Source: Achromobacter pulmonis (GTDB lineage Bacteria > Pseudomonadota > Gammaproteobacteria > Burkholderiales > Burkholderiaceae_B). From it: 64,000 nucleotides of DNA. Under the pieces are notes generated by a model that made no database searches, had not been told where the DNA came from, and saw nothing but the letters and a program-made list of their open reading frames with translations. A program made the position numbers and the translations under genes. The DNA is taken from positions 40,105-104,104 of the forward strand of contig NZ_CADIJV010000019.1 in NCBI RefSeq assembly GCF_902859765.1, read 5' to 3'. Positions 1 to 64,000 of the stretch are shown piece after piece (positions within the stretch are counted from its first letter, which is position 1; the number at the start of each line of letters is the position of its first letter).

Positions 1-2329
1 ACGGAATGATCGGGTGCGCCAGGCGCAGCACGCCTTCCAGCACGCGGATCAGCGTGCGGCGCGTGCCCAGTTGCTGGGCCGGCGTGCCGGTCTGGATCTG
101 CACCTTGGCCAGTTCCAGGTACCAGTCGCAGTATTCGTCCCAGACGTAGCGGTACAACGCGTTGGCGACATTGTCGAAGCGGTAGTCGGCGAAGCCGCGC
201 GCCACTTCGGCTTCCAGCGTCTGCAGCTGGCTGACGATCCAGCGGTCGACGAACGAGGTTTCGCCCGAGTCCGGACCGGTCAGGTCGTGGCCTTCGGTGT
301 TCATCAGCACGAAACGGGTGGCGTTCCAGAGCTTGTTGCAGAAGTTGCGATAGCCCTCGCAGCGCTTCAGATCGAAGTTGATGTTGCGGCCCAGGGTCGC
401 GTAGGCGGCCATGGTGAAGCGCAGCGCATCGGTGCCGAAGGCGGGGATGCCGTCCGGATACTGGCGGCGCGTCGCTTTCTCGATGGCGCCAGCCTGCTTG
501 GGGTTCATCAGGCCGTAGGTGCGCTTGGCCACCAGGCCATCCAGGTCGATGCCGTCGATCAGGTCGACCGGATCGAGCGTGTTGCCCTTGGACTTGCTCA
601 TCTTCTGGCCGTCGGCGTCGCGGATCAGACCGTGCACGTAGACGTGCTTGAACGGGATCTGGCCGGTCAGATGCGTGGTCAGCATGACCATGCGCGCGAC
701 CCAGAAGAAGATGATGTCGAAACCGGTGACCAGCACGCTGGAGGGCAGGTAGCGTTCCAGGTCGGGCGTCTTGTCGGGCCAGCCGAGCGTGGTGAAAGGC
801 ACCAGGCCCGACGAGAACCAGGTGTCCAGCACGTCCGGGTCGCGCGTGAGACCGCCGGTGACGCCGGCGGCGCGGGCCTGCTGGATCGCTTCGGCCTCGT
901 CGTGCGCGACGAACACCTGGCCGTCTTCCGAGTACCAGGCGGGAATCTGGTGGCCCCACCACAGCTGGCGCGAGATACACCAGTCCTGGATGTTGTTGAG
1001 CCACTGGTTGTAGATGGTGGTCCAGTTGTCCGGGTAGAACCGGATGCGGCCGTCTGCCACCACGTCCAGCGCCACCTCGGTGATGCTCTTGCCCGGGTTG
1101 AGCGTGCCTGCGGGGGCCGGCTTGCTCATGGCGACGAACCATTGGTCGGTCAGCATGGGTTCGAGCACGACGCCGGTGCGGTCGCCCTTGGGCTGCATCA
1201 TCTTGTGCGGCTCGACCTTGACCAGGTAGCCCTCGGCTTCCAGTTGGGCGACCACGGCCTTGCGGGCCTCGTAGCGCTCCATGCCCTGGAACTGCTTGGG
1301 GCCGTTCTCGTTGATGTGCGCGTCGAGCGTGAAGATCACGATCAGCGGCAGGTCGTGGCGCATCGCGCAGGCATAGTCGTTGAAGTCGTGCGCGCCGGTG
1401 ATCTTGACGCAACCGGTGCCGAATTCGGGATCGACGAAGTCATCCGCGATAATGGGGATGTTGCGGTCGCACAGCGGCAGCTCGACTTCCTTGCCGATCA
1501 GGTGCTTGTAACGCGGATCGTCGGGGTGTACGCACAGCGCGCCGTCGGCCAGCATGGTTTCGGGGCGGGTGGTGGCGATGGTCATGCCGCGCAGGGTGAC
1601 CGTCTGGCCGTCCTTGTCGACGATGGTCTGCGGGCCGTCGACGAAGGGGTAGAGGATGTGCCACATGTGGCCGTCGGTCTCTTCCGACTGCACTTCCAGG
1701 TCGGACACGGCCGTCAGCAGCTTGGGGTCCCAGTTGACCAGGCGCTTGCCGCGGTAGATCAGGCCCTGTTTGTGCAGGCGCACGAAGGTCTCGACCACGC
1801 CGCGCGACATGCGCTCGTCCATGGTGAAGTACTCGCGCGGCCAGTCGGCCGAGGCGCCCAGGCGGCGCACCTGACCGGTGATGGCGTTGCCCGACTTTTC
1901 CTTCCATTCCCACACTTTTTCCACGAATTTCTCGCGGCCCAGGTCGTGGCGCGAAACCTTCTGGGCGTCGAGCTGTCTTTCAACCACGATCTGCGTGGCG
2001 ATACCGGCGTGATCCGTCCCCGGGATGAAGACGGTATCGTTGCCCAGCATGCGGTGGTAGCGGATCAGGCCATCCATGATGGTCTGGTTGAACGCGTGGC
2101 CCATGTGCAGGGTGCCCGTCACGTTGGGCGGCGGGAACTGGATGACGTAGGGCTCAGCGGCGCCTTGGGTTCCCGTCCCTGTTTTTACGTGCGAGCCGGC
2201 GGCGAAGTACCCGCGCTTTTCCCACTCGGCGTACCAGCGGGATTCGAGTGCGGCGGGTTCGAAGCTCTTGGAGAGTTCCGGGGTGTCGGTCGCGGCGGGC
2301 GCGGCGTTCGGGGGAGCAGCTTGAGTCAT
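1..2329 (-). CDS. valS: Valyl-tRNA synthetase, partial (C-terminus off the window)
   Basis: Class Ia aminoacyl-tRNA synthetase that charges tRNA-Val in the cytoplasm. The gene reads leftwards from an ATG at 2329 and is still open at base 1. About 776 residues are present of roughly 950 usual for the family, so the C-terminal tRNA-binding and coiled-coil part is missing. The HIGH signature appears as HMGH at residues 75-78, after the typical PPPNVTGTL stretch. The KMSKS loop is seen as [10 protein letters not shown] near residue 575. The editing (CP1) domain lies between them. The gene is divergent from ndk across a 427-bp spacer. Long open frames on the opposite strand are shadows of its GC-rich codons. 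Identification is very secure. Confidence 0.96.
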
Positions 2330-2485
2330 TACAGGTTCCGGCAGACAGGGCGCCCGGTCGATGGAAACGGGCAAGCAAACCGCTCATTTTAAGATGTAAT
2401 GCGGTCGTATCGGCGTGTTAGAATACCGGGTTACTGTAAACCTTTTAGAAGTCCCTGAATTCATTGGGATTTCGCCAAAAGTTCA

Positions 2486-2515
2486 TTGAAAAAACGCTGA
2501 GGATTTCAGCACAAT
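2486..2515 (+). promoter_or_regulatory. Candidate sigma70 promoter for ndk
   Basis: TTGAAA (2486-2491) and CACAAT (2510-2515) are separated by 18 bp, a fair match to a sigma70 promoter. They lie about 240 bp upstream of ndk in the 427-bp divergent valS/ndk spacer (2330-2756). I see no gene in that spacer. Weak evidence, from motif matching by eye. Confidence 0.3.
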
Positions 2516-2756
2516 GAACCGAGCGAACATTCAATGCGGGATGCCTCCGAAGGGTCGGCAGTGTCGAATCCCCGCCTTGGCACAGGCGGCCGGGACGGCC
2601 CGGAAATGCCGCCGCGACGCAGCCGCTGTCGCGGCCCGGCAGGTCCGAGCCGCTTGCGCGCCCATGGCGCGATGCCGTCTGAAGGGTGACACCAACAGAC
2701 GCAGGCCACGCCAGGCAATCATAGAAACCAGTCAGCAATCCGTTTTTGGAGTTCCC

Positions 2757-3182
2757 ATGTCCGTCCAACGCACCCTCTCGATCATCAAGCCCGACGCCGT
2801 TGCCAAGAACGTCATCGGCCAGATCGTCGGCCGTTTCGAACAAGCCGGCCTGAAGGTCATCGCCGCCCGCCTGACGCAACTGTCGCGCACCGACGCCGAG
2901 CGTTTCTACGCCGTGCACAAAGAGCGCCCCTTCTTCAAGGATCTGGTCGATTTCATGGTCTCGGGCCCCGTGTTCGTGCAAGTGCTGGAAGGTGAAGACG
3001 CCATCCAGAAGAACCGCGACCTGATGGGCGCCACCGATCCCAAGAAGGCCGCCCCGGGCACCATCCGCGCCGACTTCGCCGACAGCATCGACGCCAACGC
3101 CGTGCACGGCTCGGACGCGCCGGAAACGGCCGCCGTCGAAGTGGCTTTCTTCTTCCCCGAAATCAACATCCACAGCCGTTGA
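2757..3182 (+). CDS. ndk: Nucleoside diphosphate kinase
   Basis: Transfers the gamma-phosphate of ATP to nucleoside diphosphates through a phospho-histidine, balancing NTP and dNTP pools. The protein is 141 aa, the normal length. It opens with the family start [11 protein letters not shown], and the catalytic histidine is at residue 117 in NAVHGSDA. The ATG at 2757 was chosen because it gives the standard N-terminus. The same frame is open further upstream but that extension is not family-like. rlmN follows after 41 bp. Confidence 0.98.
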
Positions 3183-3223
3183 TTTCCCGGAAATCGTTTT
3201 AGCGTCATAGCACTACCCAGGTC

Positions 3224-4378
3224 ATGGAAACCGTCGAACGAATCAATCTGCTGGGGCTGGACGGCTCCGCCCTGTCCGAACTCGTCGGGCAGTGGGGCGG
3301 CAAGCCGTTTCGCGCCCGCCAGCTGCAGCGCTGGATGCACCAGCGCGGCGCCGATTCGTTCGACGCCATGACCGACCTGGCCCGCGATTTCCGCGGCCAA
3401 CTGGCATCGCGCTGCGTCATCGAGGCGCTGCCCGTCAACACCGAGCAACGCTCGTCTGACGGCACCCGCAAGTGGCTGTTCGACGTGGGGCAGGGCAACG
3501 CCATCGAAACCGTCTTCATCCCCGAAGACGACCGCGGCACCCTGTGCATCTCCAGCCAGGCCGGCTGCGTGGTGAACTGCCGTTTCTGCTCGACCGGGCA
3601 TCAGGGGTTCAACCGCAACCTCAAGACCAGCGAGATCATCGGCCAGCTGTGGTGGGCCAAGCGCGTGCTGGAAGCCGACATCGGCACCGCGCGCCTGGAA
3701 AGCGCCCGCGCCACCGAAGATACCCGGGTCATCAGCAATGTGGTCATGATGGGCATGGGCGAGCCCCTGCTCAACTACGACCAGGTGCTGCCGGCCCTGC
3801 GCCTGATGCTCGACGACAACGCCTACGGCCTGTCGCGCCGCCGCGTCACGGTGTCCACATCGGGCGTGGTGCCCATGATGGACCGCCTGTCGCAGGACTG
3901 TCCGGTGGCGCTGGCCGTGTCGCTGCATGCGCCCAACGACGCGCTGCGCGACGAGCTGGTGCCGTTGAACAAGAAATACCCGTTGAAGGAGTTGCTGGCC
4001 GCGTGCGAACGCTACCTGGCCTTCGCGCCGCGCGACTTCATCACGTTTGAATATTGCATGCTGGACGGTATCAACGATACCGATCAGCATGCCAAGGAAC
4101 TGATAAACATTGCCCGCCAGATCCGCTGCAAGCTCAATCTGATCCCGTTCAATCCCTTCCCCGCGTCCGGTCTGAAGCGTTCGCCTTCGGCCCGCGTCAA
4201 GGTGTTCGCCCAGCGCCTGATGGACGCCGGCATCATCACGACGGTGCGCAAGACCCGGGGGGACGATATCGATGCCGCTTGTGGCCAGTTGGCCGGAGAA
4301 GTGCGCGACCGTACCCGGATCACCGAGCGGAACGCCGCGCAGCGCCAGACCATACCAATTAGACAGGTGCATGCATGA
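3224..4378 (+). CDS. rlmN: Dual-specificity 23S rRNA/tRNA adenine C2-methyltransferase RlmN
   Basis: Radical-SAM enzyme that methylates C2 of A2503 in 23S rRNA and A37 in some tRNAs. The 384-aa protein carries the CxxxCxxC [4Fe-4S] motif as C115-VVN-C119-RF-C122. A second cysteine at residue 353, after [12 protein letters not shown], fits the methyl-carrying catalytic cysteine of the family. MGMGEPLLN (SAM-binding region) is near residue 176. Its stop overlaps the start of the rodZ-like gene by 4 nt (ATGA), so the two are probably translationally coupled. In many relatives a pilF/pilW gene lies between rlmN and rodZ; none is present here. Confidence 0.97.
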
Positions 4379-4875
4379 CGCAGGATATCGCTTCTGCAGT
4401 TTCAGAGACACCCGCGAGCGCGGGTGGCTCGGGCAATGTGGGCTCGGCGCTGCGCGCGCTGCGCCAATCCAAGGGCTGGTCGCTCGACGAAGTGTCCAGC
4501 CGTATCAAGTTTTCGGCCAAGCAGATCGAGGCCCTCGAAAATGAACAGTGGGCCGATCTTCCCACCGGCGTTTCGCTGCGCGGCCTGATCCGCAACTACG
4601 CCCGCATGCTGGGCGCCGATTCGCAGGCCATCGTCGATTCGCTCGACCCCAAGGCCCGGGTCACCGGACCGGTCAAGCTGAGTCCGGGCGCGTTGCATTC
4701 GGCGCATTCCATTCCCCAGTCCAGCGCTGACGACGATCGCGCGTCGTCGGCGTCGTGGGGCTGGCTGATCGCCATCGTGCTGGTGCTTGCCGCCGGCGTT
4801 GCCTACGCCTTCTGGCAGGGCTGGCTGCCGCAGCAGTGGTTGGCGTTCGACTGGCTTCCCAAGCTGTCCAAGTAA
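4375..4875 (+). CDS. rodZ: RodZ-like helix-turn-helix membrane protein (short form)
   Basis: 166 aa. Residues about 22-90 form a cytoplasmic helix-turn-helix of the RodZ type ([20 protein letters not shown], then a conserved [12 protein letters not shown]). A short linker and one membrane segment at about 127-147 follow. RodZ links MreB to the cell-wall elongation machinery. Escherichia coli RodZ is about 337 aa with a large periplasmic domain; here only about 19 residues follow the membrane segment, so this is a minimal version. The position between rlmN and ispG is the usual rodZ position, which supports the call. The exact role is inferred. Confidence 0.8.
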
Positions 4876-4890
4876 ATACCGATTCGACCG

Positions 4891-6177
4891 ATGCAAGAAT
4901 CCTCTCTGCCTTGCCAGGATGTGCCGCCGCCCGCCGTGGGCGCGGCGCCGCGTCGCGCCACGCGTTCGGTGGCGGTCAAGTGGGGCGACCGAATCGTCCG
5001 CATCGGGGGCGACGCGCCGGTGGTGGTGCAGTCCATGACCAACACCGACACCGCCGATGCCATCGCCACGGCGATCCAGGTCAAGGAGCTGGCGTTGGCC
5101 GGTTCCGAGATGGTGCGCATCACCGTCAATACGCCCGAGGCGGCCAGGGAGGTCGCGGCGATCCGCGAGCAGCTCGATCGCATGGGGGTGGATGTGCCGC
5201 TGGTGGGCGACTTCCACTACAACGGCCACAAGCTGCTGACGCAATTCCCGGAATGCGCGCAGGCGCTGTCCAAATACCGCATCAATCCCGGCAACATGGG
5301 CGGCGGCAAGCGTCGTGACGACAATTTCGCCCAGATGATCGAGGTGGCCTGCCGCTACGACAAGCCGGTGCGCATCGGCGTGAACTGGGGCAGCCTGGAC
5401 CACGAGCTGATGGCGCGCAAGATGGACGAAAACAGCCGCCGCGCCCAGCCCTGGGAGGCCCAGGCGGTCATGCGCGACGCGCTGGTGGTGTCCGCCATCA
5501 GCAACGCCCAGCGCGCCGAGGAACTCGGCCTGCGCCGCGACGCCATCATCCTGTCGTGCAAGGTCAGCCACGTGCAGGACCTGATCGCGGTCTACCGCGA
5601 CCTCTCGGCGCGGTGCGACTACCCGCTGCACCTGGGCCTGACCGAGGCCGGCATGGGCAGCAAGGGTATCGTGGCCTCGACCGCCGCGCTGGCCGTGCTG
5701 CTGCAGCAGGGCATCGGCGACACCATCCGTATTTCGCTGACGCCGGAACCCGGTGGCGACCGTGGCCGCGAAGCTGTTGTGGCGCAGGAAATCCTGCAGA
5801 CCATGGGCCTGCGCGCGTTCACGCCCATGGTGGTGGCCTGCCCCGGTTGCGGCCGCACCAGCAGCACGTTCTTCCAGGAACTGGCCGACAGCATCCAGTC
5901 CTACCTGCGCCGGCAGATGCCGGTGTGGCGCGCCCAATACCCCGGCGTCGAAAGCATGAACGTCGCGGTCATGGGCTGTGTGGTCAACGGGCCTGGCGAA
6001 AGCCGCCACGCGGACATCGGCATCAGCCTGCCGGGCACCGGCGAGGTGCCGGCCGCGCCGGTGTTCGTCGACGGCGAGCGCACGGTCACCCTGAAGGGCG
6101 ATCGTATCGCCGAGGAATTCCAGGCCATCGTTGAAGACTATGTGGCGCGTCGCTATGGCGCGCTCGCCTCTCATTAA
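4891..6177 (+). CDS. ispG: 4-hydroxy-3-methylbut-2-en-1-yl diphosphate synthase (GcpE)
   Basis: Iron-sulfur enzyme of the MEP isoprenoid pathway, converting MEcPP to HMBPP. The protein is 428 aa. It has an N-terminal TIM-barrel part ([33 protein letters not shown]) and a C-terminal cluster domain with [11 protein letters not shown] and a further cysteine in GCVVNGPGE, giving the three cysteine ligands expected. The start is the ATG 15 bp after the rodZ-like stop. Some 20 residues precede the conserved domain, as in other betaproteobacteria. Confidence 0.97.
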
Positions 6178-6231
6178 AGAAAGGGTGTGGCCGCAGGCGC
6201 GCTTGCCAGCGCGCGGGGCGGCATGATCAAG

Positions 6232-7518
6232 ATGACTCAAGCTTTCCAGAAAGTCGCCGCCATCCGCGGCATGAATGACCTGCTGCCGGGGCCGAGCGCC
6301 CGTTGGGAGCAATTCGAGGAAATCGTGCGCGGCTGGCTGCGCGGCTACGGCTATCGCAATGTGCGTACGCCCGTGCTTGAGCATACGCGCCTGTTCACGC
6401 GCGGCATCGGCGAAGTGACCGACATCGTCGAAAAAGAGATGTACACGTTCACCGATGCGCTCAACGGCGAATCGCTGACCATGCGGCCCGAGATGACCGC
6501 CGGCATCGTGCGCGCCTCGATCGAGCACAACCTGCTGTACGACCGTCCGCAGCGCGTCTACTCGATCGGCCCGGTGTTCCGCCATGAGCGCCCGCAGCGC
6601 GGCCGCTACCGCCAGTTCCACCAGATCGACGTCGAGGCCCTGGGTTTTGCCGGCCCGGACGTTGATGCCGAACTGATCGTCATGCTGGCCCGCCTGTGGA
6701 AGCTGCTGGGCCTGACCGACGTGCGCCTGGAATTGAACTCGCTGGGCCAACCGGCCGAGCGCGCCGCGCACCGCGCCGCCCTGATCGCGCACCTGGAAAA
6801 GCACAGCGACATTCTGGACGAAGACGGCAAGCGCCGCCTTTACACCAATCCGCTGCGCGTGCTGGACACCAAGAACCCCGCCATGCAGGAAATGGCCGAC
6901 AGCGCTCCGCGCCTGTTCGATTTCCTGGGCGAGGAATCGCGCGCCCACTTCGAGGGCGTGTGCCAGCGCCTGACCGACGCCGGCATCGAATACCGGCTCA
7001 ACCCGCGCCTGGTGCGCGGGCTGGACTACTACAACCTGACCGTCTTCGAATGGGTCACCGACCGCCTCGGCTCCCAGGGCACGGTGTGCGGTGGCGGCCG
7101 CTACGACGGCCTGATCGAGCTGCTGGGCGGCAAGCCTGCGCCGGCGGTCGGCTTCGCGATTGGCATGGAGCGCCTGCTGGACCTGTGGGAACAGAGCGTG
7201 CAGATCGACGCCCCGGCCGAGTGCGACGTCTACGTGGTGCATCAGGGCGAGGACGCGCAGCGCCTTGCCGCCCGGGTGGGCGAAGACCTGCGCGACGCCG
7301 GCCTGTCGGTGGTGGTGCATGCCGGCGCCGCCAGCTTCAAGTCCCAATTCAAGCGCGCCGATGCCAGCGGAGCCCGGGTTGCGGTTATCCTTGGCGCCGA
7401 TGAAGTGGCCGCGCAGACCGCCAGCATCAAGTTCCTGCGTGCCGACGCCCAAGGCGAAGCCGCGCAGCAGCAAGTCCCGTTGGCGGGCTTGGCCGACGTA
7501 TTGAATCTCAAGGGTTAG
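6232..7518 (+). CDS. hisS: Histidyl-tRNA synthetase
   Basis: Class II synthetase that charges tRNA-His. From the ATG at 6232 the protein is 428 aa and begins [16 protein letters not shown], the family-typical start. An in-frame ATG at 6223 adds only three residues and sits closer to the purine-rich GGGGCGG, so it is a real alternative. A GTG at 6187 is less likely. Motif 2 is visible as [16 protein letters not shown], and the histidine-binding motif as RGLDYYNLT. The C-terminal anticodon-binding domain starts around residue 330. One base separates its stop from the next gene. Confidence 0.97.
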
Positions 7519-7519
7519 C

Positions 7520-8158
7520 ATGGCATACGATCTGGAAGAACAGGAACAACTCGACGCGATCAAGGCGTGGTGGGCCCGCTACGGCACCCTGGTCATGGTG
7601 CTGGTGGCCGCGGTGGCGCTGGCCTGGGGCGGTTGGTGGGGCGCCAAGGCCTACCAGGCGCACAAGGCCAACCAGGCCATGGGCTACTTCGAGGCGCTCG
7701 AAGATGCGGCCCGCCTGGGCGGCGCCGATTCGGCCGTGCGCATCAAGGCTGCCGCTGCAACGCTGCGTGACCAATACGGCTCGACCGGCTACGCCGCGCG
7801 CGGTGCGCTGGTGGCGGCGCAGGCGCTGCAGGCCCAGAATGACATCGACGGCGCGCGCCAGCAGCTTGAATGGCTGGCCGGCCAATCCAAGAATCCCTCG
7901 ATGCAGGCGGTGGCGCGGTTGCGCCTGGCGGGCCTGCTGCTCGACCAGAAGCAGTACGATGCCGCCCTGGGGCAGCTGAACAACGCGCCGGCCGCGTTTG
8001 CCGCCTTGTTCGCCGATCGCCGCGGCGATATCCTCGCGGCGCAAGGCAAGCGCGAGGAAGCGCGTGCCGCATGGCAAAGCGCCATCGATGGCCTGGGCAC
8101 GGCGAATCCGCTGACCCAGGTGGTGCAATTGAAACTGGATGCCCTGAGCGGAGCGTGA
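7520..8158 (+). CDS. YfgM-like tetratricopeptide membrane protein
   Basis: 212 aa with a short cytoplasmic N-terminus, one membrane segment at about 23-43 (VMVLVAAVALAWGGWWGA) and a periplasmic TPR-like alpha-helical domain. This matches YfgM (UPF0070), a partner of the SecYEG-associated chaperone PpiD in E. coli. The position between hisS and bamB is the conserved yfgM position. No catalytic motif is seen or expected. bamB starts 5 bp after its stop. Confidence 0.85.
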   Translation: MAYDLEEQEQLDAIKAWWARYGTLVMVLVAAVALAWGGWWGAKAYQAHKANQAMGYFEALEDAARLGGADSAVRIKAAAATLRDQYGSTGYAARGALVAAQALQAQNDIDGARQQLEWLAGQSKNPSMQAVARLRLAGLLLDQKQYDAALGQLNNAPAAFAALFADRRGDILAAQGKREEARAAWQSAIDGLGTANPLTQVVQLKLDALSGA

Positions 8159-8163
8159 CTGGA

Positions 8164-9321
8164 ATGCGTAAATTTGCCTTTGGCCGCGCCTGGCGCGGCG
8201 CGGTGTGCCTGACGGGCATGCTGGCCCTGGGCGGCTGCGGCCTGTTTTCCCACGACGATGGCCGTTACGACCCCGCTCCCCTGACCGAATACAAGGCGGG
8301 CATGTCGGTGCGCCAGGTCTGGTCGACCTCCATCGGCAGCGGTTCCGGCCTGGGCTTCGTGCCCACGGTGCTGGGCAACGCGGTCTACGCCGCCACGCCC
8401 GACGGCTCGGTCGGCAAGTTCGACCTGCAAAGCGGCCGCCCCATCTGGAAATCGCAGGCGGGCGTGAAGCTGACCGCGGGAGCCGGCAGTGACGGCACCA
8501 CCACCGCCGTGGCCTCGCCCGATGGCGACGTGGTCGCCTTCGACGACAGCGGCAAGGTCAAGTGGAAAGTGCGCGCCACCAGCGACGTCAACATCCCGCC
8601 GGTGGTGGGCTATGGCATCGTCGTGGTCCGCAGTGGCGACTACCGTATTCAGGCCTTCGACGCCAACAATGGCGAACGGCTCTGGAGCGTGCAGCGTCCC
8701 GGCCCGGCGCTGGCTCTGCGCAGCACCGCCCAGATGGTGCTGGCCGAAGGCCTGGTCATCACCGGCCTGCCCGGCGGCAAGATGCTGGCCATCGCCTCCG
8801 ACAGCGGCAACGTGCAATGGGAAGGCACCGTGGCCACCCCGCGCGGCGCCAGCGACCTGGAGCGCCTGACCGACGTGGTGGGCGCGCCGCGCATCGCCGG
8901 CAACCTGCTTTGCGCCGTGGCCTACCAAGGGCGTATCGTATGCTTTGACGTCACGGCCGGCGGCCGTCCTATCTGGGCCAAGGACTTCTCCAGCGTCAGC
9001 GGCATGACCCTGGACCAGCGCTTTGCCTATTCGGCCGACCAGAACAGCGTGGTCAACGCCTTCGCGCTCGACAACGGCGGCAACGTCTGGAAGCAGGCGG
9101 CGCTGAAGAACCGCCAGCTCACCGCGCCGGCCCTGTTGGGCGGCGCGCTCGCGGTCGGCGACCTGGACGGCTACGTGCATTTCCTGTCGCGCAGTGACGG
9201 CAGCCTGATGGCGCGCCTGTCCGTCGGGGGCGGCGCCATCGTGTCGCCGCCGCAGACGACGTCCCAAGGTGTGCTGGTCCAGACGGGCAATGGCAATCTC
9301 GTCCTGATCGGCACCAACTAA
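8164..9321 (+). CDS. bamB: Outer-membrane assembly lipoprotein BamB
   Basis: Lipoprotein component of the BAM complex, which inserts beta-barrel proteins into the outer membrane. From the ATG at 8164 the product is 385 aa. A lipoprotein signal (GMLALGGC) puts the lipidated cysteine at about residue 25. The rest is a PQQ-like beta-propeller, seen in recurring blades such as [20 protein letters not shown] and [10 protein letters not shown]. It sits between yfgM and der, the usual context. Confidence 0.94.
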
Positions 9322-9346
9322 ACTCTTAAGAACAAAGCCTTACACC

Positions 9347-10699
9347 GTGTCTTTCAAGCCTGTCGTTGCCCTGGTCGGCCGTCCCAATGTGGGGAAGTCG
9401 ACCCTTTTCAACCGCCTGACGCGATCGCGCGCCGCGCTGGTGGCCGATTTTTCCGGCCTGACCCGCGATCGCCATTACGGCGAGGGCAGGGTGGGCGAGA
9501 TCCCGTTCATCGTCATCGACACGGGCGGTTTCGAGCCGGTTGCCAAGGACGGCATCCTGCTGGAAATGGCGCGCCAGACGCGCCAGGCCATCGCCGAGGC
9601 CGACGTCGTCGTGTTCCTGGTGGATGCGCGCGCTGGTCTCAATGCGCATGACCACGAAATCGCCACGCTGCTGCGCAAATCGGGCCAGCAGCGCGTGCTG
9701 CTGGCGGTGAACAAGGCCGAAGGCATGGCGGCCGGCACATCCATCGCCGAGTTCCACGAGCTGGGCCTGGGGCAACCCTATCCCATCTCGGCGGCGCATG
9801 GTGACGGCATCGTCGACCTGATCGAGCTCGCACTGCAGGACCTGGCCGAACCGCCGGCCGAGGAAGAGCCGGTCGAAGAGGGCGAGCACGACCACCGCAT
9901 CAAGCTGGCCATCGTGGGGCGTCCGAACGTCGGCAAGTCCACGCTGATCAACACGCTGATGGGCGAAGAGCGGGTGATCGCGTTCGACATGCCCGGCACC
10001 ACCCGCGATGCCATCGAAATCGATTTCGAGCGCGACGGCCGTCGCTACACGTTGATCGACACCGCCGGCCTGCGCAAGCGCGGCAAGGTGTTCGAGGCGG
10101 TCGAGAAGTTCTCGGTCATCAAGACGCTGCAGGCCATCGAGGCCAGCAACGTGGTGCTGCTGATGCTGGACGCGCAGACCGAGATCTCCGAACAGGACGC
10201 CCACATCGCGGGCTTCGTGCTGGAGACCGGACGCGCCGTGGTCGTGGCCATCAACAAGTGGGACGGCCTGGACGGCGAGGAAAAGGAACGCATCGAGCGC
10301 GAATTCATGCGTAAGCTGCGCTTCCTGTCTTTCGCTCGCGTGCACACCATTTCGGCGCTGCGCGGGCAGGGCATCAAGCCGTTGCTCAAGTCGGTCAACG
10401 CGGCCCATGCCGCCGCCTTCGCCAAGCTGTCCACGCCCAAGCTGACGCGCGAGTTGCAGGCCGCCGTCGAGCAGCAGCCGCCGCCGCGCAAGGGCATTTT
10501 CCGTCCCAAGATGCGTTATGCGCACCAGGGCGGCCAGAATCCCCCGCTGGTGGTGATCCACGGCAACGCGCTGGACGCGGTGCCCGATTCGTATCGCCGC
10601 TACCTGGAAACCCGTTTCCGCAATGCTTTCGATCTGGCCGGCACGCCGCTGCGGATCGAATTCAAGTCTTCGCACAACCCCTACGCGCAGGAAAGCTGA
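9347..10699 (+). CDS. der: Ribosome-associated GTPase Der (EngA)
   Basis: Essential GTPase with two G domains in tandem, needed for 50S subunit maturation. The 450-aa protein shows two P-loops, both GRPNVGKST, near residues 10 and 185. It also has both DTGG/DTAG switch motifs, two NK.D-type specificity motifs (NKAEG, NKWDG) and a C-terminal KH-like domain rich in basic residues. The start is a GTG (9347), which begins exactly at the family N-terminus. Confidence 0.97.
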
Positions 10700-10702
10700 T
10701 CC

Positions 10703-11770
10703 ATGAGCCGTTTCTGGAGTCCCGTGGTCGGGACGCTCAGTCCGTATGTCCCGGGCGAGCAGCCCAAGCTTCAGAACCTCATCAAGCTGAACACCAACGA
10801 GCATCCCCATGGACCGTCGCCCAAGGTGCTCGAGGCGATCCGTGCGGCGTGCGACGATACCCTCAAGCTCTATCCCGATCCGTCGTCCGACCGCCTGCGT
10901 CAGGCGGTGGCGACGGCGGTGGGCGTGGCGCCGGCCAACGTCTTCGTCGGCAATGGCTCGGATGAAGTGCTGGCGCATGCCTTCCTGGCGCTGCTCAAGC
11001 ACGAGCGCCCGCTGCGCTTTCCCGACATTACCTACAGCTTCTACCCCGTCTACTGCGGCCTGTACGGCATCGACTACCAGACCCTGCCGCTGACCGATGA
11101 TTTCCGCATCGACGTCGAAGACTATCTGCCGGGCCGTCATGGTCAGGCTGGCGCCATCATCTTCCCCAATCCGAACGCGCCCACCGGCCGCGCGCTGACG
11201 CTGGCCGAAGTCGAGCGCATAGTGGCGGGCAACCCGGACTGCGTGGTGGTGGTGGACGAGGCCTATGTCGATTTCGGCGCTGAATCGGCCATCCCGCTGA
11301 CGGCGCGGTACGACAACCTGCTGGTGATCCAGACGTTGTCCAAGTCGCGTTCGCTGGCCGGTCTGCGGGTCGGTTTCGCGGTGGGCGGCCCGGAACTGAT
11401 CGATGGCCTGGAGCGGGTCAAGAACAGCTTCAATTCCTATCCTGTGGATCGCCTGGCCTCGGCCGGCGCGGTGGCCGCGCTCGAGGACGTCGAGTACTTC
11501 GAGCAGACGCGCCAGGCGGTGATCCAGACCCGCGCGCGCATGACGGCCGGGCTGCAGGCGCTGGGCTTCGAGGTGCTGCCGTCCAGCGCCAATTTCGTGT
11601 TCGCCCGGCACGCTTCGCGCGATGCCGCCGAACTGGCGGCCGGTCTGCGTGAACGCAGCATCATCGTGCGCCATTTCCGCCAGCCGCGCATAGATCAGTT
11701 CCTGCGTATTACAGTGGGCACGGATGCACAGTGCGAATTGCTTCTGGAGGCGCTCGCGCAGGTCATCTGA
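10703..11770 (+). CDS. hisC: Histidinol-phosphate aminotransferase
   Basis: PLP-dependent enzyme of histidine biosynthesis, converting imidazole acetol phosphate to histidinol phosphate. 355 aa. The fold-type I signature is clear: [14 protein letters not shown] at the N-terminus, [19 protein letters not shown], and the PLP-binding lysine in [15 protein letters not shown]. It begins 3 bp after der, so it looks co-transcribed. It lies apart from a full his operon, although hisS and hisZ are within 5 kb on either side. Confidence 0.95.
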
Positions 11771-11931
11771 ACCGCGGCTGAAGGGCTTTTCCGGCGGAAA
11801 ACTCTGGTGTCAACTTTTGCATCCGACACAAGTGGCACGGGCCGGGAAAACCCTGTAGAGTACATATTTCGGCGTGCCCCACCTGTGAAAAGCGCGTCAT
11901 CACTCAATAACAAACAAATGGAGCCTGGCCA

Positions 11932-12168
11932 ATGAGCAATAAAGGGCAAACTCTGCAAGATCCGTTCCTGAACACGCTGCGCAAGGATCATGTGCCCGTG
12001 TCGATCTACCTCGTGAACGGCATCAAGCTTCAAGGGCAAATCGAATCTTTCGACCAATACGTGGTGCTGCTGCGTAACACGGTCACGCAAATGGTCTACA
12101 AGCACGCCATTTCCACCGTTGTTCCCGCCCGCGCCGTAAATTTCCAGGTGGAAGTCCCTGCTGAATAA
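11932..12168 (+). CDS. hfq: RNA chaperone Hfq
   Basis: Sm-like hexameric RNA chaperone that helps small RNAs pair with mRNAs. 78 aa. The Sm1 motif ([19 protein letters not shown]) and the Sm2 motif ([10 protein letters not shown]) are intact, and the N-terminus ([16 protein letters not shown]) is typical. The C-terminal tail is very short compared with the 102-aa E. coli protein, as is usual in betaproteobacteria. A Shine-Dalgarno-like GGAG lies about 8 nt upstream of the start. A 161-bp spacer before it separates it from hisC and probably contains its promoter. Confidence 0.98.
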
Positions 12169-12192
12169 TCTCGCTCCCGCAGTACCTTTTAT

Positions 12193-12232
12193 TGCCCGCC
12201 AGACGGTTGACGTCGGCGGGCATTTTCGCTTT
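12193..12232 (+). terminator. Terminator after hfq
   Basis: An 11-bp inverted repeat (GCCCGCC with an inner GACG, 12194-12205, against CGTC and GGCGGGC, 12211-12221) is followed by ATTTTCGCTTT. It lies in the 84-bp gap between hfq and hflX, so at least part of hfq transcription probably stops here. Confidence 0.8.
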
Positions 12233-12252
12233 GGCTCCAAAATGGTGCATGT

Positions 12253-13359
12253 ATGCGCGCACTGATCATCAGCGTGGATCTGGGTGATCCCGATTTCGCC
12301 GCCCATGCCGAGGAATTCGCCATGCTGGCCAAGGGCGCCGGCGCGGAAATCGTCGGCACGCTCACCGCTCGCCGCGACCGTCCCGATGCCAAGTTCTTCA
12401 TCGGTTCCGGCAAGGCCGACGAAGGCGTGGCCATGGCCCAGGCATTGCTGGCCGACATTGTGTTGTTCGATCAGCCGCTTTCCCCAGCGCAGCAGCGCAA
12501 CCTTGAGCGCGCCTTCAATTTGCGCGTGGTGGACCGCGTTGCGCTCATTCTCGATATTTTCGCGCTGCGCGCCAAAAGCCACGAAGGCAAGCTGCAGGTC
12601 GAACTGGCGCAGTTGCAGCACCTTGCCACGCGCCTGACCCGCATGTGGAGCCACCTGGAGCGGCAGCGCGGCGGTATCGGCATGCGCGGCCCGGGGGAAT
12701 CGCAGCTGGAAATGGACCGCCGCATGATCGGCGCCAAGGTCAAGACGCTGCGCGAGCGCCTGGACCGGGTCGAGCGCCAGCGCGTCACGCAGCGGCGCGC
12801 CCGCGCGCGCGGCGGCGCCTTGTCGGTGTCGCTGGTGGGGTACACCAACGCCGGCAAGTCGACTCTGTTCAATGCCCTGACCCGGGCCGACACTTACGCC
12901 GCCGACCAGTTGTTCGCCACGCTCGATACGACCACGCGCCGTATCTGGATCGAAGGCGCAGGCAATGTGGTGGTATCCGATACCGTGGGCTTCATTCGTG
13001 ACTTGCCCCACGATCTGATCGCCGCGTTTCGCGCCACGCTCGAAGAAACCGTGCACGCGGACCTGCTGCTGCACGTGGTCGATGCCGCCAGCCCGCAGCG
13101 CGACGAGCAGATATTCGAGGTCAACAAGGTCCTGGCCGAAATCGGTGCCGCCGCGATTCCCACCATTCTGGTATATAACAAGATCGACCGCGCTGGCCTG
13201 GAACCCCGGGCGGAGCGTGACGCCCATGGTACGATTGCGCGAGTATTTGTAAGCGCCACGGAGCGCGCCGGTTTGGACGCGTTGCGCGGGGCAATTGCGG
13301 AGACCGGACAGATTGTGGGAAACAATGCCGCGAATTATCAAACTCTTCAATCTGAATGA
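12253..13359 (+). CDS. hflX: GTPase HflX
   Basis: Ribosome-binding GTPase that splits stalled or heat-damaged 70S ribosomes. 368 aa. The N-terminal HflX domain is followed by the glycine-rich RGGIGMRGPGESQLE helix. The G domain has P-loop GYTNAGKST, switch DTVGFIRDLP and specificity motif NKID. It lies between hfq and hflK, the classic arrangement. Its last 35 bp overlap the start of hflK in another frame. Confidence 0.96.
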   Translation: MRALIISVDLGDPDFAAHAEEFAMLAKGAGAEIVGTLTARRDRPDAKFFIGSGKADEGVAMAQALLADIVLFDQPLSPAQQRNLERAFNLRVVDRVALILDIFALRAKSHEGKLQVELAQLQHLATRLTRMWSHLERQRGGIGMRGPGESQLEMDRRMIGAKVKTLRERLDRVERQRVTQRRARARGGALSVSLVGYTNAGKSTLFNALTRADTYAADQLFATLDTTTRRIWIEGAGNVVVSDTVGFIRDLPHDLIAAFRATLEETVHADLLLHVVDAASPQRDEQIFEVNKVLAEIGAAAIPTILVYNKIDRAGLEPRAERDAHGTIARVFVSATERAGLDALRGAIAETGQIVGNNAANYQTLQSE

Positions 13360-14626
13360 CCCCGGCTGGGGTCGTGGAAACAACAATGGCTCCGAGCCGC
13401 CCAAGCGACCCCAGGGCAACGGAGACGGTCCGCCCGACCTCGACGAGGTCTGGCGCGATTTCAATAATCGCATCGGATCGTTGTTCGGTCGCAAGGGCGG
13501 GGGCGGCAATAACCGCCCCGGTGGCAATCGCGGTGGCATGACGCCGCCGTCGCCGCGTGGCGCGCGCATCGGGCTGGGGGTGATCGCCCTGGTCGCGGTC
13601 GGCATCTGGGCGGCCAGCGGTTTCTACATCGTCCAGGAAGGCCAAGTCGCCGTCGTCACGCAGTTCGGCAAATACAAGAGCACATCGCAAGCCGGCTTCC
13701 AGTGGCGCCTGCCGTACCCCATCCAGAACCATGAAATCGTCAACGTGTCGCAACTGCGCACGTTCGAGGTCGGTTTCCGCGGCGGCGCCCGCAACAAGGT
13801 GCTGCCCGAGGCGTTGATGCTCACGACGGACGAGAACATCGTCGACATGCAGTTCGTCGTGCAGTACCGCCTGCGTGCCGATGGCGCGCCCGACTATCTC
13901 TTCATGACCCGCGACCCGGACGACTCCGTGCGCCAGGCGTCCGAAACCGCCATGCGCGAAGTGGTCGGCAAGCAGTCCATGGACTTCGTGCTGTACGAAG
14001 GCCGTACCACGGTCGCCAGCGAGGTCCAGGCGCTGATGCAGCAGATCCTCGACCGATACCAGACCGGTGTGCAGGTCAGTACCGTCGCCATCCAGAACGT
14101 GCAGCCGCCGGAACAGGTGCAGGCCGCGTTCGACGACGCCGTCAAGGCGGGCCAGGATCGCGAACGCCAGATCAACGAAGGCCAGGCCTATGCCAACCAG
14201 GTCGTGCCGCTGGCCAGTGGCCAGGCGTCGCGCATGCTGGAGCAGGCCGAGGGCTACCGCGCCAAGGTGACCGGCGACGCGCAGGGTAATACCGCGCGCT
14301 TCACCAGCATCCTGGCCGAGTACGAAAAGGCGCCGCAGGTCATGCGCCAGCGCATGTACCTCGAAAGCATGCAGGACATCTTCACGCGCGCCAGCAAGGT
14401 CATGGTCGACACCAAGAGCAACAACAACATGTTGTATCTGCCCTTGGACAAGATCATGCATCTGGCCGCCCAGGATGCCGGCAAGTCCACGGTGGGCAAC
14501 CCGGGATCGCCTGCATTGGTCAGTCCGCCGCTCCAGGCGCCGCTGCGAGGCAGCGCGGCGCCGGTTCCGCAACCCTCCGGCAGCAGCAATAGCAACTCGC
14601 TGCCCCGCGACCGTACGTCGCGCTAA
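13325..14626 (+). CDS. hflK: FtsH protease modulator HflK
   Basis: Membrane SPFH-family protein that forms a large cage with HflC around the FtsH protease. From the ATG at 13325 it has 433 aa beginning MPRIIKLFNLNDPGWG. A Gly/Asn-rich cytoplasmic segment comes first, then one membrane helix at about 80-100 and the SPFH domain (EGQVAVVTQFGKY onwards). A low-complexity Ser/Asn/Pro tail follows. An in-frame ATG 30 bp upstream is less likely because it lies deeper in hflX. hflC follows after 18 bp. Confidence 0.95.
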   Translation: MPRIIKLFNLNDPGWGRGNNNGSEPPKRPQGNGDGPPDLDEVWRDFNNRIGSLFGRKGGGGNNRPGGNRGGMTPPSPRGARIGLGVIALVAVGIWAASGFYIVQEGQVAVVTQFGKYKSTSQAGFQWRLPYPIQNHEIVNVSQLRTFEVGFRGGARNKVLPEALMLTTDENIVDMQFVVQYRLRADGAPDYLFMTRDPDDSVRQASETAMREVVGKQSMDFVLYEGRTTVASEVQALMQQILDRYQTGVQVSTVAIQNVQPPEQVQAAFDDAVKAGQDRERQINEGQAYANQVVPLASGQASRMLEQAEGYRAKVTGDAQGNTARFTSILAEYEKAPQVMRQRMYLESMQDIFTRASKVMVDTKSNNNMLYLPLDKIMHLAAQDAGKSTVGNPGSPALVSPPLQAPLRGSAAPVPQPSGSSNSNSLPRDRTSR

Positions 14627-14644
14627 CCCGGAGGATTTCTGATC

Positions 14645-15547
14645 ATGCAACGTCTTATGCCCATCCTGGTTGGCCTGCTCATCGTGCTGGCCGCCCTGTC
14701 TTCCTGCGTATTCGTGGTGCGCGAGCGCGACTACGCCCTGGTGTTCTCGCTCGGTGAGGTACGCAAGGTCATCAGCGAGCCCGGCCTGTACTTCAAGGCG
14801 CCGCCGCCGTTCCAGAACGTGGTGACGCTGGACAAGCGCATCCTGACCATCGAAACCAACGAGGCCGAGCGCATCCAGACTTCCGAAAAGAAGAACCTGC
14901 TGATCGACTCGTACGTCAAATGGCGCATCGCCGATCCGCGCCTGTACTACGTGACCTTCGGTGGCAACGAGCGCGCCGCGCAAGAGCGCCTGCAGGCGCA
15001 GATCCGCGACGCCCTGAACGCCTCGGTCAACGTGCGCACGGTGCGCGAAGTGGTGTCGACCGAACGCGACAAGATCATGGCCGAAATTCTGACCAACGTC
15101 GCCAAGCGCGCCGAGCCGTTGGGCGTGCAGATCGTCGATGTGCGCCTGCGCCGCATCGAGTTCGCGCCCGAGATCTCGGAGTCGGTCTATCGTCGTATGG
15201 AGGCCGAGCGTACCCGCGTCGCCAACGAGCTGCGTTCCATCGGCGCCGCCGAGGGCGAGAAGATCCGCGCCGAAGCTGACCGCCAGCGTGAAGTCATCGT
15301 GGCCCAGGCTTACGCCAAGGCCCAGACCATCATGGGCGAAGGTGATGCCGCGGCCGCCGCGATCTACTCGCAGGCCTACGGCAAGAATCCGCAGTTCTAC
15401 ACGTACTACAAGAGCCTGGAAGCCTACCGCGCTTCGTTCTCGAAGCCGGGCGACGTGCTGGTGGTCGACCCCAGCTCCAGCTTCTTCCAGTTCCTGAAGG
15501 ACCCGGCGGGCCAGGCCCTGGCGCCGGTCACCGTGCCGGCCAAATAA
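14645..15547 (+). CDS. hflC: FtsH protease modulator HflC
   Basis: Partner of HflK in the HflKC complex. 300 aa, with an N-terminal membrane anchor at about 5-25 followed by the SPFH domain (VREREYALVFSLGEV-type start, here VRERDYALVFSLGEV). A heptad-rich segment follows, with EAERTRVANELRSIGAAEGE. An AGGA ribosome-binding site lies just ahead of the ATG. In many betaproteobacteria a tiny DUF2065 gene follows hflC; I find none before hisZ. Confidence 0.95.
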   Translation: MQRLMPILVGLLIVLAALSSCVFVVRERDYALVFSLGEVRKVISEPGLYFKAPPPFQNVVTLDKRILTIETNEAERIQTSEKKNLLIDSYVKWRIADPRLYYVTFGGNERAAQERLQAQIRDALNASVNVRTVREVVSTERDKIMAEILTNVAKRAEPLGVQIVDVRLRRIEFAPEISESVYRRMEAERTRVANELRSIGAAEGEKIRAEADRQREVIVAQAYAKAQTIMGEGDAAAAAIYSQAYGKNPQFYTYYKSLEAYRASFSKPGDVLVVDPSSSFFQFLKDPAGQALAPVTVPAK

Positions 15548-15566
15548 AGGCGGTCACGCACCGATG

Positions 15567-15594
15567 GCCCCTTGGTTTCCCAAGGGGCTTTTTT
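15567..15594 (+). terminator. Terminator after hflC
   Basis: A perfect 9-bp stem (GCCCCTTGG 15567-15575, CCAAGGGGC 15580-15588) with a 4-nt loop is followed by six T. This is a classic intrinsic terminator closing the hfl cluster. Confidence 0.9.
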
Positions 15595-15697
15595 CTGTCC
15601 GGCACCGGCGCCGGGCCAAGCCGGCTCCGGCTTCGGGGCAATGGGGGACGGCTTGGCGCCACGGGACACCCCGACTGGCGCCGCGGGCTGAACCATG

Positions 15698-15770
15698 TAC
15701 AATACCGCGTAAGCTAGAAAACATTCCGCAGCGACTGAGCGGGCTTACGCCCCCTCAGTCGCTTTTTCGT
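15698..15770 (+). ncRNA. Candidate short leader or small RNA ahead of hisZ, ending in a terminator hairpin
   Basis: A TACAAT -10 box (15698-15703; -35 only weak, CTGGCG at 15675) is followed within 30 nt by a strong hairpin. Its outer stem is GCGACTGAG (15731-15739) with CTCAGTCGC (15754-15762), and its inner stem is GGGC/GCCC. Five T follow (15763-15767). Upstream, GCGTAAGC (15707-15714) is exactly complementary to GCTTACGC (15743-15750) in the apical part of that hairpin. This allows a pseudoknot or an alternative fold. It could be a small RNA or an attenuator controlling hisZ-purA. I recognise no known riboswitch family. Confidence 0.4.
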
Positions 15771-15816
15771 TTGGGCGACGCCCACGCATCTCTAGGCGTT
15801 ATTCAGGTAAACATTC

Positions 15817-16974
15817 ATGGGTAACTGGTTGCTGCCCGAGAGCCTTGCCGACGTACTTCCGGCAGAGGCCCGGCGCATCGAGGAATTGCGCCGCGAACTT
15901 CTCGATCTGTACCGTACTTACGGCTTCGAGCTGGTCGCGCCACCCCTGGTCGAGTACATCGATTCATTGCTGTCCGGTACCGGCAGCGATCTGGATCTGC
16001 GCACCTGCAAGCTGGTCGACCAGTTGTCGGGCCGCACGTTGGGCGTACGCGCCGATATGACTCCCCAGGTCACGCGCATCGATGCGCACTTGTTGAACCG
16101 CGCTGGCGTGACGCGCCTGTGCTATTGCGGCAACGTGCTGCACGCGCGCCCGGCGGATCTGCTGTCGAGCCGCGAGTTGCTGCAGATCGGCGCCGAAATC
16201 TACGGCCATGCGGGTTTCGAGGCCGACCTCGAAATCGTGCAGTTGGTACTGGAAACCGTGGCCATCGCCGGCGTGCGCAATCCGCGCCTGGTGCTGTGCC
16301 ATCCGGGCGTGCTGCGGGCCATCGTCGAAGCCGATCCGGCCGCCGCCGAGGTGTCGCAGGACGTCATCCGGCTGATGCGCGAGAAAGACGTGCCTGGCCT
16401 GACCGAGTTGGCCGCGCGTACCCCTGGCATGCGCGCCGAGACGCTGAAGGCGCTGCAATTGCTGCCCAAGCTCTATGGCGGTCCCGACGTGCTCAAGCGC
16501 GCTCGCCACGACCTGCCGCTGCTGCCGGGTGTGGTGGCGGCGCTGGACGCGCTGCAAGTGCTGGTCGATGGCATGCCCAACGTCGATATCGGTGTCGATC
16601 TGGCCGATGTCGATGGCTACGGTTATCACTCGGGCATCAAGTTCGCGCTGTACGCCGAAGGTTGGCGCGACGCGCTGGTGCGCGGCGGTCGCTACGACGA
16701 CGTCAGCCTGGCCTTCGGGCGCGCGCGTCCGGCCACCGGTTTCAGTCTGGATTTACGCAAGCTGGCGGCGGGTCTGCCGCCGGCGGAACGGGCGCGTGCG
16801 GTTCGCGCGCCCTGGGGGCAGGCCCCCGCCCTGGCCGAGGCGGTGCGCCGCCTGCGCCGGTCAGGGGAAATCGTCGTTCAGGTATTGCCCGGTCACGAGC
16901 AGGATCAGGACGAATTCGTTTGCGATCGCGAGCTGGCGCTGCAGGATGGCGCCTGGACGGTCAGAACGCTTTGA
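15817..16974 (+). CDS. hisZ: ATP phosphoribosyltransferase regulatory subunit HisZ
   Basis: HisS-like paralogue without tRNA-charging activity. It partners the short form of HisG to give active, histidine-sensitive ATP phosphoribosyltransferase. 385 aa. Class II synthetase-type motifs are recognisable, including [17 protein letters not shown] and [23 protein letters not shown]. The position before purA is conserved in betaproteobacteria. A CCCTCTCG-GCAA-CGAGAGGG hairpin lies in the 76-bp gap to purA. Confidence 0.94.
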
Positions 16975-16978
16975 CTAA

Positions 16979-18346
<1,368 letters not shown>

Positions 18347-18366
18347 CATCGGGTTATTATTCGCAA

Positions 18367-18401
18367 GGCCGCCGCCGGTCTCATACCGGCGGCGGCCTTT
18401 T
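18367..18401 (+). terminator. Terminator after purA
   Basis: A perfect 13-bp stem (GGCCGCCGCCGGT 18367-18379, ACCGGCGGCGGCC 18385-18397) with a 5-nt loop runs into TTTTCG. It separates purA from the phosphoribosyltransferase gene, whose start is only 30 bp further on. That gene may therefore rely on read-through or on a promoter inside purA. Confidence 0.88.
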
Positions 18402-18429
18402 CGTATTTTTACGCAGGAGATCCTTGCCT

Positions 18430-18972
18430 ATGAGCGCGCCAACCAGTGACGATAGCCATCTGTGGGTGACGTGGGACGACTACAACCGCTTGATCGAGCG
18501 CCTGGCTTTGCAGGTGCATCAGTCCGGTTGGGAGTTCGACAAGATTCTGTGCCTGGCGCGTGGCGGCATGCGCGTCGGCGACGTCATGTCCCGCATTTTC
18601 GATGTGCCGTTGGGCATTCTGGCGACCAGCAGCTACCGCGAGGCCGCCGGCACCAAGCAGGGCGACATGGATATTGCGCAGTTCATCACCATCACGCGCG
18701 GCACGCTGTCCGGGCGGGTGTTGCTGGTGGACGACATGGTCGATACCGGCAAGACCTTCATGAAGGTGTATGACCACCTCAAGAGCCAGTTCGCCGACAT
18801 CACCGAACTGCGCAGCGCCGTGCTGTGGTGGAAGGGGCATTCCCAGGCGCAGCCCGACTATTACGTCGACAAGCTGCCGACCAACCCCTGGATCCACCAA
18901 CCCTTCGAAGACTACGACAGCCTGCGTCCGCACCAGTTGGAAGCATGGATCCGCAAGGGATCCAAGGGCTGA
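18430..18972 (+). CDS. Purine-type phosphoribosyltransferase
   Basis: 180 aa of the type I phosphoribosyltransferase fold. The PRPP-binding motif is plain (RVLLVDDMVDTGKT, about residues 98-111), and a hood region ends in WIHQPFEDYD. Such proteins (COG2236) resemble hypoxanthine-guanine or xanthine phosphoribosyltransferases, and the location after purA suggests purine salvage. The base specificity cannot be read from the sequence. The ATG at 18430 has an AGGAGA 11 nt upstream; a TTG two codons earlier is possible. Confidence 0.82.
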   Translation: MSAPTSDDSHLWVTWDDYNRLIERLALQVHQSGWEFDKILCLARGGMRVGDVMSRIFDVPLGILATSSYREAAGTKQGDMDIAQFITITRGTLSGRVLLVDDMVDTGKTFMKVYDHLKSQFADITELRSAVLWWKGHSQAQPDYYVDKLPTNPWIHQPFEDYDSLRPHQLEAWIRKGSKG

Positions 18973-19429
18973 AGTCATTGGGGACGGGTTGTCCGGCGGG
19001 CCAGGCCGTCCATGCGCGGCCTGGCCGGAACGTATGCAGGTGTTGTTCCGGACGGTCCCATTCGGTAGTCAAAATGGCCATGACCATGCTAGAATCGCTG
19101 GTTATCGCTAAACCGAACTTGGCTTGTTACTCTCTGGGTAGTCTACGGGTAACGGAAACAGCCAGCCGAATTTAGCGCTGCAAGGCTCTTGGCGTTGGCG
19201 CCTGGAAGCGGAAAACGAGGGATAAGCAATCAGTTGCCCGGGTGTGCCCCGGGCTAGGGTGCGCGGATCCCTTGGCCCGGATGGGCATGCCCGATTACTA
19301 TATTCGCGTATGCATGGTCTGCGGCCTGGGCTGACAGGCGGTTCGCCGTCGGGAACCCCGTGGCGTTGCTGGTAAGCAAGCCAGGTTTGTCATCAACTTT
19401 TGTTACCCTACAAGCAGGCCAATCACTTT
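18973..19429 (+). other. 457-bp gene-free leader of the rpsU operon with several hairpins
   Basis: I see no convincing gene here, but the DNA is unusually structured. CGCTAAA (19106-19112) pairs with TTTAGCG (19171-19177). Nested inside, TGGCT (19120) pairs with AGCCA (19160), and GTTAC (19126) with GTAAC (19149). Further on are GCCCGGG/CCCGGGC (19236-19254) and the palindrome GGGCATGCCC (19283-19292). None is followed by a T run, so these are not simple terminators. It could be an RNA leader regulating S21, primase and sigma70 synthesis, or an independent small RNA. Confidence 0.45.
19272..19301 (+). promoter_or_regulatory. Candidate rpsU promoter
   Basis: TTGGCC (19272-19277) and TACTAT (19296-19301) are spaced 18 bp apart, about 130 bp before the rpsU start. 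A TAGAAT box near 19090 could be a second, more distal promoter. Both are by-eye matches only. Confidence 0.28.
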
Positions 19430-19642
19430 ATGCCTATCGTTCGACTGAAGGAAAACGAACCGTTTGAAGCCGCTCTGCGTCGCTTCAAGCGCACTATCGA
19501 AAAGACCGGTTTGCTCACCGAGCTGCGTTCGCGCGAGTTCTATGAGAAGCCCACGGCCGAGCGCAAGCGCAAGCACGCCGCCGCCGTGAAGCGTCACTAC
19601 AAGCGCATCCGTAGCCAGCAACTGCCCCCGCGCCTGTATTGA
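19430..19642 (+). CDS. rpsU: 30S ribosomal protein S21
   Basis: Small-subunit protein needed for translation initiation. The start at ATG 19430 gives 70 aa, the normal S21 length, beginning [20 protein letters not shown] and ending in a basic helix. It is the first gene of the rpsU-dnaG-rpoD macromolecular synthesis operon. Confidence 0.97.
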
Positions 19643-19661
19643 TTTTTGATTCCCGAATCTA

Positions 19662-21722
19662 TTGATTCCAGAATCATTCATCCAGGAACTACTCGCCCGG
19701 GTCGACGTCGTCGATGTAGTCGGGCGGTACGTGCAGTTGCGAAAGGGTGGGGCCAACTTGCTTGGCCTGTGTCCCTTTCATAACGAAAAAAGTCCGTCGT
19801 TCACTGTCAGCCCCACCAAGCAGTTCTATCACTGCTTCGGTTGCGGAGCGCATGGCAGCGCCATCACTTTCCTGATGGAACACACGGGCGCCAGTTTCCC
19901 CGAAGCCGTGCGCACGCTCGCGGCTTCGGCGGGAATGACGGTCCCCGAAGAAAATCGCAGTCCCCGCCAGCAGCAGGAAACCGCGCGCCGCAAGGCCGAG
20001 GAGTCCCGCCATACGCAGGTGCTGGACGCCGCCCAGGCCCATTATCTGAAGCAGTTGCGCGCGTCGCCGGCGGCGATCCGCTACCTGAAGCAGCGCGGTC
20101 TGACCGGCGAGATCGCGGCGCATTTCGGCTTGGGCTGGTCCGGCACGGACCGGCACGGCCTGTCGCAGGTTTTTCCCAATTATGAAGATCCCACCCTGGT
20201 GGAATCGGGTCTGGTCATCGAGTCGGAGGACGGGCGCCGCTATGACCGCTTCCGCGAGCGGATCATGTTCCCGATCCGCAATGCGCGTGGCAGCCTGATC
20301 GGCTTTGGCGGCCGCATCATCGGCAAGGGCGAACCCAAGTACCTGAATTCGCCGGAAACCCCGTTGTTTTCCAAGGGCCAGGAGTTGTATGGCCTGTGGG
20401 AAGCCCGCCAGGCGATCCGCCAGGAAGGCCAGGTCATCGTGGTCGAAGGCTACATGGACGTGGTGGGGTTGGCGCAGCAGGGCATCGCCAACGCCGTGGC
20501 GACGCTGGGTACCGCGACCACGCCAGACCACGTCAAGAAGCTGCTGCGCGCCAGCGACAAGGTCATCTTCAGTTTTGACGGCGACGGCGCCGGTCGCCGC
20601 GCCGCATGGCGTGCGCTGCAGGCATGCCTGCCGGTGCTGCGCGACGATATCGCCATCCGCTTCCTGTTCCTGCCGACCGAGCACGATCCGGATTCGTACG
20701 TGCGCGAGCTTGGCGCCGAGGCCTTCCGTGCCTGCCTGGGCGAGGCGGTGGCACTGTCGCGCTTCCTGTTGGACGAGCTGGCCTCGCGCCACAACATGGA
20801 CGAGGCCGAGGGACGCGCCAGCTGCCTGCACGAGGCCAAGCCGCTGCTGGCCACCATTCCCGAATGCGCGCTGCGCGTGCAGATCGAACGCGAAATGGCC
20901 AAGCTGGTGCAACTGACGCCGGAAGAGATGGCCCTGGTCCTGGCGCAGCAGCCGGCCAAGCCGTTTGGCGCGCCCGCCAGGCCGGCGCTCGCGGAAACTG
21001 GCGGCGCTGCCGCGGTGCCGCAAGACGGCGGTCCGCCGGAGGCCGGTTACGATTTCAGCGGTCACGATTTTCACGACATCCCGGCCGAGGACGGCGAATA
21101 CGCCGACTATGGCCAATTTGGCGCGCCGACGGGCGAGCAGGCTAGCGGCTGGAGCGCCGGCGGCGGCCAGCAGGGCTGGAAAGGGAAGGCGGATTGGAAG
21201 GGCAAGGGCGACTGGAAGGGCAAGAGCGACTGGAAGGGCGGCAAGGGCAACTGGAAGGGCCGGCGTGACGACATTGGCGGCTTCGAAGGGCGCCGCACCA
21301 TGCCATCGCTGGCCAAGCGCCTGTTGGGCTTGCTGCTGGCGCATCCGGAACTGGTGGACTCGATGGGAGACCAGCAGCTTGAAGTCATCGATAACGGCCC
21401 CCATCTAGGATTGGTACGGGACCTGATCATGCTGGCCCAATCCAGTGGTGCGCGTCATGTGGGAGCCCTGTTGGAGGCGGCTGAGCCGGATTCGGACTTG
21501 GCGACGGTGCTCAAGGGCTTGCGGGCCGATATCCTGTCCCAGGAAGATCTGCCGGATCCGCAGACGGAATGGGATGATGCCCTGCGCCGTATCGAGTTCG
21601 ATTCCGCCAAGGTGGAAATGGCCCGATTGGCGGCGGCAGGCCTGGCCTCCGAGGAGGCGCGGAAGCGCTACCTGGAGCTGTCCAGCCGTATGCAAGTGCT
21701 CAAGGGTGCCGGGATACGCTAA
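19662..21722 (+). CDS. dnaG: DNA primase
   Basis: Synthesises RNA primers for replication. 686 aa from a TTG start (19662), beginning exactly at the conserved MIPESFIQELLARVDVVDVV. Rare starts are common for primase, where expression is kept low. The zinc-binding ligands are C37, H40, C58 and C61. The RNA polymerase core carries the TOPRIM motifs VVEGYMD and DGDGAGR. A linker containing five WKG(K/R/G)-type units (residues about 506-536) precedes the C-terminal helicase-binding domain. The extra linker makes it longer than the 581-aa E. coli enzyme. Confidence 0.97.
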   Translation: MIPESFIQELLARVDVVDVVGRYVQLRKGGANLLGLCPFHNEKSPSFTVSPTKQFYHCFGCGAHGSAITFLMEHTGASFPEAVRTLAASAGMTVPEENRSPRQQQETARRKAEESRHTQVLDAAQAHYLKQLRASPAAIRYLKQRGLTGEIAAHFGLGWSGTDRHGLSQVFPNYEDPTLVESGLVIESEDGRRYDRFRERIMFPIRNARGSLIGFGGRIIGKGEPKYLNSPETPLFSKGQELYGLWEARQAIRQEGQVIVVEGYMDVVGLAQQGIANAVATLGTATTPDHVKKLLRASDKVIFSFDGDGAGRRAAWRALQACLPVLRDDIAIRFLFLPTEHDPDSYVRELGAEAFRACLGEAVALSRFLLDELASRHNMDEAEGRASCLHEAKPLLATIPECALRVQIEREMAKLVQLTPEEMALVLAQQPAKPFGAPARPALAETGGAAAVPQDGGPPEAGYDFSGHDFHDIPAEDGEYADYGQFGAPTGEQASGWSAGGGQQGWKGKADWKGKGDWKGKSDWKGGKGNWKGRRDDIGGFEGRRTMPSLAKRLLGLLLAHPELVDSMGDQQLEVIDNGPHLGLVRDLIMLAQSSGARHVGALLEAAEPDSDLATVLKGLRADILSQEDLPDPQTEWDDALRRIEFDSAKVEMARLAAAGLASEEARKRYLELSSRMQVLKGAGIR
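21177..21269 (+). repeat. In-frame 18-bp tandem repeat in dnaG encoding WKGKxD units
   Basis: Units of 18 bp start at 21177, 21195 and 21213. A 21-bp variant at 21231 and a last unit at 21252 follow. They encode WKGKAD, WKGKGD, WKGKSD, WKGGKGN and WKGRRD between the polymerase core and the helicase-binding domain. The segment is Trp/Lys/Gly-rich and likely disordered. Copy number could change without breaking the frame. Confidence 0.85.
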
Positions 21723-22456
21723 ATGCGGTAAAATCAAGGGTTTTCCGCCGTGAAAGGTCGATGTCTCACCGGAGGTTGGTGAATTGGGGGTGCCCTGACG
21801 AGAAGCCGGGCGCAGGGAAGAACCTAAGGCAAAAACCCAAGGCAGAAACCCAAGGCAAAAACCCAAGGCGGAAATTAAGGGCGTAATCCTTTTTACGGCG
21901 TACGGAATCTATTTTCGTTGCGGGAATCTAATTGTTTTAGGGTTTGACGGACGGATCGGTTGAAGTTTTTGCCGGGTTGGAGACGGGGTCCCTGGTGGGA
22001 ACCTGCGGGGTGCGAAGCCACCCTGGGTACCAGCGAAAAAAAGCGGATCTGTGCGTCAAACTTGTTACATAGTTAATTAATATAGCTGAGCGGTGAATCA
22101 CGCAGTCCGGCGGCGGTTGTTCTCGCGTCGCGTCGGAGGCTCGGGTGCTGTGTCTATCTAGCTGCCAAGGGCAAGGCCCGACAGGCAAGCAACGCCTATT
22201 TATAGGCAGGCAGCCCCCCCTCGACGCCCGAGACCCGCCGCGGGATGAGGCCATGTACGTCAGGCGTTCGCCCGGTATTGCACCGGAAGGGCGCCAGGCG
22301 GGCTCGCGAGAGCTGGTGCTGCGACCAACGCAGCCGCAGGGTTTCCGCCGATTCACCTGATTTACCCGTATGGACGCCGCGCCGGGCCCGTTGCCCGGTG
22401 GTGATGTCATGCGGTGCAACATGCCCGAACGGGTTGCGACGACCACGGAAGCGACT
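21723..22456. other. 734-bp dnaG-rpoD spacer without a recognisable gene
   Basis: No gene found. It holds a 13-bp x 4 tandem repeat (21821-21872), an AT-rich island around 22060-22085 (TTACATAGTTAATTAATATAG) that could carry an rpoD promoter, and a C7 tract at 22214-22220. In E. coli internal promoters for rpoD lie within dnaG; here the long spacer gives room for separate rpoD control. Confidence 0.6.
21821..21872 (+). repeat. 13-bp tandem repeat, four copies
   Basis: AACCTAAGGCAAA (21821), AACCCAAGGCAGA (21834), AACCCAAGGCAAA (21847) and AACCCAAGGCGGA (21860) follow each other without gaps. They differ at one to two positions each. The repeat is non-coding, 103-154 bp after the dnaG coding end. 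Copy number is likely to vary between strains. Confidence 0.92.
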
Positions 22457-24724
<2,268 letters not shown>

Positions 24725-24731
24725 GTTTCCT

Positions 24732-24810
<79 letters not shown>

Positions 24811-24821
24811 AAGAAACATGC

Positions 24822-24850
24822 GGGCCTCGGAGCAATCCGAGGCCCGTTCT
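24822..24850 (+). terminator. Terminator after the tRNA
   Basis: A perfect 10-bp stem (GGGCCTCGGA 24822-24831, TCCGAGGCCC 24836-24845) with a GCAA tetraloop is followed by GTTCTGTTG. The T run is weak but the hairpin is strong. It ends the rpoD-tRNA unit. Confidence 0.72.
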
Positions 24851-25525
24851 GTTGTCGGCGGAGTTTGAATGAATTCGTCGCATTCGAAGCGTGACAGGAC
24901 GTCGGCTTCGCGAAGCGCGTCGATCATCCGCCAGGCTGCGATCTTGCGTACTTGTTCGGCCGCTCTTGTGGCCATAGGTGTCGTCGCCGGACTTGAAATG
25001 ATCCGGATCGATCGCCGGTATCGGCGTTGCCGCCGCGTCCCGGTGCGATGGCAGACTCGCTCAATGGGGGATGGATAGCGGATCTGCCGCGTGCCCCCGA
25101 TATGCCGCCCGGCGGTCCATGGCGGTGATCGCCAGGTCCCCGCCGATCACCCGGCATAGGGAGCGCCACAACTCGGAGTGCCGTGATCCGACCGGTGCGC
25201 CGGCCGCCACGGCCCAGGCCGGCCGCGGCACTGAGGCAGGCCTCGCGTCACTTCAAGCCTCCGATAGCGTGGTCCGGATGGCGGCCGATGCAAAGGCGTG
25301 CTGTGCAGGGTGCGTTGTCGGTCCAGCAATGCATCGCCATGCCGCGCAGTTCGAGATCGCGTTCCGCGACCCGGGGCGGGCTGTGATTACAGCGGTTTCG
25401 GGTGAGGGGCTTCGTTGAATTGGAATGCGCGAAGATCCGCTCTCTAGGTACGGGGTTTGATTTTCGTTGATAATGATCCGAAAGCTTGCGGTCATAGTCA
25501 AACACTTGATAGAGGTGTTGGTCGC
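24851..25525. other. 675-bp region with no recognisable gene
   Basis: Several short open frames exist on both strands but none resembles a protein I know or has a clear ribosome-binding site. There is no repeat of the tRNA 3' end that would mark an integration site. A GATAAT box near 25468 may belong to the EAL gene promoter. Confidence 0.5.
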
Positions 25526-27133
25526 GTGGGAAAAGCTGTCACAACGCTGGTGTTCGCTGCCGGCCTGCTGTTCGCGGCGACGGCACCGATCTATTTCGGG
25601 CTGGAGTTGCTCACGCATTTTGCTGTCGAAAAGGCCAAGGTCCAGGCGCGGGGATTGTCCGAGGCGCTGCTGACGCGCGCCGACAGCGTGACGCGGCAGC
25701 TGGAGGGGGTGAGTAGATCATTGGGGGGGCTCAGCGGCACGCTGCCCTGCGCCTCGTACATACAGTCCGAAATGGGACGCCTGGTGCTGCAGTCGCCGCT
25801 GCTGCGGGCGATCGCCTACACCGACGGCAGCCGGATTCTCTGCTCATCGCTGGGGCGCAGCCTGGACGGCACCGATCTGGGCACGCCTGACTTCGTCTCG
25901 CTGCAGGACATACGTGTCTGGCAGGAAGTGGTGCTGCCGGCCGCGCCGAATCTGCGCTATATCGCGCTATCGCGCAACGGCTACACCATCTTCCTGAACC
26001 GCGGCGACCTGGTCAGTTCGGCGATCCTGCTTGAACCCTCGGCGACGCTGGGCTTGTTCTACCCCGGCAACACGAACCGTTTCTTCGGGGTCGGCTACGT
26101 GCAGCCTGAATGGCTGCAGGAAGCCGCCACCCGCCGCGCCGCCGTGGTGGAGATGTCAGGCACGGTGGTCGCGCTGTCGCCGTCGCGCACGTTCCAGCAC
26201 GTGGCGCTGGTGGCGATTCCGCGCGACGCGTACCTGCACAACCTGACCGCGATGCGCTGGGTGGTGGGCGTGGCCGGTGCCATGGCGGGCCTGATGCTGT
26301 GTGGCTTGATTGTCTGGCGGCAGCGCCGCGTGCAGGACTTGCCGCATCTGCTGCGCAAGGCGATCAGGAAGCGCGAGTTCTATCTCGCCTATCAGCCCAT
26401 CGTCGATATTCACACCGGAAAGTGGATCGGCGCGGAAGCGCTGTTGCGCTGGGAGCGTCCGTTCGGCGCGGAGCCCATCGGGCCGGATGTCTTCATCCCG
26501 GAGGCGGAAAAGCTTGGCCTGTCGGAAGACATCGCGGCGCAGGTGTTCGAATTGGCGGCGCGGGACATTCCCGAGATCGCCGCTCGGGTGCGTGGCTTCT
26601 ATGTCTCCTTGAATATCTCCGCGAACGAAGTGCGGTCCGGCTCGGGGCGCAGTCTGGTGCAGCGGCTATTGCAGGCCACCGGCATGCCGCCGGAGTCGCT
26701 GCTTATCGAGTTGACCGAACGTGGCCTGCTGGAGGCGAATGCGCGGGAGACGATCAACGCCATACGCGGATTGGGCGTGAGGGTGGCGATCGACGATTTT
26801 GGAACCGGCTATTCCAGCCTGGCGTATCTGGGATCGTTTCCGGTGGATTATCTGAAACTCGACAAGGTGTTTACCCAAGGCATGGTCGAGCAGGGCCCCA
26901 AGCGCACGGTGGCGATCCAGATCATCGACCTGGCGAGATCGCTTAATTTCGACGTCATCGCCGAAGGCGCGGAAACCGCCGAACAGGTGCAGGCGATTTC
27001 CGAGCATGGCGTGTCCAAGGTGCAGGGTTGGTACTTCGAGCGTGCATTGCCACTGAATGAACTGCTGGATGCGCTGCTGGACAGGGGAGGGCGGACCCTC
27101 AGGAGCGGAGCGATGGCTGAATCACAGCTGTGA
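25526..27133 (+). CDS. CSS-motif/EAL cyclic-di-GMP phosphodiesterase
   Basis: 535 aa from a GTG start at 25526, which has AGAGGTG 8 nt upstream. An N-terminal membrane helix (about 2-22) precedes a periplasmic CSS-motif sensor domain with cysteines in LPCASY and ILCSSLG. A second helix (about 250-270) follows, then a C-terminal EAL domain. The catalytic residues look intact: EALLRW, LNIS, IELTER, DDFGTGYSSL, YLKLDK, EGAET and QGWYF. In this family the CSS cysteines sense periplasmic redox state via DsbA/DsbB and gate c-di-GMP breakdown. A G7 tract lies in frame at 25723-25729. It is not in an operon. Confidence 0.9.
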   Translation: MGKAVTTLVFAAGLLFAATAPIYFGLELLTHFAVEKAKVQARGLSEALLTRADSVTRQLEGVSRSLGGLSGTLPCASYIQSEMGRLVLQSPLLRAIAYTDGSRILCSSLGRSLDGTDLGTPDFVSLQDIRVWQEVVLPAAPNLRYIALSRNGYTIFLNRGDLVSSAILLEPSATLGLFYPGNTNRFFGVGYVQPEWLQEAATRRAAVVEMSGTVVALSPSRTFQHVALVAIPRDAYLHNLTAMRWVVGVAGAMAGLMLCGLIVWRQRRVQDLPHLLRKAIRKREFYLAYQPIVDIHTGKWIGAEALLRWERPFGAEPIGPDVFIPEAEKLGLSEDIAAQVFELAARDIPEIAARVRGFYVSLNISANEVRSGSGRSLVQRLLQATGMPPESLLIELTERGLLEANARETINAIRGLGVRVAIDDFGTGYSSLAYLGSFPVDYLKLDKVFTQGMVEQGPKRTVAIQIIDLARSLNFDVIAEGAETAEQVQAISEHGVSKVQGWYFERALPLNELLDALLDRGGRTLRSGAMAESQL

Positions 27134-27494
27134 ACGAAGCTGGCGGCCAGCGGTTGAGTGTTTCTTGTGCGCAAAAGACCTGCATGTTTTAAGCCGTTGC
27201 TTCCCGGACTGTAATGGTGACCATGGGGCAAGAGGCGTAGGCGCGAACGCCTCGAAGATAAGAATTAGAAAGTTACAAATTTTGCATATAACTTAACAAT
27301 AGTTAAAAGCTCCGCTTAATTTGTCCCTATTTACGAGTCTATATTCCTGACTCGTAGCTAAATTTCACAAAATAAATATTTCAGTTGGTTTCGCCGTTGC
27401 GCGGGCCACGGCGTATCAAGGACGGCTCCTGTACGGGTGCCGAGGCCGATCGCTGCGTGCCCGGCGTGGCCGTGCCGCGCCCTGTTTTCATCCC
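27134..27494 (+). promoter_or_regulatory. 361-bp AT-rich upstream region of the GT4 gene with an inverted repeat
   Basis: No gene. The part from 27260 to 27390 is far more AT-rich than its surroundings. It contains the perfect inverted repeat TACGAGT (27332-27338) / ACTCGTA (27350-27356), a candidate operator. A promoter probably lies here, but I cannot pick a clear -35/-10 pair. Confidence 0.4.
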
Positions 27495-28637
27495 ATGCAA
27501 ATTCTGCACACGCTGTCCGGCCCGAACCTGGGCGGGTTGGAGTTCCGCGTCCTGGACCAGGCGCGCTGGCTTCGAGAGCAAGGCCACGCCGTGGCGATTG
27601 CCGCACCACCGCAAAGCGAAACCTTCAAACTGGCGCGCGATTGGGGGTTGACGGCCATCGGCATGGACTTCAACGCTCCGTATTCGTGGTCCGGCGCGCT
27701 GCGCTTGCGGCAGCTCGTGAAGGACCTGCGCATCCAGGTCATCGATGCGCACGGCACCCCAGATGCGAAGGCCAGCGCGCTATGCCGCGATCTCTGCTCG
27801 CTGGTGCGCACGTGGCACTTTTCCCGGCCTTTGCGTACGTCCTGGCGCCGCCGGCTGGAATGGCGCCTGGGCTGCCATCGTGTCATCACGACTAGCGAGG
27901 GCGGGGCGCAGAACATTGTCACGGCGGGTTTTGCGGCGGAGCGCCGTATCAGTGTCGTTGGCGAGTGGGCCGACCAAGGCTTTTTCGTGGGGACGGACAA
28001 GCTCGCGTTGCGGTCCGCCGCGCGCCAGACGCTGGGCATCGATCCGGCGGCATTCGTGGTGGCGACTGTCGGTATGCTGCGCCCCGATAAGCGCCAGGAA
28101 GATCTGCTGCGCGTGGTGAGTGTCCTGCGCCAGCGCGGCTTGCCGGCGCGTGCGCTATTGGTCGGGGCGCCGACGCGCGCGACGCTCTCGTATGGCCAGC
28201 GCCTGCGTGAGCTGGTGGCCGAATTGGGCATTGGCGAACATGTGACATTCGCCGGGCATCGCGAAGACACCGCCGCTATCATCCATGCCGCCGATGCGGT
28301 GCTGGTACCGTCGATCAACGAGGCTTGGTCGCGCGTGGTGCCTGAAGCGTATGCGGCCCGGTGTCCAGTGGTGGCCAGCGCGGTCGGCGGGTTGCCCGAG
28401 ATCGTGCATCCTGGTGTGACGGGCTGGTTGGCGGCGGCGGGCGACGTGGCGGGATTCGCGGACCATTTGTGCCGCATCTGGCGGCATCCTGAGGAGGCGG
28501 CGCGGATCGCGGACCAGGCCCGGCGCTTTGCCGACCGCCATCTGCTGCTGTCGCAAAAGATGGCGGAGACGCTGGGCGCCTACGAGGCAGCGATCGATCG
28601 GGCCCGCTCGGCCAGAAAGGTGGAAGTGACCGCTTGA
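27495..28637 (+). CDS. GT4-family glycosyltransferase
   Basis: 380 aa with the GT-B fold. The N-terminal donor/acceptor half starts MQILHTLSGPNLGGLEFRVL. The C-terminal glycosyl-transferase group 1 domain carries an EX7E motif (E-AWSRVVP-E in PSINEAWSRVVPEAYA) and VASAVGGLPEIV. Such enzymes transfer sugars from nucleotide donors to lipopolysaccharide or other surface glycans on the cytoplasmic side. The sugar is unknown. It converges on the GT9 gene, with a GCGACCGCC/GGCGGTCGC hairpin just after its stop that may end transcription from both sides. Confidence 0.87.
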   Translation: MQILHTLSGPNLGGLEFRVLDQARWLREQGHAVAIAAPPQSETFKLARDWGLTAIGMDFNAPYSWSGALRLRQLVKDLRIQVIDAHGTPDAKASALCRDLCSLVRTWHFSRPLRTSWRRRLEWRLGCHRVITTSEGGAQNIVTAGFAAERRISVVGEWADQGFFVGTDKLALRSAARQTLGIDPAAFVVATVGMLRPDKRQEDLLRVVSVLRQRGLPARALLVGAPTRATLSYGQRLRELVAELGIGEHVTFAGHREDTAAIIHAADAVLVPSINEAWSRVVPEAYAARCPVVASAVGGLPEIVHPGVTGWLAAAGDVAGFADHLCRIWRHPEEAARIADQARRFADRHLLLSQKMAETLGAYEAAIDRARSARKVEVTA

Positions 28638-28722
28638 GCGACCGCCTGGCGGGCGGTCGCGGCGAGAGGGGGTGTCGGATTCCAGTTTGCCGCGCAGGGG
28701 AGCGCGCCAAGTGCCGGGTGGT

Positions 28723-29643
28723 TCAATGGCGACGCCGGCGCACCATGCGGCCAAAGCAGCGCATCACCGCTGCCACCGTCGTGGCCTCGCGCCAGTATTT
28801 GCGGCGCAGTCCACGCAGTGGCAGCCACCATGGCTTGACTATGATGTTGTCGGCCCAGGCCGGTCGCCAGCGCGGCATGTTGCGGGGACGGTCGACGATG
28901 GTGACGGTCGACAGCCCACAGCGCGAGGCCAGGTGGCCGATGCCGGAATCGGTACCGATGAACCAGCCGGATTCGTAGACCTCGGCGGCGACGCCATCTA
29001 TCGTGGGGGCTTCGATCAGGCCAGCGCGGGCCTGTTCCAGGAGCGGCAACCAGAATGCGCGCTCGGAGGGAGCCAGCACGAAGGTCGGCTCGTAGCCCAT
29101 GGCGCGCAGGCGGCGCGCAACGATGACATATTTGCCGGGCGTCCAGCAACGTTCGGCCTCGCTTGACGTGGGATGCAGGATGACGCGCTTGTCGTGGCGT
29201 CGCGCCTGCAGACCCGCGGGCGCCCGCAAGCCATTCTCATGCTGCCATTCGGTCAGGCCGAAGGCATCGAGCGCGAAGCGGCGGAATTCGTCCAGGATGC
29301 CATTGGGCGAGAGGTGCCTGCGCGGCGCAGCGCGGATCTTGCCCCATTCCTTGGTGCTCAGGAAGCGCCGGCAGACGCGGGTGAGTCCGTCAAACGGGCT
29401 GTCCGGGTCCATTTGCACAATGGTGTCGTATCCGGCCAGGCCGGTGATATCCGCCGGCAAGGGCTGGATGTCGAAGTCCGGAAACCACTTGCGCAAGGCA
29501 TGCCCATGCACGCCATAAACGGAAAGATCATGGCCGGCCTTGCGCAGGTTGTTGGCGAGCGTCATTTGATATAGCGTATCGCCCAGCCGGTTGGACAGCA
29601 CCAGCGCCAGCTTGCCGGTCGCGATGGAATGAGCGTTGCTCAC
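28723..29643 (-). CDS. GT9 family (heptosyltransferase-type) glycosyltransferase
   Basis: 306 aa from a GTG start at 29643 with GAGGATAA about 8 nt upstream. The GT9 hallmark is FIGTDSGIGHLASRCGLSTV near residue 220, followed by a basic C-terminus. The N-terminus has the usual LVLSNRLGDTLYQMTLANNL. Family members add heptoses or related sugars to the lipopolysaccharide core. No waa-type neighbours are present, so the acceptor is open. It lies 126 bp after the acyltransferase gene on the same strand, possibly in the same transcript. Confidence 0.83.
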   Translation of the reverse strand: MSNAHSIATGKLALVLSNRLGDTLYQMTLANNLRKAGHDLSVYGVHGHALRKWFPDFDIQPLPADITGLAGYDTIVQMDPDSPFDGLTRVCRRFLSTKEWGKIRAAPRRHLSPNGILDEFRRFALDAFGLTEWQHENGLRAPAGLQARRHDKRVILHPTSSEAERCWTPGKYVIVARRLRAMGYEPTFVLAPSERAFWLPLLEQARAGLIEAPTIDGVAAEVYESGWFIGTDSGIGHLASRCGLSTVTIVDRPRNMPRWRPAWADNIIVKPWWLPLRGLRRKYWREATTVAAVMRCFGRMVRRRRH

Positions 29644-29769
29644 GTTCTAGTTATCCTCGTAGCTTTTGCTGCGGAGGATAACCGATCCTATGGTTCTTTT
29701 CGGCGGTGTCCCCTGGACAGGCCGTCAGCGGCGCGCGCGGGACCGGCTGGCTCCGGCCAGGGCAGGCCG

Positions 29770-30948
29770 CTAGCGGGTCGTCCGCGGTCCGATGTGGTTC
29801 AACCAGCGGCGCATGGGGGATGAGAACCAGCGCGCCACCAGTCCCCCCAATACCGCCGACAGCAGGATGGCCAGCACGCCCGCGGCGGTCAAGGCGCCTG
29901 CGCGCCACCAGGTTGCGACCACGCCGCCGGAACTGCGGCACGATGCGGCGGCCAGCAACCAGACCGGAAACATGTGCGTCAGGGAGATCTCATAGCTATT
30001 GCGGCCGGCCCATCGCAAAGGCGCCAGCAGGGCGGGGCGGGCGGAGTGGGGGCGCAGGCTCCAGCCGAGCAGCAGGCAGGCAACGCCGATTTCCAACGCC
30101 GTGATATGCAGGCCCAAGGCGGTCAGCCCCAGCGTGGCGGTGGCCTGGCGCAGGAAAAACACCAGCACGAACAACACCGTGCCGATCAGCAACAGCGTGC
30201 GGTGGTGACTCATGTGCGATGCAGGCCGCGCGGCATACAGCGCCGCCAGGCAGCCGATGGCGATACCGCCCATGCCGGACAGATAGCCGTGGAGGGCCCG
30301 GATCTCGTCGTCACCGGAGAGGGCGCGCACGAACGGCCCGAGCATCATGACTAGCAGCAATGTCAGCGCCAGCGCGTGCCTGCTGACCTGTCGCGACAGC
30401 AGGCAGAGCAGCGGAAAGGCCAGATAAAACGCCTGTTCGAGCGACACTGACCACAGCAGGTTCCAGGTCGGCGGCAGGTGGCCTACGTTTGCGTCAAGTC
30501 CATTCAAGCGGAATGCCAGCGCGTCGGCCGCCGCCTGGCCAGGACTTGCATCGCTGATGATGAAATCCGGCAATCCGGCTTGGTGCAGGCCAAGCAGCAG
30601 CGACACCAGCAGCAGGCAGGGATAGAGTCGGGCGCCGCGGCGCCACAGAAAGCCAGTGCACGGGATGGTCTCGAGGCGGCCCCAGCGTTGGATGGACGTG
30701 CGCGTGATGAGAAAGCCCGAGATCACGAAGAAGATGATGGCGCCGTAGTAACCGCTGTGAAAAAGGAGGTTGAAGAGGGGCGCGGGCAATATCTTGCCGA
30801 GCAGGCTCTGTTCCTGGGGGATATGGATCTGCATATGCCGCAGCACCACGCAGAGGATTGCGGCGCCTCGCAAGGCATCGATGGCGGGGTGGCGGGCGAA
30901 GCCCTGCGCGGGGCGCGTGGCCCGCGGCGGTGGGGCTTGGACAAGCAT
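29770..30948 (-). CDS. Membrane acyltransferase (acyltransferase-3 / OafA type)
   Basis: 392 aa with about ten hydrophobic segments. The family motif appears at the N-terminus as AIDALRGAAILCVVLRH, with the conserved Arg and His. SFFVISGFLIT-like IFFVISGFLITRTSIQRWG follows near residue 80. These enzymes acetylate surface polysaccharides or lipids from the inner membrane. Its neighbours are two glycosyltransferases, which suggests O-acylation of the same glycan. Confidence 0.87.
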   Translation of the reverse strand: MLVQAPPPRATRPAQGFARHPAIDALRGAAILCVVLRHMQIHIPQEQSLLGKILPAPLFNLLFHSGYYGAIIFFVISGFLITRTSIQRWGRLETIPCTGFLWRRGARLYPCLLLVSLLLGLHQAGLPDFIISDASPGQAAADALAFRLNGLDANVGHLPPTWNLLWSVSLEQAFYLAFPLLCLLSRQVSRHALALTLLLVMMLGPFVRALSGDDEIRALHGYLSGMGGIAIGCLAALYAARPASHMSHHRTLLLIGTVLFVLVFFLRQATATLGLTALGLHITALEIGVACLLLGWSLRPHSARPALLAPLRWAGRNSYEISLTHMFPVWLLAAASCRSSGGVVATWWRAGALTAAGVLAILLSAVLGGLVARWFSSPMRRWLNHIGPRTTR

Positions 30949-31052
30949 CGGTCGGTCCTGGTACAGAAAGACGCAATGCTAGCCACGGTGCTGTGAGGGG
31001 ATTGGGCGACTGTGTATAGATTTTGTAATGCCGCCGGGGTCGGCCTGATCCG

Positions 31053-31096
31053 AAAAATGGAAGAGCGCCCCAGCTCGAGATGAGTCTGGGGCGCTC
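31053..31096 (-). terminator. Orphan terminator read on the minus strand
   Basis: A perfect 11-bp stem (GAGCGCCCCAG 31063-31073, CTGGGGCGCTC 31086-31096) is followed, on the minus strand only, by TTCCATTTTTCG. No minus-strand gene ends here; the next gene in that direction starts at 30948. It could end a small RNA from the 31,097-31,370 spacer, or attenuate acyltransferase transcription. Confidence 0.55.
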
Positions 31097-31372
31097 CTGC
31101 CCGGCTTCGCACGCGATGGGTGTCAGACAGCCCGGCAAGCCCAATCTACTGCCGCTCTTCTGCGCGGGCAATAGGGAAAACCCGATAAAAATTAGGGGGT
31201 TACAACAATTCCCGGGTTCCTGTCCGCAGCGGGTTTGCGATGGGGCGCGATCAGGCGGTGTTGCGTTGCCAGGCAGATGTGACACCTATATCCACCTCGG
31301 CATCCGCGAATGGTGGCGCCTTGCCGTAGCGCCGACACTGAGTCCTCGATTCATCGCGTGGGGAGAGTGGCT

Positions 31373-31639
31373 GTGTCGGATTACCGGAAGCGTCAGGCCG
31401 GACAGGGCATGACGGAATACATCGTGGTGGTGGCGCTGGTGGCGGTGGCCGCGATTGCCGTCTATCAATATCTTGGGCAGGTCGTGCGGGCACAGACTGC
31501 CGCCATGGCCCGCGAATTGGCGGGCGAGGACGGCAGTGCGCAGTCGCGAGCCGCGCAGGCCGCAGTGCGCAAGGCCGCCGGGCAGGCCGGTGTACGGACG
31601 CTCAAGTCCTACACCGGCAACGCGGTGGCGGCGCCATGA
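31373..31639 (+). CDS. flp: Flp-type prepilin of the Tad pilus
   Basis: 88 aa from a GTG start (31373) with GGGAGA upstream; GTG codons at 31358 and 31367 are alternatives. After a short basic leader comes QAGQGMTEYIVVVALVAVAA. This is a type IVb prepilin signal with a Gly cleavage site, a following Glu-Tyr pair and a long hydrophobic helix. It is longer than classical Flp (about 50-70 aa) because of an Ala/Gln-rich tail. It is the first gene of the tad operon, and its stop overlaps the next start (ATGA). It could alternatively be a minor pseudopilin. Confidence 0.75.
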   Translation: MSDYRKRQAGQGMTEYIVVVALVAVAAIAVYQYLGQVVRAQTAAMARELAGEDGSAQSRAAQAAVRKAAGQAGVRTLKSYTGNAVAAP

Positions 31640-32979
31640 AACGGCACATTGCCGGGCCATTGCGGCGTACCGGCCAGCACGGCCAGGTGCTGGTGCCGGG
31701 GCTGCTGTTGCTGGGAGGGCTGGCCGCCGTGCTGGTCATGCAGTACGGCGTGGGGCGCACGGTCGAGTCGCGCACGCGCCTGATCCACGCGACGGATGCG
31801 GCGGCTTTCAGCGGCGCGCTGGAACAGGCCCGCCAGCTCAATTTCCTGGCCTACGCCAACCGCGCGCAGGTAGCCCATCAGATCGCAATGGCGCATCTGG
31901 TGACGTTGGGCGCATCCATGGCGTTTGCCGATACGTTGGCCGGCCAGCATCGGCGCAACAATCCACCTGAACACCTGCTTGCCGCGCTTTTCGGCCGAGA
32001 GGTGGCACAGGCCTATCGCGCGGCGCGCAACGATCCGCAAGCGCAGGCCGGTTTGGCGCGGGCTTATGCCGAACACGATCGCGTCGTGCACGAAGTGTTG
32101 GCGGCAGGATCGGCCGCCGCCGTGGCTGGGTTACCCGCGGCGCGCGCGCGCCGGGTGCGGGAGGTGCTGCGAGACAATCTCGGGGCCGGCGATTCCCCGG
32201 TATTCCACCTGTCGCAAGATGACTGGCCGGGATATGTACGGCGGCGTGCCGCGACACCCGGTCGCGGCCTGTGGTCGGCGGTCGAGCAGGCGGCGGGCCG
32301 CTACGATTTCCTCGGCCGGCGCGACGCAACACGGAGCAAGGCCCTGCCAAACGGCACGCGGTGCCCGCAAGCGCCTCATGCCTTGCGGTGGCGTGGCTCG
32401 ACCTGGCTGGGCGCGGACGGACGTTGGGGCGCGCTGGACACGCAGTCGTTCCATTCCTCGCGCCAGAATCGCTGGGCGGGTTGCTATTACCGCGAATACA
32501 GCATGGCTTGGGGCGCCGTGCTCGGGCCCAATGCCGAGGCGCCATCCGAAGTGGAATATACGGCGGCCCCTCCCGCCGACTTCACCGAGTTGGACTTCTG
32601 GCGCTGGGTACGGCAGTCGACCACATGGGACTTGCGCGCCGGCACAGGTACCCCGCTGGCCAATTCCTATGCCATGGCTGGGGCCCGGCGTTGGCCCGGC
32701 CGGGGCTTGCCGGACGACTACGAGGTGGCGAAGGACGCCGCGCCGCTGCGCTTCACGCTGGCGGTGCGCCTGGAGCGGCAGGTCACGATGCAAGCGCGGG
32801 GCACGGATGAGCGCGTCGTGCCGGGCTCCCGCCTGGACGAGCACCCGGCGATCGTGGCCAGCAGCACCGCCGAGACCTACTTTTCGCGGCCCTCGGCGCA
32901 TCCCGATGGCGCCGTTGAACTGGCGACCCTGTTCCGGCCATATTGGCAGGCGCGGCTGTCGGCCGAGGGGGCGCGATGA
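31636..32979 (+). CDS. TadG-like pilus assembly protein
   Basis: 447 aa. A basic N-terminus and one hydrophobic segment (about 20-42, VLVPGLLLLGGLAAVLVMQYGVG) are followed by a large periplasmic part. Directly after the segment is an Ala-rich helix (THATDAAAFSGALEQARQLN-like). This fits the putative Flp pilus-assembly TadE/G family. The large domain has no motif I recognise. It overlaps both neighbours by 4 nt. Confidence 0.68.
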   Translation: MKRHIAGPLRRTGQHGQVLVPGLLLLGGLAAVLVMQYGVGRTVESRTRLIHATDAAAFSGALEQARQLNFLAYANRAQVAHQIAMAHLVTLGASMAFADTLAGQHRRNNPPEHLLAALFGREVAQAYRAARNDPQAQAGLARAYAEHDRVVHEVLAAGSAAAVAGLPAARARRVREVLRDNLGAGDSPVFHLSQDDWPGYVRRRAATPGRGLWSAVEQAAGRYDFLGRRDATRSKALPNGTRCPQAPHALRWRGSTWLGADGRWGALDTQSFHSSRQNRWAGCYYREYSMAWGAVLGPNAEAPSEVEYTAAPPADFTELDFWRWVRQSTTWDLRAGTGTPLANSYAMAGARRWPGRGLPDDYEVAKDAAPLRFTLAVRLERQVTMQARGTDERVVPGSRLDEHPAIVASSTAETYFSRPSAHPDGAVELATLFRPYWQARLSAEGAR

Positions 32980-33563
32980 GGCGTCACGCCTACGGGCAAC
33001 GCGGACAGGCCATGGTCGAGGCGTTGCTCATGTTGCCGGTGCTGGTCCTGGTCTTCCTGGGAGTCGCCTGGATGGGCAAGGCCCAGTACACCGCACTCGC
33101 GCTGATGCAGGCCAGCCGCCAGACCGCGATGTCGGTCGCCTTGGGACTCCCTGTGGCGCCGGCGGAAGGCATCCGCATCCAGCAGGCCGCCGACATTGGC
33201 GACGACGGGTGGCGGGCCGGATGGTGGGGCGGGGATGCACGCAGGGTTTGGGCCACATCCCAAGCGCGGGTGGGCGGGACGGCCGTCTGGGGCGGCTTCC
33301 AACTTGCGCGTCGTGTCGGCGTCGCCGCCGGCGCGGGCAATGCCCGCGACGATGAGGATGCGCAACGCCGTATCGGCCTGTCCACAACGGGTTGGGGGCG
33401 GGTGGCGGCGGGCTCGGCGTCTCTGGCGCAGATGCTTGCGCCAGTGGTCGAGGCCGTGGATAGGCCCTGGCGCCGGCCTTCGCCGTCCTGGGACTGGTTG
33501 TCGGCCTGGGGGGATGTGCTGCCTGCCGACAACCGCGTGAACGACAGGAGGACATCCCCATGA
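32976..33563 (+). CDS. TadE-like minor pseudopilin
   Basis: 195 aa. The N-terminus RGQAMVEALLMLPVLVLVFLG is a TadE/F-type signal with Glu after the cleavage region and one hydrophobic helix. The remainder is Trp/Gly-rich and predicted periplasmic. TadE and TadF are processed like pilins and are needed for Flp pilus assembly. The ATG at 32976 overlaps the previous stop (ATGA). Confidence 0.75.
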   Translation: MRRHAYGQRGQAMVEALLMLPVLVLVFLGVAWMGKAQYTALALMQASRQTAMSVALGLPVAPAEGIRIQQAADIGDDGWRAGWWGGDARRVWATSQARVGGTAVWGGFQLARRVGVAAGAGNARDDEDAQRRIGLSTTGWGRVAAGSASLAQMLAPVVEAVDRPWRRPSPSWDWLSAWGDVLPADNRVNDRRTSP

Positions 33564-34318
33564 AGGCGCTGTCAGGCGGGCGGCTCGGTCGCGCACGTCA
33601 TGCCGGACCCGGCGGACGTGCGGGTGCGTGGGGCGTCATCGTTGGATTGATTGTAGTGGTTTGCATGGCGCCGAATGCGACGGGCATGGCGGCAGGGGGG
33701 GCGCCGATGGCATTCGTGTCCCCGCAGGAGACGACTCCGGCGGCGTTGCGGTTCCCGACGGGTTCGCGGGTCGAGCCTCTGGCCGATCGGCTTTGGTTGC
33801 ACGGGCTGCCGTTGCAGGCCGTGGTGTTCGATGCGCCAGTCGATGTGCCGGCATTGATCCGGACCCTGTCGCGCCAGCAGCCCGCATTCCGCGATCTCCT
33901 GATCCTGCCTGGGTTGGCGATCCTGTCCGGCCGTGCCGGCGACGCGATCTGGGTGGCGTTGCTGGCCAGCCCTTCGGCCGGTCGCAGTGTGGGCAGCGTG
34001 TCGTCGCTGCGGGCGTGGGCGCAGTCGCCGGATGCGCCCACGCCGTCCTGGCTGCCGCCCGCCGCGCGCCTGAAGCTGGATGTCGGCGTGCTGGATGGCG
34101 GCACCACGGTTCGCGAGAGCGTCTGGCAACATCCGATGGCCCCGGCGCGGTTGGAGGCGATCTTGCGCCAGCGTTTGCTGCGCCAGGGGTGGCGCTTCGA
34201 TGAGGATGGGGGCGCCGGCGCCTGGCAGTCGTGGCGACGCCGGGGCGAGCGCTTGCAGTGGATGATGATGCCGCTGGATGCCGGCAGCGGCCTCTGGGTC
34301 CGGTGGTGGAAACCATGA
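33560..34318 (+). CDS. Uncharacterised exported protein of the tad operon
   Basis: 252 aa that I do not recognise. One hydrophobic segment (about 23-43) probably acts as a signal or anchor after a basic N-terminus; the rest would be periplasmic. No cysteine or catalytic signature is visible. A G7 tract at 33695-33701 (in frame) codes for Gly-Gly right after the signal region. It overlaps both neighbours by 4 nt, so it is very probably made with the pilus machinery. An outer-membrane or secretin-accessory role, as for RcpB or TadD, is a guess. Confidence 0.7.
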   Translation: MKALSGGRLGRARHAGPGGRAGAWGVIVGLIVVVCMAPNATGMAAGGAPMAFVSPQETTPAALRFPTGSRVEPLADRLWLHGLPLQAVVFDAPVDVPALIRTLSRQQPAFRDLLILPGLAILSGRAGDAIWVALLASPSAGRSVGSVSSLRAWAQSPDAPTPSWLPPAARLKLDVGVLDGGTTVRESVWQHPMAPARLEAILRQRLLRQGWRFDEDGGAGAWQSWRRRGERLQWMMMPLDAGSGLWVRWWKP

Positions 34319-35142
34319 TGCGCGTCGTCTTGCTGGGTTTGCGCAAACTTGCCGTCCCGCTGCTGGCACTGGCCGCCGGCCTCGTCGCGGCCTGGGCGGT
34401 TCGGGAGCATGTGCGGCAGCGGGTCGAGCACCTGGAAGCCGCGGCGCGTACACCGCAGGTCAGTCGCCTGGTGGCGGCGCGGGATCTGCCGGCTGGGACG
34501 GTGCTGGAGGCATCGCAATTGGCGGTACGCGAGGTACCGGCGGCTTGGGCACCCGCAGCCAGTCTCGATCCGCGGGCGATCGATAGTGTCCTGGGTACCC
34601 GACTGGGCGCCGATCTGGCAAGTGGCGAGTTGCTGCTCAGGGCCTGCCTGGGTGCGGCCGATCGCGCGTCGTCACCGTCGCTGGCCGCGCGGATCAAGCC
34701 GGGACAGCGCGCTTTCGTAGTGGAGGCGGCCGATCTCGGCGGCCTGGCAGGCATGCTGCGGGAGGGTGATGCCATTGATGTCTACGTGTCGCTGCCGGCC
34801 CGGGGGCGCGAGGGCACCTTCCCCGTGCTGCAAGGCGTGCGTGTCCTGGCCGCTGGCGAGGGCCCGACGGGTTCCGCCCAGGTCACGCTGGCGGCAGGCC
34901 CGGACGACGCCCTGCGCTACCTTTCGGCCCGCCAGGCAGGAACCCTGACGGCTTTGCTGCGCAACCGCGACGATTCCTCGACGATCAGCGCGGCGCCCGA
35001 CGCCGGTCTCTTGGCGCGCGCCAGACCGGCGCAGGCACCCCCGCGCGGCGCGGGCGTGGAGATCCTCTACGGCGATCGACCTGGCGAACCTGCTGACATC
35101 TACGCCACCCCCTCGGTGGTACCTGAACCGGAGTATCCATGA
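34315..35142 (+). CDS. cpaB: Flp pilus assembly protein CpaB (RcpC)
   Basis: 275 aa with an N-terminal membrane helix (about 10-28) and an SAF/beta-clip domain (SRLVAARDLPAGTVLEASQL). An RcpC domain follows (IKPGQRAFVVEA, LREGDAIDVYVSL). CpaB is a periplasmic component next to the secretin in Tad systems. The start codon ATG at 34315 overlaps the previous stop; an ATG one codon later is equally possible. Confidence 0.88.
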   Translation: MMRVVLLGLRKLAVPLLALAAGLVAAWAVREHVRQRVEHLEAAARTPQVSRLVAARDLPAGTVLEASQLAVREVPAAWAPAASLDPRAIDSVLGTRLGADLASGELLLRACLGAADRASSPSLAARIKPGQRAFVVEAADLGGLAGMLREGDAIDVYVSLPARGREGTFPVLQGVRVLAAGEGPTGSAQVTLAAGPDDALRYLSARQAGTLTALLRNRDDSSTISAAPDAGLLARARPAQAPPRGAGVEILYGDRPGEPADIYATPSVVPEPEYP

Positions 35143-36501
35143 ACATCGGATTCGGCGCGGTGATTTCCGCGATTTGCCTGGGCCTGACAACTTTCCCGGC
35201 GTGGCCGGCAGCCGAGGCTCTCGATATGCAGGTCGGCGAGAGCCGTGTGCTCACGCAGCCGGGTGTCACGCGCGTGGCCATCGGCAACAGCCAGGTGTTG
35301 AGTGCGATGGCCACCGATGACCATGACGTGGTGGTCTCCGCGCTGGCCGAGGGGCAGTCCTCGATGCATGTGTGGGCAGATTCCGGCGTCATGCACTACG
35401 ACGTCAGGGTGGTGGCGGCGGGCGCGCCGCGCCTGCGCGCCGAGGTCGAGTCCTTGCTGACGCGTATCCCCGGCGCGCGTAGCGCCATGGTCGGAGGGCG
35501 CATCGTCATCGAGGGCGACGACCTCTCCGACGATGACCGGGCCCGCGTGGCGGCACTGGCGCAGCGCTATCCCGAGGTTGTGGATTTCACTGGGCAGGTG
35601 GGTTGGGACAACATGGTCTTGCTGGACGTGCAGGTGGTGGAGATTCCCAGCTCGCGCCTGCGCGAATTCGGAGTGCGCTGGGATGGCGTGACACAAGGCG
35701 GGCTGAACGCCGCGCTGGCGTGGGATGCCGGGGCGCGGGGCAGGATGGCGCGGCCCGGCGATCAGGTGGTCGAGACAGCCGCGCCGGTGTCGTCGGCAGC
35801 GGGCTATTTTGGGGTGAATGCCCTCTTGTCCGCCCGCATTGCCGCGCTGGCACAGCGCGGCGAGGCCGTCATGCTGGCCCAACCGCAGTTGCTGGCGCGC
35901 AGCGGTGCCAGCGCGACTTTCCTGGCGGGGGGGCGAGGTGCCGTATGTCTCGACCGATTCGCGCGGCAACCCAACGACCTTGTTCAAGCCTTATGGGGTG
36001 TCGTTGCGGATCACGCCGCGCATAGACCGCAACGGCGTCATCCGCTCGCTGATCGAAGTGGAGGCCAGTTCCGTCGACATGGCCTTGACGGCTGCCGGCG
36101 GTCCGGCCCTGCGCACACGCCGCGCATCGACGGAGTTCAATGTGCGCTCCGGCGATACGCTGGTCATTGGCGGCTTTCTGTCGCGGGAACGCTCCGATGA
36201 CATCAGCGGCCTGCCCGGGCTGAAGGACATTCCGATTCTTGGGGCGTTGTTTTCGTCGCATCGCTATCAGTTGCGTGAAACCGAATTGGCGATCTTCGTC
36301 ACGCCCCGGATCGTGTCGCGCAACGAACCGGCCATGGCAGATCAGGTGCGTCGGGGGCGCGCCCTGGTCGATGCCGCGTTTTCACATCCGTCACGGCTGG
36401 CAACGGCTCCCGTCGCGACGGCGGGCTGGAGCGTCCGTGGCGGGGAAGGGTCGCAGTGGTCGCACGCTGTCCAGGATTCCTCTTCCACCAACCAGGAGTA
36501 A
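35139..36501 (+). pseudogene. cpaC: Tad secretin CpaC (RcpA), frameshifted at a G7 tract
   Basis: Outer-membrane secretin of the Flp pilus. The first frame (from 35139) gives a signal peptide, the pilus-formation N-domain (MQVGESRVLTQPGVTRVAIG), a BON-like segment and the start of the secretin core (LLARSGASATFLAGG). At 35927-35933 there are seven G; with six, the frame would continue as GGEVPYVSTDSRGNPTTLF. The rest of the secretin domain (VRSGDTLVIGGFLSRE, GLKDIPILGALF, LAIFVTPRIV) is intact in the shifted frame to 36501. As written, the product runs into an unrelated tail that stops at 36200. It is phase-OFF, a pseudogene or a sequencing error. Confidence 0.9.
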
Positions 36502-36505
36502 TACC

Positions 36506-38152
36506 ATGCTGGAAATCGAAATGACCTTCGAGGATCGCGCGCGGCGCAAGGTCAGCGTGGCGGCGCCGGTGCTGATCGGCCGCGGCACGCATTGCGACCT
36601 GCGCATCGCCAATTGGCGGGTAGGCCGCCAGCATGCGCGGTTGCTGCGCGAGGCGGCCGCCATCGTGCTCGAGGACCTGGGCGCCCTGGGGGGCACGTTC
36701 GTCAACGGCCTGCGCGTGACGCGCCATGCACCGGTGCAGCCCGGAGACGAGATCCTCATTGGTCCGTGCCGCCTGCGCGTGCGTGCGATGCATCCGGACG
36801 CGCCTGGCAGCGCCGCCGCCGGCCAGGCCATGCCCGGGGCTCCCGAGTCCCAGGCGGACGCGCCAGCGTCGCCGTTGCCCAGCCTGGACCTGCGCCGTCG
36901 CCTGCATGCCGCGTTGCTGGCGGCGCTCGATCTGCGCCGCCGCGATGTGGCCGGCATGAGCGACGCCGCCTTGCGCGCGGAAGCCGATCGCCTGCTGACG
37001 CGGATACTGGCCGACGACGTGGGGCTGCCGGCGGGCACGGACCATGCGTCGTTATGCCGCGAAGTCCTGGATGAAGCCGTGGGGCTGGGGCCGCTGGAGC
37101 CATTGCTGGCGGCGCCCGATGTTACCGAGGTCATGGTCAACCGGCACGACGAGATCTACGTCGAGCGTCATGGGCGTCTCTGGCGCCATGCCGCCGCGTT
37201 CACCAGCGAGCAATCCGTGCGCCGCGTCATCGAGCGCATCGTGACCCCGCTGGGGCGCCGCATCGATGAGAGTTCGCCGATGGTGGATGCGCGGTTACCG
37301 GACGGGTCGCGCGTGCACGCCGTCATTCCTCCTGTTGCGCTCAGGGGCGCGAGCCTGACGATCCGCAGGTTTCCCGCGCGCCGTCCCGCCATGGCCGATC
37401 TGGTGGCGGCGGGCACGCTCAGCGCGCCGATGGCGCAGTTTCTGGCGTGCTGCGTTCGGCAGCGCAAGAACGTGGTGGTTTCAGGAGGGACCGGAGCGGG
37501 CAAGACCACGCTGTTGAATGTGCTGTCCCAGGAGATCCCCGAGGGCGAGCGTGTGGTGACGGTCGAGGATGCGGCGGAGCTGCGGCTCGACCACGCACAC
37601 CTGGTGGCCCTGGAAGCGCGCCCTCCCAACCAGGAAGGTCGCGGCCGCATCGATATCCGCGAGCTGGTGCGCAATGCCTTGCGCATGCGGCCGGACCGGA
37701 TCGTGGTCGGTGAATGCCGTGGGGCGGAAGCTTTTGACATGCTGACCGCCATGAATACCGGTCATGAAGGCTCGCTGACCACGCTTCACGCCAATTCCCC
37801 GCGCGATGCCCTGGCGCGGCTGGAGTCGATGGTGCTGATGGCGGGGCTCGACCTGCCGCTGGCCGCCGTGCGCGAGCACATCGCGGCCAGCGTCGACATC
37901 GTCGTGCAGCAGGCGCGGTTGTCCGACGGGCGGCGAGTAGTGGCATCGGTGGCCGAAGTCACCGGCGTGGAGAGCGGCCGTATCCAGATGCAGGAACTGT
38001 TCCGGTACGAACGCGCGGGTGGTTTTTCGGCTTGCGGCATCTTGCCCTCCTTTGCGCAGGCATGGCAGGAAGCCGAGGTGGACCTGGACGTGGCCTGGTT
38101 CGGCACGGACCGGGCTGCGTCCGGCGCGGCCTACCGGGCAACGCTGCCATGA
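36506..38152 (+). CDS. cpaF: Tad pilus ATPase CpaF (TadA) with an N-terminal FHA domain
   Basis: 548 aa. Residues about 1-95 form a forkhead-associated domain (LIGRGTHCDLRIANWRVGRQHARL, then LGGTFVNGLRV), which binds phosphothreonine. A low-complexity linker follows, then a CpaF-type secretion ATPase with Walker A GGTGAGKTT, the Asp/His boxes and RNALRMRPDRIVVGECRG. It powers pilus extrusion in the cytoplasm. An AGGAG site lies ahead of the ATG at 36506, so it does not depend on coupling to the broken cpaC. FHA fused to CpaF is unusual next to the stand-alone CpaE/TadZ plus CpaF arrangement. Confidence 0.92.
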   Translation: MLEIEMTFEDRARRKVSVAAPVLIGRGTHCDLRIANWRVGRQHARLLREAAAIVLEDLGALGGTFVNGLRVTRHAPVQPGDEILIGPCRLRVRAMHPDAPGSAAAGQAMPGAPESQADAPASPLPSLDLRRRLHAALLAALDLRRRDVAGMSDAALRAEADRLLTRILADDVGLPAGTDHASLCREVLDEAVGLGPLEPLLAAPDVTEVMVNRHDEIYVERHGRLWRHAAAFTSEQSVRRVIERIVTPLGRRIDESSPMVDARLPDGSRVHAVIPPVALRGASLTIRRFPARRPAMADLVAAGTLSAPMAQFLACCVRQRKNVVVSGGTGAGKTTLLNVLSQEIPEGERVVTVEDAAELRLDHAHLVALEARPPNQEGRGRIDIRELVRNALRMRPDRIVVGECRGAEAFDMLTAMNTGHEGSLTTLHANSPRDALARLESMVLMAGLDLPLAAVREHIAASVDIVVQQARLSDGRRVVASVAEVTGVESGRIQMQELFRYERAGGFSACGILPSFAQAWQEAEVDLDVAWFGTDRAASGAAYRATLP

Positions 38153-38994
38153 CCTGGCTGGCTGCAGCGGGGGCGATGGTGTGCGTCATGCTTCTGGCGT
38201 GGTGGTCGCAGCGCTGGTTGAGGCCAGGGCTGCGACGCTACCGTGAACGCTACACCCAGGAGGTGCGCGGCCGGCTTGACGAGCTGTTCCTGTTTGTCGA
38301 CCCGACTCGGCTGTGGGTGGGGGCGGTGGCTCTGGCGAGTCTGGCGGCGGCCACGGCCTTCATGCTCACCTCCAGCGGCGCCGGCGCCTTGCTGGCGGGC
38401 GCGGCGGCGTGGCGTGCGCCGCGTCTGCTGGCGGCGGCGCTATGGCGCCGCCGCGTGCGGCGCTTCGAGCAGCAACTGCCCATGGCGTTGCTGATGCTGG
38501 CCTCGGCGCTGCGCGCCGGCGTTGCCTTGATGCCCGCCCTGCGCCGGGTCGTGGACCAGGGCGGAGGACCCTTGGCGCAGGAATTCGGCCTGATGCTGCG
38601 CGAGCAAAGGCTGGGCGTGCCTTGGGACGAGGCATTGGAACATCTGAACATGCGCATGCCGGCGGAATCGACCCTCCTGGTTGTGGCGGCCATGCGTATC
38701 GCGGCGCGTACCGGCGGCAATCTGGCCGAAGCGCTCGACAGCATTGCCCACACCCTGCAGGCCCGGCTGCGCCTGCAGGGCCGGGTACGGGCGTTGACCT
38801 CGCAGGGGCGCCTGCAGGCATGGATCATGGGGGCTCTGCCGCTGTTATTGCTGGCGGTGCTGGACTGGCTCGAACCTGACGCCATGGCACCCCTGTGGCA
38901 TACGCCGCAAGGGTGGGCGGTGCTGGCGTTGGTGGCCACGCTGGAAGTCCTGGGGCTCTGGCTGATCCGGCGCATCGTCCAGGTCGATGTCTGA
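38149..38994 (+). CDS. tadB: Tad inner-membrane platform protein TadB
   Basis: 281 aa with hydrophobic segments near the N-terminus, at about 60-85 and at the C-terminus. The type II secretion F (GspF-like) domain is recognisable in FEQQLPMALLMLASALRAG and VAAMRIAARTGGNLAEALDSI. With TadC it forms the platform that CpaF acts on. It overlaps cpaF by 4 nt and tadC by 1 nt. Confidence 0.9.
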   Translation: MTWLAAAGAMVCVMLLAWWSQRWLRPGLRRYRERYTQEVRGRLDELFLFVDPTRLWVGAVALASLAAATAFMLTSSGAGALLAGAAAWRAPRLLAAALWRRRVRRFEQQLPMALLMLASALRAGVALMPALRRVVDQGGGPLAQEFGLMLREQRLGVPWDEALEHLNMRMPAESTLLVVAAMRIAARTGGNLAEALDSIAHTLQARLRLQGRVRALTSQGRLQAWIMGALPLLLLAVLDWLEPDAMAPLWHTPQGWAVLALVATLEVLGLWLIRRIVQVDV

Positions 38995-39914
38995 TGCGTG
39001 GAGCGGAAGGTATGTGGCTGTATCTGGCGATGATGGGCGCAGCCTGGGGCGCGGGCGGGATGGTGTGGCGGCTGTTGCGTATCCCGCTGCGCGCGGCGAG
39101 CAACCCGGACGGCACGCCAGGGTGGTGGCGGATCGTCATGGCTGGGTGCCTGCCTCTGTTGCGCTGGGGTGCTCCGCTTTGGCGTTACCTGGGCCAGGCG
39201 CGCCTGGCCGGCCTGATCGCCCAGGCCGGCTTGCCGACGGCGGTTCGTGCCGAACATGTCCTGGCCTTGGGCCTGCTGGCCGGATTGGCCGGAGCGGGGT
39301 TGGCGGGCGTGGGGATGCTGGCGGGCGAGGCCTGGAACGGTGCCCACGAGGGCCCATTCGGAGCCGTCGATTCCTCGCGCTGGCTACCATGGGCCATGGC
39401 GGGCGGGGCGCTGGCCAGCGTGCTGCCGGTACTGTGGTTGCGGGCGCGCGGGGCTGCGCGCCGCCGCCGGATCGAGCGCGGCCTGCCCTTTGTGCTGGAC
39501 ATGATGATCCTGTGCGTCGAGGCCGGGCTCAGCGTACCGGCGGCTCTGTTGGTGGCGGCCTCGAACGGTCCGGACGGGCCGCTGCGCGAGAGCCTGGCAG
39601 TCGCGCTGGCGCAGATGCGGGCGGGCGTGAGCAGGGCCGTGGCCCTGCGTGCCATGGCCGAGCGTTGCGGTAGCGCGCTGGTAGGCGATTGGGTCGCCGC
39701 CCTGGCTCAGGCGGACGCCCTGGGTATCAGCCTGGCGCCGGTATTGCGGGCGCAGGCGGTGCAGTGCCGCCGCGACCGCCAGCAGCGGGCCGAGCAATTG
39801 GCGCTGCAGGCGCCGGTCAAGCTGCTGCTGCCCCTGGTGGGCTGCATCTTTCCCTGCACCTTCATCGTGCTGGCGTTTCCCATCGCCATCCAGTTGCTGC
39901 GAGGTTCGGTGTGA
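38994..39914 (+). CDS. tadC: Tad inner-membrane platform protein TadC
   Basis: 306 aa. It has the same GspF-like fold as TadB (IERGLPFVLDMMILCVEAGL, then VALRAMAERCGSALVGDWV) and several membrane segments, the last near the C-terminus (LLLPLVGCIFPCTFIVLAFP). The start ATG (38994) shares its A with the tadB stop codon. The GTG of the DUF192 gene overlaps its stop. Confidence 0.9.
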   Translation: MRGAEGMWLYLAMMGAAWGAGGMVWRLLRIPLRAASNPDGTPGWWRIVMAGCLPLLRWGAPLWRYLGQARLAGLIAQAGLPTAVRAEHVLALGLLAGLAGAGLAGVGMLAGEAWNGAHEGPFGAVDSSRWLPWAMAGGALASVLPVLWLRARGAARRRRIERGLPFVLDMMILCVEAGLSVPAALLVAASNGPDGPLRESLAVALAQMRAGVSRAVALRAMAERCGSALVGDWVAALAQADALGISLAPVLRAQAVQCRRDRQQRAEQLALQAPVKLLLPLVGCIFPCTFIVLAFPIAIQLLRGSV

Positions 39915-40609
39915 GCCGCCAAGCGCCCCTGCCGCGCGGAAGGCTGCGGCTGCTGTGGGTCAGGGGCTGGGTGGGGCGGATGCGGGGGCTGCTGGGCCGG
40001 CGACCGCCCGGGGATCGGTCGGGAATCCTGTTGATGCCATGCCGGGCGGTGCACACGTTTGGCATGCGGTATGCGATCGACGTGGCGTTCGTGTCGCGGC
40101 AAGGGCGCGTGCTGAAGCTGTGCAGGGCGCTGCCGCCCCGCCGGATCGCGCTATGCCTGGGCGCCGTGGCCGTTGTCGAGGTTCGGGCTGGCACTGTTGA
40201 TGCCGAACACGGAGGTATAGGACGGATAGAAGCTGCAATAGAACACGCCCGCCGCCGCGACCGTGAACGGGACCTGCAATATGTTGGCGAACCCAGGCGG
40301 CAGCCCGATGGCGATGAGCAATCCCGAGCACAAGTCCAGAAACAAGGCGATCAGGACCCAGGTGGCGACATAGACCAGGAAAGCCCATTTGTTACGCCAG
40401 CAGGCGATACCGGAGAAGAACAGTGCCTGGGTCAGGCGCAGTCCGTGCCAGGCCACCAATACTGGCGCATACCAGAACAAGGCCGCTATCACGACGTAGA
40501 TGATGGTGAAAATGATGAGCGGCGCGCGGAGCGCCATCAGGATGGGCTCCATGCTGTTTTCGATGGAGGCTATGCGCATGCCCTCGGCGAACGCCGCCGA
40601 AAATGGTAG
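39911..40609 (+). CDS. DUF192 protein with an abnormal run-on C-terminus
   Basis: From a GTG (39911) overlapping the tadC stop. Residues about 18-95 are a DUF192 domain: MRGLLGRRPPGDRSGILL, CRAVHTFGMRYAIDVAF, then VAVVEVRAGTVDA. DUF192 proteins are usually about 110-150 aa and are often found in tad clusters; the function is unknown. Here no stop follows the domain. The frame runs on to 40609 (232 aa) through the antisense strand of the next gene, and the extra ~135 residues are charged and not protein-like. The real C-terminus was probably lost in a rearrangement. Confidence 0.65.
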   Translation: MSRQAPLPRGRLRLLWVRGWVGRMRGLLGRRPPGDRSGILLMPCRAVHTFGMRYAIDVAFVSRQGRVLKLCRALPPRRIALCLGAVAVVEVRAGTVDAEHGGIGRIEAAIEHARRRDRERDLQYVGEPRRQPDGDEQSRAQVQKQGDQDPGGDIDQESPFVTPAGDTGEEQCLGQAQSVPGHQYWRIPEQGRYHDVDDGENDERRAERHQDGLHAVFDGGYAHALGERRRKW

Positions 40610-40954
40610 GAATGTCGCCAGGCCGGCGGTCAGGCTGACCGCGGCGTACAGCAGTCCCATCAGGAACAGCTTGCGGAACACGCCGGGCTGCTTGAGCGGT
40701 TTGGCCCACATCGATGGCAGCATGACGCGGTCAGCCTCAACGTGTTTGCAGGCAGCCAGGCTCATCAGCGTGATCGACGGCATCAGCGCGATGAACAGGA
40801 TCGGCCCCACGATCTGCGCGGCGAATGCGAAGCCGACCAGAAGGCTGTTGACCAGCGCCCAGGTACACATGGCCAGGGGTTGCTTGCGGAACAGACGGAA
40901 GCCGTCTCGAACCCATTGCCAGCCGGAAGACGCGGGTAGGAATGCTGCTTGCAT
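40151..40954 (-). CDS. BPSS1780-family membrane protein
   Basis: 267 aa from the ATG at 40954, with AAGAGAG upstream; a TTG eight codons earlier is possible. It has about six hydrophobic segments and the family opening GWQWVRDGFRLFRKQPLAM. Members are inner-membrane proteins without known function, often beside thrB in Burkholderiales, as here. Its last ~15 codons are the antisense of DUF192 coding DNA, and its 3' part overlaps the DUF192 frame by 459 nt. Confidence 0.78.
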   Translation of the reverse strand: MQAAFLPASSGWQWVRDGFRLFRKQPLAMCTWALVNSLLVGFAFAAQIVGPILFIALMPSITLMSLAACKHVEADRVMLPSMWAKPLKQPGVFRKLFLMGLLYAAVSLTAGLATFLPFSAAFAEGMRIASIENSMEPILMALRAPLIIFTIIYVVIAALFWYAPVLVAWHGLRLTQALFFSGIACWRNKWAFLVYVATWVLIALFLDLCSGLLIAIGLPPGFANILQVPFTVAAAGVFYCSFYPSYTSVFGINSASPNLDNGHGAQA

Positions 40955-40992
40955 GGCTCTCTTGTGGGGATCTCTCAAAAAGGGACGCGCTA

Positions 40993-41010
40993 CCCCCCAA
41001 TTATGGGGGG
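40993..41010 (-). terminator. Poly-C/poly-G hairpin after thrB
   Basis: CCCCCCA (40993-40999) and TGGGGGG (41004-41010) form a 7-bp stem with an ATTA loop, 8 bp beyond the thrB stop. On the minus strand TAGCGCGTCCCTTTTT follows. It may be a weak terminator between thrB and the downstream membrane-protein gene. Confidence 0.45.
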
Positions 41011-41018
41011 CATGACGA

Positions 41019-41987
41019 TTACGGCAATACCGGCAGGCCCGGTCGGTGGCGCGCCTGCAACACTCTTTCGAAATGCCGGGGGTCGTGCGGCTTGAGCGTC
41101 TGTGCCGGACGCGGCAGATAGAAGTCGTACAGGCGCGACAGCCAGAAGCGCAGGGCGGCGGCGCGCAGCATCAGGGGCCAGGCCTGGCGTTCGGCGTCGG
41201 TGAACGGCCGCACCCGGGCGTAGGCGTCCAGCCAGGACTCGACCAGTTCGGGGATGAATTCACCGGTATCGCGTTCGATGCACCAGTCATTGACGCTGAC
41301 GGCCACGTCGAACAGCCAGGTGTCGCAGCCGGCGAAATAGAAGTCGATGATGCCGCCCATGAGCGGATCCTCGAAGGTGCCGGCGAACAACACATTGTCG
41401 CGGAACAGGTCGCAATGGGCCGGGCCTGCGGGCAGCGCCTGCCAGGCCGGGCTGGCGGCCGCGGCCTGCTGGGCGGCCAGTTCCGATTGCAGCAGTTGTG
41501 CCTGGCCGGGATCCAGGAAAGGCAGGACCTTGGGCGCCGTTTCGACCCACCAGGACAGTCCGCGCAGGTTGGGCTGCTGGATGGGGAAGTCCTGTGCCGC
41601 CACGTGGGCGCGCGCCAGCGTGGCGCCGGCCAGGGCGCAATGGGCCGCGCCGGGGGCCGGTTCATAACCGCCGGGCAGGCGCGAGACGATGGCGCAGGGC
41701 TTGCCGTGCAGGGTGGTCAGGCGGGTGCCGTCGCGCAGCGTCTGGGGTTGCGGCACCGGGATGCCGCGGCTGGCCAGGTGGTACATCAGCTCGATGTAGA
41801 ACGGCAGTTGGGCCTGCGTGAGCACCTCGAACAGCGTCAGCACGTACTCGCCGCGGCTGGTGTACAGGAAGTAATTAGTGTTTTCGATGCCAGCCGTGAT
41901 CCCCCGCAGCGAGACGAACTCGCCCAGGTCGAATTGCGCCAGCAGGGCGCGCGCGTCGTCGTCGGATACGGGAGTGAAAACGGCCAT
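41019..41987 (-). CDS. thrB: Homoserine kinase (ThrB, APH-like family)
   Basis: Phosphorylates L-homoserine on the way to threonine. 322 aa of the aminoglycoside-phosphotransferase-like fold used as homoserine kinase in many proteobacteria, not the GHMP type of E. coli. Visible motifs are AHCDLFRDNVLF (catalytic Brenner loop) and GIIDFYFAGCDTWLFDVA (Mg-binding Asp), and the N-terminus matches (LLAQFDLGEFVSLRGITAGI). It is divergent from dusA over 197 bp. Confidence 0.93.
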   Translation of the reverse strand: MAVFTPVSDDDARALLAQFDLGEFVSLRGITAGIENTNYFLYTSRGEYVLTLFEVLTQAQLPFYIELMYHLASRGIPVPQPQTLRDGTRLTTLHGKPCAIVSRLPGGYEPAPGAAHCALAGATLARAHVAAQDFPIQQPNLRGLSWWVETAPKVLPFLDPGQAQLLQSELAAQQAAAASPAWQALPAGPAHCDLFRDNVLFAGTFEDPLMGGIIDFYFAGCDTWLFDVAVSVNDWCIERDTGEFIPELVESWLDAYARVRPFTDAERQAWPLMLRAAALRFWLSRLYDFYLPRPAQTLKPHDPRHFERVLQARHRPGLPVLP

Positions 41988-42184
41988 TGATGTCAGGGAA
42001 AGAGGGGATTAACGGACGCGGGCGGACGCGGGCAAGGCTCGCCCGGACAATGCGTGCACGCGGCGGCGGCGCAATTTTAGACCACATGGCTGGCAGGGGC
42101 TGGACGATCGCCGGCCGGGGCCGCCGGGCAGAATCCCGCCAAGCACCGTAAAATAGCGCATCCCCTTGTTTTGCTGAGTGATTC

Positions 42185-43201
42185 TTGGACTCCCCCGACT
42201 GGCGGCTGTGTGTCGCCCCGATGATCGACGTGACCGACCGGCATTGCCGCTATTTCCACCGGCTGCTGGCGCCGCGCGCGCGTCTGTACACCGAAATGAT
42301 CACTACCGGCGCGCTGTTGTATGGCAATGTGGCGCGCCACCTCGACTTCGACGAAGCCGAACACCCGGTCGCGCTTCAACTGGGCGGCAGCGAACCGGAT
42401 GCGCTGGCGCAGTCGGCGAAGCTGGGACGGCAGTGGGGCTACGACGAAATCAACCTGAATTGCGGCTGTCCGTCGGAACGCGTGCAGAAAGGCGCGTTCG
42501 GCGCCTGCTTGATGGCCGAGCCGGATCTGGTCGCCGATTGCATCAAGGCGATGCAGGACGCGGTCGACATCCCGGTGACGGTCAAGCATCGGCTGGGGTT
42601 GGACTATGACGAGTCGTACGCCTTCGTGCGGGATTTCGTCGGCAAGATCCACGACACGGGGTGCCGGGTGTTCATTGCGCATGCGCGCAACGCAGTACTC
42701 AAGGGCCTGTCGCCCAAGGACAATCGCGAGATTCCGCCGCTGCGCTATGACGTGGTGGGCCAGCTCAAGCGGGATTTTCCGGACTGCGTGTTCGTGTTGA
42801 ACGGCGGGCTGGCCGATGCCGCGCAGTCGGTGCGCGCCGCCGCCGACTTCGACGGTGTCATGCTCGGCCGCGCGGCCTGGCACACGCCGCGGGTGCTGTC
42901 GGAGGTGTCATTGCAATTGTGGCCGTCGGTGCGCCTGCCCAGTGATGCCCAGGTGGTCGATGCAATGATGGAATATGCCGCGCGCCAGGTGGCGCAAGGC
43001 GTGCCGTTGCGGGTGATGACGCGGCCGATGCTGGGCCTGGTAAATGGCCAGTCGGGCGCGCGCCGCTGGCGCCGCATGTTGTCGGATCCGGCGCTGTTGG
43101 CCGCGAACGATCCGGCCCTGATCTACGACGCCTGGCGCAGCCAGCGCCACGCATCGCCGGAACGCGATGCTGCGTTGACCGCGGCCCCGGCGAGCGCCTG
43201 A
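42185..43201 (+). CDS. dusA: tRNA-dihydrouridine(20/20a) synthase DusA
   Basis: FMN enzyme that reduces U20 and U20a in tRNA D-loops. 338 aa from a TTG (42185) giving MDSPDWRLCVAPMIDVTDRH. The conserved domain starts within six residues, so a later start is unlikely. The catalytic cysteine lies in NLNCGCPSERV, and the FMN-binding motifs GADFDGVMLGRAAW (seen as AADFDGVMLGRAAW) and VKHRLGLD are present. A bidirectional terminator follows. Confidence 0.95.
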   Translation: MDSPDWRLCVAPMIDVTDRHCRYFHRLLAPRARLYTEMITTGALLYGNVARHLDFDEAEHPVALQLGGSEPDALAQSAKLGRQWGYDEINLNCGCPSERVQKGAFGACLMAEPDLVADCIKAMQDAVDIPVTVKHRLGLDYDESYAFVRDFVGKIHDTGCRVFIAHARNAVLKGLSPKDNREIPPLRYDVVGQLKRDFPDCVFVLNGGLADAAQSVRAAADFDGVMLGRAAWHTPRVLSEVSLQLWPSVRLPSDAQVVDAMMEYAARQVAQGVPLRVMTRPMLGLVNGQSGARRWRRMLSDPALLAANDPALIYDAWRSQRHASPERDAALTAAPASA

Positions 43202-43226
43202 ACGTGTAACGGCAACGCCTGAATGC

Positions 43227-43265
43227 AAAAACGCCCAGATGGCCGCAAGGCTGCCTGGGCGTTTT
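43227..43265. terminator. Bidirectional terminator between dusA and the CBS gene
   Basis: AAAACGCCCAG (43227-43237) and CTGGGCGTTTT (43255-43265) form an 11-bp stem with A and T tracts on both sides, so it can work in either direction between these convergent genes. Confidence 0.88.
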
Positions 43266-43335
43266 ACATGGAGGGCCGTCGTGGAGGGTGTTGCATGTGG
43301 GCAGACCGTAGCGTCGCCCTGCAACAGCCCGCCCC

Positions 43336-43794
43336 TCAGGACTGCGTGGATTCCGCGCTTTCGGCGGGCCAGTCGCGGATGTAGGCCTTGAGCATGTTGT
43401 TTTCGAACTGTTGCGCCGCCACGATGGCCTGCGCCATGTCGTAGAACGAAATCACGCCCATCAGCGTCGGGCCGTCCATGACGGGGATGTAGCGCGCGTG
43501 CTTTTCGAGCATCAGGCGCTGCACTTCGTCGGCACTGGTGTTGGGCGACACGCTGACCGGCGCGTCGTCCATGATGGAACGGATGGTGGTTTCACCGGCG
43601 CCGCCATGCGCATGCATGTGGCGGATGATTTCGCGGAACGTCAGCATGCCGACCAGCGTGCCGAATTCCATGATGACGAGCGAGCCGATATCCTGCTCGC
43701 TCATGGTTTGCACGGCCTGGGACACGGGCATGTCCGGCGAGGCCGTGTAAAGCGTGTCTCCTTTGACGCGCAGAATTTCGCTGACCTTCAACAT
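43336..43794 (-). CDS. Tandem CBS-domain protein
   Basis: 152 aa from the ATG at 43794, chosen for its AGGAG site; the frame extends 25 codons upstream without family likeness. It consists of two CBS domains (about 8-65 and 75-130), with motifs DIGSLVIMEFGTLVGMLTFR and ARYIPVMDGPTLMGVISFYD. CBS pairs usually bind adenosyl ligands such as AMP, ATP or SAM and act as sensors. No effector domain is fused. It lies 31 bp after the YihY gene on the same strand, so the two may be co-transcribed. Confidence 0.87.
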   Translation of the reverse strand: MLKVSEILRVKGDTLYTASPDMPVSQAVQTMSEQDIGSLVIMEFGTLVGMLTFREIIRHMHAHGGAGETTIRSIMDDAPVSVSPNTSADEVQRLMLEKHARYIPVMDGPTLMGVISFYDMAQAIVAAQQFENNMLKAYIRDWPAESAESTQS

Positions 43795-43825
43795 CGGTTT
43801 CTCCTGGGCGGTGGTGCCCTGATTG

Positions 43826-45139
43826 CTATTTCTTGTTCGCTTCCAGCTGCAGGACCGGGGCGACGCCATTTCCGGTATTTTGCGCTTCTCCGCAGAGTTC
43901 TTCCAGCGCGGGCGCGTTTTCCTGGGAAATCACCGCCGCCGCGACCCGCAGGATTTCGCGATCGCCGCGTACCCGCGGCTGGCCACGGTCCAGCAGGAAA
44001 CGGTCGACCACCGGCGCCAGCGAGGTCGAGCGCGCGTCGCAGGTGAGCACCCACAGGTCATCCGGCGTACGCGTGACCAAGTTCATGTCGCAGAGGGTTT
44101 CCAGGACATCGTTCAATTCGTCCTGGTGCAGTTTCAGCTTCGAGGCCAGCAGGTTGGCCGGCAGGCCGGGCGGCGTGCGGGACTGGGCGCGGCGCAGCGT
44201 GCGCAATACGTCCAGCGCGTCGACGAAGGGCGCGCCGGCGTAGCGGTTGAACTCCCAGCGGCCCAGTCGGATCAGCGGCGCGCTGGCCGCCAGCGTTGCG
44301 CCCAGCAGCACCGCCAGCCAGGACAGGTAGATCCACAGCAGGAAGATGGGCAGCGTGGCGAATGCGCCGTAGATCACGGTATAGGTGGGAAAGCGCGTCA
44401 GGTAGTAGGCGAAGGCCGATTTCATGACTTCCAGCGCGATTGCCGTGACGCAGCCGCCGACGAGGGCGTCGCGCCACAGCACCGGGCGATTCGGCACCAC
44501 CATGAACAGGGCGGCAAAGCCCAGGGCGGTCAGCACCAGCGGAATGAACGAGATGGCGACGCTGACGATTTCGGGCACATCGTTCACCAGGCCAAGCGAT
44601 TCGCGCGCCACGAACGAAGTGGCCCAGAGGCTGGCGCCCGCCACCACCGGCCCCAGCGTGATGACCGCCCAATAGACCAGGGCGCGCTGCGGCAGCGGCC
44701 GCTGCCGTGTCACGTGCCAGATGTCGTTGAAGGCGGTGTCGATGGTCATGATGAGCAGCAGCGACGTCACCAGCAGGAACGCGCCGCCGATCGCGGTCAG
44801 GCGCGAGGCCTGGCGGGCGAACTGGTTCAGGTATTCCATGATGTTGTCCGAGACGGATGGCGGCATCAGGCTGTTGGCCAGGAAGTCCTCGAGCGCGATC
44901 CGGAATTCCTGAAATACGGGAAAGGCCGTGAACAGCGACAGCACCACGGCCAGCATCGGCACGATCGCCAGCACCGTGGTGAAGGTGAGGCTGGAGGCGA
45001 CCTGCAGCAGCTTTTCCTCGTCGGCGCGCTGCGCGGTGAAGACGAACGCGCGCCCGACCCGCACCAGCCACGATGCGCGTGGGGGCGGGGACTCGGGGGC
45101 CGCCGGCGCGGCGGCGGCGGGCTCGGCGGGGCGGTTCAT
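43826..45139 (-). CDS. YihY/BrkB-family inner-membrane protein
   Basis: 437 aa. The YihY domain spans about residues 30-300 with six membrane segments and the conserved VASSLTFTTVLAIVPMLAVV and FPTYTVIYGAFATLPIFLLW. A C-terminal cytoplasmic winged-helix-like part follows (LPANLLASKLKLHQDELNDV). The family was once called ribonuclease BN by mistake; Bordetella BrkB belongs to it. The function is not established. The N-terminus is Ala/Pro-rich. Confidence 0.88.
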   Translation of the reverse strand: MNRPAEPAAAAPAAPESPPPRASWLVRVGRAFVFTAQRADEEKLLQVASSLTFTTVLAIVPMLAVVLSLFTAFPVFQEFRIALEDFLANSLMPPSVSDNIMEYLNQFARQASRLTAIGGAFLLVTSLLLIMTIDTAFNDIWHVTRQRPLPQRALVYWAVITLGPVVAGASLWATSFVARESLGLVNDVPEIVSVAISFIPLVLTALGFAALFMVVPNRPVLWRDALVGGCVTAIALEVMKSAFAYYLTRFPTYTVIYGAFATLPIFLLWIYLSWLAVLLGATLAASAPLIRLGRWEFNRYAGAPFVDALDVLRTLRRAQSRTPPGLPANLLASKLKLHQDELNDVLETLCDMNLVTRTPDDLWVLTCDARSTSLAPVVDRFLLDRGQPRVRGDREILRVAAAVISQENAPALEELCGEAQNTGNGVAPVLQLEANKK

Positions 45140-45156
45140 CAGGCGATAATAGCAGC

Positions 45157-45528
45157 ATGAACCCTGAACTCAACCCCCGCTTGCGCCTGGCGGCCTCGGT
45201 GTCGCTGTTCGCCCTGATCGTGTTGTGCGTCACCTGGGAAACGCTGGTGGCGCCGCTGCGTCCGGGCGGCTCCTGGATGCTGCTCAAGGCCTTGCCCCTG
45301 GTGCTGCCGCTGCGCGGCATCGTGCGCGGCAACCTCTATACGTATCAGTGGGCGTCGATGCTGTCGCTGCTGTACCTGATGGAAGGCGTGGTGCGCGCGA
45401 TGTCCGACCCGGCGCCGTTGTCGGTGTGGATGGCGGGGGGGGAGATCCTGCTGTCTACGATGTTCTTCTTGAGCGCCATTTTCTACGTGCGGCCGGCCAA
45501 GCGCGCCGCCAGGAGCCAACGCGCATGA
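45157..45528 (+). CDS. DUF2069 membrane protein
   Basis: 123 aa with four hydrophobic segments and the family-like LPLRGIVRGNLYTYQWASML. The function is unknown. A G8 tract (45435-45442) codes in frame for WMAGGEILL just before the last membrane segment, a likely slippage site. Its stop overlaps the selO start (ATGA), so slippage here could also affect selO translation. It is divergent from the YihY gene. Confidence 0.85.
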   Translation: MNPELNPRLRLAASVSLFALIVLCVTWETLVAPLRPGGSWMLLKALPLVLPLRGIVRGNLYTYQWASMLSLLYLMEGVVRAMSDPAPLSVWMAGGEILLSTMFFLSAIFYVRPAKRAARSQRA

Positions 45529-47012
45529 ATGCCCGTTCCCTGTCCGAACTGCGTGCCGTCAATTCGTTCGCGGCACTGCCCGCCGCATTCTATACACGGC
45601 TTGAGCCGCAACCGCTGAACCATCCACGGCTGCTGCATGCCAATGCCGAGGCGGCCGCGCTGATCGGGCTGGACCCGGCCGTGCTGGATACGCCGCAGTT
45701 CCTGCGCGTCTTTTCCGGCGCCGAGCCGTTGCCTGGGGGCGATACGCTGGCGGCGGTGTACAGCGGCCACCAGTTTGGTGTCTGGGCCGGGCAGTTGGGC
45801 GATGGCCGCGCCCATCTGCTGGGCGAGATCCAGGGACCGGCGGGGGGCTGGGAATTGCAGCTCAAGGGCGCCGGCAAGACGCCATATTCACGCATGGGCG
45901 ACGGCCGCGCGGTGTTGCGCTCATCGGTGCGCGAATACCTGGCCAGTGAAGCCATGCACGGCCTGGGCATTCCGACCACCCGGGCGCTGGCGCTGGTGGC
46001 TTCGGACGACCCGGTCTGGCGCGAAACCGTGGAGACCGCCGCCATCGTGACGCGCATGTCGCCCAGCTTCGTGCGCTTCGGCTCGTTCGAGCATTGGTCC
46101 TCGCGCCGTCAGCTGGACGCGCTCAAAGTGCTGGCGGACTATGTCATCGACCGCTATTACCCGGACTGCCGCGCCGCGCCCGCGGGCGAGCCGCAGGACC
46201 AGACCGCGCCCTACGTGCGCCTGCTGCGCGAAGTCACGCGGCGCACCGCGTTGCTGATGGCGGACTGGCAGGCCGTAGGGTTCTGCCACGGCGTCATGAA
46301 TACGGACAATATGTCCATTTTGGGGCTCACTCTCGATTACGGTCCGTATGGCTTCATGGACGGCTTCCGCCTGGGCCATGTCTGCAATCATTCCGATTCC
46401 GAGGGCCGCTACTCCTGGAACCGCCAGCCGTCCGCCGCGCTGTGGAACCTGTACCGCCTGGGGGGCAGCCTGCATGCGCTGGTGCAGGATGTGGACGCGT
46501 TGCGGGCCGTTCTGGACGAGTTCGAGGGCGTTTTCACGCGGGCTTTCCATGAGCGCATGGGCGCCAAGCTGGGGCTGGCCGGGTGGCGGCCGGCGGACGA
46601 ACCGCTGCTCGACGACCTGCTCAAGCTGATGGATGCCAACCAGGCGGATTTCACGCTGACCTGGCGACGCCTGGCACAGGCCGTGCTGGGCGAGCGCGCG
46701 CCGTTCCAGGACCTGTTCATCGATCGTGCCGCCGCATCGCACTGGCTCGACCGCCTGCTGGCGCGCCAGGCCGAGGACGGGCGCGCGGCGGCCGAGGTGG
46801 CGGCGGCCATGAATCGCGTCAATCCTCTCTATGTGCTGCGCAATCATCTGGCGGAAGAGGCGATCCGGGCTGCCAAGGCCGGCGAAACCGGTGAAATCGA
46901 CACGCTCATGACGCTGCTGCGTGATCCGTTTACGGCCCGCGCGGGCTGCGAAAAGTATGCCAGCCTGCCGCCGGACTGGGCCAGCGGCATCGAGGTCAGC
47001 TGTTCGTCTTGA
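45525..47012 (+). CDS. selO: Protein adenylyltransferase SelO (YdiU)
   Basis: 495 aa. Pseudokinase-fold enzyme that transfers AMP from ATP to Ser, Thr or Tyr of target proteins and protects against oxidative stress. Characteristic stretches are VYSGHQFGVWAGQLGDGRAH, ELQLKGAGKTPYSRMGDGRA (ATP-binding, flipped orientation) and CHGVMNTDNMSILGLTLDYG (metal-binding Asn and Asp). The C-terminus ends CSS, the conserved cysteine position where eukaryotic SelO has selenocysteine. The start overlaps the DUF2069 stop. Confidence 0.95.
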   Translation: MNARSLSELRAVNSFAALPAAFYTRLEPQPLNHPRLLHANAEAAALIGLDPAVLDTPQFLRVFSGAEPLPGGDTLAAVYSGHQFGVWAGQLGDGRAHLLGEIQGPAGGWELQLKGAGKTPYSRMGDGRAVLRSSVREYLASEAMHGLGIPTTRALALVASDDPVWRETVETAAIVTRMSPSFVRFGSFEHWSSRRQLDALKVLADYVIDRYYPDCRAAPAGEPQDQTAPYVRLLREVTRRTALLMADWQAVGFCHGVMNTDNMSILGLTLDYGPYGFMDGFRLGHVCNHSDSEGRYSWNRQPSAALWNLYRLGGSLHALVQDVDALRAVLDEFEGVFTRAFHERMGAKLGLAGWRPADEPLLDDLLKLMDANQADFTLTWRRLAQAVLGERAPFQDLFIDRAAASHWLDRLLARQAEDGRAAAEVAAAMNRVNPLYVLRNHLAEEAIRAAKAGETGEIDTLMTLLRDPFTARAGCEKYASLPPDWASGIEVSCSS

Positions 47013-47173
47013 TGTTCGTTTTGCGCGTTTGTTGACGACAAAGTGCTATTTTGAGTGCGGAAGACGCAGGAAATTGGCGCAGTAAGACGAAAAATCGCGG
47101 TTTTTTTCTCTGCAATCATTCGTTTCCATTGTAAAAGTCGTAAGATTGTCGCCTGCGGGACACTCAGGATGGC

Positions 47174-47947
47174 ATGCCTGTCACTGGGGCATTTGTCGAC
47201 AATTTTCAATATAAAAGCACTCTGAATATGCCTGGCGCAGATGGTTTGCTGTGTATCGGGCTGCTTGAGGATGATGCGGACTTCCGGGAGGAGTTGGCGT
47301 TGGGCCTGGGTGGGTACGGTTTCCGTGTGGCGTTCGCCTGTGACAATGCCGCGGCGTTCTACCGCCGTTTGCAGGAACAACCCTGCGATATCGTCATTCT
47401 CGACGCCCATCTTCCGGGAGAAGACGGTTTTTCGGTGGCGACGCGCTTGCGCGCGCTCAGTCCGGTGGGCATTGTCATGCTGACCGGGCGCAGCGCGCTC
47501 GAGGACCGGGTGCGCGGCCTGGAAGGCGGTGCCGATGTCTACATGACCAAGCCGGTCGATCTGCTGGAACTCAGTTCGGTCATTCGCAGCCTGGCCCGGC
47601 GTATGCGCCTGGCCAAGGCGCCGCGGCCGGTCGATGCCGAGACGCGCGCGGCGGCCGATACGGCCTGGTCGCTCCAGGACGGCGGCTGGATCCTGGTTGC
47701 TCCCGATGGTGCGTCGCTGCACTTGAGCGCGCAGGAACGCACGTTCCTCATGGCGCTGATGGATGCAGCCGGTTCGGCGGTCAGCCGGCAGGCGCTGGCC
47801 GAATTGTTCCTGCCGGACAGCCCGGGGGGCTTTGAATTGCGCCGCATCGATGTGCTGGTCAGCCGCCTGCGCGCCAAGGCGCAGAGCGCGGGCCTGAAGC
47901 TGCCCGTGCTGTCCGTGCGCGGACAGGGGTACGTGTTCGCGGCCTAG
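47174..47947 (+). CDS. OmpR/PhoB-type response regulator
   Basis: 257 aa from the ATG at 47174 (AGGA 7 nt upstream); an ATG at 47228 lacks a site. The receiver domain has acidic residues in LLEDDADF, the phospho-acceptor Asp in VILDAHLPGEDGF and the Lys in YMTKPVDL. A C-terminal winged helix for DNA binding follows (LHLSAQERTFLMALMD onwards, ending VRGQGYVFAA). Targets are unknown. It faces the broken histidine kinase tail to tail with 68 bp between them, an uncommon layout for a two-component pair. Confidence 0.9.
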   Translation: MPVTGAFVDNFQYKSTLNMPGADGLLCIGLLEDDADFREELALGLGGYGFRVAFACDNAAAFYRRLQEQPCDIVILDAHLPGEDGFSVATRLRALSPVGIVMLTGRSALEDRVRGLEGGADVYMTKPVDLLELSSVIRSLARRMRLAKAPRPVDAETRAAADTAWSLQDGGWILVAPDGASLHLSAQERTFLMALMDAAGSAVSRQALAELFLPDSPGGFELRRIDVLVSRLRAKAQSAGLKLPVLSVRGQGYVFAA

Positions 47948-48015
47948 GGCCGGCGCGTGGCGCCTTGCCGTTTTTGGCATGCCCTGGCGCGCATCGCCGC
48001 CTGGCGCGTGCGCGG

Positions 48016-49423
48016 TCAGGCCCGGGTGGCGTCCGCCGTCGGGCTCGGCGGCGCCGGCTCGGGCGGCCGGGTCGGCAGGGTGATGACGAAACGCGTGCCC
48101 ACGCCCACCTCGCTTTGCATGGTCAGCGAGCCGCCCTGGCTCTGGCAGATGCGTCGCGCCAGGTACAGTCCGATGCCCATGCCTTGCGTTTCGCGATGCG
48201 CCGCGCGCCGGAAGCGCGGTTCGAAGATGCGGGCCTGTTCTTCCTGGCCGATGCCGGGGCCGCGGTCCGTGACCGCCACCCACGCCATCGGCACGCCGTT
48301 CCCGTCGGCCAGGCCGGTTTCGATCCGGATGGGTTCGCTGGCCGGGGAATACTTGACCGCGTTGTGGATCAGGTTGCGCAGCACCACGCTGGTCAGGGCG
48401 CGGTCACAATAGACCGGCAGCCGCTCGCTGCCCTTCTGCAGGCGCAAGGCGTGCGCAGTGTCGGGTTGCATGGCGGCTACCACCTCGCTGGCCAGTTCGG
48501 CCATGTCGGTCTGCTCGCTGCGCGGCGTCCAGGCCTGGTCTCCCAGGCGGTCCTGGTTCAGCAACTGCTCCATCAATTCGGTCATCCGGCTGACCGAGCG
48601 GTGGATGCGCGCCAGGCGGCTGTCGATGGTTTCGCCGCTGCCCGACAGAATCATGTCGAGCGACTGGGCCGCCGCGCTGATCGTGGCCAGCGGCGCGCGC
48701 AGCTCATGCGAGATCAACGCGTTCATCTGGCGTTGAGTATCGAGCGCGCCCGCCATTTCCACCAGCCGCAATTCGCCCTCGACCCGTTGGTCGGCGTCGG
48801 CCGAGTCCGGGCGCTTGGGGGGGCTCCAGTCCCGTCAGGAGCAGGGCGGCCTGCACCAGCAGCAGCCGCGCCAATGGCGCCGCCAGCGTGCCCGTGTCGG
48901 GCATTGCCCAGGCGTCATGGCCCAGGATCCAGGCCGATGCCAGGTAGGCCCCGCCCAGCGCCAGGACGGCGCCGCGCCGCGGCATGGGCCGGGCCCCGGC
49001 AGTCAGGAACCACGCCGCCAGGATCACGCTGGCGGTCGCGGCGGCGCCGGCGACGAGGGTAGGCAGCAAGCCGCCGTCGCCGTCATAGACGAAGATCAGC
49101 GCCAACGCCGCCACGCCAGTGAGCGCGATGCAGGCCCAGCGGCATGCCACGGCCAGGCGCGCGGCGGCGCGCTGGCCGGCGATCAGCGGAATGGACAAGG
49201 CCAGCAGGGCGGCAAAGGAGCCGGCCTGCAGTGCGCCGGCGGGAAACAGCGCCGGCTGGGTGCGCAGCACGCCTTCCACCAGGGCGAAGGCCAGGCCGGC
49301 GCCATAAATCATGGCGCGGGTGCGAATCCAGGCGACGGCGCAGGCCACCGCGCAAGCCAGCGCGATGCCGGCGATCAGGCCGATCTGCAGATCGGAGAGG
49401 TGAGGAAACAATCCTTCCGTCAA
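48016..49423 (-). pseudogene. Membrane sensor histidine kinase, frameshifted at a C7 tract
   Basis: The N-terminal frame (from 49423) encodes about 190 residues with some seven hydrophobic segments, a membrane sensor of the 7TM type. At 48817-48823 (seven G on the plus strand, C7 in the coding strand) the frame is lost; with six C it would go on as EPPKRPDSADADQRVEGELR into the kinase core. That core is intact: H-box ISHELRAPL, N-box NLIHNAVKYSP, G1 DRGPGIG and G2 MGIGLYLARR. As written, the first frame stops at 48704, just short of the H-box. It is presumed partner of the adjacent response regulator. Confidence 0.9.
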
Positions 49424-49441
49424 CTAGGAATCCATCGTGGG

Positions 49442-51394
49442 TCAGGCGCGGGGGACATGTGCGCGGGCGAAGTTTACGATAGTGCCGCGAATCGCGTGGA
49501 CGCCGATCTTTTCCAGGATGGCGCGGGTGGCGTCGTCGGGCACGTCTTCAGCGTACACCGCCATGCCGAGCGCGGTGGCGGTGGCCATGACCGTGGCGGC
49601 CAGATGCTGGCTGCCCGGGCTGTGCAGGATGCCGCTGATGAAGCTGCCGCAGAGCTTCACGTACGACAGGGGATAGGCGTGCAGGTGTTCCATCGCGCCG
49701 AATTGTTGCGATAGGCGGGACAGGCCGATACGGCCCCCCGCGCCGGTGACGATCTGGCACAGCTGACGCATGTCGGAGTCGTGTTCCATCAGGGCGGCCG
49801 CATCCACTTCGATGATCAGCCGTGGAATCAGGGCCGGCCGGTCGGCCAGCATGCGGGCCAGCCGCGACAGGAAGGCGCCGTGCGCCAGCGACGCCTGCGA
49901 CACATGCACCGCCAGGGCTTCGGGGCGGGTGAACAGCCAGTCCAGCCCCAGGCGAATGGCCTGAATATCGCATTCGGCCGAGAGCCCCAGGCGCACCGCG
50001 GGCGGCATGAAGATCGCGGCGGGCACCGGGTCGGCGCCACTGGTGTCGTGCAGCGTCAGGCTGGCTTCGTAATGCAGCAGCGGGCCGGCCACGCTGGCCA
50101 GCGGTTGCGTCGACAGTGAGAAGCGGTGTTGCTCCAGCGCCGTGGACAGGGCGTCATGCCAGCTGTATTCGCCGATGCGGGTGCTGTCGGCCGCCTGGCT
50201 GGCCGGGGAGATCAGGTCGTCATCGGCGCTTTCCGCGCACATCAGGGCGTGGTCCAGCCGCGCCAGCGTATCGCTCATGTTGTCGCCCGGCGCATAAGCG
50301 GCCATCGCCAGCGCCCAGCGGCACCAGTCGCGTTTACCCATCGGTACCCGCAGCGACCGCAACTCGCGCCGCACCCGCTCGGCCAGCATGCCGGCTTGCG
50401 GCGCGGAGGTGCGCGGCATCAGCAGCGCGAAATCCGAACCGCCCATGCGCGCCAGCGTCGTGCCGGTGTCGCCGCAACTTTCGACCAGTTTGCGCAGCCG
50501 ATCGGACGATGACCGCAGCCACTGATCGGTAAAGGCGCGCGACAGGTGCCGGTTGATCTGCGCCAGATCGCGCTGGCGGAACATCAGGATGTGGCCGCCG
50601 GCATCGGTTTCCTGGCTGGCCAGGGCCTGGCGGAAATGGTCGATGAAGTACTTGCGGTTCGGCAGGCGGGTGATGGCATCGCGCTGGATTTCGCTTTGCA
50701 GCGATTCGATGCGGGCATTCTGTTCCTGCACCGTTGCGGCGGCCTGGCGCTGGGCGTCGACCAGCGCCTGATCGAGGCCCTCCTGCCCGCTGGCGCGGCT
50801 GGCCGAGTCAGCGCCGCCCGGGGTTAGCGCGCGTATCCGGTCGCGGATGTCTTTGGAGGTTCGAGCTTCGATCCAGCGCAACAGGTTGCCGGCGAATAGC
50901 GCCCAGAAGATACCGGCGGCCAGTGTCAGGCCGATGACGCGCACGCCGCCCTGCCACAGGGTGTCGCGCGCCAGGCGGGCATCGGCCTGGACCGTGACGG
51001 TACCGAGTCTTCGGCCATCCGGTCCCAGATATGGCCGGGTTGCGGGCGGCGCTTCCAGGGTCAGCCAGGCGGGGCGCCAGTCGTGTGCGGCATCGCTCCC
51101 GCCGGTTGCCGGGTCATGCCGCTCGATCCGGGTATCCCCATTTTCTCCGGCAATGCGGACCCGCGCATACATGCCGGCGCCGAACAGATCATCGGCCAGT
51201 TTGCGCGGGTCGCGCGCGCCGTCCGGATCATGTGACAAGGCCCAGGCCAATGCGCTGGCACCGGCCTGGGCCTGCTGAGCCAGCTGTGTATTCAGATAGC
51301 GATGAGCGGCCAGCATCCCCAGGGCCTGGGCGCCGAGCAGGATGAAGGCAATCAGGAGAGCGGTGCAGAGGATCAGCCGGCGTAGTGTGGACAT
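49442..51394 (-). CDS. LapD-like degenerate GGDEF-EAL membrane receptor (second copy)
   Basis: 650 aa from the ATG at 51394, aligned to the start of the lapD product. Two membrane helices (about 5-27 and 150-172) flank a periplasmic LapD/MoxY-type domain, followed by HAMP/S-helix, degenerate GGDEF (MGGSDFALL) and degenerate EAL (YEASLTL). Catalysis is therefore unlikely and c-di-GMP binding is the expected role. It is clearly a paralogue of lapD at 55450-57411. The LapG-contact motif WF..L.P of LapD is changed to PAWLTLEAP here, so it may bind another partner. It is not beside a lapG. Confidence 0.87.
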   Translation of the reverse strand: MSTLRRLILCTALLIAFILLGAQALGMLAAHRYLNTQLAQQAQAGASALAWALSHDPDGARDPRKLADDLFGAGMYARVRIAGENGDTRIERHDPATGGSDAAHDWRPAWLTLEAPPATRPYLGPDGRRLGTVTVQADARLARDTLWQGGVRVIGLTLAAGIFWALFAGNLLRWIEARTSKDIRDRIRALTPGGADSASRASGQEGLDQALVDAQRQAAATVQEQNARIESLQSEIQRDAITRLPNRKYFIDHFRQALASQETDAGGHILMFRQRDLAQINRHLSRAFTDQWLRSSSDRLRKLVESCGDTGTTLARMGGSDFALLMPRTSAPQAGMLAERVRRELRSLRVPMGKRDWCRWALAMAAYAPGDNMSDTLARLDHALMCAESADDDLISPASQAADSTRIGEYSWHDALSTALEQHRFSLSTQPLASVAGPLLHYEASLTLHDTSGADPVPAAIFMPPAVRLGLSAECDIQAIRLGLDWLFTRPEALAVHVSQASLAHGAFLSRLARMLADRPALIPRLIIEVDAAALMEHDSDMRQLCQIVTGAGGRIGLSRLSQQFGAMEHLHAYPLSYVKLCGSFISGILHSPGSQHLAATVMATATALGMAVYAEDVPDDATRAILEKIGVHAIRGTIVNFARAHVPRA

Positions 51395-51926
51395 GGATCG
51401 AGGGTTCCCTTCGTAGCCCGCACCGTTGCCGGTGCCGCGCAATGCCGGCCTGCCAATGAAAGGGGGGTCTTCAGGCAGCGCAAGTGCCCGCAAGGGAAAA
51501 ATGCTGGATAAGAAACGTGACACACGTTACTAATACCTCAGTGACGCCGCGTGCGCTGTAATTCCTTATGTCACGAAACATACAGAATATTACGAAATCG
51601 CCAGCGATATCAGACAACCTGTGCAATTATTTCGTTCGTGATAATTGCCCGGATGATAACTATTGAGACAGGCTGTATTAATTTTCCGGTTCCGGCTGTC
51701 GTAGTAAGGGCAACGCATGGCGCATGGACCGGCCAGCAATTGCCCCCCAAGGACCGCCATGACCCATCGCGAGCAACCAGATCAGGGTGGAAATAGAAAG
51801 AAAGGGAGCGCGTTGCTCCTGAAGTGTGGCGTTTTTTTGCGAAAATAATGCATAATTTAAAAAATGTTACAGCCCTTGGGTTTCTTTCCGGACCACAACG
51901 CCAAGGGTTTCTAGATAGGGGGCTCC
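51395..51926. promoter_or_regulatory. 532-bp divergent control region with an inverted repeat
   Basis: No gene. This AT-rich spacer separates two divergent c-di-GMP genes. It holds the perfect inverted repeat GCAATTAT (51623-51630) / ATAATTGC (51641-51648) and a GGAGC/GCTCC hairpin near 51810. A TGCATAATTT box near 51850 could be a -10 element for the GGDEF-EAL gene. The 8-bp repeat could be an operator. Confidence 0.4.
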
Positions 51927-53393
51927 GTGCGTGAGAGTTACCTGCTCGCACTGTGCCTGACGCTCGCGGGCGCACTTGCAGCGATTTGTGTGTTTTACGT
52001 CCGCCGGGAACGCGTGCTGCGCGACAGGCTGACGCGTGACGAATTGACCGGCGTCCTGAGCCAGCGGGAGTTGCACCGCCGCGCTCGCGCCTGGCTGAAC
52101 CAGGCCGAACGGCAGTCCGGCCGGGGCGTGTTCGGGCCGCGCGGGCAGGCGCTGGAAGACCGGGAATCCCTGGGAATCGCGCGGCCGCGGGCCGATGCGC
52201 GCGGCATTGGCGCGTTCTTCCTGGTCAGTTTCGACCAGTATGCCGAGATCAGCGCGATGTTGCGCGCCGGCGAGGACCAGACCTTGTTGGTGATGGTGGC
52301 CGACCGGCTCAGCCTGGTGACGCGCGCGCTCGGCGGCATGGTGGCGCGCACCGGCACCGATGCGTTCACCGTCTGCATTCCGGACGTGGACGAGCAGGGC
52401 GCCGCGCAGGTGTCGGCCAAGCTGCTCGAAGACCTCTCCGTGCCCTATGAGTTGGGCGGCAGGCCCCTGATTGCGGTGTTTCGGGTGGGTGCAGCGTTGT
52501 ATCCAGACCACGGTCGCAGCGTTGAAGAACTGCAGCGTTGCGTGCAGGTGGCCATGGTGCCGCTCAAGGAGCGTGGCGGGCCGGGCTGGAGCATGTTCGA
52601 TTTCCGCATGCTGGCGCGCCAGCGCGACCAGCAGGGCCTGGAAAACGACCTGCGGCTGGCGCTGACCACACCGTCGATGGATCAATTCGAGTTGTACTAC
52701 CAGCCGGTTTGCGACAGCGGCACCGGCATGGTGCAGGGCTGCGAGGCCCTGTTGCGCTGGCATCACCCCGAGCTGGGCAGCGTGTCGCCGGCCGTGACGA
52801 TCGAACTGGCCGAGCGCAGCGGCCTGATCGTGCCGTTGGGCGCATGGATCCTGGAACGGGCCTGCTCCCAGGCCGCGCTATGGCCGCCGGCCTGGCGCGT
52901 GCACGTGAACCTGTCGGTCAAGCAGATGAACGAGGACGGCCTGGTGCAGTTGGTTTCCGACGTGCTGGCCACGACCAAGCTGGCGCCGCGCAAGCTGGTG
53001 CTGGAGATCACCGAGTCGATCTTCATCCTGCATTACGAGCGGCACGTGAAGATCCTGAATACGCTGCGGGCCAAGGGCATCGGCGTGGCGCTGGACGATT
53101 TCGGTTGCGGCTATTCCAGCCTGAACCACCTGCGCCACCTGCCTATCGATTGGGTCAAGATCGACCGCAGCTTCATTTCCGCGCTCGAATCCGACGCCGG
53201 CAGCCGCGAGGTAGTGTCGGCGCTGTTCGGCCTGTGCCAGGCGATGCACCTGCCGGTGGTGGCCGAGGGCGTCGAAACCGAAGGCCAGCGCGAGATCCTC
53301 AAGTCGCTGGGTTGCCGCGTGATGCAGGGGTTCCTGCTGGGCCGGCCGGCGCCGGCCGCCGAAATTCAGGCTTTGGCGTCGGCGGTGTCATAA
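51927..53393 (+). CDS. GGDEF-EAL protein, probable c-di-GMP phosphodiesterase
   Basis: 488 aa from a GTG (51927). One N-terminal membrane helix (about 4-22) precedes a GGDEF domain whose signature is reduced to ARTGTDAF, so no cyclase activity is expected. The C-terminal EAL domain looks complete: CEALLRWHHP, NLSVKQMN, LEITES, LDDFGCGYSSL, WVKIDRSFI, EGVET and MQGFLLG. It would degrade c-di-GMP, with the degenerate GGDEF possibly sensing GTP. The divergent LapD-like neighbour suggests local control of c-di-GMP output. Confidence 0.9.
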   Translation: MRESYLLALCLTLAGALAAICVFYVRRERVLRDRLTRDELTGVLSQRELHRRARAWLNQAERQSGRGVFGPRGQALEDRESLGIARPRADARGIGAFFLVSFDQYAEISAMLRAGEDQTLLVMVADRLSLVTRALGGMVARTGTDAFTVCIPDVDEQGAAQVSAKLLEDLSVPYELGGRPLIAVFRVGAALYPDHGRSVEELQRCVQVAMVPLKERGGPGWSMFDFRMLARQRDQQGLENDLRLALTTPSMDQFELYYQPVCDSGTGMVQGCEALLRWHHPELGSVSPAVTIELAERSGLIVPLGAWILERACSQAALWPPAWRVHVNLSVKQMNEDGLVQLVSDVLATTKLAPRKLVLEITESIFILHYERHVKILNTLRAKGIGVALDDFGCGYSSLNHLRHLPIDWVKIDRSFISALESDAGSREVVSALFGLCQAMHLPVVAEGVETEGQREILKSLGCRVMQGFLLGRPAPAAEIQALASAVS

Positions 53394-53428
53394 TCGGGGT
53401 TGCTTGCAAACCCACTTGTTGACTTCCT

Positions 53429-54496
53429 ATGCCCGGCAATACCCTCGGTACTCTGTTCACCGTCACGAATTTTGGCGAATCCCACGGGCCGGCCATCGGT
53501 TGCGTCATTGACGGCTGCCCGCCTGGAATGGCGCTGGACGCGGCCGACATCCAGCGGGAACTGGACCGGCGCCGTCCCGGCACCTCGCGCCATGTCACCC
53601 AGCGCCAGGAAGCCGACCAGGTCGAGATCCTGTCCGGCGTGTACGAGGGCTTGACCACCGGTACCCCCATCGGCCTGTTGATCCGCAATACCGATGCGCG
53701 CAGCAAGGACTACTCCAACATCACCGACACCTTCCGGCCGGGCCATGCCGACTATGCCTATTGGCGCAAGTTCGGCCTGCGCGATCCGCGCGGCGGCGGC
53801 CGTTCCTCGGCCCGCCTGACCGCGCCCACGGTGGCCGCGGGCGCGGTGGCCAAGAAATGGCTGGCCGAACAGTACGGGGTGAAGGTGCGCGGCTACATGA
53901 GCCAGCTGGGCCCGATCGCGATTCCGTTCGTGTCTTGGGACGAGGTCCCCAATAACCCGTTCTATGCGCCCAACGCCGGGGTCGTGCCCGAGCTCGAGGC
54001 CTACATGGACCAGTTGCGCCGCGACGGCGATTCGATCGGCGCGCGCATCGAGGTGGTGGCCGAAAACCTGCCGGCCGGTTGGGGCGAGCCCATCTACGAC
54101 CGGCTGGATGCGGATATCGCCCACGTCATGATGGGCCTGAACGCGGTCAAGGGGGTGTCGATCGGCGCCGGTTTCGACTGCGTCACGCAACGCGGCTCCG
54201 AGCATGGCGATGAAATCACGCCCGACGGTTTCCTGACCAACCACGCTGGCGGCGTGCTGGGCGGCATCTCGACCGGCCAGCCGGTGACGGTGTCGCTGGC
54301 CATCAAGCCCACTTCCAGCATCCGGGTCGAGCGGCGCTCCGTGAACCGCGCCAACGAACCGGTCATGGTGCAGACGCTGGGCCGGCATGATCCCTGTGTC
54401 GGCATCCGCGCCACGCCGATCGCCGAGGCCATGCTGGCCCTGGTGCTGATCGACCACGCCTTGCGCCATCGCGGCCAGTGTGGCGAACCCGGCTGA
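53429..54496 (+). CDS. aroC: Chorismate synthase
   Basis: FMN-dependent last step of the shikimate pathway, converting EPSP to chorismate. 355 aa with the three family signatures [26 protein letters not shown] (within [10 protein letters not shown]) and [19 protein letters not shown]. The length is typical and the gene intact. Confidence 0.97.
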
Positions 54497-54539
54497 GGCC
54501 GCAGGATTCCGTAGTCCCTGACCGTTGGAGGAGGCTGGC

Positions 54540-55379
54540 ATGAGCCGTAACCGCTATCCTTTGCGCCGCCTGGCGGCTGCGCTGTCCCTGGTGGCCCTGG
54601 CGGGCTGCACCGGGATGAATACCACCCAGTCGGGCGCCATCGGCGTCAACCGTACCCAGTACATGTCCAGCATGGTGCCGTCGCAGGCGCTGGAGCAGGA
54701 AGCGAACCAGCAGTATGCCGACATCCTCAAGCAGGCAAAGGCCAAGAACCTGCTGGATCGCGATGCGCAGCAGGTGGCGCGGGTGCGCGCCATTTCGCAA
54801 CGCCTGATCGCGCAGACCGGTGTGTTCCGCCCGGACGCATCGGCCTGGAAATGGGAGGTCCATGTGCTGACCAGCGACGAGATCAACGCCTGGTGCATGC
54901 CGGGCGGCAAGATCGCCGTCTACACGGGCCTGATCAACAAAATCAAACCCACTGATGACGAGCTGGCGGCGGTGTTGGGGCACGAAATCTCCCATGCCCT
55001 GCGCGAGCATGCGCGCGAGCGCGTGTCGCAGCAGATGGCCACCAATCTGGGCCTGCAGGTACTGTCCATCGCCACCGGCTCGAGCGCGGCGTCCGACCTG
55101 GGGGGCAAGCTCAGCGACGTGATGTTCACGCTGCCCAACAGCCGCACGCATGAAACCGAGGCCGACCGCATGGGCGTCGAACTGGCCGCGCGCGCGGGCT
55201 TCGATCCGCGCGCCGCGGTCACGCTGTGGCAGAAGATGGGCGCCGCCGACAACGGCAGCGCGCCGCCCGAGATCCTGTCGACGCACCCGTCGGCGGCCTC
55301 GCGCATCTCCGACCTGCAGGGCGCGGCGCAGCAGGTGTTGCCGCTGTACCAGCAAGCCAAGGGCCGCACGGCGCGCTAG
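54540..55379 (+). CDS. M48-family metalloprotease lipoprotein
   Basis: 279 aa from the ATG at 54540, preceded by a strong GGAGGAGG. A lipoprotein signal ends in VALAGC (Cys about residue 21). The zinc-protease motif HEISH is in AVLGHEISHAL, and a third ligand Glu in HETEADRMG. This resembles LoiP/YcaL-type periplasmic proteases, which degrade misassembled outer-membrane proteins. It follows aroC by 43 bp on the same strand. Confidence 0.9.
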   Translation: MSRNRYPLRRLAAALSLVALAGCTGMNTTQSGAIGVNRTQYMSSMVPSQALEQEANQQYADILKQAKAKNLLDRDAQQVARVRAISQRLIAQTGVFRPDASAWKWEVHVLTSDEINAWCMPGGKIAVYTGLINKIKPTDDELAAVLGHEISHALREHARERVSQQMATNLGLQVLSIATGSSAASDLGGKLSDVMFTLPNSRTHETEADRMGVELAARAGFDPRAAVTLWQKMGAADNGSAPPEILSTHPSAASRISDLQGAAQQVLPLYQQAKGRTAR

Positions 55380-55449
55380 CGGTCCGCCGCAAGGGGCGGA
55401 CCGCCAGCACCGCAGCCTTCAAGCAGCGCCGATGCCATGACCGCCGGCC

Positions 55450-57411
55450 TCAGGCCGGCGTTTTCACGCCTGGGCCGCGCATGACGCTGATGCCCAGGCT
55501 GGCCAGTATGTGGCGGGTTTCACTGTCGGGCACGTCTTCCGCGTAGACCGCGATGCCGAGCTTGCGGGCGGTCTCAAGCACCGAGGCAGTCAACTGCTGG
55601 CTGCCGGGGCTTTGCGACATGCCGCCGACGAAGCCGCCGCCCAGCTTCACGTAGGACAGCGGCAGGGTGTGCAATTGCGCCACCGCGCCGAACTGTTGCG
55701 CCAGGCGACGCACGCCGATGTGGGCGCCGAATTCCGAAGCCACGCGCGCCAGCGTGGCGATCTGCTCGTGGCATTCGACCAGGCCGTGGGCGTCGATTTC
55801 CAGAAACAGGCGCCGTGCCAGCGCCTTGCGCTCGGTCAGAAGCAGCGCCAATTGGCGGACATACTTCTGGCCGCGCAGCGAGGGCAGGGCGACCCGTAGG
55901 GTCAGTTCGCCGTCGTGCGTCGCCAGCCAGTCCAGGCCCAGGCTGACCGCCTGCAGGTCGCAGTCGGCCACCAGGTCGAGCCGCACGGCGGGCGGAATGA
56001 ACAGGGTGGCGGGGATCGGCGCCTGGTCGGCGGCGGTGCGCAGCATCAGCATCGCTTCGGTGCGGATGGGGGTGCCGGCGACATCGCGCAGCGGTTCGGT
56101 GGCGAGTTCGAAGCGGTTTTCTTCCAGCGCCGACTGAATGGCGTCCTTCCAGGCCCGCTCGCCCGATTCGGAGGGCGATTGGGCGTCGGCTGCGCCAGCG
56201 ATCACGACCTGGTCGTTACCGGCGCTCTCGGCCCGCATCAGGCCGAAGTCCAGGCGCGACAGCACCGGCCCGGCCTGGTTGCCACGGCTGTAGTCGGCCA
56301 TGGCCTGGGCCCAGCGGCACAGGTGGCCCTCGCCGACGGGAATGCGCGAGGCGTGCAGGTCGGCGCGCAACTGTTCGGCGATCATCATCGCCTGCGGCGC
56401 GGCGCAGCCCGGCAGCAGCAGGGCGAAGTCCGAGCCGTTCAGGCGCGCCAGCAGCGGATCGGCCACGTGCAACGATTTGAGCGATGCCAGGATGCGCTCG
56501 CAGGCGGCGCGCAGCCATTGGTCGATGAACTCACGCGGCATGTGGCGGTTCAGGTCGGCCAGGTCGCGCTGGCGGAACACCAGCACATGGCCGCCGTCGA
56601 TGCCGGCGCGCGCCGGCGCCTGGCCCGTGCCGCCTTCGAGCGCGCGGCGGAACTCGTTCACGAAGTACTTGCGGTTGGGCAGGCGGGTGACCGGATCCTG
56701 GTTCAACTCCAGTTCCAGGGATTCGATCTTGGCGTTTTGCTCCTCGACGCTGGCATAAACGCGCTCGCGCGTCTGGTTGAGCGCCTGGACCACGCCGGAC
56801 AGCTCGGGCACGCGCGCCTCCATCTGCTGCGGCGGAGCGTCCCGGCCGATGCTGCGGACATGGTCGCTGACCTCGCGCAGCAGCCGGTTCTTGATCCAGC
56901 GGACCAGCGCGAAGGCGAACAGCGCCCAGACCAGGCCCGCGCCCAGCACCAGCGCGATCATGCGCAGGCTGCCGCGCCACAGTGCTTCCCAGGCGTAGGC
57001 GTCGTTGGCCACCAGCGTCACTTCGCCGATCTGGCGCCAGCCGTCGCTGACCGCGTGCGAAGCCGAGCGCGCGTCCAGGGGCGCGAGCGCGCGGAACCAG
57101 CCCGGTACCGAGGCGGCGGTGGCGGTCGATTGGCGTTCGATCAGCACCTTGCCTTCGGGATCGGCCAGGCGCACCAGCGAGAAGTGGCCGCCGTCATACA
57201 GGGCCGACACCAGCAGTTCCTGCACCACCGGATCATTGTTGGCCGGCTGCGACAGGGACAGCGCCAGCGACACGGCGGCGTCCGTGGCCTGCACCTGCAG
57301 TTGGCCGGACAGGTATTCGCGGGCGGCATTGACGCTGAGCGCCAGGGTGCCAAGCAGGATGACGCCGATCGCGAGGGTGACACTGAGCAGGAGCTGTCGA
57401 AGTATGGACAT
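55450..57411 (-). CDS. lapD: c-di-GMP receptor LapD
   Basis: 653 aa. Helix at about 5-28, then a periplasmic output domain with a Trp near residue 105 in GWFRALAPL. That Trp aligns with the LapG-contacting Trp of Pseudomonas LapD. A second helix (about 155-178), HAMP and S-helix follow, then degenerate GGDEF (LNGSDFALL) and degenerate EAL (TEAMLML). LapD does not make or break c-di-GMP; when it binds it, the periplasmic domain captures LapG. The gene starts 19 bp after lapG on the same strand, in the order adhesin-lapG-lapD. Confidence 0.93.
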   Translation of the reverse strand: MSILRQLLLSVTLAIGVILLGTLALSVNAAREYLSGQLQVQATDAAVSLALSLSQPANNDPVVQELLVSALYDGGHFSLVRLADPEGKVLIERQSTATAASVPGWFRALAPLDARSASHAVSDGWRQIGEVTLVANDAYAWEALWRGSLRMIALVLGAGLVWALFAFALVRWIKNRLLREVSDHVRSIGRDAPPQQMEARVPELSGVVQALNQTRERVYASVEEQNAKIESLELELNQDPVTRLPNRKYFVNEFRRALEGGTGQAPARAGIDGGHVLVFRQRDLADLNRHMPREFIDQWLRAACERILASLKSLHVADPLLARLNGSDFALLLPGCAAPQAMMIAEQLRADLHASRIPVGEGHLCRWAQAMADYSRGNQAGPVLSRLDFGLMRAESAGNDQVVIAGAADAQSPSESGERAWKDAIQSALEENRFELATEPLRDVAGTPIRTEAMLMLRTAADQAPIPATLFIPPAVRLDLVADCDLQAVSLGLDWLATHDGELTLRVALPSLRGQKYVRQLALLLTERKALARRLFLEIDAHGLVECHEQIATLARVASEFGAHIGVRRLAQQFGAVAQLHTLPLSYVKLGGGFVGGMSQSPGSQQLTASVLETARKLGIAVYAEDVPDSETRHILASLGISVMRGPGVKTPA

Positions 57412-57430
57412 AGTGTTGGGGTTCCGGACG

Positions 57431-58129
57431 TCAGGGGCGTATGCCTTCCCGTTCCATGCGTTGGAGTAGATCGCGCCAGCGGCTGAGGCGGTCGACCGGT
57501 GCGGCGGCTTTGCCGTCGACGTACACGCCGTCGGCGTTGAAACTGAATACTGGCGTCAGATCGCGCCGTTGCGAGGCGGGCAGGATGGTGGACACCAGAC
57601 TGTCCAGCACCAGCGGTACTGCGTTGGGGGTGTCGTAGTAGCCCAGCACCATGTGGGCGACCTGGCTGCTGCTGGCCGGCCCGCCCACGCGTGCGCGGAC
57701 ATAGATGAAGCGCAGCTTGCTGGCCGGTACCCCCATCGACAGCAGGGTGAAGTACTTGCCGATGACGTAGTCTTCGCAATCGCCCGCGCCCTTGCCCAGC
57801 GATTCGAGCGGGGTGGCCCAGTAGTCGTCCTTGCCCCAGATCATGATGTCGTCGCCCGACAGCAGTGCGCGGTTCCAGAAATCGTTCGCTACCGCCAGCC
57901 GGTCCTTCTCCGATGCGGACGGCGGGTTGCGCAGCAATTGCAGCCAATTCGAGACCGCCCTGGCGCCTTTGGCGCCATAGCGGCTGGCCGACAGGCTTTG
58001 CAATTTGTCGGCGTTGACCTCCAGGGCGGAACTGCCGCCCCAGCCGCAAGCCAGGCAAAGCAAAACCAATCGGCACAGATTCAGCGTGGCGCGGAAACGG
58101 CGGGTTGATCGCATGAAACGGATTTTCAC
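57431..58129 (-). CDS. lapG: Periplasmic cysteine protease LapG
   Basis: 232 aa from a GTG at 58129, or 227 from an ATG at 58114. A signal peptide comes first, then a transglutaminase-like protease domain with the apparent triad Cys118 (GAGDCEDYV), His159 (VAHMVLGYY) and Asp176 (LVLDSL). The acidic residues around the Cys (D117, E119) match the calcium site of LapG. It cleaves the N-terminal retention module of the LapA-type adhesin, here BrtA, and releases the adhesin. That cleavage site would lie beyond the window. Confidence 0.94.
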   Translation of the reverse strand: MKIRFMRSTRRFRATLNLCRLVLLCLACGWGGSSALEVNADKLQSLSASRYGAKGARAVSNWLQLLRNPPSASEKDRLAVANDFWNRALLSGDDIMIWGKDDYWATPLESLGKGAGDCEDYVIGKYFTLLSMGVPASKLRFIYVRARVGGPASSSQVAHMVLGYYDTPNAVPLVLDSLVSTILPASQRRDLTPVFSFNADGVYVDGKAAAPVDRLSRWRDLLQRMEREGIRP

Positions 58130-58251
58130 ATTTTTCCGGCCGGTCTAGCCGTCATCCGGAAAAATTCCCCGCGCCGCCTGCGCGTCGCGCTTGCCAGGTC
58201 CCGTGGGTCGAGCGGGCAGGGCCGTGGCGCGGCCCTGCCCCGGGGAGAGCG

Positions 58252-61200
58252 TCAGCTGTGGTCGACGTTGAGTTTGCCCTTTTGCAACAGGTCATTGATG
58301 ATGGCCTGGTTGTCCAACTGGCCGCCATGCGTCAGGTCGACGTTCTCCAGCACGATCTTCTGGTCCGCGCCCTGGGCGCCGAGCTTGCCCTGGGTGTTGA
58401 CGTCGATGACCGTATTGTTGCCTTCCTTGTGGAAGTTCAGATACTGGGTCAGGGTGCCATCCTTTTCGCCGACCAGCAGGTCCTTCAGGTCCAGGACGTC
58501 GCCGCCATCGGCCGGCTTGTCCAGCGAGAAGTCCTTGATGGTGTCGACAGCCGGCTTGGCGGTCGTGCCCTGGTCGCCCAGTTCCCACTTGAAGGTATCG
58601 CTGCCGGCGCCGCCGATCAGGATGTCGTCGCCCTTGCCGCCGATCAGCAGGTCATTGCCGGCGCCACCTTCCAGCGTGTCGTTGCCCGACCCGCCGTGCA
58701 GCACATCGTTGCCGTCGCCGCCGTACAGTTTGTCGTCGCCAGCGCCGCCGTAGAGGATGTCGTTGCCATCATCGCCGTACAGCGTGTCGTTGCCGCCCTG
58801 GCCGTAGATGATGTCGTCGCCGGTGCCGCCGTGGATGGTGTCATCGCCGCCGCGCGGATCATCGGTCAGGTTGAAGTCGGCGTGGTGGTCCTTGATGTAC
58901 TGGTACAGGTCGCCATTGCTCGGCGCATGGCCGTCGCGCATCTCCAGGAACACCTGCAACGCCTTCAGGCCCGAGCCCTGCACCAGGTCGGTGGGGCGAC
59001 CGCCCACGGAAGACCAGTTCAGGACATTGCCGTCGGTGTTGAGCGTGTCACCGAAGATGATGTCGTGGCCGGCGCCGCCGTTGATGATGTCGTTGCCGAC
59101 CGCGGCCGGATCGGTGCTGGACGAACCGCCCTGCAACGCCGCGTCCAGGTCCTTGGCGGTGTTGACGATCTGCGGCTGGCCGACAGGGCCCGTGACCGTA
59201 TTGGTCGACCACCAGCTCGACCAACTGACGGAACCGTTGCCGGTGACGTTCGTATTGTCGAAGAACTTCAGGTAGCCCTCGTTGACGCCGTTGCCGATGC
59301 CGATGGCGTGCACGGTGCTCTTGCCGCTCAGGTCCTTGAAGGCGTCGACGGCGTCCTTCATGTCGCGGTAGTCCGTGCTATTGCCGCTGCCATTGCTGCC
59401 GTTATTGCTGAAGGTCGGATCACCGTCGGTCAGGAAGTACGTGACGTTCTCGAACGATTTGCCGTTGGACGAAGAGGGTTGCTTGTTGAACCACTTGGTC
59501 GCTTCGTCAAAGGCGCCTTCGTAGTTGGTGCCGCCGCTGGCGCTGAGCTTTTCGATGGCCTTGATCAGGTCCTGGACGTTGCTCGCGCTCAGGCCATTGA
59601 TCGTGTACTTGGTGCTGGCCGACGATTCGAAGCCGATCAGCGCCACGTTGACGATACCGTCATGGCCCTTCAGGGTGTTCGCCAGATTCTTGAGCGCGTC
59701 GATCGTCAACTGCATCCGGCTCAGGCCCTTCGTGCCCGACGGGTCCGCCATACTGCCCGACGTGTCGACCACGATCGCGATGTTGTAGTTTTTGCCCGGC
59801 TCGACGGTGGTGACGGTGCCGCCCTTGTCGCCCAGGATCACGTCGTCGCCGCTGCCGCCCTCGATGGGCGGCTTGGTGCCCGTGCCGCTGCCGTCGTTGT
59901 CGCCTGAGATGAAGTTGTTGGTCTTGATGGCGAAGTTGTAGTCGCCGGAGGTGTCCTTGCCACCGTTGGCGGTACCGCCGTTGTCGCGCACCTGGAAGCC
60001 GAACGAGGTGTCCTGGCCGGCCGTCGAGGGCGTGTAGACCAGCTTGCCCGCGGCGATGTCCGCGGCCGAGACCGCGGTGTTCGCCGTGACCTGCTGGCCG
60101 TTCAGCGTCAGCGTGCCGTCGGTCGGCAGGCGCGTGATGATGACGCTGTCGAGCTGGTTGCCCTCGGCGCCGTCATTGAAGTTGAACTCGGCGGCGGTGA
60201 AGGTGTGGCTGCCGCCAGCGTCCACGTTGGTGGCGTTGTCGGCGGCGACCGGCGCGTCATTGGTGCCAACCACGTCGACCGTGATGACCTGCTTGGCCGA
60301 ACCGTCCGCCGAGACCACTTCGAAGTTCTCTTTCAGCACGGCGCCCGCCGGCAGGTCCTGGACGGCCTTCAGGCTGTTGTTGAGCGTGTAGGTCCAGTTG
60401 CCGTTGGCATCGATCGTGAACGTGCCGTACTTGCCTTCGACGTTGGTCTGGGCGACCAGGGTGCTCTGGCCGGCATCGGCGTCCGCGACCGTCAGCTTGC
60501 CGCTGGTGACCAGCGTCTTGTCCTCGATCACAGCGCCGCTGGACTGGCCGGTGATCTTGGCGATGTCGTTGGTGCCGGTGACGGTCACCGTGATTTCCTT
60601 GACCGCGGTGCCGCCGTGGCCGTCGTCGACCGTGACCTTGATAGTGTCGGTCACCGTCTGGCCTTCGGTCAGCGCCTGCACCTTGGCGCTGGTGTTGTCC
60701 AGCGTATAGGTCCACTTGCCGCTCTGGTCGACGATGAAGGTGCCGTATTGGCCCTGGCCATTGTTGCCGACGGTCCACGAGTGGGTGTCGTTGGTATCGA
60801 CATCGGTCTTGGTCAGCTGGCCGCTGGTGACCAGCGTGCCGTCTTCCTTGACCGCGCCGGTGGCGGTGCCGCCGATGGTCGGCGCATCATTGGTGCCGGT
60901 GATATCGACGGTGATGACCTGCGTGGCGGTACCGCCATTGCCGTCGTCGACCGTAACCGTAATGGAGTCGGTGGCCTTCTGGCCTTCGGCCAGGGCCTGC
61001 ACCTTGGCGCTGTTGTTGTCCAGCACGTAGGTCCACTTGCCGCTCTGGTCGAGCGTGAAGGTGCCGTACTGGCCCTTGCCGTCGTTGTTCAGCGACCAGG
61101 TGTGCTGGTCGTTGACGTCGACGTCGGCCTTGGTCAGTTGACCCGTGACCGTCTGGGTGCCGTCTTCCTTGACCGCGCCGGTGGCCGCGCCGCTGATGGT

Positions 61201-64000
61201 CGGGGCGTCGTTGGTGCCGTTGATGGTGATGGTGACCTTGCCGGTGGTGCCGTCGGCGGTGGTGACCGTGAAGACTTCCGTCAGGTGCTCCTTGGCGCCG
61301 AGCTGCTGGACGGCCTGGGCGTTGTTGTCGAGCTTGAAGCTCCAGTTGCCGTTGGCGTCGATCGAGAACTTGCCGTACTGGCCCTGGTGGTCGGTCTGCG
61401 GAGTGAAGCTGGCCTCGCCGGCATCCTTGTCGGTGACGTCGAGCTTGCCGTTGGCCGTGTAGACCTTGTCTTCCTGCACGGTGCCGGCGTCATCACCCGG
61501 CTTGCTCGGGGTGATGATGGCGGCGTCGCTGGTGCCGGTGATGGTGACCGTGATGGTCTTGGTGGCGGTGCCGCCGTTGCCATCGTCGACCGTGACGGTG
61601 ATGGTGTCGGTGACCTTCTGGCCATCGGTCAGGGCCTGGACCTTGGCACTTTCGTTGTCCAGCTCGAACTTCCAGTTGCCGTTCTGGTCGACGGTGAAGG
61701 TGCCGTACTGGCCCTTGCCATCGTTGCCGACGGTCCAGGTGTGCGTGTCGCTGGTGTCGATGTCGCTGACGTCGAGCTTGCCAGTGGCGGTGGCGGTGCC
61801 GTCCTCGGTCACGGCGCCGTCGGTCTTGCCGCTGAGTTCAGGCTTGTCGTTGGTGCCGTCGATGGTGACGGTGACGGTGCTCTGGGTGCCGTCGGCGGTG
61901 GTGACGGTGAAGGTCTCGGTGAGCTTCTCGCCCACGGCCAGGGCCTGGACCTTGGGGTCGGTGTTGTCGAGCGTGTAGGTCCAGTTGCCGTTGGCGTCGA
62001 TCGAGAACGAGCCGTGCTCGCCCTTGGCGTCGGCCTGGGCGTTGAAGGTGGCCTCGCCGGCGTCCTTGTCGGTGACATCCAGCTTGCCGCCGGTGGTCAG
62101 CACGTCGTCTTCCTTGACGGTGCCGGCGTCATCGCCCGGCTTGCTCGGGGTGATGATGGCGGTGTCGTTGGTGCCGGTGATTTCGACGGTGATGGTCTTG
62201 GTGGCGGTGCCGCCATTGCCATCGTCGACCGTGACGGTGATGGTGTCGGTGACCTTCTGGCCATCGGTCAGCGCCTGGACCTTGTCGCTGGCGTTGTCCA
62301 GTACGTAGGTCCACTTGCCGGTCTGGTCGACGGTGAAGGTGCCGTACTGGCCCTTGCCATCGTTGCCGACGGTCCAGGTATGCGTGTCACTGGTGTCGAT
62401 GTCAGCCTTGTCCAGTTGACCGGAAGCGGTCTGGGCGCCGTCTTCCTTGACCGCGCCGGTGACCGCGCCACTGAGGGTGGGCGCATCGTTGGTGCCGTTG
62501 ATGGTGATGGTGACCTTGCCGGTAGTGCCGTCGGCGGTGGTGACCGTGAACACTTCCGTCAGGTGATCCTTGGCGCCCAGTTGCTGGACGGCCTGGGCGT
62601 TGTTGTCGAGCTTGAAGCTCCAGTTGCCATTGGCGTCGATCGAGAACGTGCCGTACTTGCCCGCGAAGTCGGTCTGCGGACGGAACACGGCCTCGCCGGC
62701 ATCCGGATCGGTGACATCGAGCTTGCCGCTGGCGGTCAGCGTGGCGTCTTCCTTGACGGTGCCGGCGTCGTCGCCCGGCTTGCTCGGGGTGATGACGGCG
62801 CCGTCGCTGGTGCCATCGACCGTGATGGTGATGACCTGCGTGGCCTTGCCGCCCTGGCCGTCGTCGACCGTCACGGTGATGGTGTCGGTCAGGTGTTCGC
62901 CGTCCTTGAGCGCCTTGACGTCCGTATTGGCGTTGTCGAGCTTGTAGGTCCAATTGCCATGCTGGTCGAGCGTGAAGCTGCCGTACTGGCCCTTGCCGTC
63001 GTTGTTCAGCGACCAGGTATGGGTGTCGTTGGTGTCGACGTCATGCTGGGTGAGCTGGCCGGTCAGCGCCTGGGTGCTGCCTTCCTGGATCTTGCCGGTG
63101 GCCGTGCCGGTGATGGTCGGGGCGTCGTTGGTGCCGGTGACCGTGATCGTGATGACTTGCGTGGCGGTACCGCCGTTGCCGTCGTCAACGGTGACGGTGA
63201 TGGTCTCGGTGGCTTTCTGGCCTTCGGCCAGGGCCTGCACCTTGGCGCTGTCGTTGTCCAGCGTGTAGGTCCACTTGCCGGTCTGGTCGAGCGTGAAGGT
63301 GCCGTACTGGCCCTTGCCGTCATTGGCGAGCGACCAAGTGTGCTGGTCGTTGACGTCGACGTCGTGTTGGGTCAACTGGCCCGAGACTTCCTCGGCGCCG
63401 TCTTCCTTGACGTCACCGCTGGCCGCGCCCGTGATGGTCGGGGCGTCGTTGGTGCCGTTGATGGTGATGGTGACCGTGCCGGTGGTGCCGTCGGCGGTGG
63501 TGACGGTGAAGGTCTCGGTCAGGCTTTCCTTGGCGCCCAGTTCCTGGACGGACTTGGCGTCGTTATCGAGCGTGTAGGTCCAGTTGCCATTGGCGTCGAT
63601 CGAGAACGTGCCGTGTTCGCCCTTGGCGTCGGTCTGGGCGTTGAAGGTGGCCTCGCCGGCGTCCTTGTCGGTGACATCCAGCTTGCCGTTGGCCGTGTAG
63701 ACCTTGTCTTCCTGCACGGTGCCGGCGTCATCGCCCGGCTTGCTCGGGGTGATGATGGCGGTGTCGTTGGTGCCGGTGATGGTGACCGTGATGGTCTTGG
63801 TGGCGGTGCCGCCGTTGCCATCGTCCACCGTGACGGTGATGGTGTCGGTGACCTTCTGGCCATCGGTCAGGGCCTGGACCTTGGCACTCTCGTTGTCCAG
63901 CTCGAACTTCCAGTTGCCGTTCTGGTCGACGGTGAAGGTGCCGTACTGGCCCTTGCCATCGTTGCCGACGGTCCAGGTGTGCGTGTCGCTGGTGTCGATG
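58252..64000 (-). CDS. brtA: Giant RTX adhesin BrtA (LapA type), C-terminal part; N-terminus off the window
   Basis: More than 1,900 residues are visible and the frame is open at base 64000. From N to C there are at least eleven VCBS-type modules of about 100 aa, each starting at a GTNDAP or GTNDTA motif. Next comes a linker, then a von Willebrand A domain with MIDAS DTSGS (around 59,760). About nine RTX nonapeptides follow (GGxGxDxxx type, 58,600-58,855) and a type I secretion C-terminal region. It should be exported by a TolC-linked ABC system, bind calcium outside and promote biofilm. The neighbouring lapG and lapD identify it as the LapG substrate. In B. bronchiseptica brtA is known as a Bvg-repressed biofilm adhesin. 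The symbol is by similarity and context. Confidence 0.88.
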   Translation of the reverse strand, partial: IDTSDTHTWTVGNDGKGQYGTFTVDQNGNWKFELDNESAKVQALTDGQKVTDTITVTVDDGNGGTATKTITVTITGTNDTAIITPSKPGDDAGTVQEDKVYTANGKLDVTDKDAGEATFNAQTDAKGEHGTFSIDANGNWTYTLDNDAKSVQELGAKESLTETFTVTTADGTTGTVTITINGTNDAPTITGAASGDVKEDGAEEVSGQLTQHDVDVNDQHTWSLANDGKGQYGTFTLDQTGKWTYTLDNDSAKVQALAEGQKATETITVTVDDGNGGTATQVITITVTGTNDAPTITGTATGKIQEGSTQALTGQLTQHDVDTNDTHTWSLNNDGKGQYGSFTLDQHGNWTYKLDNANTDVKALKDGEHLTDTITVTVDDGQGGKATQVITITVDGTSDGAVITPSKPGDDAGTVKEDATLTASGKLDVTDPDAGEAVFRPQTDFAGKYGTFSIDANGNWSFKLDNNAQAVQQLGAKDHLTEVFTVTTADGTTGKVTITINGTNDAPTLSGAVTGAVKEDGAQTASGQLDKADIDTSDTHTWTVGNDGKGQYGTFTVDQTGKWTYVLDNASDKVQALTDGQKVTDTITVTVDDGNGGTATKTITVEITGTNDTAIITPSKPGDDAGTVKEDDVLTTGGKLDVTDKDAGEATFNAQADAKGEHGSFSIDANGNWTYTLDNTDPKVQALAVGEKLTETFTVTTADGTQSTVTVTIDGTNDKPELSGKTDGAVTEDGTATATGKLDVSDIDTSDTHTWTVGNDGKGQYGTFTVDQNGNWKFELDNESAKVQALTDGQKVTDTITVTVDDGNGGTATKTITVTITGTSDAAIITPSKPGDDAGTVQEDKVYTANGKLDVTDKDAGEASFTPQTDHQGQYGKFSIDANGNWSFKLDNNAQAVQQLGAKEHLTEVFTVTTADGTTGKVTITINGTNDAPTISGAATGAVKEDGTQTVTGQLTKADVDVNDQHTWSLNNDGKGQYGTFTLDQSGKWTYVLDNNSAKVQALAEGQKATDSITVTVDDGNGGTATQVITVDITGTNDAPTIGGTATGAVKEDGTLVTSGQLTKTDVDTNDTHSWTVGNNGQGQYGTFIVDQSGKWTYTLDNTSAKVQALTEGQTVTDTIKVTVDDGHGGTAVKEITVTVTGTNDIAKITGQSSGAVIEDKTLVTSGKLTVADADAGQSTLVAQTNVEGKYGTFTIDANGNWTYTLNNSLKAVQDLPAGAVLKENFEVVSADGSAKQVITVDVVGTNDAPVAADNATNVDAGGSHTFTAAEFNFNDGAEGNQLDSVIITRLPTDGTLTLNGQQVTANTAVSAADIAAGKLVYTPSTAGQDTSFGFQVRDNGGTANGGKDTSGDYNFAIKTNNFISGDNDGSGTGTKPPIEGGSGDDVILGDKGGTVTTVEPGKNYNIAIVVDTSGSMADPSGTKGLSRMQLTIDALKNLANTLKGHDGIVNVALIGFESSASTKYTINGLSASNVQDLIKAIEKLSASGGTNYEGAFDEATKWFNKQPSSSNGKSFENVTYFLTDGDPTFSNNGSNGSGNSTDYRDMKDAVDAFKDLSGKSTVHAIGIGNGVNEGYLKFFDNTNVTGNGSVSWSSWWSTNTVTGPVGQPQIVNTAKDLDAALQGGSSSTDPAAVGNDIINGGAGHDIIFGDTLNTDGNVLNWSSVGGRPTDLVQGSGLKALQVFLEMRDGHAPSNGDLYQYIKDHHADFNLTDDPRGGDDTIHGGTGDDIIYGQGGNDTLYGDDGNDILYGGAGDDKLYGGDGNDVLHGGSGNDTLEGGAGNDLLIGGKGDDILIGGAGSDTFKWELGDQGTTAKPAVDTIKDFSLDKPADGGDVLDLKDLLVGEKDGTLTQYLNFHKEGNNTVIDVNTQGKLGAQGADQKIVLENVDLTHGGQLDNQAIINDLLQKGKLNVDHS
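58600..58855 (-). repeat. RTX calcium-binding nonapeptide repeats in brtA
   Basis: About nine tandem units of the form GGxGNDxLx (for example GGDGNDVLH, GGSGNDTLE, GGAGNDLLI) near the C-terminus. They form a calcium-stabilised beta-roll after type I secretion. Confidence 0.92.
60250..64000 (-). repeat. VCBS module array in brtA with near-identical long repeats
   Basis: At least eleven modules of about 100 aa. They fall into two sorts: one opening AIITPSKPGDDAGTV and one opening APTI(T/S)G. In order from the edge they run roughly A-B-B-A-B-A-B-A-B-B plus a divergent last one. At DNA level the stretch around 61,433-61,762 reappears at about 63,671-64,000 with only a handful of mismatches, offset by 2,238 bp (746 codons). 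Array length is therefore open to in-frame recombination. Confidence 0.9.

What the first reader, a model, noticed from the sequence alone, without database searches (positions are those of the whole stretch)
35920..35940. Tad secretin gene cpaC is out of frame by one G in a G7 tract
With six G the secretin would read straight through (FLAGG then EVPYVSTDS). With the seven present it fails inside the secretin core. Every other tad gene in the operon is open and shows no decay. A one-base change in a homopolymer inside an otherwise intact operon points to phase variation, a recent pseudogene or an assembly error. Bordetella is known to switch bvgS by C6/C7 slippage, which makes a reversible OFF state credible.
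Basis: partly seen in the sequence, partly recalled or inferred. Interest (0 to 1): 0.75.

Follow-up and report, generated by a model that had tools for sequence, protein, structure and literature searches.

The report
Broken pilus secretin gene in Achromobacter
In one Achromobacter genome a pilus-pore gene goes out of frame at a run of seven G; this looks like a recent loss by a common kind of copying slip, or a sequencing error, rather than an evolved on/off switch.

Summary
A G7 run at 35927-35933 lies in a Tad-pilus secretin gene (cpaC/rcpA type, 35139-36501). The frame changes there, so the Secretin domain is left in another frame and translation ends at 36200. The organism is Achromobacter, not Bordetella. 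The gene is in one open frame in 40 of 40 other genus genomes that hold the orthologue. The site has 2-6 G in those 40, never 7: ordinary codon choice, not a kept slippage tract. Both halves still show purifying selection and no further damage, so the break is recent or not real. Under a strict filter, in 660 kb of comparable coding sequence this genome changes frame at 4 of 15 G/C7 runs, 0 of 67 G/C6 and 0 of 192 A/T runs; a looser filter flags a few of the latter too. One of the four is a sensor kinase about 12 kb away, intact in 42 of 42 other genus genomes. MutS and MutL are full-length. A second Tad locus has an unbroken secretin. Best reading: isolate-specific slipped-strand inactivation, possibly revertible, about 50%; read-level error about 27%; evolved phase switch about 14%. 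Raw reads or sister isolates would decide.

The parts
35139..35926 (+). cpaC upstream piece, N-domain and first part of the core
   Evidence: PF13629 E 1.4e-12; matches G012 homologue residues 1-265 at 81%
35927..35933 (+). G7 run where the reading frame changes
35934..36200 (+). out-of-frame tail of 88 residues and TGA stop
35935..36501 (+). cpaC downstream piece with the Secretin domain, in another frame, no further damage
   Evidence: PF00263 E 7.8e-34; matches G012 residues 264-453 at 86%
32943..33563 (+). TadE-like gene (start codon uncertain)
   Evidence: PF07811 E 3.2e-07
33560..34318 (+). unassigned operon gene; holds another G7 (33695-33701) and stays open
   Evidence: G012 homologue at 56% spans the run
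34231..35142 (+). cpaB/rcpC
   Evidence: PF16976, PF08666
36506..38152 (+). FHA-cpaF/tadA ATPase gene, 4 bases after the cpaC stop
   Evidence: PF00498, PF00437
38158..38994 (+). tadB-type membrane platform gene
   Evidence: PF00482
39012..39914 (+). tadC-type membrane platform gene
   Evidence: PF00482
48055..49423 (-). sensor histidine kinase gene, also out of frame at a seven-base run (48817-48823); not part of the operon, bears on the cause

Best explanation
A recent, isolate-specific inactivation of the secretin of one of two Tad pilus loci in an Achromobacter strain, by slipped-strand replication at a G run that arose by chance from glycine codons. Shown: the frame changes at the run; the two halves lie in different frames; both halves are otherwise undamaged; relatives have intact copies. 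Inferred: translation from the cpaC start gives the N-domain plus a foreign tail without the barrel-forming domain, so this Tad pilus cannot cross the outer membrane; the 305 untranslated bases before cpaF may also lower expression of downstream genes. A run of this kind can slip back at low frequency, so the state may be revertible, but nothing shows that it was selected as a switch.
For: Orthologue in one open frame of 456 aa or more in 40 of 40 other genus genomes that have it. Purifying selection in both pieces: dN/dS of this genome against seven relatives 0.116-0.198 upstream and 0.057-0.126 downstream, within or near the range among relatives. Under the strict filter frame changes occur at G/C7 (4 of 15) and not at G/C6 (0 of 67) or A/T runs (0 of 192). 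In P. aeruginosa repair-deficient lines 96.3% of indels fell in G:C runs, most often of six bases, insertions 3.32 times commoner than deletions (PMC4702332, passages). No stop inside the matched domain in 23 of 23 helicase and GTPase matches of this genome.
Against: No reads were available, so an error of the record is not excluded. Several genus-wide genes broken only here at seven-base runs is also what length miscounts would give. MutS and MutL are full-length, so no mutator background explains several hits. Only cpaC and the glycosyltransferase look like single-step length changes; the kinase and the unnamed gene do not. The looser survey flagged 6 of 188 A/T, 5 of 422 G/C5 and 2 of 74 G/C6 runs. 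The contrast with relatives' tad loci at runs of seven or more (4 of 18 against 0 of 15) is not significant (p 0.11).
Confidence: 0.5

Rival explanations
1. A sequencing or assembly error: the run length was miscounted and the gene is intact in the cell.
For: Three genus-wide genes (cpaC, a sensor kinase, a glycosyltransferase) are out of frame in this record and open in other genus genomes, each at a seven-base G/C run. No other damage in cpaC. The draft has 91 contigs.
Against: Under the strict filter no frame change at 67 G/C6 and 192 A/T runs, one at 408 G/C5. Longer G/C runs (8 or more) are in frame in 3 of 3. No stop inside 23 of 23 helicase and GTPase domain matches, though changes outside the domains would be missed. 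The sequencing platform is unknown to me.
Confidence: 0.27
2. An evolved phase-variation switch: the run toggles the Tad pilus on and off by slippage, as in bvgS or bifidobacterial pili.
For: A C6/C7 run switches bvgS in B. pertussis (PMC1891110, passages); pili are typical targets (PMC9187656, abstract and passages); a sensor kinase and an envelope-type glycosyltransferase are out of frame at similar runs in the same genome.
Against: Run not conserved: 2-6 G in 40 of 40 genus genomes and in 51 scored of 54 further loci. Seven-G runs below the chance number in the window. G/C runs of seven or more in 26 named tad loci in frame in 15 of 15 testable. The run is short.
Confidence: 0.14
3. An older, fixed pseudogene in a shrinking genome.
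For: At 5.67 Mb the genome is smaller than 39 of 42 genus relatives; of the three smaller ones two are incomplete. Other conserved genes are out of frame.
Against: No second lesion in cpaC and no rise of dN/dS or of private amino-acid changes (4 and 2; relatives 0-18 and 0-9).
Confidence: 0.06
4. Recoding: ribosomes or RNA polymerase slip at the run and make some full-length protein.
For: The run is followed in the upstream frame by CGA, a rare arginine codon (10 of 389 arginine codons in nine genes).
Against: Relatives encode the protein in one frame with no run kept; nothing else suggests a signal; no expression data.
Confidence: 0.02

Closest known systems
bvgS C6/C7 phase switch of Bordetella pertussis (PMC1891110, passages seen)
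   Same: A six-to-seven base G/C run inside a coding sequence changes the frame and truncates the product.
   Different: There the alleles are known to vary in culture; here only one genome is known, the gene is a pilus secretin, the genus is Achromobacter and the run is not conserved.
G-tract pilus switch of Bifidobacterium breve (PMC9187656, abstract and passages seen)
   Same: A G run in a pilus operon sets the frame.
   Different: Tracts of 9-12 G, present in several species, length mixtures measured; sortase pili, not Tad.
Indels in G:C runs of repair-deficient Pseudomonas aeruginosa (PMC4702332, passages seen)
   Same: Preference for G:C runs around six bases and for insertions.
   Different: MutS and MutL are full-length here; only two single-step cases.
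Tad secretin RcpA/CpaC (PMC10499894, abstract and passages seen)
   Same: N-domain, Secretin domain and operon position.
   Different: The two parts lie in different frames here.

Membership tests
Tad secretin CpaC/RcpA | N-terminal pilus-formation domain and Secretin domain | tested here: met
   PF13629 on the upstream piece, PF00263 on the downstream piece
Tad secretin CpaC/RcpA | Gene between cpaB and cpaF in a tad operon | tested here: met
Tad secretin CpaC/RcpA | Both domains in one reading frame | tested here: not met
   40 of 40 genus orthologues have one frame
Homopolymer phase-variation locus | Run inside the coding sequence that sets the frame | tested here: met
Homopolymer phase-variation locus | Run longer or more frequent than chance, or kept in relatives | tested here: not met
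   7 matches against 18.99 expected; 2-6 G in 40 of 40 genus genomes
Homopolymer phase-variation locus | Alleles of different length in one population, reversible | not testable with these tools
   no reads and no second genome of the species were at hand
Pseudogene | Relaxed selection or further lesions | tested here: not met
Homopolymer error of the assembly | Frame changes spread over runs of all bases and lengths, housekeeping genes included | tested here: inconclusive
   strict: 4 of 15 G/C7, 0 of 67 G/C6, 1 of 408 G/C5, 0 of 192 A/T; loose: 6 of 188 A/T, 2 of 74 G/C6, 5 of 422 G/C5; 23 of 23 helicase and GTPase domain matches without a stop; reads not available

The most novel reading that the evidence does not exclude
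This Achromobacter lineage has an undescribed set of short G/C-run switches (a Tad secretin, a genus-wide sensor kinase and an envelope-type glycosyltransferase) that toggle surface and regulatory genes at seven-base runs, and the record caught three of them OFF at once.
Probability: 0.1. Interest if true: 0.6.

Novelty: new member of a known kind. Interest (0 to 1): 0.27.

Why it matters
If real, it shows one Tad pilus locus disabled while a second has an unbroken secretin, in an opportunistic genus, and gives a small set of runs to watch in longitudinal isolates. If it is a reading error, it warns that pseudogene calls at G/C7 runs in this draft should not be trusted.

Tried and rejected
Bordetella origin: rejected; the genome groups with Achromobacter.

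Mutator strain: MutS and MutL are full-length. Of four MutS motif patterns that I wrote from memory all matched; of seven MutL patterns two matched. I read the other five as too strictly written, since related forms are visible in the printed protein. Not supported; other repair genes were not tested.

Excess of G7 runs in this genome: suggested by a first comparison with G012, dropped because 26 named Achromobacter tad loci have 17 G/C runs of seven or more in 315,778 bases, against 28 in 461,106 bases here.

Looser frameshift surveys gave more events: 24 rows including duplicates and 28, against 8 in the strict one. I looked at alignments for 16 of them and one G012 site and at domains of 10 proteins; many looked like over-long ORF starts or gene borders, a judgement and not a count. 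The strict filter also removed one G7 frame change in G012 (1 of 8 G/C runs of seven or more, 0 of 4), which tells against this genome being unique. Rows on in-frame stops (47 and 42, 25 of each printed) looked dominated by antisense and end effects and were not used. One G012 stretch (L169) overlapped another and was left out.

The run-length count used a pattern that needs an in-frame site; 3 of 54 further loci (L093, L101, L107) did not match and are left out; all 40 genus genomes matched. In one search four G6 runs (L035, L036, L044, L047) were scored split by a thin margin and not followed.

The fourth G/C7 case (unnamed gene on contig 23) is unclear: 13 of 43 genus genomes match it, and its open frame here (351 aa) is not short.

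Full report
What is there. The window holds a tad (tight adherence, type IVc pilus) operon on the + strand: a TadE-like gene, an unassigned gene at 33560-34318, cpaB 34231-35142, cpaC 35139-36501, an FHA-cpaF ATPase gene 36506-38152, and tadB-type and tadC-type genes at 38158-38994 and 39012-39914. In cpaC a run of seven G lies at 35927-35933. Read from the ATG at 35139 the protein is a normal secretin to the run and then continues out of frame to a stop at 36200. The Secretin domain lies in another frame, from just after the run to the stop at 36501. An intact homologue from relative G012 maps on the two frames as residues 1-265 (81% identity) and 264-453 (86%).

Which organism. Genomes of the same genus carry contigs whose lengths equal those of records named Achromobacter dolens LMG 26840, A. 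insuavis LMG 26845 and A. ruhlandii LMG 1866. The closest named matches of the downstream piece are these three at 85-89% identity; the seven records named Bordetella among the 80 kept have 57-67% (103 matches were found, 80 kept). The genome has 5.67 Mb in 91 contigs and is rated 100% complete with 0.1% contamination. The species was not identified; records of this genome or one very near it may be left out of the named collection (note under).

Is the run a kept slippage tract? Of 43 genus genomes searched, this one included, 42 match the downstream piece. Forty others carry the orthologue at 70% identity or more, and all 40 have it in an open frame of 456 aa or more, counted stop to stop. 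One genome has no match (G027) and one only a distant relative (G033); both are incomplete. At the aligned site these 40 have an unbroken run of 2 G (16 genomes), 3 (8), 4 (10), 5 (3) or 6 (3). Of 54 further loci, from Bordetella and other relatives, 51 could be scored, with 2-6. The run is the product of two glycine codons with free third positions. In the window seven-G matches are fewer than expected: 7 against a mean of 18.99 in 100 shuffles. In 26 named Achromobacter tad loci there are 17 G/C runs of seven or more; 15 can be tested and all 15 are in frame. Another G7 in this operon (33695-33701) lies in an open gene. So such runs in tad loci are common and usually harmless, and this one is not a conserved device.

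How old is the break? With the two pieces compared apart, dN/dS between this genome and seven relatives is 0.116-0.198 upstream and 0.057-0.126 downstream; the relatives among themselves give 0.034-0.206 and 0.068-0.163. Private amino-acid changes are 4 and 2, against 0-18 and 0-9 in the relatives. The downstream piece matches to its end without a further break. The break is recent on the scale of these species, or it is not in the organism at all.

Error or mutation? I compared 1.26 Mb of this genome with 1.34 Mb of G012 at protein level. In 659,818 bases of comparable coding sequence eight frame changes passed the strict filter. Four sit at G/C7 runs: cpaC, a sensor kinase (window 48055-49423), a glycosyltransferase with PMT domains, and an unnamed gene; the last two are on contig 23. 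By run class: G/C7 4 of 15, G/C of eight or more 0 of 3, G/C6 0 of 67, G/C5 1 of 408, A/T of five or more 0 of 192 (Fisher p 0.0008 for G/C7 against G/C6). The reverse comparison gave three events in 724,626 bases, with 0 of 4 G/C runs of seven or more and 2 of 407 G/C5. The looser survey on a smaller set had flagged 5 of 12 G/C7, 2 of 74 G/C6, 5 of 422 G/C5 and 6 of 188 A/T runs here, and 1 of 8 G/C runs of seven or more in G012, so the clean zeros depend on the filter. The difference between this genome and the tad loci of relatives at runs of seven or more (4 of 18 against 0 of 15) is not significant (p 0.11).

The other broken genes. The kinase is open over 480 aa or more in 42 of 42 other genus genomes and over 272 here. 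The glycosyltransferase (best NCBIfam match 202 bits, far below the cut-off of 567 for the lipid A aminoarabinose transferase model) has an open frame of 251 aa here. Of 41 other genomes that match, 34 do so at 64% identity or more, and 33 of these have an open frame of 527 aa or more without a stop; the other lies near a contig edge. The remaining seven match at 50-52% only, probably a paralogue, three of them with a stop. The unnamed gene is unclear: 13 of 43 genomes match, and its frame here is not short. Alignments suggest that only cpaC and the glycosyltransferase are single-step length changes; the kinase and the unnamed gene differ otherwise.

Weighing. Several genus-wide genes broken only here, each at seven G or C, is what a length miscount would look like. 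But a platform with homopolymer errors should also fail at runs of six and at A/T runs, where the strict survey saw none. In this genome 23 of 23 helicase-domain and GTPase-domain matches have no stop inside the matched domain; frame changes outside the domains would be missed, and two helicase frames are shorter than the G012 frames that I took for their partners (468 against 540, 505 against 724; not followed). In mutation-accumulation lines of P. aeruginosa, also GC-rich, repair-deficient cells made 96.3% of their indels in G:C runs, most often of six bases, with insertions 3.32 times commoner than deletions (PMC4702332, passages); a real slip would look the same. MutS and MutL are full-length, so there is no sign of a mutator now. 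A clinical A. xylosoxidans mutator with a mutS deletion has been described (PMC7168687, passages). I weigh recent slippage above error without being able to exclude either.

How it most likely works. Inferred from the family: translation yields the N-domain and the first part of the core, then 88 foreign residues; the Secretin domain and the C-terminus are absent. In the P. [quoted passage not shown] Without the channel this Tad pilus should not reach the surface. The early stop leaves 305 bases untranslated before the cpaF start, which lies 4 bases after the end of the downstream frame, so reduced downstream expression by polarity is plausible (inference). The genome has a second tad locus on contig 7 with TadE-like, CpaB, secretin, T2SSE and T2SSF genes, and that secretin has both domains in one frame, so the cell need not lack Tad pili altogether.

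Comparison with known switches. B. pertussis bvgS switches at C6/C7 (PMC1891110, passages), and B. breve pili depend on G tracts of 9-12 whose lengths vary (PMC9187656, abstract and passages). The present case shares the way the frame changes but fails the tests of a kept or over-frequent tract; mixed alleles could not be tested. In the held library I searched Achromobacter with 'tad pilus' or 'frameshift' (15 of 105 listed), Flp pili with phase variation, homopolymer and secretin (20 of 32 listed), Achromobacter with 'phase variation' (15 of 31 listed), cpaC with frameshift and Flp (2 of 2 listed), and Achromobacter with Tad terms (12 of 112 listed). The listed titles and abstract starts show no such switch in a Tad secretin; unlisted papers were not seen.

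Verdict.

Noticed in passing
window 48055-49423: A sensor histidine kinase gene conserved in 42 of 42 other genus genomes is also out of frame, at a seven-base G/C run in its linker.
   Followed up: partly
L163 13421-13427 (contig 23): A glycosyltransferase gene with PMT domains is out of frame at a G7 run; 33 of 34 closer homologues in the genus are open.
   Followed up: partly
L156 116-8766 (contig 7): A second tad locus with TadE-like, CpaB, secretin, T2SSE and T2SSF genes.
   Followed up: partly
window 36506-38152: The CpaF/TadA ATPase of this operon carries an N-terminal FHA domain.
   Followed up: no
window 64000: Seven-G runs are clearly fewer in the window than in dinucleotide shuffles, 7 against 18.99.
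   Followed up: no
L035 10917, L036 11085, L044 11080, L047 11124: G6 runs at a similar place downstream of the tad operon in four Achromobacter species were scored as frame changes against some homologues by a thin margin.
   Followed up: no
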